64,000 bases of DNA from Onthophagus taurus (taxonomy: Eukaryota; Arthropoda; Insecta; Coleoptera; Scarabaeidae). The notes beneath the pieces were generated by a model that was not told the DNA's origin, did no database searches, and saw nothing but the letters and a program-made list of their open reading frames with translations. Positions 1 through 64,000 of this stretch are shown here, one piece after another; position 1 is the first letter of the stretch, and each line of letters starts with the position of its first letter. Made by a program: the position numbers and the translations under genes. The stretch is from positions 7,501-71,500 of the forward strand of contig NC_091966.1 in NCBI RefSeq assembly GCF_036711975.1, in the 5' to 3' direction.

Positions 1-86
1 TTTAACGAGGTCGGGGAAAATCTGCAAAACAGACATCCGGTCTGGGGTGTTGGTCGACCGGATAGTGTGGGGTTGGAGCCCATACT

Positions 87-101
87 TGGGTCTCCGACCC
101 A
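87..101 (-). other. Predicted 3'UTR stem-loop of the LINE
   Basis: The bases TGGGTC and GACCCA flank a 3-nt loop and give a perfect 6-bp stem. It follows a GGGGTTTTTAGTGGG stretch on the minus strand. From memory, a similar TTTTAGTGGG hairpin is common in 3'UTRs of R1-type and related LINEs, where the 3' RNA is recognised by the reverse transcriptase. Function here is inferred. Confidence 0.45.
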
Positions 102-264
102 CTAAAAACCCCTTTCCTCTTATCCCACACGAAGGGCTGGAACTACGCTACCGCGTTTTGACCATCGGCCCGCCGCATGAACTGACTTCCTCCATACTCT
201 CCAGTTAAATCAGCCTACAGGACTGTCTTTCCCTTTCCGTTCAGGATCACCAAGAACAAATCAA

Positions 265-676
265 ACACACGAGAGACTTTTACAATTCAAAATAGTTATA
301 TTCCATACCGGGACGAGGGGAGGCCCATACGACCTCCCCTCTCTTCTTCCTCCTTCTCCAGCTCACGAGCCCTTCTCCAATGTGGACACACCAAAAGGGG
401 GGTCAAAACCATTGACATAAAACAAAACATACGAGAGACTTTTTACTATTCAGTTACTTATCACTTACCGGGACGAGGGGAGGCCCATAAGACCACCCCT
501 CTCTTCTTACTCCTTCTCCGGCTCACGAGACCTTCTCCAATGTGGACAAAGCAAAACGGGGGCCAAAACCATAGACATAAAACAAAACATACGAGAGACT
601 TTTTAATATTCAGTCACTTATCGCTTACCGGGACGAGGGGGGCCCATAGGACCACCCCTCTCTTCTTCCTCGCTCA
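265..676 (-). repeat. 160-bp tandem repeats in the LINE 3'UTR
   Basis: Three adjacent copies of a unit of about 160 bp lie in the 3'UTR. The word ACGAGAGACTTTT marks each copy; its GAGAGAC core starts at 271, 433 and 593, giving spacings of 162 and 160. Each copy also holds ACCGGGACGAGGGG and a matching CCCCTCTCTTCTT, so each can fold. The third copy is cut short at about 676. Copies differ by a few bases. Confidence 0.85.
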
Positions 677-701
677 GGAGTTCTGGATTCAGGCCAAGAC
701 T

Positions 702-3425
702 TTACCTTTGTTCCTCTATCCCTTCCCTCTGTCTTTGTCTCTCCTCTCTCTCTTTCTGGGTCAAAACGTCACCGACAAAGGTAGCAATAAATTTCCATTT
801 GTCCTCACTGTCTAGCATGTGACCCACCGTATTTTCTGGCGTGATCGCCGCCCCTATACATTCCTCGACGCTTGCCCTATCTGCCCTCCATCTGGGACAC
901 TTATAAAACGTGTGCTCGGCGTCATCGCACACTGCGCAGTAGTCACAAGTGCTCAACTCCCTTTTTCTGTACTTGCAAAGGTACTCGTTAAAACATCCAT
1001 GGCCCATAAAAAACTGACTCAGATGGAAGTCGACATCCCCCCATCTTCTATTCGTCCAGCTTTTAAGGTTGGTGATCAGCCTCTTCGACCATCTCGCTTT
1101 TCCGGTGTCAGCTCTCCATCTTCTCTCCCATTCCTCCAGTATCTTCGTCTCAGTCCCTTGCTTGTCATAGCCTTCGTCCCAGGCAGCCGCCCTTCTCTCT
1201 ATCATGAGATCCATAGGCAACGAGCCACCCACCACCTGCAGAGCTTCTGTTGAACAGGTTTTATAAGCACTGATCGTTCTAATTAAGATAGATCTCTGTA
1301 TCCTTGCTAGCTTTATCACGTTTTTTTTGACGCTGCAGGCATCTCTCCAGGCTCTACACGCATATAGAATCTGCGAGTATATCGTCGCACCAATCAGCTT
1401 TCTTTTGGCTTCTCTCGGGCCAAAAGTGGATCCCATAACTCTATTTAAAGCCTGCGTTGTTTTTCCGGCCTTCTCTACAATTTTATCGACGTGGGTACTC
1501 CATCGGAGATCCGTCGCTATCATGACACCCAGGTATTTTAGGGACTCCTGCATGTGAATCACAACATCTCGGACCTTTAGGGTTATCTGTCTGGCACCCC
1601 TCCGGCTTCTCAGCATAACCGCCTCTGTCTTTTCGGGGGCTATCTCGAGACCCATATTCTCCATAGACTTCACAACTTCATTTAGAACAGACTGAGATCT
1701 CGTCTGCATCTCTTCCTCATCCCAACCGGAAACCACGATGGCAAGGTCGTCCGCGTACGCGATGAACCTTGTGTCGCCCCTTATCGCCCTGTTCTGTAGC
1801 AGTTTGTCGAAAAATATGTTCCAGAGCAAAGGGCCAAGGACGGACCCCTGTGGAACCCCTCTCGACATCTTATAACTAGATCCCTCATATTCTATGTACC
1901 GATCACTTAAATAGGCTTGTATAATCTTAATTAGGTAGGGGGAAAACTTTTTCCTTCTCACTGCATCAACAATTTCCGCCCATGGTGCAGTCCCAAAGGC
2001 GTTTCGGACATCCACTGTAATCATCAGACATTTTTTCTTCCTACCCCTCCTAAATTTATCGCACATTTTGGCTTCTCTAATCACCTCCTCTATCGCGTGG
2101 ACCGTCGACTTTCCGCTGGTGAACCCGTACTGATCGCACGAAAGCCCACCCATCCCATTTAATTCTTCGTTAATTCGTGTCTTTATAATCGACTCAAAAA
2201 CTTTGCCGAAGGTGTTTAAAAGGCATATCGGCCTGTACTTTTTTGGCTCAATATTCCCCGGTTTCTCTATTAAAACCAATCTGCCCCTCTTCCAGCGCGC
2301 AGGGAAAATTCCCCCTTTCAATAGTATATTATACATTTTGGCTAGCTTCGTCGCCGCTATTGTCGCAACATCTTTTGTGATTTCTGGGGTTATACCATCT
2401 GGTCCAGCGGCCTTTCCCTTTTTGAGGTTTTTTATAATCGCGGATACCTCTTCTTCCGTAACCTCTGCAAAGCTTCCCTCTTCCACCAGGAGCCCCTTAG
2501 TATCCCATGTGACTCCCTGGCCCTCCGGAAAGAGCTCCTTAATCAGTTGAGGTATTGTCTCGGGATCAATATCCGTCCTGCGGCAATTCCCCGTTTTCTT
2601 AATCGCGATTTTGTAAGCATCACCCCATACATGCTCGTCTAATTTATTGCATAGTGCTCTCCAAGCGTCTTTTTTCGCCTTCCTGATAGTATCTCTCAGG
2701 CTCTTTTTTGCTTTTATATAAGTCTCGGCAGCATTTGTCCTCTCCCTCTCGTTGCCCCTTCTTCCATTCTCCCTAGTCGCTACTCTGCGGCATCTGTTTG
2801 CCCACTCTCTCGCCCTCTTAGCATCCTCATTCCACCAATAGAGTTTACCCTTGCTTGTTTTTGCGCGTCTCTTTTTTCCGTATGCCTTATCGCATGATTT
2901 TGCCGTTGCATTACTGAGCCAAATAGGGTCAAAGATCGCTTGGTGTTCTGCTCTTCTAAGAAATTCAGTTTGGAAACGTTTCAGTTTGTCCTCTCTTCTC
3001 TTCCACTTAGGTTGGCTCGTGTCATACTGCTTTTCAATCCTTCTATCACTGTTCAGACGAAAAGTGATGTATAAGTGGTCACTAAGATTCTCAACGTCTA
3101 CCACTTTCCAATCTTTTATAGCGCCAACCAGGTCTGTGGAGCACATGGTAATGTCTATCGTGGACTCCTGCTTCCCCCTCCTCCATGTAGGGCATGTTCC
3201 ACTGTTTATAGCGACTAGGTTCATTTCCGCCATCCATTCACATATATGTCTGCCCCTTTCGTCTTGCTTCTTAGAACCCCACTCGGCTGACTTTGCGTTG
3301 AAATCGCCTGATAAAACGAAGTTCTCCCCTCTACTCCCAGCCATGCCTTCTGCTATTCCGTTTAGCTTGTTCCGAAAATCTCTGATTGGTTCATTTGGTG
3401 TTAAGTAGCAACCCACTATCACCCC
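702..3425 (-). CDS. LINE ORF2 fragment: endonuclease (partial) and reverse transcriptase
   Basis: About 908 codons are open. The partial AP-like endonuclease shows GDFNAKSAEWGS near 3280-3313 and the catalytic SDH near 3075. The reverse transcriptase follows with YRPICLLNTFGKVFE, motif A (TVDVRNAF), motif B (RGVPQGSVLGPLLWN) and the catalytic YADD near 1740-1760. The C-terminus has a zinc-knuckle pattern (CDYC, then H and C in AEHTFYKC) near 885-955, typical of R1-type ORF2 proteins. The enzyme nicks target DNA and reverse-transcribes the element RNA. There is no native start: in this frame the open reading simply continues through the TTGGG array up to 6488. The part before 3425 is therefore repeat read-through rather than protein. 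The missing N-terminus should make this copy unable to cut its target. Confidence 0.88.
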   Translation of the reverse strand, partial: GVIVGCYLTPNEPIRDFRNKLNGIAEGMAGSRGENFVLSGDFNAKSAEWGSKKQDERGRHICEWMAEMNLVAINSGTCPTWRRGKQESTIDITMCSTDLVGAIKDWKVVDVENLSDHLYITFRLNSDRRIEKQYDTSQPKWKRREDKLKRFQTEFLRRAEHQAIFDPIWLSNATAKSCDKAYGKKRRAKTSKGKLYWWNEDAKRAREWANRCRRVATRENGRRGNERERTNAAETYIKAKKSLRDTIRKAKKDAWRALCNKLDEHVWGDAYKIAIKKTGNCRRTDIDPETIPQLIKELFPEGQGVTWDTKGLLVEEGSFAEVTEEEVSAIIKNLKKGKAAGPDGITPEITKDVATIAATKLAKMYNILLKGGIFPARWKRGRLVLIEKPGNIEPKKYRPICLLNTFGKVFESIIKTRINEELNGMGGLSCDQYGFTSGKSTVHAIEEVIREAKMCDKFRRGRKKKCLMITVDVRNAFGTAPWAEIVDAVRRKKFSPYLIKIIQAYLSDRYIEYEGSSYKMSRGVPQGSVLGPLLWNIFFDKLLQNRAIRGDTRFIAYADDLAIVVSGWDEEEMQTRSQSVLNEVVKSMENMGLEIAPEKTEAVMLRSRRGARQITLKVRDVVIHMQESLKYLGVMIATDLRWSTHVDKIVEKAGKTTQALNRVMGSTFGPREAKRKLIGATIYSQILYACRAWRDACSVKKNVIKLARIQRSILIRTISAYKTCSTEALQVVGGSLPMDLMIERRAAAWDEGYDKQGTETKILEEWERRWRADTGKARWSKRLITNLKSWTNRRWGDVDFHLSQFFMGHGCFNEYLCKYRKRELSTCDYCAVCDDAEHTFYKCPRWRADRASVEECIGAAITPENTVGHMLDSEDKWKFIATFVGDVLTQKEREERQRQREGIEEQR

Positions 3426-3426
3426 G

Positions 3427-4410
3427 AACCCAACCCAACCCAACCCAACCCAACCCAACCCAACCCAACCCAACCCAACCCAACCCAACCCAACCCAACC
3501 CAACCCAACCCAACCCAACCCAACCCAACCCAACCCAACCCAACCCAACCCAACCCAACCCAACCCAACCCAACCCAACCCAACCCAACCCAACCCAACC
3601 CAACCCAACCCAACCCAACCCAACCCAACCCAACCCAACCCAACCCAACCCAACCCAACCCAACCCAACCCAACCCAACCCAACCCAACCCAACCCAACC
3701 CAACCCAACCCAACCCAACCCAACCCAACCCAACCCAACCCAACCCAACCCAACCCAACCCAACCCAACCCAACCCAACCCAACCCAACCCAACCCAACC
3801 CAACCCAACCCAACCCAACCCAACCCAACCCAACCCAACCCAACCCAACCCAACCCAACCCAACCCAACCCAACCCAACCCAACCCAACCCAACCCAACC
3901 CAACCCAACCCAACCCAACCCAACCCAACCCAACCCAACCCAACCCAACCCAACCCAACCCAACCCAACCCAACCCAACCCAACCCAACCCAACCCAACC
4001 CAACCCAACCCAACCCAACCCAACCCAACCCAACCCAACCCAACCCAACCCAACCCAACCCAACCCAACCCAACCCAACCCAACCCAACCCAACCCAACC
4101 CAACCCAACCCAACCCAACCCAACCCAACCCAACCCAACCCAACCCAACCCAACCCAACCCAACCCAACCCAACCCAACCCAACCCAACCCAACCCAACC
4201 CAACCCAACCCAACCCAACCCAACCCAACCCAACCCAACCCAACCCAACCCAACCCAACCCAACCCAACCCAACCCAACCCAACCCAACCCAACCCAACC
4301 CAACCCAACCCAACCCAACCCAACCCAACCCAACCCAACCCAACCCAACCCAACCCAACCCAACCCAACCCAACCCAACCCAACCCAACCCAACCCAACC
4401 CAACCCAACC
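3427..4410. repeat. Pentanucleotide array (CCCAA)n / (TTGGG)n, candidate telomeric repeat
   Basis: 984 bp of uninterrupted pentamer, about 197 copies, with no base change seen. On the minus strand it reads TTGGG, one base from the insect telomere repeat TTAGG. The C-rich strand runs 5' to 3' from the left edge towards the genes, the orientation expected at a left chromosome end. It abuts an R1-clade LINE at 3426 and the 17-bp array at 4411. It could also be an internal satellite or an old telomere relic. Confidence 0.95.
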
Positions 4411-6494
4411 GCCAACCCAACCCAACCGCCAACCCAACCCAACCGCCAACCCAACCCAACCGCCAACCCAACCCAACCGCCAACCCAACCCAACCGCCAA
4501 CCCAACCCAACCGCCAACCCAACCCAACCGCCAACCCAACCCAACCGCCAACCCAACCCAACCGCCAACCCAACCCAACCGCCAACCCAACCCAACCGCC
4601 AACCCAACCCAACCGCCAACCCAACCCAACCGCCAACCCAACCCAACCGCCAACCCAACCCAACCGCCAACCCAACCCAACCGCCAACCCAACCCAACCG
4701 CCAACCCAACCCAACCGCCAACCCAACCCAACCGCCAACCCAACCCAACCGCCAACCCAACCCAACCGCCAACCCAACCCAACCGCCAACCCAACCCAAC
4801 CGCCAACCCAACCCAACCGCCAACCCAACCCAACCGCCAACCCAACCCAACCGCCAACCCAACCCAACCGCCAACCCAACCCAACCGCCAACCCAACCCA
4901 ACCGCCAACCCAACCCAACCGCCAACCCAACCCAACCGCCAACCCAACCCAACCGCCAACCCAACCCAACCGCCAACCCAACCCAACCGCCAACCCAACC
5001 CAACCGCCAACCCAACCCAACCGCCAACCCAACCCAACCGCCAACCCAACCCAACCGCCAACCCAACCCAACCGCCAACCCAACCCAACCGCCAACCCAA
5101 CCCAACCGCCAACCCAACCCAACCGCCAACCCAACCCAACCGCCAACCCAACCCAACCGCCAACCCAACCCAACCGCCAACCCAACCCAACCGCCAACCC
5201 AACCCAACCGCCAACCCAACCCAACCGCCAACCCAACCCAACCGCCAACCCAACCCAACCGCCAACCCAACCCAACCGCCAACCCAACCCAACCGCCAAC
5301 CCAACCCAACCGCCAACCCAACCCAACCGCCAACCCAACCCAACCGCCAACCCAACCCAACCGCCAACCCAACCCAACCGCCAACCCAACCCAACCGCCA
5401 ACCCAACCCAACCGCCAACCCAACCCAACCGCCAACCCAACCCAACCGCCAACCCAACCCAACCGCCAACCCAACCCAACCGCCAACCCAACCCAACCGC
5501 CAACCCAACCCAACCGCCAACCCAACCCAACCGCCAACCCAACCCAACCGCCAACCCAACCCAACCGCCAACCCAACCCAACCGCCAACCCAACCCAACC
5601 GCCAACCCAACCCAACCGCCAACCCAACCCAACCGCCAACCCAACCCAACCGCCAACCCAACCCAACCGCCAACCCAACCCAACCGCCAACCCAACCCAA
5701 CCGCCAACCCAACCCAACCGCCAACCCAACCCAACCGCCAACCCAACCCAACCGCCAACCCAACCCAACCGCCAACCCAACCCAACCGCCAACCCAACCC
5801 AACCGCCAACCCAACCCAACCGCCAACCCAACCCAACCGCCAACCCAACCCAACCGCCAACCCAACCCAACCGCCAACCCAACCCAACCGCCAACCCAAC
5901 CCAACCGCCAACCCAACCCAACCGCCAACCCAACCCAACCGCCAACCCAACCCAACCGCCAACCCAACCCAACCGCCAACCCAACCCAACCGCCAACCCA
6001 ACCCAACCGCCAACCCAACCCAACCGCCAACCCAACCCAACCGCCAACCCAACCCAACCGCCAACCCAACCCAACCGCCAACCCAACCCAACCGCCAACC
6101 CAACCCAACCGCCAACCCAACCCAACCGCCAACCCAACCCAACCGCCAACCCAACCCAACCGCCAACCCAACCCAACCGCCAACCCAACCCAACCGCCAA
6201 CCCAACCCAACCGCCAACCCAACCCAACCGCCAACCCAACCCAACCGCCAACCCAACCCAACCGCCAACCCAACCCAACCGCCAACCCAACCCAACCGCC
6301 AACCCAACCCAACCGCCAACCCAACCCAACCGCCAACCCAACCCAACCGCCAACCCAACCGCCAACCCAACCGCCAACCCAACCCAACCGCCAACCCAAC
6401 CCAACCGCCAACCCAACCGCCAACCCAACCGCCAACCCAACCGCCAACCCAACCGCCAACCCAACCGCCAACCCAACCGCCAACCCAACCCAAT
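4411..6494. repeat. 17-bp and 12-bp higher-order variants of the TTGGG array
   Basis: From 4411 to 6348 a 17-bp unit (GCCAACCCAACCCAACC) repeats 114 times in perfect register; marker positions 4411, 5040, 6315, 6332 and 6349 all fit. On the G-rich strand the unit is TTGGG, TTGGG, TTGGCGG (5+5+7). From 6349 to 6494 the pattern changes to mostly 12-bp units (TTGGG, TTGGCGG) with two 17-bp units among them, then ends in unique sequence. All frames are free of stop codons, which explains the long artificial ORFs here. Confidence 0.95.
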
Positions 6495-6571
6495 TATAGC
6501 GTGAAGGAATGTGAGGTAAGGTTAGTTTTGTTTACAAACATTAATTATACCATGAAGTTTTCTTTGGCAAT

Positions 6572-6976
6572 TATACTCTGTTTTTAAACCAGGAGAAGTA
6601 TTTTAAATTTGTCACCAGATTGACCTTGCACGTGATTGGTTGAATGCGAGGAAGGTTCACACACAGGCAATTTTGAATTTGAAGGTTAGGTTATTGACAA
6701 TTCGACAGTTTCGTGTCATTATTGTAAATTTTGTGTTCTTAAACCCTGTTCTTTATTATATTTTGAAATAAATACACTCATAACTTCAATGTTAATTTGT
6801 ATGTTTAGTGTTGACGATAACAAACGAAAATAAATACAATAATAAGTAAATAAATAAATAATAATAATTATTAATTTAAATTTACCGCCAAAATATCTAG
6901 TGATATTTTCTGGTGATTTTTCCTAGTGTAAATCTGACTTTCGCGTTTACTCCTCTTGGTTTAAAAACAGAGTATA
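6572..6976 (+). mobile_element. TA-flanked MITE, family A, copy 1
   Basis: A 405-bp element begins TATACTCTGTTTTTAAACC and ends in the inverted match GGTTTAAAAACAGAGTATA. A second copy in opposite orientation lies at 57316-57683 and shares the interior, including a stretch around CACGTGATTGGTTGAATGCG. Terminal TA suggests a Tc1/mariner-type non-autonomous element. No coding capacity is seen. Confidence 0.85.
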
Positions 6977-7101
6977 GAACAAGAGCATTCTTTCTTGATC
7001 TTTTAGTGGAAACGAAAGCGCATTTTTATGGTTTACACTACACCAAAATATAAAGGAGCAAAAATGAGAACCAAGAATTAGAATTCTTGCACATGGATAT
7101 T

Positions 7102-7388
7102 TAGATCAGCCGAACGAATGCTCATTCGACTAGAACACCGTTAGAACACAACAACGCTTTGAAGAGACCGCTCCGATGAGCGAGCACGTCCGAACACGCA
7201 AGAAGGCTCTAAGGAATGGTTCGCACGCTCTAGTGCCGTTTACATCAAGCGATCGCACATTCCTAGTATATTCCATAGAATCTTTGGAAACGCAGACAAA
7301 ACAACGAAAGAATGCTCTACATCTGTTTACACAAAAAGAATATGATAAAGTAGGGATAGAATGAGCATTCGCTCGTCTGATGTAGATC
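7102..7388. mobile_element. Candidate MITE with imperfect terminal inverted repeats
   Basis: The segment CGAACGAATGCTCATTCG near 7111 is matched in inverted form by GAATGAGCATTCGCTCG near 7359, inside longer imperfect arms that include GATC words on both sides. A clear target duplication is not visible. The short open frames inside look accidental. Confidence 0.5.
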
Positions 7389-8133
7389 GGCCCTTAGCAA
7401 CAGCTGAGACACGACCGCGCGTCGTCGTTCAGACATCGCGCGGCACGCCGCGTGCTGCTGCCACGCTTGACTGCTGCGCAATGTCTGGACACACCTTTAA
7501 AATAGTTTTAATTTTATTAAGTTTTATTTTTAGATTTATTCTAAGACAATAAGAAATAAACCTGTCGCACCCTATACTTTTGTAATCAGAAAAAAAATAA
7601 CGAATTTAATAAGCGAATAATCAGTGGTTATTTCCATTTAAAAAAACGAAAAAAAATTTTGTCATCAAATTCTCTGTAGAAAAGTGTCCATATAATATCG
7701 TAGTTATAATACTTTACCTATAATAATAACCAAGATAATTGCACTTGCCGGTTTTAGGATATTTTCACTTTTGGATTCTAGGAGAAAAACAAAAAACGAT
7801 AGCGCTTTGAGGTTTTCGACATTGAAATTTATTTAAAAAAAGAGATAGAGACATGTAAGGTACTTTTTTTCTAACTTTTATAGTTTCCGAGATAGCTTAT
7901 TCGGACATGGAATTTGACCAGCTTGTACAATAAATAAGAAGAAAATAAATAAATAAATAAAAAGAAAACGACGTAAAGTTACAAAATTATTATTGACTGT
8001 AACCTTAATATGGCTTTTTTTTTTAACTTATTTAGAAAAAATTGCAAACATTTTTTGTTTTCTTTTAATGCATATTCAGCTATTATACTTTTACTATTCA
8101 GCCACATTTATTTGCACCATTACACCAACAATC
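7389..8133. other. Noncoding stretch before the secreted-protein gene
   Basis: The first 110 bp are unusually GC-rich and contain GCGCG and GCTGCTGCCACGC words. They resemble, in inverted orientation, a GC-rich patch near 60165-60300, including a TGTGTCCA word, so both may be pieces of one transposon family. The rest is AT-rich DNA in which I see no gene. The promoter of the gene starting at 8134 must lie here. Confidence 0.4.
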
Positions 8134-8724
8134 ATGCATACCATTGAATTTTTGTACCGAAGATTTTTGTATTCTGTTTTATTAATTTATTTTAATCAAT
8201 TCAATTATTCCCATACCCTTTTTGATAATGGTAAAGTATATATCTCTTGTATTTTAAAACCTTAACTTAATTTTTTTAAGAAATAAACTTGAAATGCTTT
8301 GGAGTACGATTCGACAACGTTACTCTAACAACGTATTTTCCCAATTATAGCAGCGAAGAACATGATGATGGTTTTACAGATGTTAAAGGAAATCCTTTGT
8401 GTACATTACAGGTATATTATTTTATGTTTTTGGTAATATAATATACCGAAGTAATGTTTTTTTATTATATATTAGGATTACGTAGATGATAGAACAAACT
8501 ACGTCACCTTATCAATGGACGAAAATCTAAAAATTCCGTATGGAACTTCAGTATGTATTCCAGAGTTAAACAATCATTTAGGACATAGAATACGATTTGA
8601 AGTTCGAGATAGTAGCAGCGATATTTTTCAAAGTGGATATAAAAGAGCAGAGATTTGTGTTAGATCTGAAACCGATAGTTACGATGTTAATTATAATAGA
8701 AGAGTAACTCTTATATTTATTTAA
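8134..8724 (+). CDS. Small secreted protein with a double-psi beta-barrel (3D/RlpA-like) look
   Basis: Model: exons 8134-8230, 8281-8411 and 8476-8724, giving 158 residues. The introns are 50 and 64 nt, start with GT, end with AG and keep phase. The N-terminus (MHTIEFLYRRFLYSVLLIYF) is a signal peptide, so the product is secreted. The mature part has the order YVTLSMDENLKIPYGT, VCIPELNNHLGHRIRFEV, RDSSSD, GYKRAEICVRSETDSYD. This resembles the barrel of bacterial 3D/RlpA proteins and of papain-inhibitor or expansin-like proteins: a Gly-Thr turn, a hydrophobic strand and an R-D-S/T-x-x core. I infer the fold from this pattern only and do not know the function; binding of a polysaccharide or protease is possible. 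Exon 1 is the least certain part. The gene converges on the PNPO-like gene, with 102 bp between stop codons. Confidence 0.7.
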
Positions 8725-8826
8725 AATTAAGATAAAGATGATGAATTTATAATATATATAAATCTAAGCAATATATTGAAACAAAAATACAAATAATGAA
8801 TATACATATTTAAAGGTAACAAATTT

Positions 8827-9893
8827 TTAAGGTTCGATAAATTCATACAACCAATCCTTTTCGCCTTTACGAGTTAACCCATCAATTTTCTCATCCGGTT
8901 TTGATTTTCTAAAACGAATTCGTTCCTTTTTTTGCCTCAATTGCCAAAAATCGTAAATAATTGGACTTACATTATACCAACAACTACAATAAATTTAAAT
9001 TAAATTTATAAATTAAATAAAAATGTATTTCCAGTACAAATTTTCCGGTCTTGGAACTTTAGATGGATCAAATTTATTTCTAACAATTAATTCTCTTTCG
9101 TTTAAGACGTCAAATGATTGTATCCTGTCCGATTGAGTTGAACAATGTATGTTGACTTGCATATCATAAGCACGACGATTAAATAATTCGTCCGATTCTG
9201 AAGATGGAAGAACATTTACCGGTCCTTCTACACGTACAGATCTTAATAAAGGAGCCCAATAAAAACATAACGATGCATAAGGATTTGTTTTCTAAAAAGT
9301 AGCAAAAAAAGTAATAAGTAAATATTGAAATTTAATTTGCATTATTATCAATATAAATTGGTTAATGTGTTTTCTTACCAAATCTTGACCTTTTCTTGTC
9401 GTGTTATAAGTAAAAAATCTAAATCCTTTTGTATCGAATGATTCACAGAACATGTATCTTAAAGATGGAATTCCCGTTCTGTAGCAAGAAAAAAGAAAAT
9501 ATTACATACCAAAATTGATGAATACTTTTGTTTTGTTTGTACTTGGAACTAGTAGCAAGACACATGATAGATGGATTTAAAACACCAACAGAATCAGCAG
9601 CGTCCCTGTACCACGACTGGAATATAAAAAGTGGATCTTTTATTGGCGATTCTTCCAGAGTGTACTGTTTTTGAATTTCGAACATTTCTTTTAAATCTAA
9701 CCAAATTAAAAAAATATATATACATAATCGGTACTCTATATTCATAACTGTACAAACCAGAAAGTGTAAACTTGGGATTATCTTTATCCATATCTTTATC
9801 GCATCTTTTAATGGCAACCATAAAATTCCGTAAAAATGTTTTGCTAAACATTGGTTTCGATATAAGAGCATATCCAAATTGTGAAGAAATCAT
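8827..9893 (-). CDS. PNPO-like paralogue with altered active site
   Basis: Model: exons 9758-9893, 9543-9696, 9379-9478, 9038-9291 and 8827-8983; 801 nt, 266 residues. It aligns along its length with pyridoxamine 5'-phosphate oxidase, the FMN enzyme that makes pyridoxal phosphate. Kept features include SWYRDAADS, IMCLATSS, GFRFFTYN, TRKGQDL, SVRVEGPV and a WLYEFIEP end. Against the family, several ligand residues differ: the lysine of the L-K-G motif is Glu (FCESFD), the Tyr and Ser of the YF-x-x-R-P-x-x-S-Q-I-G block become Leu and Met (LFNRRAYDMQVN), WGGY is FCWY, and the catalytic Arg-x-His of RLHDR is lost in a two-residue deletion (FWQLRQKKERIRF). A normal PNPO lies 304 bp upstream in tandem. 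The frame is intact over five exons, so it is probably expressed but not an ordinary oxidase. The N-terminal 45 residues are unlike PNPO; ATGs at 9851 or 9821 could also start it. Confidence 0.85.
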
Positions 9894-10197
9894 TTTGGTT
9901 ACAACCTATTTTTACAACGCTGCGTTTACATTTTCCACAACTAATTTCTTATTTAAATTTATTTTGACAATATCAATAAAATCAATTTTGTCATTTAAAA
10001 AAATAAATATAAGTCTTAATTTTCATTAGATACCAATTATTTTATTTCAATAACAATTTCTCTAAAATCTCAAACATGTAAATGTGATGTATTTTCTACT
10101 AATAATATTTCAACTATTTATTGCACTAGATTACCATAAGAATTGGTAATAAACAAAAGAATCCGAATACTGTTATAGCCATAGAAATTCTTCATAT
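9894..10197. promoter_or_regulatory. Gap between the tandem PNPO genes
   Basis: 304 bp, AT-rich. It must hold the 3'UTR of the upstream PNPO gene and the promoter of the PNPO-like gene. I see no recognisable element or RNA gene. Confidence 0.4.
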
Positions 10198-11147
10198 TCA
10201 AGGTGCTAATCGTTCATAAAACCAATCGTCTGCTCCTTTATGTAATACTTTACCATCCAACTCGTTATCATCACAAGTAACTTTTCTAAATCTAATTCTA
10301 TCATGAATTCTATCGCTTTGTCCTTGCCAAAATTCTATACATTTTGGAATCACTTTATATCCACCCCTATAAAAGAAATAAAATAATCCTTTTATGTGTT
10401 AATGATCTTAGATATATCTTTAATTAACCATTGTTCTGGTCTTGGAACTTGGCCTTCTCCATATTTTTGCTTAAGCTCAATCTCTCGTTCAAATAAAACA
10501 TGTCTACCTTCGATAGGTTTGCTTTGATCGCTGCAAAGTGCTCCGATCTGACTGTCATAAGGTCGTGTTTTAAAATATTCATCTGCAATTTCTGAAGAAA
10601 GTTTCTCCACTTTTCCCTCGACTCTTATCTAAAATTTAAAAAATATCTCTTTATAATTTTATATTAATTTAAACTTTGATAAACACTTGCTGATCTATGA
10701 ATCGGAGGCCAGTAAAATGTTAAAGCTGCGTTTGGATTTTCTTCCAATTCCTGCCCCTTTCTACTGGTATAATGTGTAAAGAATATAAACCCCGTTTTAT
10801 CGTAACCTTTACATAAAATGTAACGGGCGGAAGGAATTCCACTTCTATAATAATTTTAAAACAAAATATACAACAATAATTCATCAAAATATTTAGTATG
10901 ATAATTTGGTTTCTTACTTTGTAGCCGTTGCTACACACATAGAATTTGGTTCAATTATTCTCTTGTCCTCTTTAGCTTCAGTTAACCATTTATCAAAAAT
11001 TGCATAGGGACACTTAAATGGTAGCTCATCCTCAATCAATAAATTTGTTCTATTGTTATAACACGTCCTCATATCTAAAAAAGAATAATTAATTACAACA
11101 ATTAAATAAATGTATTATAAAGAGAAATTACCGCCGAGATTAGCCAT
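10198..11147 (-). CDS. PNPO: Pyridoxamine 5'-phosphate oxidase
   Basis: Model: exons 11132-11147, 10918-11074, 10691-10844, 10429-10628 and 10198-10366; 696 nt, 231 residues. The enzyme oxidises pyridoxine and pyridoxamine phosphate to pyridoxal 5'-phosphate with FMN, in cytosolic vitamin B6 salvage. Family blocks appear in order: [100 protein letters not shown] and WFYERLAP at the end. The Tyr, Arg and Ser of the YF-x-x-R-P block and the Arg-x-His of the RIHDR block are all present, so it should be active. Intron 3 only fits the family alignment if it uses a GC donor (TCA, then GCAAGTG); a GT four bases later would insert two residues. Exon 1 is just 16 nt. The gene diverges from SRPRB. Confidence 0.92.
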
Positions 11148-11878
11148 TATATATTAAGCAAATTATTTTTAAAAGTATACTACAAAAGAAATGCACCTTT
11201 AAAAAACTTTCTATGTCCTAATGACGTCCTTGAAAATTGACTAAACAGTTTCTTAACTATTATTACGTACATAATACGCAAAGCGACAGATAGAACGTAA
11301 AATTTAGAACAACAGGCAACCAAATAGACAATGTTATCTTTTTTAATTTATTAGGTCAAATTGAAACTCATTTTTGAAAGTGATTTTTTTAAGATATTCC
11401 TACAAGGTTATGTTAGGTTATGTAAAGTGTCATATTTATTTATACAACAATCCTTTTTATACATATTAACTTTGTTTTAGATATTTAAATATTATATACT
11501 AATAGTAGATAATGCTTAATATTTTCAATAATATTAAAAAAATTTGTACAGAGACATAACCTGCAAAGTGGAGAGTTGACAAGAATATGAACAAGATAAT
11601 TTTATTTATTTTAATAACTATACAATTGAATAGACTATGAAAATTAGTTATTTGTATGAAGTAGTTTACTAATTTTTGAACAGTATATACATAGTTTATG
11701 TATATAATACCAAAAATTAATATTGATTAATATTAAAAATAGGTGCTATGCAACCAATATAACACAAACTGCTTTCAAATTGTTTGACATTTGTGTGTAT
11801 ATTCATTATTTATCGTGTTGCAGAAAGTGAGGTTGTGTATGAATTTTCGATATTTACAACATTTAAAACTATTTTAAA
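11148..11878. promoter_or_regulatory. Divergent promoter region, PNPO / SRPRB
   Basis: 731 bp of AT-rich DNA lies between the two start codons and must carry the promoters and 5'UTRs of both genes. No TATA box at a convincing position, repeat or RNA gene was recognised. Confidence 0.4.
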
Positions 11879-12723
11879 ATGGAAAACGGGCATACAAATG
11901 AATCAAAAGAGACAATTTCATATTCTCCTATAATAGTAGCCCTAATAACGTTGTTAATAACTATTGGTAAGTTTACCAGATGTCATATCAAAATATAGAA
12001 TTATTAAAAATATTTTTTTTAGTTTTATTCTTCATTTACAAAGCCAAACAATCATCTAAAAGGACTGTTTTAATAACAGGCTTATGCAATTCAGGTAAAA
12101 CTCTATTATTTACAAGGTTGGTTCATCAGAAATTTGTGGATACCTATACATCCATGAAAGAGAACACCGGTAATTATTTAATCAATAATTTATCCTTACG
12201 TATTGTTGATATTCCTGGACATGAGAGGGTTAGAGACAAATTTTTTGAAAAATACAAGAAAGAAGCTAGAGCTTTGGTTTATGTAGTCGATTCAAGTCTG
12301 ATTGAAAAGGAAGTTCGTGACGTTGCTGAATATTTGTACAACATTTTATTGGAACTTGGGGCAATGAATAATAAAGTGAAAGTATTGATTTTGTGCAATA
12401 AACAAGACGTAGCGTCATCAAAGAATAGTATGGCTGTCAAATGTATATTAGAAAAAGAATTGTTAGTGATAAAATTATGTTTATTATGACTTTTAATATT
12501 ATCATTTTTTAGGACTACTTTACAACGCACTAAATCAAGTCAATTAGATTCTGTTGATCCAAAAGTAAAAAAAGGTGACAGTTTCTTATCAGAAGGAGAA
12601 GATTTTCACTTTTCTTTATTATCACCTATTCAAATAGAATTTGCGAATGGTTTTGCTACCAATGAAACTAAAGATTCTATAAATGTTGATGAATTGGAAA
12701 AGTGGTTGGTCAAAGTAGCTTAA
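11879..12723 (+). CDS. SRPRB: Signal recognition particle receptor subunit beta
   Basis: Model: exons 11879-11966, 12023-12461 and 12513-12723; 738 nt, 245 residues. It is the membrane-anchored small GTPase that holds SRP receptor alpha on the ER for co-translational targeting. The N-terminus has one membrane segment (about residues 17-37, spanning the first intron: VALITLLITIGVLFFIY). The GTPase motifs follow: P-loop GLCNSGKT, ENTGNY in switch I, DIPGHERVR as G3 and NKQD as G4. After the second intron the sequence TLQRTKSSQLDS matches the family. The usual SRPRB layout and length are kept. Introns are 56 and 51 nt with GT and AG ends. It diverges from PNPO and converges on RNPC3. Confidence 0.95.
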
Positions 12724-12793
12724 AGTTTTCCATTTTTTTTGTATGAAATGAATTTTTTAAATAATTATGTTTGTAATTTCGTTTTTGTTTATT

Positions 12794-12799
12794 AATAAA
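12794..12799 (+). terminator. Polyadenylation signal of SRPRB
   Basis: AATAAA lies 71 bp after the stop codon, in a T-rich stretch suited to 3'-end formation. Confidence 0.6.
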
Positions 12800-12945
12800 T
12801 CCTGAAAGTATTTAATATTTGGGCTACAATAAATTTAATTTGATTTTTTCATTTTTATTCCTATAATTGACAACATAATTATTTAGGAGTTGAGGTCAAA
12901 AAAAGGTCTTCAAAAATTCACACATCAATATATTTATTAAAATCG

Positions 12946-14268
12946 TCATTTTTTTTGAGTAACACTTTTAGCAAATACAACAACTAAAGGTTTATCTTTT
13001 AGTAGAAATCCATTAGTTTCTTTAACAGCTAGTTGAGCTAATTGAACACTTCCTAAAGTAACAAAAGCTTGACCTTTCATTCTTCCTTCTTGCATCAAAC
13101 GAATATTAATTTCTTTATTAGATTCATTATTTTCGTAGTCAACATATCTTTTATAAATGTATTCAAGGTCTTTGGTTTCAACAGATTTTGCGATATTTTT
13201 AATGTAAAGTCGATTTGTTGCAGCTCCTGGGTGGTAATCTTTAAAAACAGGAAATACATTCAAATCTTTCAAAGGGATTTGATTTGATGAGAGTTCTTCT
13301 TCAGTTATGACGTCGTTTTCGCGGTTCTCTGATACATTTGCTGCTTGGTCATTATTGGAGTTGGTGTCGATCGCATCTGTAGATTGTTCTTTTCGAATAT
13401 CTTCTAAATTAATTGTGGAAACTTTGAGTTCTATTTTTCTTTGATGAAGTTGTGTTTTCTCAAAAATATCTTCAACTTTTTCACTTTGTTTTTGAGAAAT
13501 GTTTGGTGGATTAGGTTTGATAAATTTGGGTCGTTTGACTTGCTTCTTTTGCGGTAGCGTTCTTTTTTCTGGTATTATTTCTTTAATCGTATTGTTTTCT
13601 GGGTCACTTTCTAACTCAGATTCGGAAGAAGATTCATGTTTTGGTGGTAAAGGTGGTGGAGGTGGTTTCGTCTGTATTGGTTGTCTTAACGATGCATGCG
13701 GAGGATCGGGAATATCGGAAAAAGGGGGCGGTAAATTCATACGATTCATCAAATGTAAGACTTGAGTATAAAATTTTGGAACAGATGCCAAAGCGTGTGC
13801 AATATTGTTTATTGTTGCACGATTAGGTTTCGGATAAGCATAGCGTAAATGACTAGGAGGAGGTTGATTAAACGAAACGAAACTATTAAAGGAGTTCAGT
13901 TTATTAACAAAGTTCTTAAAGTTCGTTTTCTCATTTTTATTTTCACTTACGTTTTTCAAACGTGGTTTACTTGGGCCAATATCATTTTCAGCAAATTCGA
14001 CACATAATCTCGAATTAAATATTTTTATCTGATGTAAACGAATTAAAACAGATTTTGCTATTTCTTTGGATTCAAATTGTGCGAAGGCTACTGATTTGTG
14101 CTTTGCTGTCGTTGTTACTATTTTTACCTTTTGCGCACCAAAATGTCTTAACAAATCTTCTTTTTCCGAATGAGATAATTCCGGCGGAAGGTGCTTTATA
14201 CGCAAAGTATCTTCGCAAACCATTATTTTATTTCGAAGTGTACTTATAATATTTTTATAAGGTTGCAA
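12946..14268 (-). CDS. RNPC3: U11/U12 snRNP 65-kDa protein (RNA-binding region-containing protein 3)
   Basis: A single-exon frame of 440 codons. RNPC3 bridges the U11 and U12 particles of the minor (U12-type) spliceosome, with its C-terminal RRM binding U12 RNA. An N-terminal RRM has TLRIKHLPPELS as RNP2 and SVAFAQFES as RNP1, preceded by the EKEDLLRHFGA block characteristic of this family. A long low-complexity middle follows, with proline-rich KPPPPPLPPK and acidic stretches. The C-terminal RRM has RLYIKNIAKSVE and KGQAFVTLGS. The first ATG is at 14268; a second at 14223 (MVCEDTLRIK) sits closer to where the family conservation begins and may be the true start. Its 3' end converges on SRPRB (222 bp between stops). 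Its presence implies that U12-type introns are still spliced in this insect. Confidence 0.92.
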   Translation of the reverse strand: MQPYKNIISTLRNKIMVCEDTLRIKHLPPELSHSEKEDLLRHFGAQKVKIVTTTAKHKSVAFAQFESKEIAKSVLIRLHQIKIFNSRLCVEFAENDIGPSKPRLKNVSENKNEKTNFKNFVNKLNSFNSFVSFNQPPPSHLRYAYPKPNRATINNIAHALASVPKFYTQVLHLMNRMNLPPPFSDIPDPPHASLRQPIQTKPPPPPLPPKHESSSESELESDPENNTIKEIIPEKRTLPQKKQVKRPKFIKPNPPNISQKQSEKVEDIFEKTQLHQRKIELKVSTINLEDIRKEQSTDAIDTNSNNDQAANVSENRENDVITEEELSSNQIPLKDLNVFPVFKDYHPGAATNRLYIKNIAKSVETKDLEYIYKRYVDYENNESNKEINIRLMQEGRMKGQAFVTLGSVQLAQLAVKETNGFLLKDKPLVVVFAKSVTQKK

Positions 14269-14749
14269 GAAGATAATTGCTTCTGAAATAGGTTATGTTT
14301 ACTGTTGCTCACTGTTGCTTTAGGAATTTTCGTGTGTAAAAGTTTTTTATTTATTTTTAATATTATAAAAAAATATGACCGTTTTATTTAATTGTGGTAT
14401 ATTAAAATATTATTAAGCGATAAAAGATTTATTGTTAGTTAATAAAAGAAGTTTAAAAATTTGGTTATTTTGCCGCATTGGTGATTTTTATGTTGTTAAG
14501 GTTACATTGAAATCAGAAATGTCATTAAAATTTTTAAAATGTCATTTCGTTTTTTCATCCGCGCAAATCATCAGTTCATAATAAATCAATTTCATAAAAA
14601 AAAATTAAAATATGATAATTAATAATGGTATTTAAACATGTTAAATAATTTCAATTTTAATGGAGCAAAAATTTGCCATATTACGCAATCACAATATAAC
14701 AATGATGTTATAAAAAAATTTAAAAACAATTTGAAAATACCTGTTTGAA
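14269..14749. promoter_or_regulatory. Divergent promoter region, RNPC3 / SLC25A19
   Basis: 481 bp between two start codons on opposite strands, very AT-rich. Both promoters must be here, probably shared. No motif was recognised with confidence. Confidence 0.4.
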
Positions 14750-15745
14750 ATGTTGGGTGAACGACGAAATAACTCTAAATTAAATCAAGTACATTTTGTG
14801 ATTGCCGGTGCAACCAGTGGAGCAGTGACTCGAGCTGTTTGCCAACCATTGGACGTAGTAAAGATCAGATTTCAATTGCAAGCTGAACCAATATGTTACC
14901 ATTCAATATCCAAGTATAAATCTGTTACCCAAGCTGTAATATTAATTTACAATGAAGAAGGTGTTAAAGCGTTTTGGAAGGGACACATACCAGCACAGTT
15001 ATTGTCGATTGTGTATGGATGTGCTCAGTTTGGAACCTACGAACTTTTTATGAAATCTTTTGGTCCTTTATTTCATCAACAGTTTAAACCTGTTAAAAAC
15101 TTTATTGGAGGATCGATTGCAGGTAACAATAACATTATGTACACAATAAATATACATCATTTATTTATTCTTTCTTTAATAGGAGGTGTTGCTACCGTGG
15201 TATCATTTCCTTTTGATGTAATTAGAACTCGATTAATTGGACAATGTGATAAATTAAGGGCGTATAGAAGCATTATTCACGCATTTGTCCACATTTATAA
15301 AAATGAAAATTTTAAAGCATATTTTAGAGGATTAACCCCAACCATTGTACAAGTAGCACCTCACGCTGGATCTCAATTTATGTTTTATAAACTTTTTGAT
15401 AGAGCTTATAAAAAAGTAGTTGGAATAGAGGAAACTAGGTATTCGGCAACAAGTTGCTTAATTGCTGGAAGTCTTTCTGGATTTTGTGCGAAACTTGTTA
15501 TTTATCCATTTGATTTTGTAAGGAAAAGAATGCAAGTGCAAGGTTTCCAAAGGTATAGAAGAAATTTTGGAAAGGGGTACAGTTATAATGGAATGATGGA
15601 CGCTTTTGAGAAAACAATCAAACAGGAAGGGTTTAACGGTTTATTTAAAGGACTTACCCCAAGTCTTTTAAAAGCGGTTTTTACAACTGCCCTACATTTT
15701 AGTACATATGAGTTTGTTTGTCAATATCTCGAAGAATATAATTAG
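14750..15745 (+). CDS. SLC25A19: Mitochondrial thiamine pyrophosphate carrier
   Basis: Model: exons 14750-15122 and 15183-15745; 936 nt, 311 residues. It is a six-helix mitochondrial carrier of the inner membrane that imports thiamine pyrophosphate for matrix dehydrogenases. The three carrier repeats carry the signature P-x-D-x-x-K/R motifs: QPLDVVKIRFQLQ, FPFDVIRTRL and YPFDFVRKRMQVQ. The opening FVIAGATSGAVTRAVCQPLD, the GHIPAQLLSIVYGCAQF block and the GLTPSLLKA block fit the TPP-carrier subfamily better than other SLC25 members. The 60-nt intron (15123-15182) has GT and AG ends, is a multiple of three and has no stop, so an unspliced message would insert 20 residues at the second repeat; the family alignment (IAGGVATVVSFPFD) shows it is removed. 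Confidence 0.93.
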   Translation: MLGERRNNSKLNQVHFVIAGATSGAVTRAVCQPLDVVKIRFQLQAEPICYHSISKYKSVTQAVILIYNEEGVKAFWKGHIPAQLLSIVYGCAQFGTYELFMKSFGPLFHQQFKPVKNFIGGSIAGNNNIMYTINIHHLFILSLIGGVATVVSFPFDVIRTRLIGQCDKLRAYRSIIHAFVHIYKNENFKAYFRGLTPTIVQVAPHAGSQFMFYKLFDRAYKKVVGIEETRYSATSCLIAGSLSGFCAKLVIYPFDFVRKRMQVQGFQRYRRNFGKGYSYNGMMDAFEKTIKQEGFNGLFKGLTPSLLKAVFTTALHFSTYEFVCQYLEEYN

Positions 15746-15883
15746 TCTAAGTTTCAAGTTGTTAACATTATTTTATTGCGTTCTACTTTAAAATATAGAT
15801 TAAATGGTATGAAAAGAACTGAAGTGTTACTAAATACTTTATTAAATTCTATAACATATTTACATCTATATACAGGTAATTAT

Positions 15884-18768
15884 TTATCCGTAAGATACCG
15901 TATAACCCATACTAGTCATTAAAGTTTCTTTTATAGCTGGTTGTAATTCTCTTTGCATGTACGAAGTGAGTAAAGACCTAATACCTTTTATAAAAATATC
16001 TTCCATTTCCCTAGCAATCTCTTCATCCTCATAATTGGCTTCCGAAAAACTTCTTCTGTGCTCACGAAAATGTGACTCGCAACCATAAGCATAAACACTT
16101 ATAAAACCCGGTTCTAAAAAATGCGAATCAGTTCGAACGTTAAAATGACCTCTTTCGCGTCGAATCGGTTCAGTGTGAAATCTGAAAGTAAAAGAATGAT
16201 AATAGTAGTTTTAATCTTCGAAAAAATTGATAACCTAATTAATTTAAAACCTAAATTGATATTGATCATCATCTTAAAGAAAATAAAGATATTAAATGTT
16301 GGAAGAAAATCGTTTTTTTAAGTATAATTAGTTATATGTTTATATTTGTCTAATTGTAAGATTCGACAAGAGACGCATTATGGATGAGCAACGTGAAGGT
16401 TAGCAAATTGGCGGCAGTTCGAGGACTTTTCACTATTTTTCTAAATAAAATATCTAAATTCATGAAATGTCGCCATTTTTTCGGCGAAGCTTTTGAGAAA
16501 CAACAAAACAAAAAGCGATAGGTATGGAAATCTATACCGATCTTATAATATACATTAAAAAGAAATTAAAGGTTTACAATAAAGTGAAGCATTACTATTT
16601 AAAAAAAAATACGAATTCAATAAATTACCCGATTCCGGCTCTTCTTAATCTCAAAATCATGTTACAACTTCCTTCCGGGTCTGGTTGATCAGGCTCCTTT
16701 TCCAATAATTCCCCATCTCCAAATAAGTTAACTTTTCCAATTATGCTTAAATCGCTAAAGAGTAATCGTGTGTCTAACGAGGTGTTTACAGGATCGAAGA
16801 AACATCGATCAACACGAACCCAACTGGTTGATGACGGTAATCGTACTCTCATATCGGTTACGTACATTTCGTAAGGTATCGAGCGTAATTGTTGGTGTAA
16901 TGTGTATCCGCTTAAATGTAAAGATTTTTGTTTGGCTTGTTGTCTACGTCTCATCTCTTGAAGTGCATTATCTAATCGTTCAGAACACCTTCGCATAGGA
17001 TCCGAGGGGAGTCGTTCTTCTGAATATTCGTTTCCTATGTTATTTCCACCTGTGCTTGCAACGTATGGATATGGTGGATTTGAAAATTTATCGTTTTGTC
17101 TTGACGGAATATCTATAAATAGGTATAATAAAATTATTGAATGAATGATATGATAGAGGAGATGTATTTGATATAAATTTAAACTAATTTTCGTAATTAC
17201 TGATCCATTCACAACAAAACGAACAATAGGAACGTGTTTTTTGTTGGGTAACGACAAGAATTGAACATGCAAATGGCATAAAAACACAATGATCGTTATT
17301 GCGCACATGCTGACAGACGGAAACGACATCATCGGAAATCGCGCAAGAAGAAAGCTTTTTCGAAGGAACAATAAGGAGAAGTTGAATGTTACAAAGTCAT
17401 TGGCGATGATGGTACATTTTATGTACGTTTATTTTGTGACCTCAAAGCATGACTAAACCATAAGGATAATTACCATAGAATTGACTGGAAAGCAGTAAGA
17501 TACATTTAACAATATATTTACTTGAGTAATTGTGAAAATTTTTGCTAAATAACATCTTTAACTTTCTCGAATTGAAAGTTGTTGTCTAAAATTTGGCAAC
17601 TACTCTGACTAGAATTTATTCATTCCAAATGAAATTCCAATTATAAATCTAGAGACGATCAAAAAAATCCTTTCAGTTCTTCCTACTTTTATTTTTTTTA
17701 CATGCTTCAGGGCGTAACAAAATGAAATTCGTGACATCCTATAGAAAATTCTTTAGAAAATAATCTTTTATTGTCAATGGGAAAAGTATTTTAATTGCAA
17801 AAACGTGATTCAACTTGTTTTATACAAATAACATCGTAATTTAAATCAAATTATCATCATTTTTATCTATTTTTTATTCGAAGGTAACATGTTAGAATTA
17901 AAAAGATTAAAAATTCAGAAGCTTTATTTTATTAAGTTTCACAGCGAATATTTTGAAACAATGCCTTCAAATTAGATGTTTAATCCGTCGTTATCTTGCG
18001 GTTATCTCCAATGCCATCATTATTAAAACTGTTCTTTTGCAATTATAGCTCAAAGATGTGATGAATTGCGATTTCGCGGAGCGTAACGTTTCGAAACTTT
18101 TTGACAGGTGAAGGAGACACTTCCTTTATTGAGTTCCGTAATATATTATTGTTAAATTGACTAATAAGAAAAATAATTTGAAATTTTCAAATCTTAATTA
18201 AAGTCTAAAACTTTTCAATTTTCTACACTTATTACAAAATATAATTTTAATGTCAAAATAAAATGCACAAAACGTGTTTTTAATAAAAAAAAGGACATGA
18301 AATTTAAAGTTGCGATAAAATTGATTACATATGAAACTTTATATACTTTATTACTGTAACAGTTACATTTCTCTTTTAAATTATCTGGAACCTAACTGTC
18401 CCCAACGATTTAATTTCTTTACCGGAAGAAAGCACCATTTCAAGAAACATCTTAAACTCTCTTCAACGGAGATAAACAGATTACACGAACTCAACAAGCA
18501 TTACACGAAAGAAAAAAGAAAGACTCAACGGAAAAATTATCCAAGAACAATAGATCTCTCGTTTTATCTTTTTAATTACTCGGAAGACGTCGACCAACAA
18601 AAATTACCATTAACATTTACAAAATTCTATGTTCAACAAATAAAATTAAATAATGAAACAAAACTCACCAATATCCAAAATACTTCCACTATCTTCAGGA
18701 ATGATCCCATTAATAACATCGGCCAAACTCAATGCTACAACAAATAACATCCACTGGTTAACATGCAT
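15884..18768 (-). CDS. Secreted protein, possible JHBP/takeout-like (TULIP) relative
   Basis: Model: exons 18669-18768, 16629-17112 and 15884-16181, totalling 882 nt and 293 residues. Exon 1 encodes a signal peptide (MHVNQWMLFVVALSLADVIN) and joins in phase 1 to exon 2 across a 1.56-kb intron. The mature protein has a basic helix (ALQEMRRRQQAKQK), then VTDMRVRLPSS, DLSIIGKVNLFGDGE, SCNMILRLRRAGIG and a C-terminal amphipathic helix (EMEDIFIKGIRSLLTSYMQR). The mix of short beta strands with a G-x-V/L pattern and a long final helix recalls lipid-binding proteins of the juvenile-hormone-binding/takeout superfamily, but I do not recognise a specific family and that call is weak. Three or four cysteines could form disulphides. 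It converges on SLC25A19, with 138 bp between the genes. An open frame at 17180-17371 also looks like a leader peptide but cannot be joined in phase. Confidence 0.75.
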
Positions 18769-19853
18769 CTTTTTGTGTATGAAGAAATCAAATGAGAAGG
18801 ATGTCGTAATTGGTTGTCTTCACTGAATGAAACTTGTGTCTTTTTCAAATGTTAGCGTAGGTTTGTGCATGAAAGTGCATACGGCGTCGCAAATTGTATA
18901 CCCGTAGTATTGTTAAAGATAATTAGAGCATGGATTCAACTCTGAGGACTAGTACGAGAATAACAGGCGCACGTGCGACCGCTCGTTTGCTTCTGGGCGA
19001 AGTTAAAGAGTTGTTTTAAAGCACGCGCTTCAACTTCTCTCTACTCTCACTCGTCGCAAAGAGTAGGCGAAAGAACTGGACACTGTTTTGATTCGTTAGG
19101 ATTGTTGGTGTGTACTACATGTTTTTTTAATATACAACTTTTAGTTTTATTATTATGTTTGGTCTTATGTTGTAGTTCTTACAAGCAATAATTCTAAATT
19201 TCAAGAAATTTTTTCCCATCACTATGATTTTTCTTCATTAATAAAGACAGTGCGTTCTTATACAATGATTTATGGGAGATTATTATTCATACTGGAATAC
19301 TTAATTGAAGATATTTCGCGAAAGTAAAACATAATAATTATATAGGAATAGTAGGCTCGCAATCTACTTAAGTGATATTTTACTTTCGCAAAACAAACGA
19401 TATTTTGTACGTTATCTATGCTGGTTTCACTGTAATATTAACATTCACACCTTATCAAAATTTCTTTTTTTTTCATTTAACTTTAGTATGTGAGTAATTT
19501 AGTAATTTTATTCGTATTAAAAAAGGAAGAAATGTTTGCGAAGCGATGAAAATGTTACTAATAATAAATTATAATTCGAACCATTTATTGCGATAAGTAG
19601 GAGAGGGGGTTGATTTCTATTATGTCGTGTCATCGAAATTTAAAAGCACATGACATTGACATAAGATATGATTGTAAGGTGTCTTTTTAGTTTTCTATGT
19701 ACCTTTGTATTTAATTTTAAGGTTGAATTCTGCAAAGGCAAGCTTGGCTTTTTAAGTTTTCATACTCAAATTTGTGACTGTTGCGCTGGTCGGGAGTATT
19801 AGTTCTTAATATACGTACATTTGGAGACGTTTGCCCTATTATAGTTTGAAGTA
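18769..19853. other. Intergenic DNA upstream of the secreted-protein gene
   Basis: About 1.1 kb. The first 300 bp, with GC-richer patches near 18960-19080, probably hold the promoter of the minus-strand gene. I see no coding region or RNA gene. Confidence 0.4.
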
Positions 19854-21344
19854 CCGTATTTTCTCGAATGTAATCCGCACCTTTTTTACAAATTTTATGT
19901 GCTCTAAAATCAAATGCGGATTACAATCGGGTGCGGATTAGATTCGCAGTCGTATAGTTGCAATTTGGAAAATAGTAAAATAAAATCATATTATAACAAT
20001 AACACTTTATTAAGGGTTTTAGAACGATATTTACATTTTTATGTATCATTTTCTTCCCATATTACGTCATCTTCGGATCAATACAGATCAAATCGGATTA
20101 TACAAAACTTCTTAAATGATGTTATAATATTGTTTTCAGGGATCGTTTTCCATGTCGCCTACACTCACTGAACAAGTTCGAAGAGAAGAGCTCGTTTAAT
20201 TGCTCCCGGTTTTGTTTATTCTCGAGTTTGTTAATATACATACACAGGTTGTAGTATAGATGTTATTCCAGCAGGTATTATTATTATGACAAGAAGTGTA
20301 AACCAAGGGCAATCAGTCTATGATTAATTAATATCCTTATTTAATAATCCTCCTGGTCTACGACTCCATACTTGTCTTAACCATTCAATCATCAGCTTTT
20401 CCATTATCCATCCTTTTTGTTCTGCCCTAACTAGGACGTCATTCAGGAAGTCTTTCAGATTTCAGAATGTTTTTTTTCTCAATATTAATAATGACAGCAA
20501 TTTTTTCCTATCACTTGTTACTGCTAGTATCAATGTTATGCGCAATTTTTCGCAACCACTCGTTTATAAAGAAATTTCCCACACACCTCTTCTTTCCAGT
20601 GTGTAATTGGGTGGCATATCCAGATATACTACCATTTCATTGACATTTACAGTTTGAGACAAATTGAATCATTAGGAGCTTTTGGGAAATTGTAGTTCTG
20701 CGCCTCAACGATAACACCAAAAAATTTTTCGTTTTGTTGAGAGAACTAGAAAACTGCCTCGTCAATTTCATGCAATCATCTCTTCTTTGGCCCGAAATTT
20801 TTTGCACGATGCCTCAATCTGCAATAGCTACCTTGTCTTTCCGCAACAGCCGCAACGTTACTCTCATTAATAGCAAAAATTATACCAGCTTTTCGATTTC
20901 CTTAACGCTAACTTAATAACATATTTTTAAACTTTGCTGTATAGAAGACCCTTTTAGATTTTTACAACTTTTTTTATAATTACGCTATTATATGTGTAAT
21001 TACTACGAGGGCAGTATATGAACGGCATTTGTGCTAGGCATTACTATTTATTTTTAAAATTATACTTATTTATTTTCCAATTTTTTTTGGCTAGGTAAAT
21101 TTAAAGTCTAGTCTAATAAAAACGTAAGCATCGTAAGCAAGGTTTCTTTAGGTACATCAGCGTCAATCAACGGAAAAAATATATATTTATGGTTAACAAC
21201 AAGCATCGCATCGTTTTGGTGTTGTCGAATTGCTCAAAGAAAGATGCGGATTACATTCGCAAACTAAATTTTTTTACTATTATGCATTTTTAAAATCGGG
21301 GTGCGGATTAGATTCGAATGCGGATAAGATTCGAGAAAATACGG
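19854..21344 (-). mobile_element. Tigger/pogo-like DNA transposon remnant
   Basis: About 1.49 kb bounded by inverted repeats: CCGTATTTTCTCGAATGTAA on the left and its counterpart ending ATTCGAGAAAATACGG on the right. TA flanks both ends (19852-19853 and 21345-21346), as expected for Tc1/mariner/pogo elements. A second, inner copy of TGCGGATTAGATTCG occurs at each end. A decayed transposase lies inside on the minus strand. Confidence 0.85.
20340..20720 (-). pseudogene. Decayed pogo/Tigger transposase (DDE region)
   Basis: Minus-strand translation in more than one frame gives recognisable pieces of the DDE domain: TVNVNEMVVYLDMPPNYTLE (the T-x-V...D-M-P-x-N motif with the first catalytic Asp), EWLRKIAHNID, and VRAEQKGWIMEKLMIEWLR followed by VWSRRPGGLL, which match the K-G-W-M...W...R-P-G-A-L-L block of the family. 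Frameshifts and stops separate them, so the copy is dead. Length is well short of a full transposase. Confidence 0.75.
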
Positions 21345-21346
21345 TA

Positions 21347-22907
21347 TATTTGCCCTGCATATCACAAAATTTGTTATGTAACGTAACGGATTTTACACCT
21401 CTGTTATAAATTTGTATTTATAGAATAGACAGATTATATTAGATTATAATTCATTAGGTAATAAAAGTATTCAATCAAATCATTATACAATATCTACTTA
21501 TCGCATATCCCCATAAATTTGGGAATCAATTCTCCCACAATAAATTTACATACATAACACCTGTAATGTTAAAATTAATTAATACGATACAGTAACGGAT
21601 ATTCTCGTTATAAACCCTCTCATATATAACGGTGAATATAAAACATTATTTCGAGATAATAAAATCGGGTTAATAAGGTATGGGGCATATTACTTTTATT
21701 ACATTATCTCTAATAGATTTTGTATTTTCAGCTTTTTTTAATTTTTCATATAAGGTAGATTTTTTATGGAAGAAAGTGTACCTAATATAGCAGACTATAA
21801 AATTAAAATAACTGTCTACGATGGTATTAACCCAGTTATTTACGCATTTCCGTATCAGTTAGATGAGTTATTTATGTGAAATTGCAATTTATCGATGATT
21901 ATCGCTTTCTCGATATGTGGAATAATCAATTGAAATAAATTTTAATAGTTAAGAAAACCATTTAATAAGGTAACAGGTTAGTTTGAAACCTAGTTTGTAA
22001 ATATTACTTCTATTATAAATTATTATAACAAATTATTGTTGGTATTTTTAAATATTTTCGATTAAATTATGAATTATGGGCGTTGAAAACTCTTAAGCAC
22101 TTTTTCGTTTTGGAAAACTACGACTTTCCACGAAACTATATAGAACACATAACAAATAAAATATGGTAGCTTAATTAAATCACACTTGAAACAAACTACC
22201 TCATTTAACGGTTTTCTTTCAATATGACATCAAAGTTATTTATTAAAAAATACTTTTAAAGCCAAAATAGGTGCATTTCAGATTATACTGACATGAGATT
22301 TTTAGTAAATTGATTATAATCAATGATCCTAATAAATTTTAAGTAGTTTTAATTTTTAAATTCTATTAATTTATAAAAATGTTATTGCATTTTTTGATGG
22401 TATGCAACTCATTTTGCACTGGTATAATCAAACAATATAAATATAAAACGAAAATTACAAAGAAATCTATAAATAGCATTATTAAATTTACTCTTAATTT
22501 AACATTTAAGTATAGAAAATAACATAAATCTAAAAATAATATTTTAATAAACACAATCTTGACAAAGCACTCAGCCGTACCAACTGTAAACAATTTTTAA
22601 CACAAAGAATCCTAAGCGATGTTCTTGAGTTATAAAAATATTTAAAGATAAAATTTAAAAAGAATTATTTAACATATACATTTCTTCTAAACCCCTTTTT
22701 AATTTAAATAAAGCTAATCCTACAATAAATAATCAAATAATTTATTTAAAATAAATTAACTTCTGGCTGTCCTCTTTTCTGCGCATGCTCTCGCGTATGG
22801 ATCCATCGTAACAAATTCCCTAAAATCGTGACACAGTAGAAATACAGGTTGAATAGTTATCATCGTATTCATTCAATAAGTTCTAAATACCTAGTTCAAG
22901 GTTTAAG
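21347..22907. other. AT-rich intergenic DNA before PSMD1
   Basis: About 1.5 kb of low-complexity AT-rich sequence. I find no coding exon, RNA gene or clear repeat. The last 150 bp should hold the PSMD1 promoter and 5'UTR. Confidence 0.4.
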
Positions 22908-25763
22908 ATGAATATAACATCAGCGGCTGGGATAATATCCCTTCTCGACGAACAAAGTGTCGAATTAAAATCTTTCGCCCTGAAGAAGCTTAACACCGTT
23001 GTGGATGAGTTTTGGCCGGAAATCTCTGAGGTCATCGAGAAAATTGAAATCCTATACGAAGATAAAAACTTCGATGATCACGAGCTAGCGGCTTTAGTGG
23101 CAAGTAAAGTTTATTACCATTTAGGTTCGTTTGATGATTCGCTTATTTATGCCTTGGGAGCAAGAAATTTATTTGATGTTAATTCACGTACAGAATACGT
23201 TGAAACAATTTTATCAAAATGCATCGATTTTTATATTCAACAACGCGTCGCTCTTGTCGAAAACAGCCCAAAAGCCAAACCTATTGATCCTCGATTGGAA
23301 GGCGTTGTTAATAGGATGTTTGAAAGATGTCTCGAAGATGGCCAATATTGTCAAGCTGTCGGTTTAGCTTTAGAGACCAGGAGGATGGATATTTTTGAGG
23401 TAGCTGTTACTCAATCCGATGATGTGGTTGGAATGTTAAATTATGCTTTTGATGTAACATTAAATTTAATACCAAACTTAAAGTTTAGAAATACTGTATT
23501 ACGTTGTCTGGTTAATTTATATCAAGGGTTAGAAACTCCCGATTACGTTAATATGTGTCAATGTTTTATATTTTTGGATGATGCTGCATCCGTAGCTTCA
23601 ATCCTTGATAAATTAATTCAAGAGAAAGAACAAAGTAAATTAATGGCTTATCAAATTAGCTTTGATCTGTACGAATCTGCTACACAACAATATCTTGAAA
23701 GAGTTTTTAACACTTTAAGATCTAACGCTCCTTTACAATGTTTTGCCGATGAAAAAAAAGTAGAAAAAACTGAATCCGCTGCTGGTGATGCCGATAGTAA
23801 GGAAACTAAAGATAAACCTTCCATTGAATCATTAACTGAAGAACAAAAAGAGCGTCAAAAAAACTTGGATCAACTCTACAACATATTATCCGGTAAAGTA
23901 ACTTTAGAGTTACATCTTCAATTTCTTGTTCGTAGCAATCACGCCGATTTGCTCGTTTTAAAATACGCTAAAGAAGCGAGTAGAGTTAATATTTGTCACA
24001 CTGCGACCATCATTTCGAACGCTTACATGCACAGCGGTACTACAAGTGATCAATTCTTAAGGGATAACCTCGAATGGTTAACGCGCGCCACAAATTGGGC
24101 TAAATTCACCGCCGTTGCATCACTTGGTGTCATACATCGTGGTCACGAACAGGAGGCTTTATCTCTCCTTCAAAGTTATTTACCTAAAGATGTTGGGGCA
24201 AATTCTGGTTACTCCGAAGGTGGTGCGTTGTATGCTCTGGGGTTAATCCACGCAAATCACGGCGCGAATATATCCGATTACTTATTAAATCAACTTAAGG
24301 AGGCTAAAAATGAAATTATAAGACACGGATGTTGTTTGGGTCTTGGTTTGGCCACGATGGGTACTAATCGTCAAGATGTTTACGAACAATTAAAGTTTAA
24401 TCTTTATCAAGATGACGCTGTAACTGGGGAGGCTGCTGGAATTGGAATGGGTTTGGTTATGTTGGGATCAAAAAACACTTCGGTCATTGAAGATATGGTT
24501 TCGTACGCGCAGGAAAGTCAACACGAAAAAATTCTGCGCGGATTAGCTTTGGGAATATCGTTCATTATGTATGGAAGACTTGAAGAAGCTGATACTTTAA
24601 TTGATGAACTTTTAGATAGTAAAAATCCCATATTTAGAAGAGCTGGGGCTTTTACTATTGCCATGGCTTATTGTGGAACCGCTCAAAATAAAGCTATAAG
24701 AAAGCTTTTACATATCGCCGTTTCTGACGTCAACGACGACGTTCGTCGCGCTGCTGTAACATCGTTAGGATTTCTCCTTTTTAGCACTCCGGAACAATGC
24801 CCGAGCGTTGTTTCTTTATTAGCAGAAAGCTACAACCCTCATGTACGTTATGGAGCTGCTATGGCTTTGGGAATCGCTTGCGCTGGTACCGGTTTACGAG
24901 AAGCAATCGCCATTTTGGAACCGATGATCAAATTCGATTCAGTCAATTTCGTTCGTCAAGGAGCTTTGATCGCCACGGCAATGATTTTAATCCAACAAAA
25001 CGAACAAACTTGCCCTAAAGTGCCGCTATTTAGACGTTACTACTACGAACTGACCACCAACAAACACGAAGACGTCATGACTAAATTCGGAGCTATTTTA
25101 GCCCAAGGAATCATTGATGCTGGTGGAAGAAACGTAACGCTTTCATTACAATCTCGAACCGGCCACACCAACATGTTAGCTGTGGTTGGTACCCATATTT
25201 TCACCCAGTATTGGTATTGGTTCCCATTAACTCATTGTTTATCTCTTGCTTTTACCCCCTCCTGCGTTATTGCTTTAAACGCCGACTTAAAGATGCCTAA
25301 ATTGGACTTCAAATCCAATGTTAAGCCGAGCATGTTTGCTTATCCGCCACCATTAGAAGAGAAGAAACGCGAGGAACGTGAAAAGATTTCGACGGTAGTT
25401 TTGAGTAGCGTTGCAAGGCAACGTAAACGCGATAATGAGAAAAAGCAGCATCATAAAGTCGAAGAGATGAAAGTGGACGAAGAAAAGAAGAAGGAAGAAC
25501 CGAAAAAGAAAGAACCGGAACCAACGTCCGAGACATTAAATAATCCGGCTAGAGCGTTAAGGGGGCAATTAAAGTATGTTAGTATCGTTGAAGGTTGTCA
25601 ATATGTTCCAATGAAAGATGTTTCGATTGGCGGAATTATTATGGTTCGCAATACAAAACCTGGCGAAGAAGAAATAGTTGAGTCTGTTTCTGTTATGGGC
25701 CCGAAAGTTGCTGAAGAAAACGAACCTGAACCGCCAGAACCATTTGAATGGACTGATGATTAA
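22908..25763 (+). CDS. PSMD1: 26S proteasome regulatory subunit Rpn2
   Basis: One uninterrupted frame of 951 codons, close to the usual length of about 950. Rpn2 is the largest scaffold subunit of the 19S base; it binds the ATPase ring and recruits the ubiquitin receptor Rpn13. The N-terminus ([20 protein letters not shown]) is conserved. The central toroid of proteasome/cyclosome repeats spans roughly residues 400-760, with alternating A-x-G-L/I-x-x-x-G units such as [29 protein letters not shown] and [18 protein letters not shown] charged lysine/glutamate insert follows near residue 820. The C-terminal tail [13 protein letters not shown] is the Rpn13-binding peptide. No intron interrupts the coding sequence, unlike most neighbours; a 5'UTR intron cannot be excluded. 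Confidence 0.98.
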
Positions 25764-25822
25764 ACGATGTACTTTTTAATTCTTACTAACTACTATGTAT
25801 TCAATGCTTTTTTTGAAATTTA

Positions 25823-25828
25823 AATAAA
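25823..25828 (+). terminator. Polyadenylation signal of PSMD1
   Basis: AATAAA 60 bp after the stop codon, followed by a T-rich and GT-containing stretch. Confidence 0.6.
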
Positions 25829-27968
25829 CATGTTTTTAATCGTCGCTTGTTTTTAACTCACCACTAAATTGATTAAAAACCAATTTAAAGTTTAATTAAA
25901 CACCTTAAATAAATTGACGAAATTTGTGTGAAATTTCTTCGGTAAGTAAATTAGCAGCGATTAATTTTTTGCGCACAGTTTTTTGGTTGGTAATCAGTGA
26001 TCACCTAGTTTGCACGGAGATCGTAGAAATAACTACTTACTGGCCTGTCCATTTACGAGTAATGAGGTAAGTAGAATGAGCTTGCGACTTAAACGATGTG
26101 GATGCGCGTGATGAGACTCATTTCAATTCTTTATGGTTAATAAGATTCTGTTTTAACCTCACAACCAGTAACCATTTAGTAGTACAACATAACCTCGATA
26201 TAATTAACTAAAATAGGGGACGGTATGGTAAATAAAAGACGTGTTAAATCAAATATAATATAGATTTAATGTGGCATAAATGCTTTAATAATTTTAATAT
26301 CTTTAACAATTAAAACTTTAAAAACAGATATTAAAAGAATAGTATCTCAATCGTTATAAAACAAAAAGGAATTTAAAGCAAATTTATTTAAGATTCACCA
26401 TTTTGAATATCAATTTTTGAACGCAAACTTGCATAACCTTAAACATAACTGTTAGGATAATTAATCTTTCGGTATCTTAAAAACTAATTGAAATATTGTT
26501 AATAAGCAATTTAAAGCAAATTTACCTAGTATTTACTAATTTGAAGATGGTTTTTTAAAATCTTTAAATATCAGATTTATGAATTCAACCTTACATAAAC
26601 ATTAAAGTTAAGGTAATGTTATTAGTTTATTCCAAAATTTGGAGTAGACATTTGCGTTTATTTAAAAAAATTCTGTAGTCTTAAAATTAAAATCGATTTT
26701 TATGACTCATCACTTATTAAAATCTACATTTGGTCCTCTTGCATCAACCACAACAAAACACTTTCAGTTCAATTCTTATTGCCTTTCCTCTCGAAATGTC
26801 GCAACGCGCAGAGTGATCCGACCAGCATCCAGATGTTCGCAGACGACAACTTCCTACGCCCATCGTCCCTCCCGAAGAAACGAGGCGCGCACACACACAT
26901 GGTCGTCACGGTCTCCCCCCAAAAATCATGCCCCTGCTTCTTATAACTCGTACCGTAAATAACCTCAGGTGTCCCTCTTAATCCACATCGCGCCCTCACC
27001 TTAAAAAAATAAAATCCAAAGAAAAATATCTACGTCTTCGTCGTGGGAAGACTTGTATGCATTTGTGTGTGAGCAGTGAGTAGCGGTCTATCTTTGCGAA
27101 CGACAATAACTTCGAGCTCTATATTTGGCTCGGACTGAATCGTGTTCGAGAATTGCAAAAGCAGACAACTCGAGGAAATGGACCCACAACAAAGCAATAT
27201 CAGTTTTGTTTATTAAACCAAGTTGGTGTCGTTAAAGAACGTCGAAGTTGAAGTCATCGTCATCATCCGAAGGAAGTTATAATGCTTCCACTGTTATTGT
27301 CAATAACGAGTTATTTCCGTTTGTTTTGTCTGTTTACTCTTTAGGAGAAGGCGTAATAAAGTTTTTTTGTTATAAAAATGTGTACATAAATATATTTAAT
27401 TTAAAGTTATAAAATCTTCGTTTTTTTCTTCGCAACAATAAAAAGATTATTATAGCAAATATATTGATTCCAAAATCTTTTAAGACACGCAGTGCTTTTC
27501 CTATAATTCGAGAATATCCAGTACCCTCACAACATTATTTTCCTTGATACCAAGTTTCTATTCGATTAATTCTGGCGCCAGTTGTTGCACTTCCTGTCTA
27601 CTCATCAAAGTTCATTATAATAATTTTAGAGTCAGTACGATACTTAATCCTAGGTGTATTAGAAAATGACGCGATCGTTGATTCTATTCATAAAACAAGT
27701 CAATTTATTTTAAAAGAAGGTTGCTATCTAAAAATAAAACCAGAAAAAAAGAATCACTGAATATTCATCACCCTCCTACTAACGTATTCATGTTTTTCAC
27801 TCAAAAAAAGCCTCCACTACCACAACCGGTCATGCAATGTATCCATAGAAACACTTGATCGATCGATTTGGTGGTAGTAACAACGACGTCAGCAAGAAAA
27901 TTCGTTTGACGTACTCATTGAAAAGTTCTTTTTTAATATTGTGTCTACTGGAAAAAACCTAACATAAA
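25829..27968. other. Intergenic DNA, PSMD1 to CFAP100-like gene
   Basis: About 2.1 kb. A GC-richer segment at about 26790-27010, with CA-rich runs, stands out against AT-rich surroundings and could be a promoter or an old exon, but its open frames in both strands look accidental. Nothing else was recognised. Confidence 0.4.
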
Positions 27969-30077
27969 ATGGAAAATCTTGAAGTGATACCCGAAAAATT
28001 TCGGGAGAAAAAAGCGATGCTTAAGGTAACTTTAGTTGAAAAACCTGAAAGAAAGAAGATTAAGATAAAACCGAAACCGGAACCAAAGATTAGAGCAAAA
28101 ACGGCTCTTCAAAAAATTTTCGGTAACAAAAACGTAGTTAAAGATCATTACTTTTCACAAGGAACCGGAATAAACGATGATAACCAACGAGATATTCTTC
28201 ACGAACCTTCTCCTTTTGTTTATCCGGAACCTTTAGAAACATATTCTTATAAAACGATGGCGAGAGCGTGGAACGATAAACAAAGAATAAAAGAATTGAA
28301 ATTAAAGTGTAACGAAAGGAATAATTATACATCCAGACAAAATTTGGATATGTTAAATCGGTTATATGTTAAAGAACCGGGTACGCAGAGCATGAAAACA
28401 ATTTTGGATATAGATCCGGATTTTTTTACGATCGTTGAAGGTCGAACGATTGGGGAAAAATGGAATATTCGTGAATACGTACACGACCTACGCGAATCGT
28501 TACGAGCGAGAGTTGTTGCTGGGTATCGTGAAGATGAAGTTCTTTTAATTGAAGAAAATTTCATGGAAGAACAAAGAATTTTAGACGAAATCAAAGGAAA
28601 TTATCAAAAATACGTGGATACTTTCGAAGCGTTTCTTTCACACGACCATCAAACTTCAATGGAATTAATAAGGCAAGCCGAAAGAGAAACGAACAAGTCT
28701 TACGAAAGGTACGAAGCTTTTCGTGAACTGAGTAAAGATTACGGAGCTTTAAAAGCTGCCGTTTACAATTTAGAAGAAAAATGGCGTAATTGTAAAATGT
28801 ATCAAAAGTTCTTGTACATGGTTAGTCCTATGCATTGGAGGAAAATTCACGATTACTATCATTTAAAACAAAATGCTTCTCATTTAAGTTTGGTCGAAAC
28901 AGAAAGTTGCGTTTTTGAAAAATACAGGCAACACACAGGATGGGAAACCAACACTTTGGAAAATATGATTGAAACGTTTTTAGAAGATTGCAGAACTCAA
29001 ACAGATCCGGTTTTATATTTTAAAGAACCATACGAATTATTGAAAGTGTTCAGATTTATTGAGTTGCAAAATTTAAATTCGTTATTACATTCTGAAGAAT
29101 TAGCTATTCCATTGGAGAAAATTCGAGAAAGTATGCATTTGGCAGAAAAGAAGTATAATGAACAAATAAATGCAGTACAAGATATCATCGACAGTTTAAG
29201 TGGCGAGATTTTGTAAGTAGAAATTTATTATTTTTTGAAGAAAGCAACACAAAAAATTAACTTCTTCATTAACCACTAATTATATATCATTCCAATAAAT
29301 CTCCCCATCTCGTATTACAAACTCTTTAAATTCGAAATCCATCGTCGGGCTATCTCTGTGGAATATCGACCCTCAATCGACATTCCAATTTCCGTTAAGG
29401 CCAATTTTGATTAAAACATCCCCTTTTCATTTATGGTAATAGGTGGGAAGAGCAACGTGCGAAATTCCTTGAAGAACTCGCAATGGAATTGATTAACGGC
29501 GAATTCAGAAAATTAATTTCTGACGAAGAAATCTTAAATTTGTACGTATTCGTTGAAGATGTTTACGAAGCAAGAGTTGCTCCGAACGACGCCAGTTTAG
29601 GAGTCAGCGACATGATGAAAGCCATCGAAATGAAGTATCGTTACTACATACTTCAACTCGACCAGCTTCCGGAGGACAAAGTTCGAAAAGCTGAAACCGA
29701 GTGTTACCATGAAGAGGCGAGGGTTATGAAGATTGCTATTGATGCCTCTAGAAAAGTGGTGCAAGTGGAAAATATGTTCAATATGTTACAGAGAGTGATG
29801 AGGCCGCCGTTTGAGAAGACTAGAAGACGTATGTTTCAATGCTTTTTTCATTAATTTCTACATATTGTTTTATTATTTTGTAGGTTTTCCTTATAGAACC
29901 CCTCCTCTTCATAAAGCCAAAACAGCTAAGGTAACTAAAAAACATCATACTGGTGATGACAGTGAATATTTAGAATTATTCACTGATTACTGTAAATACA
30001 CGGATGAAGTAACAGATTATGAGATAGATGAAGCTGTGAATAATTTGGTGAGAAATTTCGATAATGAGGATGATTAA
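27969..30077 (+). CDS. CFAP100: Cilia- and flagella-associated protein 100-like coiled-coil protein
   Basis: Model: exons 27969-29212, 29443-29828 and 29884-30077; 1824 nt, 607 residues. The protein is rich in Glu, Lys and Arg and is mostly predicted coiled coil. It has a basic N-terminus, a central block like the DUF4200 coiled coil (about residues 170-290; RQAERETNKSYERYEAF) and the FLYMVSPMHWRKIH stretch that resembles the Y-x-L-S-P-x-x-W motif of CFAP100/CCDC38. In Chlamydomonas and animals CFAP100 works with CFAP73 to control inner-arm dynein, so in an insect expression in sperm and ciliated sensory cells is expected. Paralogues of the family (CCDC38, CCDC42) are alternatives. Introns of 230 and 55 nt have GT and AG ends and join in frame. 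No frame damage is seen. Confidence 0.75.
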
Positions 30078-30153
30078 TTGACAAAATTTCTTTTATTTAA
30101 ACTTTTTCAAATTCTTCGAAAAGCAATTTTTGTTTTATACACTCTAATTTATT

Positions 30154-30159
30154 AATAAA
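30154..30159 (+). terminator. Polyadenylation signal of CFAP100-like gene
   Basis: AATAAA 77 bp after the stop codon, followed by a T-rich run. Confidence 0.55.
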
Positions 30160-30254
30160 GATTTTGTTTTAAATTGAAATTCTTTGTTTAACACAAAAGA
30201 CTTTCTTTTATCGTACAGTAGCTTTTATATTTTAAAGCACACTTGACTTTGACT

Positions 30255-30430
30255 GGTATGCGGAGTTAAAACCGCTTCGCGGCATTTTGCTAGATACAAA
30301 AGGACTACTTCGGTGCTCTCCTGATTCTGGGGCACGTCTCGAAATTAATTATTCGCCAAACGGATAGAGCTGAATCAATGCTGACACACATATCTAGAGC
30401 TTGACCCGACTTCCGTTATCTCCGCATACC
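30255..30430. mobile_element. Short MITE with terminal inverted repeats
   Basis: A 176-bp segment starts GGTATGCGGAGTTAAAACCG and ends with the inverted counterpart CGTTATCTCCGCATACC, with 11 perfectly matching end bases. It is GC-richer than its surroundings. No coding content. A target duplication is not obvious, so the superfamily is open. Confidence 0.6.
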
Positions 30431-33400
30431 GCGGTTTTTCTCGCTGCTCTGCTAAACCATTTTTCCCTTATTGTTTCCCTACGTACATAGTGAAACAACA
30501 TGTACGTAGTAGAATTCCGGACTTCCTGTGATTTAAAAGGTCCTTTGTACAAAAACGTTTCATGCGCCACCGCACATCGGAAGGTCACCTTTACATGATT
30601 TCCTCTTTAACAAAAAAAAAATATGAAAAGAATAAAAATACCTCCCAACAATTTTATTCACTGCAAGCTATGATTTAAGGTCGCGTTCTATTCGCAGTGG
30701 AATTTCAACGCGATTTGAACACAGGGCTCGCCGATGGGATGGAGAGTCTATAATTCCGGTACGTTGTTCGGGATAATGCGTTTGGTTCTAATGGTCGGAA
30801 ATAGACAAGTGATTTTTTGAATCGAGAAGGATTGTAAACTGACTGGTAATGGTCGACCTATTTTCAACTACATCACTTTATATGGATATGATTTGAATAG
30901 AAAATCGTTATTGAGAATTCATTCAATTACAATCGTTTTAATAAAAAATATTCAAGACGTTAAAATTGAATTGAATAAAGAAAATTGGTATAAATTTGAT
31001 CATTAAAATTTATACTAATGGAAAATTTTCGATTGTATGACATTCTGATTAGGAAATTGTAAGTCCAATTAGAACATCGTCTAATTGACGAAAGGGTAGG
31101 GAGGGGTGTATTTGCATCGTTGGCGTAATCATGCCAACCAGATTCAGAATATGGAATTACGAGATTACGTTGTAGACAATGAACCTTCCAAGCAGAGAAT
31201 TTGCAGTTTCCGTTCAATAACTGAGCACAAAAGCCGCTCTTCGCATTCGATCCCGATTGGATGGTTTATTGCTGTGTACCTGATAAATAGAAATAGCAGC
31301 CGTTATTTGAAGAAAGGGAAATGTACCATTGACATCCCGGATGTTGGTGGTTGTTTTGGAATATTTAATAAATAATGCGTGATTAATAGAAAACAAACAT
31401 AATTTTATTGACGGAATAAAATAATAATAATGAATCTTTATTACATTTAGATACATATGTACAAATCATATCAGACATGGCGAAAATATAAATACCTATA
31501 CAATAAATGAATTTGTTTATTATACTCGTTTAATACGTGACCATTTTTTCGCGCAAGGCATTAAACAATTATTAACAATTTAATAGTTTTACATGTAGAG
31601 AGGGATATGCTGATTTGGCGCTACGCAACGATAACAAAAATACGAAGCAACATCACGCTGAGAAATGTTCGCGATATTGACCTCAAAATTGGTCTGGGAA
31701 GCTAACATTTATACTGTAATTACAAAAAAAAATATTTTTTTTAAATATTTTTATATACAAAATTTACGGTTTTAAAAAATAGTAGCAGTAAAAATCCCGT
31801 TGGTAATACACAGCCTTTTTTGTTAGTTTCGTTTGTTATTTCATTATATTTTTTAACAACATTTTTATTAAAGAAAGAAGTTTACAAGATTTTATTCGCC
31901 AAAATTTACTATTTAGTAACACCGCGAAAAAGTAAAAAAAGCAATAATTACAGTATATCTGCAGCGATTCGGTTAGCGCGACCTAACGGTATACAAAACT
32001 AAAACCTACTTACAACTAAATGAGCACCTTTGGTATTGGTAAAAAACGCGGTTGTATTCCACGGTCGACGAAACGAAACTTGCCAGCTCTTAATTTTATG
32101 GCTCAGTGAATTTCAATCCTAATTTTCATTTAAATAATTTCTTTGTAGTATAAAAATTCGATCGTGAAATACAAGAGCATCTAAACAACTAGGAATTGCA
32201 CATCAGACATTAATAAAGCGCTTCTTGGGGTAGTAAAGAATTTTACTTTCCTTTAGCCAATGTTTTTTATTAGACGGGTTTCATTTAGACAGCTTTTTTA
32301 TAAGGATTTTTCATTATTAATTTACTTTCGTTTTGCTTATTACTTTGCTTATTTTTCTAAATGGTTGGTTTTACGCAAAGTAAATTGAAAATAATTAGGG
32401 TTGAAGAATTTTTGTTACTATATTGTAGTTACTACATTAAGCTCTGTGTAAAGTAATAACAATAAATAAATCAATACAATATGTTCAATAAATTTAATAT
32501 AAATTCCTATTCGTCAGATTTAATAACGTACGGTTAATCAAAATTTCAAGTTGCTTTTGTTGAACATACTATATTTTATCTGTTTCAATTTCTTTCCTAC
32601 GTTGTTACGATATGACATTCCATTAACATTGTTCTTTTTAATCATCACAATATATTAGTTTTATTTATTCGTTTATATCTTAATTTTTATCAAGTTTTTA
32701 TTAATTTTAGCTAGGAAATGTTTTAACCAAAAGTATGTGATAGGATGCATAAAAATATTTATTGGGTTTGTTTATAATTTTTTGCTTTCATGACTTGAAA
32801 ACAGAAGTAGATAATTCAAAATGAAAGCGTAAACATTTCGTCATATTTCAATTATTTTAACGTTAACATTTTGTCATATCAAGTGATGTCAATTGTGCAG
32901 TTTTTCAATAAATTGTGGTTTAACCATGATATATTTTTTAGAAATTGTGTTACTTATAAATCCCATGTTTGTTTCGTAAATACATTGGCAACGTTGTAAG
33001 ATTTTGCGAAACTGAGTTAAATATACCATATCAGTCATAAATAGAAGCGGTATATTTTACGCACCCTATCAAATCAAATAAATTCGTAAATACACGTTAA
33101 ATTAAATTTGGTTTTTTGTAAAGTTGGCTAATTTTAATGATCACCAGAAACAGACAACAAACACTAAGATCAAATATTGGAATTAATAAATTTCTTTTAC
33201 TTATCATTTTTTTTTTGTTATTCTAAAAAGATATCATTTTCTTATGGCAAAATACATCAATCATCAACAGTAGTAGAAAGGGGACGTGATTAAAATACTT
33301 TTCTTACGGCTATATAGCCTCTCGATGTTATTGTGCAAGTCTTTCATTCTCACCCACACGCAACGGCGGACAAAAATCACACAAGGCAAGTGATTTATAA

Positions 33401-33526
33401 TGCGGCACAGACTAGAGGCAGGATTTCAGGATTAATATCCAACCCCGAAAATGATTCCCTCCAAATCAGTAGGAATTGACTAAGAAAAAACACACGTTCG
33501 AACACTCGCGCGCTAGCAGAAAATAA
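30431..33526. other. AT-rich DNA between the CFAP100-like gene and ARL4
   Basis: About 3.1 kb. The right part must include the 3'UTR of ARL4. I see no coding region, RNA gene or repeat that I can support. Confidence 0.4.
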
Positions 33527-34156
33527 TTATCGCGTCTTTTTCTTGCACATTTTCGCCAATTTTCTCCGTTTCAATATCATCTCGTAGAGAACTTCGAGTC
33601 CTTCGTGCAAACCGTCGCCGGTTATCGCACAGGCTGGTTGAACGTGCCACAAATGTCCACTTGTCGACGAACCAGCATTTCCACCCAACTCTAATAAACC
33701 GAGAAGTTTTTCCAATTCCCTCGGTTCCCTTGCACCAGGGAGGTCCTGTTTGTTAGCCAAAACTAAAATCGGAACTCCGGTATTTTCCGGTGATTTAACT
33801 GTCCTTAAAAGCTCCATTTTCGCTTCTTCCATCCTTTCAACGTCGACACTATCCAAAACGAACACTATCCCATCGGTACATCTTGTATACGATTTCCAAA
33901 GTGGTCTTAATTTCTCTTGACCGCCCACATCCCATACCAAAAAATTAATCCCCTTTGCTTTACCTAAAGTACCTTTGACCTTTTCGCAGTTAAAGCCAAT
34001 TGTAGGCACTGTGTTTAAATATTGGTCGAATTTTAAACGGTATAGGGCAGTGGTTTTTCCTGCCGAGTCTAAACCTAGCATTACCACATGTAACGTTCCC
34101 TGTCCGGATGGAAGGGCGTCTAAAAGAGAAGCATTTTTTCCCATATTAGCCCCCAT
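33527..34156 (-). CDS. ARL4: ADP-ribosylation factor-like GTPase 4
   Basis: One frame, 209 residues. ARL4 proteins are Arf-family small GTPases at the plasma membrane and nucleus that recruit cytohesin/Arf-GEFs. Motifs are all present: myristoylation Gly2 (MGANMG), P-loop [17 protein letters not shown] in switch [17 protein letters not shown] in switch [10 protein letters not shown] and the closing ACAITGDG. The basic tail ([14 protein letters not shown]) is the ARL4 nuclear/membrane targeting signal and separates it from other ARLs. The linker with [11 protein letters not shown] is longer than usual. A second ATG four codons in (MGKNASLL) also offers a Gly2. A strong acceptor (TTTAATTTTCAG) ends at 34340, so the coding exon probably starts at 34339 with a 183-nt leader. 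Confidence 0.95.
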
Positions 34157-37100
34157 CTGGAGCTTAGTCTAAAATCTACGTATTCCAAATCCTCCGAGTT
34201 CTCTTCTTGCACAGTAAACCAACTTGGTGACCCGATATTGCGTGCATTGTTTCAAAATAGTCCTGGAGGTGACGACGTTGTTCTTATCCGTATTTCCATC
34301 TGGGAAGTTATTTTTTGATAATTATACAATCGATAACATCTGAAAATTAAAGAAAAATAAATTGTAAGTACGTTTTTAGAACTACGCACGCATACGTTTT
34401 GATTTAGCATGAAAAAAAAGTTTTTATTGCCAGGAAAAACTAAATAGGGTTAGAAGGTAGAGGTTGAAAAACGAATACGATTAAGCTACCGAGTTTTATT
34501 TTATGGGGTTTTGTCATGCGAACGAACAGTGTATGCGTTTCTAAATAGCATTTAACGGTAAACTCTAAGAGAATAGCTTATGGTATTGCTCTAAAATTTA
34601 ATAATCAATTAAACTTTTTTTGTTAAAAATTAATATAATAATTAGTAATATAAATTTTGAAATTTTAAGTGTTAAATTATTCAAAAATATATTGGTACGT
34701 TATAATTTTACAATTAATTACAATTATCATAACTTTATCATGTTTAGTTGGAATTACTTCTCTCGCAGAATATAACACCCAGGAGATTCATGTTGGTATT
34801 AATTGAAATTTGCTCATTAAAACAAGAATCCGCGGTTTTACCCGAAGGGGCTTCGAGTTACAGAGAATAAATTTGTGGAGAAGAGGCAGGCAGGACGATG
34901 GTGAAACTGGCAAACATCCAATACGGCTAAATCAAATTTTCGCGACGAGCGTTATATATAACTCCGTCGTAATTCCTTTTTGTATTTTTTACTTATTTTG
35001 CGAAAGGATCACAATAGAATTGTGTTTATTTTATTTTTAGTTTCAACGGAAACGTATAAATAAGTACAAATAGGTAAAATCAAACCGTTAACGTCCTTCT
35101 AGAAAGTCTAAATTGATTCAAAATTGCGTCCTCAACATCAAGTTTTCTTTAGCTGTTGGCTGTTTGAATTGAAGAGTCGTTAAAATTGAATTGAATTATC
35201 ACCGGAGATTGTGAGAAACCTCTCTAACAACGTCAAGAAAATGCGATTGCTATCTTAAATAGACTTCCACCGATCACGAATCACAATGACTAGAAACGAA
35301 AAGTAGGTACACTTCGTTTCGATTTTTCATTACGTCTCACATTTTCCCCTTTTTTTCTTTCAGGTGGCATTTCATTGTGTATTTTTTCATTGCGAACAAT
35401 TCAAACACATCAACATTAATTTGTCTGCGTTGTTACGACTGCGGGAGCAATTAGTCCGAGTCGTAAGTATAGCGATACGATTGTAACTGGTCGTGGTACC
35501 GTCAACCCGTTAATTAGAAAGCCTATACGACATTTTCATCGCGGGTTAATTAGGCGTCGTCGCCGACGGCCAGCAGGACTGGCAAAACGGGAGGAGATAA
35601 ACGGCCTCTCTGTGAGTCTCATTGCTGTTATTGACATTAAACGCGAGCCAATTTATTTACACATACCGCGAGAGAACTGGGCCACATTGCAAACTACTAA
35701 CTTCCTTATTTGTAATAGTACCTCCTAGCGCTTCACCTTCCTTTACAATCTATAACCACAACTAACATGAAGATGTCATACTTTATTGATTGCTATATGA
35801 TTATTTCCGTATTTATAATGCTAATTGTTCTGAAAAGAGAATTTAAAATATTCACTATATCTATAGTTTTATAAAAATTTCAAGGTTTTATTTCCTAAAC
35901 ACAACATATTATATCAATTAAATATATAGATAAGAGAAACTGTTATATGCTAAACGAATTTTACATCTTAAAACATTATATGTTGATGTCTCTTAAATTT
36001 ATCGGTTCTTGGTAACACTGAGATCGACCAAGTGTGCACTAAGATAAGCCATAATCGGTCTAATCATATCAAAACGTCGGAAATACATTGGATTCAGATT
36101 ACTTTCAATATATCGGAATTTATTTTATTTGGATGAAGATATTGAAAACAAAGAGTATGGAATAGAATTAACTATTATAGAAGGATATTAATTCACGTGC
36201 ATTCCTTTCCGTTAATGCCTTGAATATTATTCATAATTTTAATCAAATAAAAATATTAAAACTATTAAATAAAAAAGATTAAATCCTTAATAGAAAAGAA
36301 AAAACCATTTCGAAATAACGTTTTTCTCTATATGTTAATCCAGTAAAAAGCTGTAGCCATTGTACTTTTATGAATCTATGCACCATTCAACCGTTTTCAA
36401 TCGATATTTCCCGTTTTTCAACAAGCTACTTCACCTAGTACACCTAGTTTTTACTCTACAAAAAAGGATAAAAAAACGGATGAATCGTTTGCCAGTTGCT
36501 CTCCTCGTAATATTCATCCATTGTCGTCATCCATGGACGTGGAAACAACAACGACGACGACGACTACAACAGGAAAATTCTGCTGTCTAGCATATGCTTG
36601 ACGTCGCGTCGTCGTATCCAAAGAGAAAACGCGTATGAGGATGAATCCAGTGAACACCTGTTACGTAACAGCATGCAATATGCAAGAGATACCGGTTATT
36701 ACCGTGATGGAAAAAAATCTCCAACTCAGGTTCGGAGAAGACCGAACGGAAGAGGTTCTTCAACTTCACGCCGTGTTAGGGTCTCGATTTGAAAGTGAAA
36801 TTGGACCGTGCGGCCAGAAGGATTTTAACACTTTATACTGGTTTGAAGAATGACTTTGCGATGGTAATAAATATTCAATTTAAACGATTAGGAAAGGGCT
36901 ACGCCTATTAGAACATATTCATTTCCAAATAGCAACTATAAATCACGAATTCTTTTCAAAGATAACAAAATTGCTTGCATTCCTCATGAGGTGTTTCAAA
37001 GCGCGCCAACTTGTATTTTAAGATTTCTTGATTATAAATAACATACCCAGACGTATTTAACGTAGGTATAAATATTGTGAAATATCATAACTTCCTTCTT

Positions 37101-40100
37101 CGATATGAAAACCTTTAAACATTTATGTACTATTTCCTGCTTTCTACAACAACAAACAATTCCAGAATTATTAATAAACGATAACGATTAAGATTATAGG
37201 AATTAAAAAAAAATCTTATCTTAGAAATTCAATAACGTGAAAATATTGTTTGTAATCTCTGGATAATACGAACACTTGATCTCTTTTAGACAAACAGATA
37301 CGGAAACCAATCAAGTGACATGTGACGACGTTGTTCATCTGTCGTTCCGCAGCTGTTGCGATAGACCGTAAAGAAGCAATAATGGAAGAGAGATTGGACC
37401 CGTTAAGAAAAAAAAAAAAGAATGAAAACATAACTTAGAGACGTAGATGTGGCCGCTGCGATCAATCGAGGACTAATCAAACACCTTGCGAGCTTTCATC
37501 CAAACCAAAGAATTACACACTTCTTGTTTGCGCTTTCTTTATAACCCTAAGCTAATTTCTCGAAACGCTTCTGACGCATAACTTAATTTCTTCTAATCTT
37601 CAGCAAGTTCTCTCTTGACGAGTTCTCTCTTTAACGAGTATTTCCATTGTATGTGCAAAATAGGTATGACTAATAGCGGGGCTTTTAGTGGCTTTACGGA
37701 CGTTCTTGGAATGACATTAGGTTGAATACCCGAAACTAAAACGTTTATTACACCTAAGTTTCTCGTGCGGGCGACAACACAACTTTAAGAGATGCTTCTT
37801 AAGACCAAGCAAGGTAAAGAAAGTTAAGTAATAATAGAAAACCTTGAAGTTGTATAAAGTAAAGAAAAAAGAGTGAGTCTTAAATGAAGTTATTAAGTTT
37901 TATTACTTTAAATTGCACTACCACGAAGTAGAAGGTATATTGAGGATATTTTGTGAATTTATGTTTGTACTTATAATAGGAACAACACCATATTCAATTA
38001 TCATTAAAAAAAAAACAAATTTATAAGAACAATGTTATTATTAATTAGTATAAAACGTGTCTTTATATTTAATAAAACATATTTCTTTGAATTGATAGGA
38101 TATAGTAATAAAATACAGTTCTACTTAATCGTTTCAAGTTGTTGAATGAAATATTTTTCATCAGAGCACGTGGCAAGTTCAAGAATGCCTAGTTTTCTTG
38201 ACAAAAAAGTTATTGCATAAGACCGAGTCGTTCTGCTCAAGAGATTTTCTGCGATTAACGCGGATAGAGACGTAGATTAAGCATCGGATTGATGAAATTG
38301 CACCTTTCGTGCAACGCGGTTACAAAACGAGGTTTTCTGTGCGATTACCGTTGAGCGAAATCTTACTTTCACGAACTGTAATAAGAGTAATAAGCCATCG
38401 TTACATATTCCGGCGTTAATTGGGAATATCGGTCGGTTTTTAGAACGAGTTTTTTTTTCGCCATTGTACTACATTTCAAATTCATTGTCATTGAGCAAGT
38501 AAACACGTAAAGCAATGTAGTAATATCCCATTGTTTAAAATAAAACAATAAACAATTATTTTTTTATATTCGATTATTATTTATTTTCTTTTGTATTTAT
38601 CCCCCGTTTTAATTTATTTTCAGTTTTATTATCAATTAATCGTTTACACTTGAAAATTTTTTCAACTTTCCTCTTTCTAAACCGAAAGGGCACGTTAAAG
38701 GTTAGCTGTGATAACGTTTCAAAATTTTTAGTGAAACAACATTCTGTGGTATCATGTCCCGGATGGATTTTAGACGATTGAAGCAATATAACGGAACTTT
38801 CAAAGAGATTCATGAATATTTACGTCGAAGATTTGAATGTTGCATCGACGGCACATGTCTCTATTTAATTAAAGCGAAATTATTAAGAGTAGTAAGTACT
38901 TACATAACGTTTCGGCGACCACAGAATATTTAGAAAAAAGAAATTTTATAAAATTAAAGGGAATCACAAGATATTACTATGGCCGTACGTATAATTTTAA
39001 AGTTGATACTAAACTGTCGACAAACACGTTTTCTTCAAAATATCGGAGTTATTACGAACCAACTGATTAGATAAGGTGGGAATTTTTCGGTATTTCACTT
39101 CATATAAATATATTTTAATATGAATCATCGTTTAATCGAGAAACTAGCTAAGATATAAGGAAATGTTGTTTTGGCCTAGATTTTACATAAACCAGGCCAT
39201 AAAAATAAGTTAATTATACGCGTATTTATTTCCTTCAAGTTTTAAATTTATAACCTCGCTTTAGGGTTCTCCAGAAACATGTGCCGAAACCCTAATTCAG
39301 GCCACATTTGGACTAATGCGAAAGCTGTGTTTGAACGACATTTCAAATGACCCACATCCATGAAATAATAAGCCTTCGTAACGAAGAATTAACGAATTAA
39401 TGTAAGAAAAATTGAGATTATTTTGCGTTGATTTTTTTTTAACTTGGAAAACTTGAAAAGAAAATGATTAAAGTTGAAACCAAAACAAATCTTCTGATAA
39501 ATACCAACTTATATAGAATATTAAAATATTTGAAAATAAAAACAATTATAATTTTTATCAGCAAATGACCCAATACAAAAATTATCCAGTTTCAACGTCC
39601 GGGGATGTTCACAATCACTTCAGTTATATTTACAAGGACTAGTTGGACGTTGTTAAGTAATTAGCACTGTTGTGACAAATGTGCTTGTTATCTTATATCA
39701 AGATTACTGAACCAAAAATGGTTCTAAAAGTGTTTATAATACATATTTATTGTGTTACTTTGTGAGGTTATCACAAATTACAATCAAAAACGGCACGACA
39801 ATATACATAAACGACATTCCCACATCCTGCAGGTAATACACAGACGAAACACGAGAGTTGCTTTACGTAACTGCGAAGGGAAACTGTTTGTACGTACGGA
39901 TCTCTTCCTAGTTTTGTTTGAAAATCGCACGAGATTTATGCAAAATCTTAGTACGCCTACTTGAAATTACGCAACGAGTAAGTAAAAAATGGAGACCTCG
40001 CGTCGTTTATTATCAAACGAAAACGTCTCGAAAACGAGAAGGAAAGTTGTATACATTCTCCGAAAGCAAATTACCCATTGTTACATTGTCGCAATCTTCT

Positions 40101-41885
40101 GTGACGTTTAGTTCGGTAGGTATTAAACACGGTATAGGGAACACGTAAGCTATTTTACTTTATTGTGTTTACCGGGGTGGGTTCAAACAGGAATTGAACC
40201 GAGAAGCTGGGTGCAGTTTGGACAACGGCAGCCTAAACGTCTGTTTAACACGCACGACATAGTTCCCTAAAGGAATTGCTCAAATACCGCGAGCTATTAT
40301 GGAAAGTTGCCCTTGTGCCATCCAGAGAGCGATCCTATTTAGTTAATTTGATCTGTTTGACATAGTTGCTCGGTGTAACGTAAAACTAACAAGCTCAGGC
40401 ATGTGAAGATATCTCTGTCAACGTTATTTTTTATTAAAATATATACATATGTACATACACGTCTGCGTCCTATATATGACTTAGATTATTTAAAAACTGT
40501 ATAAATAAATAAATCGTGCTTATTTTTAGCACGATTTTGGGGTGAACCCACATCAACGGCCTCTGACGTTTTGTGTACGGTTCTATTTAGAAAGAGCCAT
40601 TATGACGCTATTTTCGGGTTGACAAACGGTAACAAAGGCGTCCGAATACGATTAATTTGACATTTCGACTGAAACCGGCGCCTGAAAGAACACGGGTTTC
40701 AGAGCTAACGGTCAGACGCGGTTCGTTTACATTTCGAGCGCATAAAAATGCAAGAACCGTGCCTGCAGTATTTTGTTCCGCTTTGTGTCCGACGTTGTAT
40801 CAAACCAGACCCTGGTACTGTTATAATTTTTCATCGCTATCCTAGAAACTTTAACGTATATTACATATAGGACTTTTAACGTATATTTAAATAAATGGAA
40901 AAGAATAAGAGAATTAAAACTTATGAAAATATTTGTGTGGAATGAGGTTAGTAGATGATGTTTATGAAGATAACGGCGTGCACTAAAAAAGGAAGATAAT
41001 AATATAGGACACCTGCGAGAACGTGGGGTAATCGACGATAAATCCAAGAGAGGAAAGTCAAGTGAACAAGTGAAAAAGGCCTTCTATAACTTTCACCGTA
41101 TGCAATTCCGAACCACTCAACGGTTTAAATCCGCATGCAACCTTATTAAAACCTTCCGTCCAACTTTAATCCAATTTTCCTTTAAGAACATCGTCGAAGA
41201 CAAAACCGGCTTTTGCCGAGTTAGCGTATGTAACCTGTTCACTGAATATAGTCGAGAAAAGCAAAGTGTTATATATACAGCAGAGATGTACTTAAGAAAA
41301 ATATTATAAGATATCATAATAGAATACTAAATTTTAAAATAATAATAAAAATAGTTAAATTACAATCCTTTGATATAAATGGAAGATAATATTAATAATA
41401 AATAAAAGAGGACTAGAGATTTTCTTTTGTGAAAATAAATAGAATAAATCCGGTTCTGTGTATGGTTGTCGGCGTCATGAAAGATCGCGATTACAGATAC
41501 ACGACCACGGCCAACTATGCGCGCTTCGAACGGTATACAGTTTAGATAATGGTTGAGAGTAAATTACCAACGGTCTTTCGCAATTACAATAAGCGGAGAA
41601 GAGACCTTTTACTTCTCCCTATACACGAGTAAATGAATACCAGCTTCTTTTTCACTGTTTTATTAAAGAGATACCACCCTAGTGCTTTATTTCATTACTT
41701 TTCCTCAGTTTAACACGTTCCTTCAAAAATAAACTATATATTTTATAATGAAGACAATTTTTTTTTAAGTTCTGGAATAAGATTGGCGCAACTTTCACTT
41801 TCACCTTAGTTACCAGACTAAAAATTTTAGGCTTTTGCCTTAAAATATTACTCCTAAGTATATCTAGGTTGGTAAAACTAAAGTA

Positions 41886-42339
41886 CGAGTCACACTAGCA
41901 CCAGCAAGCAGCGACGGACAACCCGGTCACACTGCCTGCTACTACTCGCCATTTCGTTTAGTCGCTTTCAGCAACCATGTCGTCTGTGGGTCCACGTAAA
42001 CAATTAATTAAGCAGTTGTTAAGGATGGGTTAACAGAACAGACATCAAACATAAACAAAGGACTACGTGGAACGTGCTGATTTACTCGCTGCTGATGCGC
42101 TGCTCGAATGGTCAGACTGCGCTGCTCACTGATGGTAGCAGGTGCGAGTGATTCACGTGACTTGCTAGTTGCCGCTGCCTGGCCACCAAAATAGGACATG
42201 TCCAATTTCACCAGCCACTGACAAATACTCGCTGGCTGGCGACGCCAGCGGAGAATTTAATGCTCACACCAAGCTGACTGATGGCTGACAGTAGCAGCTT
42301 CCACAACTCGCGGCCGGCAAGCAGCCTAGTGTGACCCGC
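41886..42339. mobile_element. MITE with GTCACACTAG termini
   Basis: About 450 bp, GC-richer than its neighbours. The left end CGAGTCACACTAGCACCAGC and the right end (reverse complement CGGGTCACACTAGGCTGC) are inverted repeats. Variants of CGGTCACACTGCC and GCTGGCGACGC recur inside, giving internal palindromes. It resembles non-autonomous hAT-type elements, but no 8-bp duplication is visible. The open frame at 42008-42211 belongs to this element and is not a gene. Confidence 0.65.
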
Positions 42340-42343
42340 GCTT

Positions 42344-42492
42344 ATGCCGGTATTACACCATCATAGTTCTATATCACAGATAGTACACAATATTATAATA
42401 TTTAGTACATTACACAGTAATATTTTTCATCGAAGATATAATATAATGATAGATCTATGACATAGAACTATGATAGTGTATTACCGGCGTTA
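42344..42492. mobile_element. Hairpin MITE
   Basis: About 150 bp in which both arms of roughly 38 nt pair with few mismatches: GCCGGTATTACACCATCATA on the left and the inverted form of CGCCGGTAATACACTATCAT on the right, both continuing into AGTTCTAT. The centre is AT-rich. It sits directly beside the MITE at 41886-42339. Confidence 0.75.
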
Positions 42493-44003
42493 AGGTTAGT
42501 CGATCGTATTGTGACAGCAATCGCATATATCGAAGAGGAAGCGTGAAATGGGAGAACGAGATAAAGAATTAATTTTTTTGTTTATTGATATTACATTCCA
42601 TTCATTTGAAATTTAAACAAGCAAGACTAAATCCTTAAAAATATCTGAGTAAAGCCCGATAATTCAGTCAAAGTCTAAATGCTATAGCCAAAATACGATT
42701 AAATTAATTTTGCTTGTAGAACTTACTAAATTGTTACCTTGAATTACTATTTTATAAAATTACACAATCAATCGCTTCGATAAATTGTTTTTATTATATA
42801 CATTAAACACCTTACAACACGATGTAAACCATCTGTTGAATATGATGAACGAAAAGATATCCAACACTTACGCAATTAAGTTCACAAATCACGCGCTTTC
42901 AACGCTCGCAGCTCGTTCATACGCAGATGGTTGTCTGTATCTCTTTACGTGACCATGAAAGAAACGACTGACCCGTTGCCCGTTTCTTTTCAAACAGGTT
43001 ATCTCCGCGAGAGTGTTGGTGGTCTAAAGAGTTGTGGAACGAATTCGTACTCTTTGGTCTTAGGAAATAGAAAAATTTAAATTTCAAACGGTCTCCACCA
43101 TCTTGTTAAATTATTATAGAGAAGTAGTAGTACGCGAAAAAGATCGTTGAATGTTTTATATAGTCTCCTGGTTTGTTTTTCCTAAGAGCAAAGAAGAAGA
43201 AGAAGAAGTTGCAAGGTATAACACAATCAGTTTATAGGTCACGTTTGCTTTTAAAACGGAGCAGCCAGAAGCAGTCCGGCTCCATATACACACCTTCGCC
43301 GACGTTGTCTCACCATAAACGGATTATACTTCCCCGAAAACGGCCGGCAAAAATGGTGAGGATCTAAAAGAAATGGCGTTCAAGCTTTTTTCTACAATTG
43401 ACAAGCTTTAATCAATATCGATGCTGAGAAACTGTTGCGTCGTATACAAGGTTTTTAGTGTCATCAATAATCGGAAAAAATTCTATAAAATTGAAATGTA
43501 ATTTCGGTCGTAAATTCGAATCAGAACTGTCGAATCTTGTTACCTGTAATCATAACGAGCAAGATACAGTTATCGCGATCTTGGACGTGCGATTATAGTA
43601 ATTTTCATCAAGTGCGAAGCAATAAGGAAATTTTGCTGCTTACTTTTCAGTGGTAACAATAAATCCTTTTGAGGTAGGTACCGTTCAAGTTGGAATCATT
43701 AAAAATATAAAAAATACTTTCTTTTTCATGTGTACTAAACCTGACCTTTTAAATTCACTGTCAAACAAGTTTTACTAACGTTTACCGGAAGAAAAGCGTG
43801 ACGTGACACTTTCGTCATAATGTCAACTTGTATTTCTTGTTTTACCACATACCGACAAAAATTTATTTTATTCATTTTTCATGTTTTTGCCCAAATCTAC
43901 GTGGATATCCTTTTCATCCGAAACTAAAAATAACTTCAAGGATCAGTCACGTTCTTTCAAATATAGCCAGTTAAATTTTAATGTTTAAAGAGATAAGATA
44001 ATC

Positions 44004-44371
44004 TTAACCCATTTGCATCATGAAGAAAAAATAACAGAGTGGCCCATATCATTAATCTTTTTTATTTTTATTACATACAGGTGAATGAATGATAAATCTA
44101 CTATACTCGGGAACGATCAGAGAAAAAAACAGATATCATTCAGGTTACTGTATATTTTTATTGAACTATAGCTAGATCTAACACTAAACCTAGAACTAGA
44201 AACATTTGGGTTTAGCCGTCTTAAGAGACGCACGGCTGTTAGTTCTAGTGATAGTGCTAATTTTAGTTCAGTATAATACTTTAAGTTCCCTATTGAAAGC
44301 GCTTTGGTGATAATGGTCAAGAATTGGTGAAAAATCGTCGCATATCGGAGTTCATGGTGCAAATGAATTAA
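44004..44371 (+). mobile_element. piggyBac-like MITE, copy 1 (degenerate)
   Basis: 368 bp bounded by TTAA on both sides. The left end is TTAACCCATTTGCATCAT; the right end is a worn inverted match (CATGGTGCAAATGAATTAA). The interior shares TATATTTTTATTGAACTA and the CTAGAACTAGAA/CTAGTTCTAG inverted words with the element at 57116-57998. TTAA target sites and CCC ends are typical of piggyBac elements. Confidence 0.7.
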
Positions 44372-47300
44372 AATATCGTCTGTCATAAGTTAAAAAGAAA
44401 ACTACTCTTCTCGAGATGTAGATTCGTGGTATTTTACTTGACTCGGTGGTTTTAGAAGAGAGATTAATGTAAAAGAAAGAAAAGGGTATAGATATCTATC
44501 TTCTACTTTCTTGAACGGAGATGTTCATAAACGTGGATCTTCTCCGAAAGCACGCGAGAAGAGAGGCACAAGCCTCAAAGGCTTTCTACAGATTGAAAAA
44601 TGAATTGATAATAAAGCCGTTGCTCGGCAGACCTTTTAAATGGCCGACTTATGTCTTGACCGATTACCGAACAGGAGCGCCAGAGCAAACGTGTAACTGT
44701 TCGTGTGGACGATCGGGAGAAAAATCAAACCTGTTCGAAGTAACACGCGGACTGTTAACTGGTGTACATATGGTTTCGAAGAGGCTGCTGCTCGCTACCT
44801 TCTATGTATCTTGGGAAAACCAACGACGAAGGATTTATAAATAAATTTATCGGTCAATAGCTTTTAAAGTTTTAGTCTTTACAAATATAGGGTACATTTT
44901 TTGTTGTAGCAGTTATTTTTGTGATACAAATTAGTTATTATCATAGATAATAATCGTTATAGTTTAATTATCTATGAATTTTAAATAATTATAGAACGGT
45001 TTTATAGAAAGGTGAATGAATGGGATTTCAAAAACAATGCGGCTATAAATTCCTGTCTAAATTCCTTCCGAGTGAACATAAATAAACGGGAATCAGTTTA
45101 TGTTTGGAGAATCGTATAAATGTTTTCTCTGTTATTCGATCAGTTGATTGAAATGTTGTTTTTTCAGTGAAATGTAGGTTATTCGAATGCTCAATAAAAT
45201 GTATGTATTTTGAAATCAATTCGCAAAACAGCTTAAAGTACAGATAAGGAAACTCAAAGTTGCTGCAAAGTGCTCAACGTCGTGATGGTCAACATATCAT
45301 TTCTTTAGAAACTGCACTTTTTCTTTTCAAACATTGAAAAACCTTATCCCATAACTTGATATAGACAAAACACGATCCCCGTGTTTGTAGTATTTTCCTC
45401 TCAAAATTAACATGAGCAATTAGAACACATAAAGACACAAAATTTAGTAACACTAGTGCTTCTTTTTTATTAACGGCACTTTACAAGTTTTGTTTGTAAT
45501 AAAAGATTATTTTAATTATATTTTAATATAATTTTGTTTTATTTAATATTTTAATCTTTAGTTTCGCTTTAATATGATACTGTACCAATATTTAAAAAAC
45601 TATAATGTACTACATGAAAAAGTTTATTATTCATCAGGAAACCGAAGAAGCGCCATAAAAGTTCCCATTTATATTAAAATTATGAACATTTATTCTGCTT
45701 TAAAATCTTTCGATAGCTCTACTTCCGAGTACGTCTATTTTCTTCCTACCGTTTTTAGATAAAGTTTTAACCTATGACTTACGATAACTTGATCATACAC
45801 AAAACAATAACAGAGTTTGTTGCAAAACGTCGCGGCGTAATACACCGATATCTATTCGTGTTTATTAAAAAAATATTAGTCAACCGTTTGTATTTTGCGC
45901 GTGCGAAAGGTCATAAACGTCCTACATTCTGTGAGAAAACAGTCAGAAGTTGCTTCGTTATATCGTTGCGACATCATCGGCGGCCGTTTTGGTTCTTTCC
46001 TGCAGCAAGGAGAATTATTATGAAGAGTTCACATTTATTTTAAAACCACATAAACAAGTGGTCGCTTTAACGACAGAAATTTATGTACGGTTATATAAAA
46101 ATTAAAAGTAATAAGGGAAAAATGTTTATTTTTCACAACATGATAAATAGAATGACCTAAATAATCGTTAAACCCGCATGCATATTTTGTCTGTTTGAAC
46201 TTGTCAAAACATTTCAATCGTTATTTCCCGATTGCCGTGGGCCTTCTGCATTTTCACGTTTAGAAAGTTTATATACGTCGAAACACAGTTTGTGGTTTTG
46301 CTTCTTCGCCGTCAGATAAAAGATGACTTTTGCAGCACAAACTGGGTGGTATCTGGGTTTTCTTACACTATCCAACAATCTGTCATAATAAAGTTTCTCT
46401 CTGTTGAGATAAGTAGGAAGTAGCAAGTGAGCATTCGGTACAGAAGAGAAGACCTCTGAGTAAGAGTGAGAAGTGGGTCGGTATTTTTTTCTTAAACAAT
46501 TAATAAGGTTGCGGTGGAGGCAGAGAGTTCATTTTGGAGGCGAGGTAGAGAAGCAAACAGGTTGTATTTTTTTTTCTTCGCCGAGTGAACGTGCGAACGA
46601 AAGTTGTTTGGAACTAATTCCTATTTACTAATATGGAATTGTTATTTGATCACTTTCCAACTGATACCAACTAAAGCATTTCTCCTTAAAATTTTCTACA
46701 ATATATAAAGTTTAAATGATCCAAACCGATAATAGCCACTAACTTGGCTAATGTAAACTTAAATGCCCAATTAAAAAAGTAACTTGAACATTGAAGCCGT
46801 TTGTATCTATTTAAAAGACAAAAATTAAATAGAAATTCTTTAAAAATTACCCCTTAAACCTATAGTTTTAAACTAGATGATAGTTGACACGACAAAATTT
46901 ACAAGTAAAATGAGCTGTTACAACGGCAACATTAATATAACTGCGTTATACATACAGTTGGTAAGTTATGTAATGAATTGCTTTTTCCGTGTACGTTTAA
47001 TTACATGCCGGTCGACGGGACTTAACTGTATCGTAAGCAACCATCTAAATGTGAATTGTGCACTTTGTATGAATGAGCTGGTACAAAGGCCTTGAGATAC
47101 GCGCGAATGTCGTTTATACTACAAATTTAGAAAACCTCTAAGTTTTAGGATTAATGGCTTATTGTTTACGTTGTTTTTATTGTTTATGTGGGTTGTCCTA
47201 GTATACGGTGTATAAATTGTAAATACATGTTAGTGGGAGATAAGAACAAAAAAGATAGTTAATTTTTAGATAAGAAAGTCTGTATGTCGCTGCAATTAAG

Positions 47301-50300
47301 TGGCAACAGGTCAATGACTTTCAATTTTTTAACTTTATCAATTACTTGTAATTATGATTATATTTTGTTTTCCACGACAATGTATGTGCGATATTCGACA
47401 TCTTTATATACGAAACTCGGTCGATCGAAACCGTTTTATACACATATTGGCGATTAAATAGGAGAAAAGAGAATATAAATACCAGAGAGAAACTTGAATT
47501 TTACTTAATAAAATTACTTATTTTGGAAATGGATACGCGAAAGGGTAATAAAAATACTTTCCTCGCCATTCCGATTTCTCTTTAATAAAATAAGAGGACA
47601 GAAAAGCACCAAGAAAGTACCAGTTAGATTATTAGATGGTACAATTTACTTGTAATTACCGGTCAATTTAATCGTTAAAGACGAATCCAAGAAGACAACG
47701 TTGATGGTGGCATTTAAATTGGATGATGAGACGACTAAAATTAACCGTAACGCAAGTGCACACAGAAACTATAAGTATATACGAAGTCGGTCAGAGAAGG
47801 TCCCGGGACGAAACCAACAAATACAAATAAAATCAATTCGAGCGGATCGTAAAACTTTGTTCTAATTTTAAAGCATCGGCATCGGTACACTTTGTACCTT
47901 TGAAAGAGGTTAATAAATTTAACGGAGGATGGTGAAGTCAAAACATTGTCACACATACAATATTTTCAATATCCTTTTTATTCCTATCTATTCAATGTGT
48001 ACTCTGTTTTCATTTCTTTTTACTTTGTCTTTGTTATTTTGAGGTACATCAATAAATATTTTTATTAATATTTTTTTTTTTTAATTCCCAACTCAAATGA
48101 TTAAATAAATGATTTAAATAAACATGAGTTAGATTTATTTAATGTTCTGAATTATGTAAATAAATATTATTGTGTATAGGTGTTGTTGTGAAACAATCAT
48201 AAAGGATATAAATAGAAATTTTAGTTGCGCGTATTGAGTGCACACAAGTGTTCACTCTATTATTAGAATTTCTCCTCTTTTCATGACGTCAAATAAATAA
48301 ACCAACAAAAAAAATACAACAGAAACAAAAACCAATATTATTTCAAAGTTTTTGTAACAAAAAAATACTTTCAAACCATTTAAATCTATAAAACGGTTAC
48401 AGGAATACCAATAAAAATACCAAAGCGTCCCGTTGTGTTTAATTAAAATGTTGGACATGATGTAGCGACCACAGTAAACTTTTTTCTACATCGAATACAA
48501 ACGACTTTATCAATATTGCACACCTCGATGGTTACAATAATTACAATACGTTGGCATGCGTGAAAAGAAAAGACGATGAAAAAAATAACAGCCCGCGCAA
48601 AAGGCCATTGTCCCATCAGGCAATCTCAAGATGACGCGACGTTGATAAATTAGACTAATCGTCTTCTTTTCTTTTGGTTTTTTTAAGTTACGCGGCAATC
48701 GTCCGAGAAGAAAGTAATCATCATCGTTGTTCATCCGCACCCGAAACCTGTTCGCGTCGAAGAAATTCCTTTGAGACTTCAAAGAATGTGACTAAAAAAA
48801 CGTGGTTAGTATGTCCGACCGTTACATTGCAATTTGCAATAGATTCACTTCTCTTTATAATCGTGTCAAGTTTATGTTATCCACGTAAAAGAACAATAAT
48901 CTCGCGAGATATTCATTAGCCCCAGACCCGTTTTAAGACGATAATTTGAATTGTAAATTATGGAAATAGCGCGTAGGTTTTTTTTCATTGTTGTTATTAG
49001 ACGCTTTTGACTTATGATATTGTTAATAAACTATGATTATCGACTTCTTTCGCAGCAAGTAACAATTTATCAGAGATTTTCGTGCGTTGTTATCGAGCTA
49101 TTGCATGAATTGGGCTAACTTAATTAACGTTCTTTAAGAATGTGTAATTATCGGTATGGTTTCATAAAAGAATAGCAAAAATATTTCGTTTCATGAAGTA
49201 ACCAAGCGATAAGTATTTATTACTTCATTTTCGTTATTGGAAAGTTAAAAATGTTCTAAATAATCAGTCATTAAAAAAATGTAGGATTAATATTTTCTTT
49301 CTATCTGTTAAAAAACATCCTGCGCATGTTTACTTTTAACGAAGAGATTAAAATGACCACATTTCTAAAAACACTTTTTTATGTCAAAGTAATGCAAAGT
49401 AATTGAAACACATCTGCGGTTTATCAAACTTCCTGGAAGGAGAATCCGATACTACAGCACGTCTCTATCAGTAATAGAGCACATAACAAATTGGAAAACT
49501 AACCGCGATAGATAAACTTCACCAAAGGCAAAGCTATTAGTTTTCTGCGAAGTGTTAAATTTACTGCTATATCCGTTTGGGGTATTGGTGGCGAACTGGA
49601 AGATTACGTTGGATAACCGCTACCATAATTCTTATTTTAGTTTTCCATAGACAGTAATAAGCCGACTAATTACAGCCCCGCGCCGATATGGACAATAATA
49701 ATAACGAACGGGTTTATATATAAAATAAGAACGGTCTGTAACTCGAAGATTCGAAGGACATTCAGTCGGGTGGGCGACAGAAAAAATGCTAAACGGGTTT
49801 GTGTATGAAATTCTCTGCAGCTTCTTCGTTACAACTTACACGAAGAAACTATAGTGTAACCACGATTCAAGATAAGAACTAAAAATGGAAACAACACGAA
49901 AATACGAAACTAAATCAATGTTATGGTTTAAAATAAATTAAAAAATTGTCCAACAAACGATCACGTACACAATGAACAATGAAAATCAACCAATATGGCT
50001 TGTATATTTCTATTAATCAATCAAACATTCGTTTACAATAAAACACTTGTCACATAAAATTTGTCGTTTGCGTTGAAAAAGGGCCTAGGCGATGAAGGTG
50101 GTAGAAGAGGAGGAGGATGAAAAGCGTGTGGTGTTTGTTCGATAACCAACAAACGTGACCGTTCGTCGTGATTTATGTGTCCTTATGAAATTCTGTCTCG
50201 GAATGGAGCCAAAAATCACAAATACAACACAATATTCAAGTATCCTTGAAACGTCATCGTATACTGGGGAATTGTGGAAATATAAACTTTCTTGGTAAAT

Positions 50301-51449
50301 TCACGATCTGCGGGGAATGTTATGTATACCGAGAATGAATACGATAAATGATAAGTTTGGTTTAATCTTAAATCCGAAGGATTGATCTGGGAAGTACAAA
50401 TAAATTGTATCATTATTTGAACTTTAACTAAATTTTATTACCACTCGATCGATTTTTCTTTAGAAACCATCGTCCGAATTCTACATAGTGTGTAATAAAA
50501 CATTATTATTGCAATGCTTTTATAAATAAAGATTCTGCAGGCGACGATCAAGGAATAAAAAATATTTATAATTTAAATAGCAATTTGCTTAGATCAATCA
50601 AAAATTGACATAAGGCTTAATGAAGAGATTGAATATAATATTGATCATAATTTTCCAGAAAAAATAAGTAATCTGACAATATTTTGTGGTTAAGAAAAGA
50701 ATCCTAATGGAAATGAACGTTGCCCAACTTATTACTTGAAATATATGTAAGTAATGATGATAGATGAAGTAGTTCGTATCAAAAACCTTACAGAAATGAC
50801 GAAAATAAACATCAATAACATATGTATACTGGATTAATTAAGCCGAGGTCGCTTACGACCGAGGCTCAGTAATTAAGATTATATCAACCTAAAATTGATC
50901 AAAGATATTGTGGCGCCTCAAAATAATTTTTTAGAATTCAATAGATTTAAAAAGTACAACCTCGACAATTAGTTCATTTTGTATTGTAATTCAAAGGTTT
51001 CCCTAATCCGAACGTAAACTTTGTATTCTATCAGCAGCATGTCTTCTATTAACCATGTTATGAGTACCTCATAATCTAATTCCTACCTACCAATATTTAT
51101 AGAATAATACGTAAAGAGAACATTCTTCAATTTTTCCATCAATCTTACTATCAAACATGTAAAATCGTAAAAATCACGTTCAAGAATATCTTAAAATGAC
51201 AACAACGTCCGAAACACTTGTTTAATCAATACTGGAGTAGCGACTTAACAGCAAAACTCCACCATCCTACAAACCATTTAAATTGAACCAAGTCTATTTT
51301 TAATTACCGCAAGGAAATAAAAAAAAAATATCAACTGCCCCCGGCTAAACATCGCGTCTGGACAGATAAGCCGTCGTCGCCGACAAATCAATACTCGACG
51401 TCGACGACAATTTTTAAATCCGAGAAGAGATCTTCACTTGTTAACTTAC

Positions 51450-51558
51450 CTCGATGAATATGTTCCAATAAGGCGAGATCTTTGTCGAAAGGGTCGTCTT
51501 TTAATTCACGTTGAAGAACTTCATAACAGCAACCATATGATCGGCGTGTCACTTGTTT
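51450..51558 (-). other. Candidate first exon with strong splice donor
   Basis: On the minus strand a frame of 36 codons is open from the TAA at 51561-51559 to a strong donor (CATCGAG, then GTAAGT). It reads YGCCYEVLQRELKDDPFDKD and on into LALLEHIHR, which looks protein-like but has no ATG in frame; the only ATG nearby opens a 12-codon frame that stops. It is most simply a noncoding first exon, perhaps of ARL4, lying downstream of a GC-rich promoter-like zone at about 51600-51730. Confidence 0.35.
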
Positions 51559-52012
51559 TTAAGGTCACACACGGTGTGTGTGTATGATGTTATACGGTCA
51601 GGTGTAAATCTGATTAGCGCGAAGACACGATATACGGCACACGGAGGTTGCGATCGCACTGCCGCTATCGGTAGGAACGGTTGATATGTTTACATGGTAG
51701 TTCAGTCGAAATGGCGGCGCTAGGTGTACGATTAGGTTGAATTCGACTGAAACTCAACAGTAAATGAACTGCTAAGTAGGCAACTTAATACGCATATTTA
51801 CAAATCGAATTAACTTACATTCTTATAAGAAAAAAGTGTATTATGATTAAAGTTAATTCAATTCGATGTAATAATCATTTTGACGTTTAAATGCCAAAAC
51901 AATTTAACCTCGAAACGTCGAATTTGACGTTTAAAAATGAGCTATGTAGAAATAATTAAAATGCCAATAAAGTTCAAATAGAATAGAAATACATTATTTA
52001 TTCAGTTTCATT

Positions 52013-53326
52013 TTAATCCTCAGTACATTTTCCTGTAAACTCCAAAATAAACTTTGATACTTCCATATTAACAGGATTATTTTCATACCATTTTTTGATC
52101 ATTGGTAAATTTAAAACGTTTTCTTTAACTGCTTTTAAACTAGGATAATTTTTTAATAAATCCAAGTCTGCCATCCATGAGAAATAATCTATCATGCCCG
52201 CAAAGAAAAAGTCAGCCCAAGTCAACTAAAAAAAAAAAGAATAGTTTTATTATTAAAGTTACAAATATCTAGCACCAAAACTTTATCACCAAAAAGTTAC
52301 CAAAAGGATGGTATTGTTATAAAATAGGTTGGTACCGTATCGAAAATTGGTACCAAATCGACGATGAACATTAATTAGGGTTATGACACATTAACTCATG
52401 ATGTTTTCGATAATTTTTTTCGTTTTTTAATGACGATTAATATGATACCAAAAATGGTTGGAACCATTCAAATAGCTGATAGCAAATACATAAAGTTACA
52501 ATTATTATTATAACCTTATGATACAAGTTCAATACAGAACTGAATAAGAATTAAAATGTTGAGATTAGTTTAAATAGCAAATAGCAATAGCAATAACAAA
52601 TCAATAAAATTATTTTGATTTTGTTTGTTGGTCATTTAAAAAATCATTTAGCAGCTAATTCCTAGGATTAACGTGAAATAATTGATAGAATCAATCAAAA
52701 TTAAATTAAAATTATATTCATTGATTTCAGTAAGTGATCTATGTATAAACGTTAAGATAACCTACTCTTTTAAGTGCTAGATGACCTCCATTTTCCTTTG
52801 CTATTTTTTCCATTCTTTCCAGATAAAATGGAATCGTTTCGTTCACCAAAACCTCTCTGCATTCTTTCTTTTTATTGGCGCTTTTTATATAATGCCATTG
52901 CACGATTTCTAAACGTAAAGTATTAAATTAATATGTATATCCGGCAAAATAGAAAACCAAAAATAACATACTTTGTTGAAAATCAATATAATTATCAGCG
53001 ACTGAGTCAATTTCCAAGCTTTCCCACTCAGTATTTCCTCCCAATTTGTATTTTCGTCCCAAATAACGTATAATAGCTGTAGTTTGGTTAATAATATGGC
53101 CGTTCTCTTCATAAACAGGAACTTGTCCGAAGGTCAAGGCTAAAATTTTAATAGTTTTGATTTAATGATATCGTAGATATCTATATAACATACTTTGTTT
53201 TATTTCGGGCCATTTTCGAACGTCAACTTTATCATTTTCAAAATCTTCTCCGCCATAAACTAAAAGAAGACGAATTGGCTCGCCTCTTGCCGGTATATCA
53301 AAATAACGTACTTTAATCGAGGTCAT
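52013..53326 (-). CDS. GstS: Sigma-class glutathione S-transferase, gene 1
   Basis: Model: exons 53194-53326, 52972-53139, 52766-52908 and 52013-52225; 657 nt, 218 residues, about the usual sigma length. The N-terminal thioredoxin-like domain has the catalytic Tyr in KVRYFDIPARGEPIRLLL, TFGQVPVYEENG with the cis-Pro, and the GSH-binding NQTTAIIRYLGRKY. The helical domain includes ETIPFYLERMEKIAKENGGH and LTWADFFFAGMIDY. Sigma GSTs conjugate glutathione to lipid peroxidation products or isomerise prostaglandin H2. All introns have GT and AG ends. An ATG 20 codons upstream is in frame but would add an atypical leader. It lies in tandem with a second GST starting 1.1 kb upstream. Confidence 0.95.
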
Positions 53327-53601
53327 TTTTATCTGAACGTTTACACGCAATATGATTCTTGATACACTCGAACTGAAATTGTACACTACAGTGTAACCTT
53401 GACTGTTAATTTATAGATTAGTGGCAATGATAGTGAGTGTGGTGGGGCATTGAATCAACGTTGAATATTAATTAAACAGTATTCAGTTTTCTACAGTATG
53501 AATTTAACTTATGATAAAATAAAATAAAACATCACAATTTATTTTTATTTACGTATTAAAAGTTATTTAAGTAATGATTAAAAGTTTTAATTGCAATTTA
53601 T

Positions 53602-54441
53602 TCAGGGTAAAGTAGGTTTTCCTGAAAATTGGAACCAATCCATAATGGCCTTTTGATCCTCTGGATTTTTTTGGCGAAAATCCTTAATGGAAGGCAACAT
53701 GAGAACGTTTTCTCTAACAGCTTTTAAGTGTGGATTTTCTTCCCATAAGTCCTTTTTTATAAATGGGAATGAAAAAAAATAATTAAGAGCCCCCGCTACG
53801 TAAAAATCAACCCAAGTCAACTAAAATATTATAAATTTAAAAATTAATCAATCTATAAACCTATTTAATAAATTATTACCCTTTTACAAGCCATATGACC
53901 ATTATTTTCTTTGGCAACCGCGTCCAATTTTTTCATATAAAAAGGTAACGTATCATTTAAGATTGATTCTTGAAGCAACTTTTGTTGAGATGCACTTTTT
54001 GTGTAATGACCTCCAATAAGCTCTGCGATTATTATATAATTAACAATACAAAACTCAATCTTAACTTCATTTTTTAACTTACTGTTAATGAGATCCTTTA
54101 TAGTATCAGCTATAGCATCAATTTCAAGATCTTCCCAATCATTATTCCCATTTAACTTACATTTTTTCCCCAAGTACCTCATAATGGCTACACTTTGGTT
54201 CACCACTTTTCCATTTTCTTCGTAGATTGGTAATTGTCCGAATGGAAAATCTTTGAAATTGATACATAGATAACGTGTGATACATAAATTGTAAAAAATG
54301 ATACATACCATTTTTAACTTCCATCCATGTCATTAAAGGAATTTTAATGTCCTCAAAATCAAGGTTACTATAAACCAAAAGATATTTTATAGGTTCACCT
54401 AATGCTGGTAGAGGAAAATACGTAAGTTTTCGACATTCCAT
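53602..54441 (-). CDS. GstS: Sigma-class glutathione S-transferase, gene 2
   Basis: Model: exons 54309-54441, 54083-54250, 53880-54022 and 53602-53820; 663 nt, 220 residues. Family marks: RKLTYFPLPALGEPIKYLLV with the catalytic Tyr, FPFGQLPIYEENG with the cis-Pro, NQSVAIMRYLGKK for glutathione, NDTLPFYMKKLDAVAKENNG, and LTWVDFYVAGALNYFFSF in the helical domain. Exons 2 and 3 have exactly the same lengths (168 and 143 nt) and phases as in the neighbouring GST, so the pair arose by tandem duplication; protein divergence is large, so this is not recent. The Arg after GEPI found in gene 1 is Lys here. An ATG five codons upstream (54456, MLSSK) is an alternative start. Confidence 0.95.
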
Positions 54442-54456
54442 CTTCGAAGACAGCAA

Positions 54457-57115
54457 AATGTAACTGACTTAAACCATGAAGTGTTATGGTGGGTGGGAGA
54501 AGTTTGTAGTAAGAGTGGGGATGTGAGTAGGCAAACAAATTGTTTTTGTCGTCGTTAGAAAGAAAGATAACTTCTGTAAATATATGTTGATATAGGATCT
54601 GTCATAATTTAGATAAGATGTTTTCTTGTTACTGATGATTCGTTACAAATTAATGATTTTAGCATCTGTTACCATCTAATTTGCAATGTTGCAAATTATT
54701 AACCAAGTCTATATTTAATTACGGCAGAGAAATAAATTATTTTAATTATTAACAAATATGAAAAAAAAAAAAATAACGTTATTTCTTAAATATTTAAGAA
54801 ATAACATAATAAATAATTCAACATTATACTTGTTTCAATCTGGTTGGACAGGTTACATCGATACATTGTCGGCGGTGACACGAGGAAACTTACGAGATTT
54901 TCTTATTAGTTAAATATCATGGAAATGAAAGCATGAAACAAGAGAAATGATGTTAAATGAGAATAAAGACTTCATAAAAAAGACGTTCTATATTTTAAAG
55001 TGAAAAAATACTTACGTTAATAACAAATCAAAAAAAGTGAAAGAGATCATGCTAAGGTATGGACATTTCGATTAATAATATACATTTGTGCACATTGAGT
55101 TGACAGTTGACGATTAAGCAACAATAGTATAGGACGTACATGACATAGCGTTTATGTTAAAGACTGCACACAGAACACATCAAATGAGAATTGAAAATCA
55201 GAATTGAGAAGTTTGAAGGCTTGGGCATTGAGAAGTTGACGGTTGCCCAATATGAAATTTTTATAGATGATAAAAATATAATTCGTCAAGTAGAAGAACT
55301 TAAAAACTTAGGCATTATCGACAATAATGGTATTGACCAGACATTAGAAACAAATTGTCATACATAAGGTTAAAATGGGCGGTTTGAGATGGTTTGGTCA
55401 TCTGCTATGCATAACAGAGGAGTGATGGCCCAAACAAATATACCAATGGCCACCACTAGGAAGGAAAAAGTAGAGAGGGCGTCCGTGATCATGGTATGAA
55501 GGCATGCAACAGGCGTTGAGAGATAGGAAATTGAATGCAGCACCGGGCCGTCTGATTGATGTACACTGTAAATAGTTTATTATTCAGCAAGATAAATGTG
55601 CACATCACTAAACTTTAGCTTGTATTGCACAGATCCGTCGAGGTTCTAAAGGACTCTTATATTTGTGACAGCAGGATCGCCAGCTTTCTTGCCAGGCCGA
55701 ATTAATGAGAAAAAATGTAGTTGTTTGAGACTTTCGAAAAAACTATGCTCAAAGTAATTTACATCGTATGATTTTGGCGATATACGAGCATGCATACAAA
55801 TGGAAGTGTAATCAGCCAGTACATATCTCACAACTTTCTCTCAATAGTACCATACCATCTACCTCCATTTGAATGAGCTTCGCAAAGCTTAAAAGCGAAC
55901 TTCTAAAGTGCGTACAGTTCACATTTAGATTTCCAGATAGTACAAACTATTAATATCATTATTCAAAGGAATTAAAGTGTGAATATTGGATTACCTATAC
56001 ATTGAAACTGAAATAGAATTACTCTTTCCCAAAGATAGCAGATTTAAAATGATAACAAACATTAATCAATGTAAAGATTTTCTCTACTTCCAAATTGTTA
56101 GCTTTAACATAACCTAGTTAGACAACCAAACATATAATTCTTAAATACACCGTTATCAGTTTTTATGTAATAATGTAATACAACCACCACTAATTATTGC
56201 TTCAGCGTAATTTCAGCAAATATGCTGGCCCAAGACATTTGTCGGCAAATTCAGTATAAAATGTCTATACCTTAACTGAAAAAAAAACATGTAGTATTGG
56301 AAATACAATAAAAACACAATAAACTAAAAATTGTTTTTATTTTCAAAAATTACAATAACAAAATGGAAAACAATGAAAAATAAAATGCAATCTTGATAAA
56401 TACAACCACAGTAAATCACAAAAAGAACACGGTAACGAATAAAAAAACGTGATAAGATGTATAATTCCCGATATATGTTTAAAATATACGTATATACTCG
56501 CGCACATTACTAAAGCCGAAGCAAAGCGAAATGATTGGAAGCATATCGTTTCGACGAAAACACACAGTAATACGGAAAATACCGTACGATATAAATTACA
56601 GGACACTACAAAATAACATATATTGGATTTCTTTTTCTGAACAAAGATATATAAAATACTTTGGTGCATATACTAGTCGTAAAGAGTAAACACAAGTTTG
56701 CGTAAAGAGTTTATTTTTATTAAAGTTGAGGTTATTACGATATGATCTTTATATTTTTCTCGATAATATTTTTTTAGTGTTGCTTTAATATTTGTACTGA
56801 AACATACATCTTTTACGCAAACTTGGGTGTATTGCAATTTCGAGATATAAATAGACAAATATAGCCTCTGTATAATAGTACTTTTTATTAAGATTTAAAG
56901 GGGAAAGTAAAAAACTTTCTCTTTGGTTTATAACTTATTTTTGTTTTCTTTTACCTGAATCGCTTGAGTATTTAAATAGAAGGAATAATGATTATAAAGT
57001 GGTGTTAAATGTTGAAAAAGTTATTGCGCGATTAATATCAGAAAATTGCACAGCTTGTTGACCATAAATGTTAATGAATTAAAAATAAATCAACCAGAAA
57101 AATGTGAAATTTACG
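54457..57115. other. Intergenic DNA right of the GST pair
   Basis: About 2.7 kb holding the promoter of GST gene 2 and one dead LINE scrap (55377-55570). The open frames at 56343-56858 come from A-rich sequence and show no protein character. Nothing else was recognised. Confidence 0.4.
55377..55570 (+). mobile_element. Dead LINE fragment (ORF2 C-terminal part)
   Basis: Translation gives GLRWFGHL, then after one stop WPKQ, PPLGRKK, stop, RGRP, stop, SWYEGMQQALRDRKLNAA. This is the R-W-x-G-H-L...G-R-R-x-R-G-R-P...W pattern at the C-terminus of many LINE reverse-transcriptase proteins. Three in-frame stops (two TGA, one TAG) mark it as old; TGA in place of CGA would explain two of them. Only about 190 bp remain. 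Confidence 0.7.
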
Positions 57116-57998
57116 TTAACCCATTTGCATCATTCAAAACAGATGACATATAAAAGAAGAAATGGCCCATGTCACCAAATTTTTTTTATTATACTATACA
57201 TGTGTATGAATTATAATTATAGCATAAATGGTTTAGCCATGCGTCTTTCAAAATTCCTAAACCCGAGTGTTTCTAGTTCTAGGTTTAGTGCTAGTTTTAA
57301 TGACAGTGCTCTTATTATAGTCTGTTTTTAAACCAGGAGAAGTGAATCCGAAAGTTAGATTTACACTAGGAAATATCACCAGAAAATATCACTAGATATT
57401 TTAGCGGTAAACTTAAATTAATAATTATTTTTTTATTTTATTGCTTATTAGTGTATTTCTTTTCGTTTGTTATCGTTAACACTAAACATACAAATTAACA
57501 TTGAAGTTATGAGTGTATTTATTTTAAAATATAATTTTACAAAAGTAAATAAAATAAAATAAAATGAAACTGTCAAATTCAAAATTGCCTGTGTGTGAAC
57601 CTTCCTCGCATTCAACCAATCACGTGCAAGGTCAATTTGGTGAGAAATTTAAAATGCTCCTCCTGGTTTAAAAACAGACTATAGTAATTATTTACTGCTA
57701 TGTTGTTGTATATTTTTATTGAACTAAAACTAGAACTAGAAGTATTCGGGTTTCAGCAGCACGTCTTTCAAGGCAGCTAAACAAGAATGTTTCCAGTTCT
57801 AGGTCTACTTTTAGTTCTAGCGCTAGTGTTAACTCTAGTTTTAGATGTGATTCAGTCCCAAGTTGTTGTATATTTTGAATATGTATATATAATATATTAA
57901 TTATAATAAAAGTAGTAATAATTGTGTAAATAATCGCGCGATGATAATGGCCAGAAAAAAGACCACAGATATCAGAACTTATGATACAAATGGGTTAA
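57116..57998 (+). mobile_element. piggyBac-like MITE, copy 2, with a nested insertion
   Basis: 883 bp with TTAA at both ends and terminal inverted repeats TTAACCCATTTGCATCAT and, inverted, TTAACCCATTTGTATCAT (one mismatch in 18). The inner arms, AAACCCGAGTGTTTCTAG and CTAGAACTAGAAGTATTCGG, are also inverted to each other. Without the inserted 368-bp MITE the element is about 515 bp. No transposase is present. Confidence 0.85.
57316..57683 (-). mobile_element. TA-flanked MITE, family A, copy 2, nested in a piggyBac-like MITE
   Basis: 368 bp with ends TATAGTCTGTTTTTAAACC and the perfect inverted match GGTTTAAAAACAGACTATA. The interior is the reverse complement of the copy at 6572-6976, with small differences and a shorter length. 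It splits the piggyBac-like element, so it inserted later. Confidence 0.85.
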
Positions 57999-59316
57999 TA
58001 CAGTCAGATGATTTGATTACTTTTTGTTTATACCACAATTTATCGATAAATCTCGTTTTTTTTTATCTCATTATTATTTTTACAATTATCCTTAACGTGC
58101 TCGAAAGCTAGAGTATTTTAAAATATCATGTATAAAACTATTTAGGCACTGACAATTTATTTTAACATACACTTTAAAACCATACTCGTACAAAAATTAT
58201 TGCATCAAACAAGCAACTTCTTTGAGCTATATGTATATTATTATTTCTGCTTCGATATTTTTTTTCTTGTAATCTGCATTTTACGTTTTTGTGTTACGTC
58301 AAGCTAATTGTTGTTCTCCTCGTTCGCTACATTTTAAAGAGGCACGATTCAAAAATTACAACCATAATCAGTAACTAGTTTGTATCGTGAACTCGTCGTT
58401 TTTCTTTTCTTTCTCATTTTCGAGTTCACGAAAACATTCTACTTCATGTCACTATTTTAGTTTACTATTGCGTTTAACAATCGAATTTTTTTTTCTTTGT
58501 GTCAACTACATAAAGAACGTGTGAGATTCGTTATATTTTTCATGTCTACAAAAATACCGTCCATTTATTTAACTTATTTTTTTAAGTGTATAGAACGGTT
58601 TTAGTACTGCATTAAATTTTTTGAGTTTTTGTGTTTATATTTAAACAAGTTTTATGTACTTGAATGATTATAATACTTGAAAGTGTCTATACACATTTAA
58701 ATAAGTCAAATAAAAAATTCTTGTGCTTTTACGTTATAAACGGGAAGCCAAAAATTACATTGTACCTTGTAATATCGCAAAATACCTACAACCATCATAC
58801 CCATCACTTCCCACACTTTGTATAATACCTGATATGACAACCGTTTTTTTAAAGATCTAAAAGTATGACTAGAAATTATCACAATTTACACAACTCTATG
58901 AAATTGAACTGCGCACGTACGTACCGTATATAATACTTAATTAAAAAAGGCCTGGGAGACCTTTTTTTTAATCAAACGATCTTTTTTAACCCCTTAACGT
59001 CCAACTTACTCGCTTTACGTAACGTATGTAGTAATATAACAAATTAGCGTTATGTAAAAGGCCACGTTATCAAAATGCACAGTTTTTTTTAATCTTTGAA
59101 AATGCGCGAATTTTTAATTTTATTTACCGTTTGTTAGATGTTTACGCTACATTTACTTTTTTAGTTTTTAGTAACCGTGGTGTTAAAAAAATTGATTCTT
59201 TAAGCTACCTTTAAAATTAGTTGTTTCTTTCTTAGTTTCTTCTATTGCAATCTACCTATTATACTTGTAGTCGTTGGTGCGTTTCCTCGTCCGGAAACTA
59301 AATTGTTAGGCTACTT
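57999..59316 (-). other. Likely 3'UTR of the Ig-FN3 gene
   Basis: About 1.3 kb directly downstream of the stop codon at 59317, AT-rich with long T runs and no gene on either strand. A long 3'UTR is the simplest reading. Near 58955-58985 an inverted AAAAAAGG / CCTTTTTT pair could form a small hairpin. Confidence 0.35.
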
Positions 59317-62300
59317 CTAAGAAATTCTAGGCTGAACAACGGTGTTGTTGTTAAGGCGCACTGGCGTTTCATTGTTGCAATTTTCGTCTGCGGGCATTTG
59401 ATCCGCTTGCATGTTGCCCTCAAATCCGGGGTTTAATATTATATTCGGTACTAATTCTATTACTTCCTGCTCGTCTTCTACTGCAAATTATGCAGATAAT
59501 ATTCAATTTCAAGTTTCTAATTTTACATTTCAAGGCTATTCCTTTATATCAAATAAATCAATTACATGCGAAATTTATACATATTAGTACCCATGCAAAT
59601 ATTATTTTTAATATTAAGTTGAAATTTACAATGAGACCAATTAAATCAATTTAAGAGGGTTTTATAGCGACTATAGGGTAAATGATTTAGTTTTGTATTT
59701 AATAAAAATCTTTAAAGCCGTGACATAGTTTGTGTTTTAAATTGAAATTTGAGGTTGCTGGTTTAGGATATTACATAAAAGTGTTCCATTTCTTCCGATT
59801 CATCTGACGCTTCTAAATAACCTAGCACACAATTGGTCAAGTACGCGTAATGGAATCAGTTTTCATTCATTAATGTTGAATCATTTCTTGAGTTTGTCGC
59901 TCAGAAATGTACGTTATTATCAGATAACTGCGCGTGTTTTAAATATTTTGGAGGTCAACCTAAGATATACACTACGATTATGTATAAGTATTCTTGGCAT
60001 TATGAGAATGATTATAAGTTTATAGGAGTATTATATAGTTAAAGATTTCTAGACGCATGCCAAATTTTTAATAATTTCAAGGAATATATAAAAGTTTGCA
60101 AGGTTAATTAGAATTTTATGAGTCAGAAATTTTTTACATTTCAGAGAATTTCTAAAGCTGTGTCCAAATATAAAGCGACACGTGCGCGGCAGCAACACGC
60201 GGCGTTCGCATGAAATAATTCATTATAATTCACGCTGCGCACTGACTAAAAATGCTCGCGAGCGGCAGATAGAGCGCCAAGACGTCAATTCTTGTACACA
60301 TCCTAAGGCTTTCCATAGAATCTAGGAATTTTTGATGTTCTCCAGCTATTTCTAAATGTTCATCCTAACCCTTCAACTAAAGTGTTAATATTAGCAACAT
60401 AATATGCTTGATTTTAGCCTTAAAGTACTGGAAAACAATAAAAAATGGTCTCAATCAAAACATTCAACTTAATTAAACAATTTTCAAAACACAACGCGTT
60501 CGAACTTAAAGAACGATCTACATATAAGAGATATACTTGAGCACATCACCATTTCTAAGCTCCTACTTCCGAAATAATATTTATGAATTCATATCTAAAA
60601 TACTTCTATAATATAGAAAATAGATAATACAACAGGGAATGAAATTGTTTTGAAAGGGGTAAGCTGTTTCTTGATGCATTAACCACAACAGTTATCTGAG
60701 TGATCTTGTATTTTCTAAATGACAAGTAAAAATAATTAATACTTCAGTTTGTTTTCAAAATTTATCAGTGTTTGTGTCATCTCGTAAATGTCTATAAAAA
60801 AATCTACAAATCCCAAGAAATACTCAACACATTATCTTCCAACATCTTCATTTAAAGGTAAGTTTTTTTTCAATCCCTTTAGACATGTAAGCACAAATCG
60901 ACACACAAAAAACAACGAAAACATATCGACATCAATTATCAAAATCTACAACACGTTAGCGATTAGAAAAGCAGCCTACCTTTACTGAACGGAGAAAGAG
61001 GGTTGTCAAGCAAAAGTGTAAAAATAATTATTGTAGTGAAAAATGATTAACGATAGTTGGTTATGGTGAAAACAACGTTACGTAATTTTGGTACATAGGG
61101 GAAAGTTTAAAGAAAAAAGTAACTAGAGCAAATTAGGAATAATGGCAAGAGTACACGAACCTCAATCCACTTACCACCTGTGCGGCACTCTTGGTACAAA
61201 AGTAGGCACGTTCCAAGACCGAGAACGGTTAACGTGCCCATCACGATCGCCACCGCTATTATCCATATCCGGGTGTCGAAAGTCTGCGCCCCAGCTAGTA
61301 AACGAGCGGCAAGTTCTAAAAATTTTAGTTACTTTTTTGGGGTATTTAGGACACAAAACTAGTTAAAGTAACTAAAAAATAGCTAATGTGATAAGGATAC
61401 TACTAATTCAGCATTCATTGAAACTAATAGTGATTAGGTCAAAATTAATAGACATAAGTAGGAAATAGTGCTAGGAAATCAAAGGATATCTGTCAAATCA
61501 CCAATGAATATTTTACAAAATACATAAATTTAAATGAATTACTTTTTTAGTAATTTTCAAAATTGTCAATGATTAAAACTTACGTTTCTCAGTATATATA
61601 TGTAAAGTGGTATTTATAACTTCACTTTTAACACCAGGACCCAACTTGTTTCCTGCCCACATGCGGAAGGCATATGTTGTGTTAGGCTCAAGCTTGTAAA
61701 CCTCTAATCTCCGCTAAGAAATAATTTTTTTAATAAGAAAAAAAAACTTAAATTAAAATGAAACTTACTAAATTAGGACTTAAATGAGTGGGTGCGATAG
61801 ACGTCCAATTCGATTCGTTCATTAATCTATATTCAGCGGTGAAAAAAGTTATCGGATAGCCGCCGGTACCATTTAATTGCCATATTAAATAAGCTAGAAT
61901 TGTACTTGGATGTACATAAAACGGCAAAGCAGGTGGTGGTGCTAATAAAGTTAAAAAAAGAGTGTTATGTTATTATAATATAAATTAACCTATATTATAC
62001 AGGTTATTCAGAAGTTAGATAGCAAAGGTTATAAATTAATTTCATTATAATTATCCAAGTCTTTACACATTTTTAGATCTACAAAATTGATACTGTCTTT
62101 CTCAGTTTCGATTGTAAAATCTAGGAAGCTAAGCTTATTAAAAGTATTTTTGAGAATGTGACGTTTTCATAACTACTTTTTTTTTTCTTTATTTCTCTTA
62201 CAGAAAAATTCAATCATTTTCTGTTATACCTCGAGATTTTGTGAAAATTTTCATGAAAATATAAATAAAATAATTATGATTCACTTCACCTTGCATCTCA

Positions 62301-63955
62301 ACATCTAATTAAGTAATGGTAACAATTTTAATTTTAACTTTCTTACACATACAATAATTGTATTCCATGTTTTGCTTATACTCATTCGCAAAGAACATCA
62401 ATGTTTTGACCAAAAATTTTGACTCAACACCTCACTAAACTCCACCCATTCCGATCTTAATCTTTATTATTATTATTATTGCTGCCAGGCTGAGGGGAGC
62501 GGCTCCTCTCGTTACCGCGACCTATAAGAACTATTGTAACTTTAGCCCTCCAAAAGTTTAGGGCAAATGTAGGTCCTTGATGAACCTTAGTATTGCCCTG
62601 AGGTCTTGAAACTTTATGTCGGTAGGTGTCAACAGAGTTTTACCGACAGTTTTGTGTCTTAGACGGCCTCTGGCGACGCAATTGCATAATATATGTTCAG
62701 CTGTTTCTGACTCGTCGTTGCAAAGTTGACAAGTCTGATCCTCAGCTTGTCCAATGTAGAAGAGGTGGTATTTTAGGGGCGCATGGCCTGTCAGGTAACC
62801 TGAGAGCGTTCTTAGATCCCCTTTGCTGAGGCATAAAACCTCTTTGGTTTTGTTTTGCGACGGAGTTATCATACTCTTGGCTTGTCTGTGACCTGGAAGT
62901 TCTTTCCAGCGTAAGCCTACCTTTGAGACCTCCCAACTGTTGATTATTTGTTTTAGGTGGCTTTTTTGTAGTCCACAACCAGGTTGGGGTCCAATGAAGA
63001 GCGTGTTTGCTGCCTCTCTGGCCAGCTTGTCCGCCTTCTCATTGTTCATAATGTTGCTGTGACCTGGAACCCACCATAGGGTAACATCATTGCCCCTAGC
63101 GAGTTCTCTCAGGTTGTGGGTACACTATCTGATCAGTGCAGAGTCACACATGTAGGCCTGAATTGCCTTTAAGGCGGCCCGACTGTCTGTGAAAATGTTT
63201 ATGGATGCACCTTTCTGTCCCTTCTGTAGGTTCAAGGCGGTGCAAAAGTTTATAACAAGAACTTCTGCTTGGAAAATTGTTATGTCCAAGCTGAGGGGCA
63301 GTTTAATGTGGCTATTTGGTCCACTGATGCCCATACCTACTCCGGATCTAACTGTCTTTGAAGCATCGGTGTACCAGGCTAGGGCTCCTCTTTTTAGTTG
63401 AGGCCCACCCTTCGGCCAATCATCCATGCTTCTAAATATGACCTTATAGGGCTGGTTGAAATTGTATTCTGTTGGTATAAGGTCTGTTTTAATTTCAATC
63501 AGGTGATTTAGACATGGCACCTTGAGGATTTCGAGGTGTCCTCTGAGGTTACCCTGCATCAACTTGAGGATCTTAATCTTAAACACAGTATCAATAAATA
63601 AGAAAAATATTAAAAAAAAATACTTTAACAAGCTTAGAACATAATAATATAAATGTTGCTATCTAATTTTAAATGACATGTACCTATATCTTTTTTCATC
63701 ATCATTTTCTACTCTTACTTTTAACAACAACTTGAATATTATATTTCACAGCTGAATTTTCTTCTGAACATCTATATTCACCAGAATCATTTTTAGTAAC
63801 ATTCTCCAAAAACAACGAGCCATCCTCAAGCGTTATGAAAGGGGGCTTCTCGGAAATATCTCTAGTATCCCTTTCCCACATAATCCCATTGCTTTGATTT
63901 AGAGGACATTCAATGGTAATATTCTGATAAATATCCACATATTTTGTGTCAATAG
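59317..63955 (-). CDS. Ig-FN3 single-pass membrane protein (3' part of gene)
   Basis: Model: exons 63719-63955, 61769-61941, 61584-61713, 61175-61315 and 59317-59480, joined in phase; about 280 residues, N-terminus beyond the right edge. An Ig domain comes first, with Cys in ITIECPLN, Trp in GIMWERD and the DSGEYRC motif. An FN3 domain spans two exons (TPPPALPFYVHPS, YLIWQLNGTGGYP, KLEPNTTYAFRMWAGN). A membrane helix follows (IWIIAVAIVMGTLTVLGLGT), then a short cytoplasmic tail of about 60 residues ending NTVVQPRIS. Several N-x-S/T sites lie outside the membrane. The layout is that of neural cell-adhesion or guidance receptors, but I do not recognise the orthologue. The last-but-one exon ends at a strong GTAAGT donor; a GT three bases earlier is an alternative. 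A LINE sits in the intron between the Ig and FN3 exons. Confidence 0.85.
62462..63610 (-). mobile_element. I-like LINE fragment with RNase H domain and TAA-repeat tail
   Basis: A 5'-truncated LINE inserted in an intron of the Ig-FN3 gene, in the same orientation as that gene. It keeps the RNase H domain and the C-terminal zinc-knuckle part of ORF2, a short 3'UTR and a tail of AAT/TAA repeats (62464-62480). A TAA-repeat tail and an RNase H domain are features of the I clade; Loa-type elements are the alternative. Confidence 0.8.
62558..63610 (-). pseudogene. LINE ORF2 C-terminal part: RNase H and zinc knuckle
   Basis: RNase H motifs occur in order: WYTDASKT with the first Asp, FQAEVLVI with the Glu, FTDSRAALKA with the second Asp, and PGHSNIMNNEKADKLAREAA with the final His/Asp block. 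Further on, CQLCNDESETAEHILCNC is the C-x2-C...H...C knuckle. One TAG codon (63125-63127) interrupts an otherwise single frame between the second Asp and the PGHSN block; no frameshift is needed. The reverse transcriptase and endonuclease are absent, so the copy is not functional, though the single stop suggests a fairly recent insertion. Confidence 0.8.
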
Positions 63956-64000
63956 CTACATTTCATATAAAAGGAAATGATAATTAGCAGTTAGAATAAC

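Follow-up and report, generated by a model that had tools for sequence, protein, structure and literature searches.

Most insect telomeres, whether built on the canonical or on another motif, are regularly interrupted by specific retrotransposons (review, PMC12036569). SART inserts at TT^AGG in the G-rich strand, whereas the target of TRAS is the other strand, CCTAA; for SART1Bm, a change of A to C in the target, offered as (TTCGG)35, abolished insertion, TTGGG being outside the set of targets tested in that paper (PMC7265360). Telomeres of TTGGG have been found in several insect orders, including those of Nineta flava, Apoderus coryli, and others, and in N. flava SART and TRAS were not found (PMC12564400). 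The scarabaeoid beetle Anoplotrupes stercorosus, from a family related to that of Onthophagus taurus, has terminal TTGGG as judged by Bal31 and FISH, and (TTGGG)n has been reported from database sequence in O. taurus, Pachysoma striatus, and Canthidium sp. (PMC8233369). For O. taurus, then, the motif has been published before. The terminal pentamer of the array described here is the same as that of A. stercorosus and of the published O. taurus sequence, and what is added to these reports is a location of the repeats at scaffold ends, together with a description of the inserted elements and of proximal arrays of variant repeat. Among the titles and abstract openings on TTGGG with SART that were surveyed, which do not cover Lukhtanov and Pazhenkova 2023, no TTGGG-inserted element is described in a beetle.

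The window, by which we mean the whole stretch of 64,000 nucleotides that was analyzed, corresponds to C1:7501-71500 in the O. taurus assembly, and its start is not a scaffold end. A C-rich repeat array, far above chance, spans 3427-6493 of the window on the plus strand, 10.9 kb away from the end of the scaffold. An unbroken (CCCAA)196 at 3429-4408 makes up 980 bp of pure repeat, and from 4409 inward the array is a higher-order repeat made of CCCAA and CCGCCAA units. Over the whole array we counted 438 CCCAA and 125 CCGCCAA units; the gap preceding a CCGCCAA (n = 125) was exactly two CCCAA in 116 cases, one CCCAA in eight, and the 196-unit run in one. Toward the tip, C1:2501-7500 reads N, and C1:1-2500 is (CCCAA)n from base 1 with some one-base variants, CCAA and CCCCAA, that are absent from the window array.

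The earlier note had recognized the repeat array and its orientation, with the C-rich strand reading 5' to 3' inward from the left, and our analysis bears this out. It had described 3 kb of perfect TTGGG-type repeat at 3427-6494; the array is there, but it ends one base earlier, it is perfect only for the 980 bp named above, and its other 2 kb or so are mostly a 17-bp variant. The higher-order repeat and the retrotransposon beside the array had been overlooked, and the scaffold tip lies outside the window, with C1:1-7500 distal to it. Our preferred reading, to which we give a probability of about 0.8, is that the array is an inner piece of the telomere at the left end of C1 in O. taurus, that the telomere repeat is TTGGG, and that a TTGGG-targeting element has inserted between the array and the tip. 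The features of the window are collected in Table 1; scanning the window for tRNAs and Rfam families gave no matches.

Table 1. Features of the window, with positions counted from its first base
Feature	Position	Strand	Remarks
5'-truncated SART-like non-LTR retrotransposon inside the TTGGG array	1-3426	-	5' side meets the array after TT (3427-3428); 3' end/poly(A) start at 3-1
ORF2 remnant of the element, 907 codons plus stop	702-3425	-	C-terminal part of APE-type endonuclease, reverse transcriptase (YADD), C-terminal CX2CX7HX4C motif
Tandem repeat in the 3' UTR of the element	306-671	-	Period 160 bp, 2.3 copies
Pure telomere repeat	3427-4408	.	196 perfect CCCAA units from 3429 (TTGGG on the minus strand)
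Proximal variant telomere repeat	4409-6493	.	17-bp higher-order unit (CCCAA)2-CCGCCAA; 12-bp units near the inner edge
First subtelomeric DNA beyond the array	6494-7000	.	Starts directly after the array
SRP receptor beta	11980-12489	+	Pfam
Mitochondrial carrier	14750-15745	+	Pfam
Proteasome RPN2	22908-25763	+	Pfam
ARF-family GTPase	33527-34156	-	Pfam

The assembly has 290,825,966 bases in 33 contigs, and its nine scaffolds of more than 10 Mb give 18 large-scaffold ends. We read the left ends of 20 of the 33 contigs (10 kb each) and the right ends of 13 (1 kb each), with C21-C33 outside the set. TTGGG runs up to the last base of the sequence analyzed at seven of the 18 large-scaffold ends (C1L, C2L, C5L, C8L, C1R, C6R, and C7R, with L for left and R for right), and all seven of these terminal arrays have telomere orientation. 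Another two ends have TTGGG within about 3 kb of the tip, C11L from base 217 and C11R at a junction 3.0 kb inward, which gives C11 arrays near both of its ends. C6L, C7L, and C10L (3 of 18) have N at the tip, and the remainder of their first 10 kb is without TTGGG. No run of three TTGGG was found at six of the 18 ends, namely C3L in the 10 kb read and C2R, C3R, C5R, C8R, and C10R in the 1 kb read at each, and this, like the three N tips, counts against the telomere reading. The sole large scaffold with terminal arrays at both ends is C1, where the two are reverse complementary, CCCAA at the left and TTGGG at the right. Near-pure terminal repeat extends over 5.1 kb at C2L and 6.7 kb at C8L, which exceeds the 300-400 bp listed as a minimum array length for insect telomeres in PMC12564400; three others of the five marks listed there, terminal location, one motif throughout, and reverse-complementary opposite ends, are also seen in O. 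taurus. The longest scaffold is published at 44.245 Mb (PMC12902608), some 5 kb more than the C1 sequence analyzed, and both the last-base status of C1R and the blank at C3R may stem from trimming.

Among the 15 ends of smaller contigs that were read (11 left and 4 right), TTGGG was found at one, C16R. In this stretch (C16:3241156-3242155, L039) the plus-strand TTGGG degenerates toward the scaffold end into other sequence, which is opposite to the other ends and was counted against the telomere reading; the array is perhaps interstitial or part of an inverted piece. Interstitial TTGGG, with at least 10 starts (11 listed, one of which is the base of the right telomere of C6), was also counted against that reading.

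Genome-wide, (TTGGG)5 had 3155 + 3658 matches, and a control with the reversed pattern is uninformative for this motif, which reads identically when reversed. The three matches of (TTAGG)5 overlap in one internal 35-bp tract at C3:12.2 Mb, and the reversed-pattern control gave 11, so the three are not above control; a 20-bp TTAGG tract is present at C9:4413-4432. (TCAGG)5, (TGAGG)5, and (TAAGG)5 had zero matches in the genome, and these motifs were rejected. Because TTGGG is terminal at several scaffold ends and the (TNAGG)5 alternatives are nearly absent, TTGGG is very probably the telomere repeat of O. taurus. In the assembly, the count of TTGGG against TTAGG and TCAGG that the earlier note had called for came out on the side of TTGGG, terminal at 7 of 18 large ends, with (TTAGG)5 at a single internal tract and (TCAGG)5 nowhere. 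That note had left a choice between TTGGG as the telomere repeat of the species and the array as a subtelomeric or internal relic, and there is something in each: TTGGG is terminal at those seven ends, yet this particular array is proximal, separated from the tip by an element, and variant over its inner two thirds.

The scaffold-end arrays might also be assembly artefacts and TTGGG an ordinary satellite. The one-base variants CCAA and CCCCAA, seen in C1:1-2500 but missing from the window array, could reflect poorer consensus quality and would agree with this, as would the six large-scaffold ends without the repeat in the stretch read. We find the explanation hardly credible, however, given the telomere orientation of seven out of seven terminal arrays, the reverse complementarity of the two C1 ends, the single register in which elements are inserted (see below), and the Bal31 and FISH support for TTGGG in a related family (PMC8233369).

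At several ends, pure repeat lies distally and a homogenized variant repeat proximally. The variant unit is (TTGGG)2-TTGGCGG at C1L; an identical 17-mer, (TTGGG)2-TTCGCGG, at C2L, C8L, and C11R; a 22-mer with TCGCGGG at C7R; a 22-mer with TTGCGGG at C11L; and a 21-mer with TTGCGG at C5L. A GCGG core is common to all seven variant repeats, of which those at C1L, C2L, C5L, C8L, and C11L were read unselected and those at C7R and C11R were picked up by a pattern that requires GCGG. Five of the six ends read unselected have a GCGG variant; the exception is C6R, which opens with 18 TTGGG (some units degenerate), followed by an element, and is without a GCGG variant repeat. With the GCGG-requiring pattern, pure-to-variant transitions were found in seven places, five within 12 kb of an end and two inside chromosomes. 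That C2L, C8L, and C11R have one 17-mer in common points to a shared seed or to exchange between the ends. A strict 17-bp period would be more readily explained by tandem amplification than by telomerase, and the 17-bp units may go back to a mutated repeat that telomerase had ceased to renew and that was amplified locally in tandem.

Telomere-adjacent variant repeats with local homogenization, higher-order units, and end-specific patterns have been described in Arabidopsis thaliana (PMC11406999). The beetle ends resemble these in having variants beside canonical repeats, local homogenization, and end-specific patterns, but organism and motif are different, and the beetle variants have the GCGG core (two of the seven found via a pattern containing GCGG). 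At the left end of C2, inward of the 17-mer array, there is a further tandem repeat with CAATTCGCAACCGCAACCCGCAATACACAACCCTAAA-like units (about 7220-8050 and 9130-9250 of L010).

Much of this layout could also be read in another way, with the window array as an interstitial telomere relic or a subtelomeric satellite outside the working telomere. The distance of the array from the scaffold end, its higher-order inner two thirds, and the element between it and the tip would all be in keeping with a relic or satellite, and so would the interstitial TTGGG starts and the two internal pure-to-variant transitions. We nevertheless consider this very improbable: the left end of C1 has TTGGG from base 1, a like passage from pure to variant repeat is found at four other scaffold ends within 12 kb of the end, and the array is cut off from the tip, as far as the sequence was read, by an inserted TTGGG-targeting element.

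That element ends at 3426 of the window, beside the TT of the array on the element's own strand. Its ORF2 remnant matched the Pfam families PF14529 (1.5e-21) and PF00078 (2.6e-36). The best PDB sequence match of the endonuclease part was the TRAS1 endonuclease (1wdu, 1.3e-14), ahead of R1Bm, and the best PDB matches of the reverse transcriptase (RT) part were LINE-1 and R2. A longer relative was found at the left end of C11 (about 2121-8656 of L019), with an ORF1 of 813 aa and an ORF2 of 1029 aa, the latter 43% identical to the window ORF2 over 900 aligned positions. The window element is 5' truncated, because its ORF2 alignment starts at residue 135 of the longer relative's ORF2. The C11 relative has the SART set of domains: an ORF1 with CCHC knuckles (two, from a pattern match alone, with no Pfam match) and an ORF2 with APE endonuclease, RT, and the C-terminal cysteine motif. 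We take the combination of CCHC knuckles, endonuclease, RT, and cysteine motif to mark the R1 clade, and these motifs and the endonuclease match suggest that the window element belongs in it. The 3' terminus of the element reads ...cagattttcccc(g/a)acctcgtt-A(n), as in copies whose poly(A) joins GGGTTGGG. In the window, the final bases ...acctcgttaaa match the 3' ends of other copies that enter poly(A) and then GGGTTGGG, and the element's own 3' junction is N. Elsewhere in the window, at 62558-63631 on the minus strand, there is a frame with a weak zf-RVT match under the curated cutoff; it is presumably RNase H-like and probably the tail of another non-LTR element.

Junctions between poly(A) and the repeat were searched for in the whole genome. 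The A10-GGGTTGGGTTGGG junction was found at 19 sites. Thirteen lie no more than 50 kb from a scaffold end (seven at C6 right, three at C11 left, one at C11 right, and two at C16 right), and at all 13 the poly(A) tail points to the tip. The other six are internal to chromosomes, which was counted against the telomere reading. The opposite-strand junction of the TRAS type, A10-CCCAACCCAACCC, had no match genome-wide, and TRAS-type insertion in the C-rich strand was rejected on these grounds. When the pattern admitted any of the five phases, 18 distinct sites resulted; 16 had TT^GGG and two had a changed base before the repeat. On the 5' side, the junction followed TT in all six cases listed (phase-free filter, with element starts limited to CCCC, TCCC, and CCGC). 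Non-LTR elements thus sit in the arrays with the 5' end after TT and the poly(A) before GGG.

This is the SART insertion rule in a TT^GGG register, on the G-rich strand, with the tail toward the tip and A replaced by G; for the window element itself the 3' junction falls in N. SART and the beetle elements are alike in an ORF2 with APE endonuclease and RT, in the poly(A) tail, in insertion at TT^(A/G)GG of the G-rich strand, and in a tail that points to the tip. The beetle elements differ from SART1Bm in having TTGGG as the target, and the likeness is one of register, orientation, and domains. TRAS1 provides the best PDB endonuclease match to the window element, but TRAS inserts in the C-rich strand, and no such CCCAA junction was present in the beetle genome.

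The 3' end of the window element was used as a query to find related copies. The 40 best matches (40 of 77 candidates scored) were the window copy, nine of the known poly(A) junctions, 20 internal copies that were fetched, and 10 that were not. Inspected by eye, six of the 20 fetched copies are followed by at least two TTGGG, four by a weak TTGGG-like tract, and 10 by neither, some of these 10 showing no clear poly(A). TTGGG specificity is strong for the telomeric copies and, because 10 of the 20 fetched have no TTGGG tract, partial for the related internal copies. The last 60 kb at the right end of C6 (C6:33114487-33174080) have seven SART-like 3' junctions within the last 50 kb, four of which are separated from the start of the next element by no more than 4 to 10 TTGGG units. 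Judged from the junctions, in the minor part of this stretch that was read, the right end of C6 is close to a retrotransposon-built telomere.

If the array is an inner segment of the C1 left telomere, as we prefer, telomerase with a TTGGG template would add the repeat, and the elements would enter it by target-primed reverse transcription. Nicking by the element endonuclease would fall between CCC and AA of the C-rich strand and expose a CCC end, from which the poly(A) tail would be copied. The window element would be one such 5'-truncated insertion, which would have split the telomere into a distal part, of which C1:1-2500 is seen, and the window array. Since SART1Bm tolerated no A-to-C change at the base that is G here, element specificity presumably shifted with the telomere motif. 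The elements would then have re-evolved their specificity for TTGGG, and, judged from sequence, they are a plausible candidate for a SART-like variant with a new target.

In Scarabaeoidea, searches for TERT frequently come up empty, and the gene seems to be gone from several derived subfamilies; the losses named are in Dynastinae, Rutelinae, Cetoniinae, and Hopliini, and the main text of that study mentions neither Scarabaeinae nor Onthophagus (PMC13023368). In O. taurus, the profiles PF12009 and PF17984 gave no TERT match, and both were silent in 14 of 14 control genomes and hence give no ground for claiming absence. A Tribolium TERT query, used without a known-TERT genome as a control, gave nothing convincing and only weak RT-core matches (73 of 314 candidates scored, 40 matches listed, best 36 bits). 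The best of these, at C7:22.56 Mb (L063), has several short frames and looks to us like a Penelope-like element, and with its 36 bits it was rejected as TERT.

A further explanation would do mainly or wholly without telomerase, with the enzyme weak or lost and the TTGGG arrays kept by recombination and TTGGG-targeted retrotransposition, as proposed for derived scarabs. It is in line with the lack of a convincing match to PF12009, Tribolium TERT, or PF17984 (the family profiles being silent in all 14 controls), with the seven element junctions at the right end of C6, and with the local amplification shown by the higher-order repeats. We regard it as quite improbable, however. Several tips are nearly pure TTGGG, as expected from telomerase; family profiles that detected TERT in 0 of 14 control genomes and a query that scored 73 of 314 candidates say little about absence; and the published losses concern Dynastinae, Rutelinae, Cetoniinae, and Hopliini, with Scarabaeinae and Onthophagus unnamed in the main text (PMC13023368). 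One could go a step further and propose that, in this scarab, SART-like elements were re-targeted from TT^AGG to TT^GGG along with the telomere and now do a real part of telomere upkeep, as an intermediate stage before a telomerase loss like that reported for derived scarabs, in which case telomerase may already be reduced or absent. We think this extension unlikely.

The O. taurus elements offer a clear case of an element target site that tracks a change of the telomere motif, with G in place of the A that, when replaced by C, puts an end to SART1Bm insertion. The junction is unambiguous in TTGGG, where A(n) followed by GGG cannot be confused with the tail. As the superfamily is being mapped for telomerase loss, the order of motif change, element re-targeting, and telomerase loss becomes testable. 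Ordinary genes lie near the telomere in the window, encoding RPN2, a mitochondrial carrier, SRP receptor beta, and an ARF-family GTPase.
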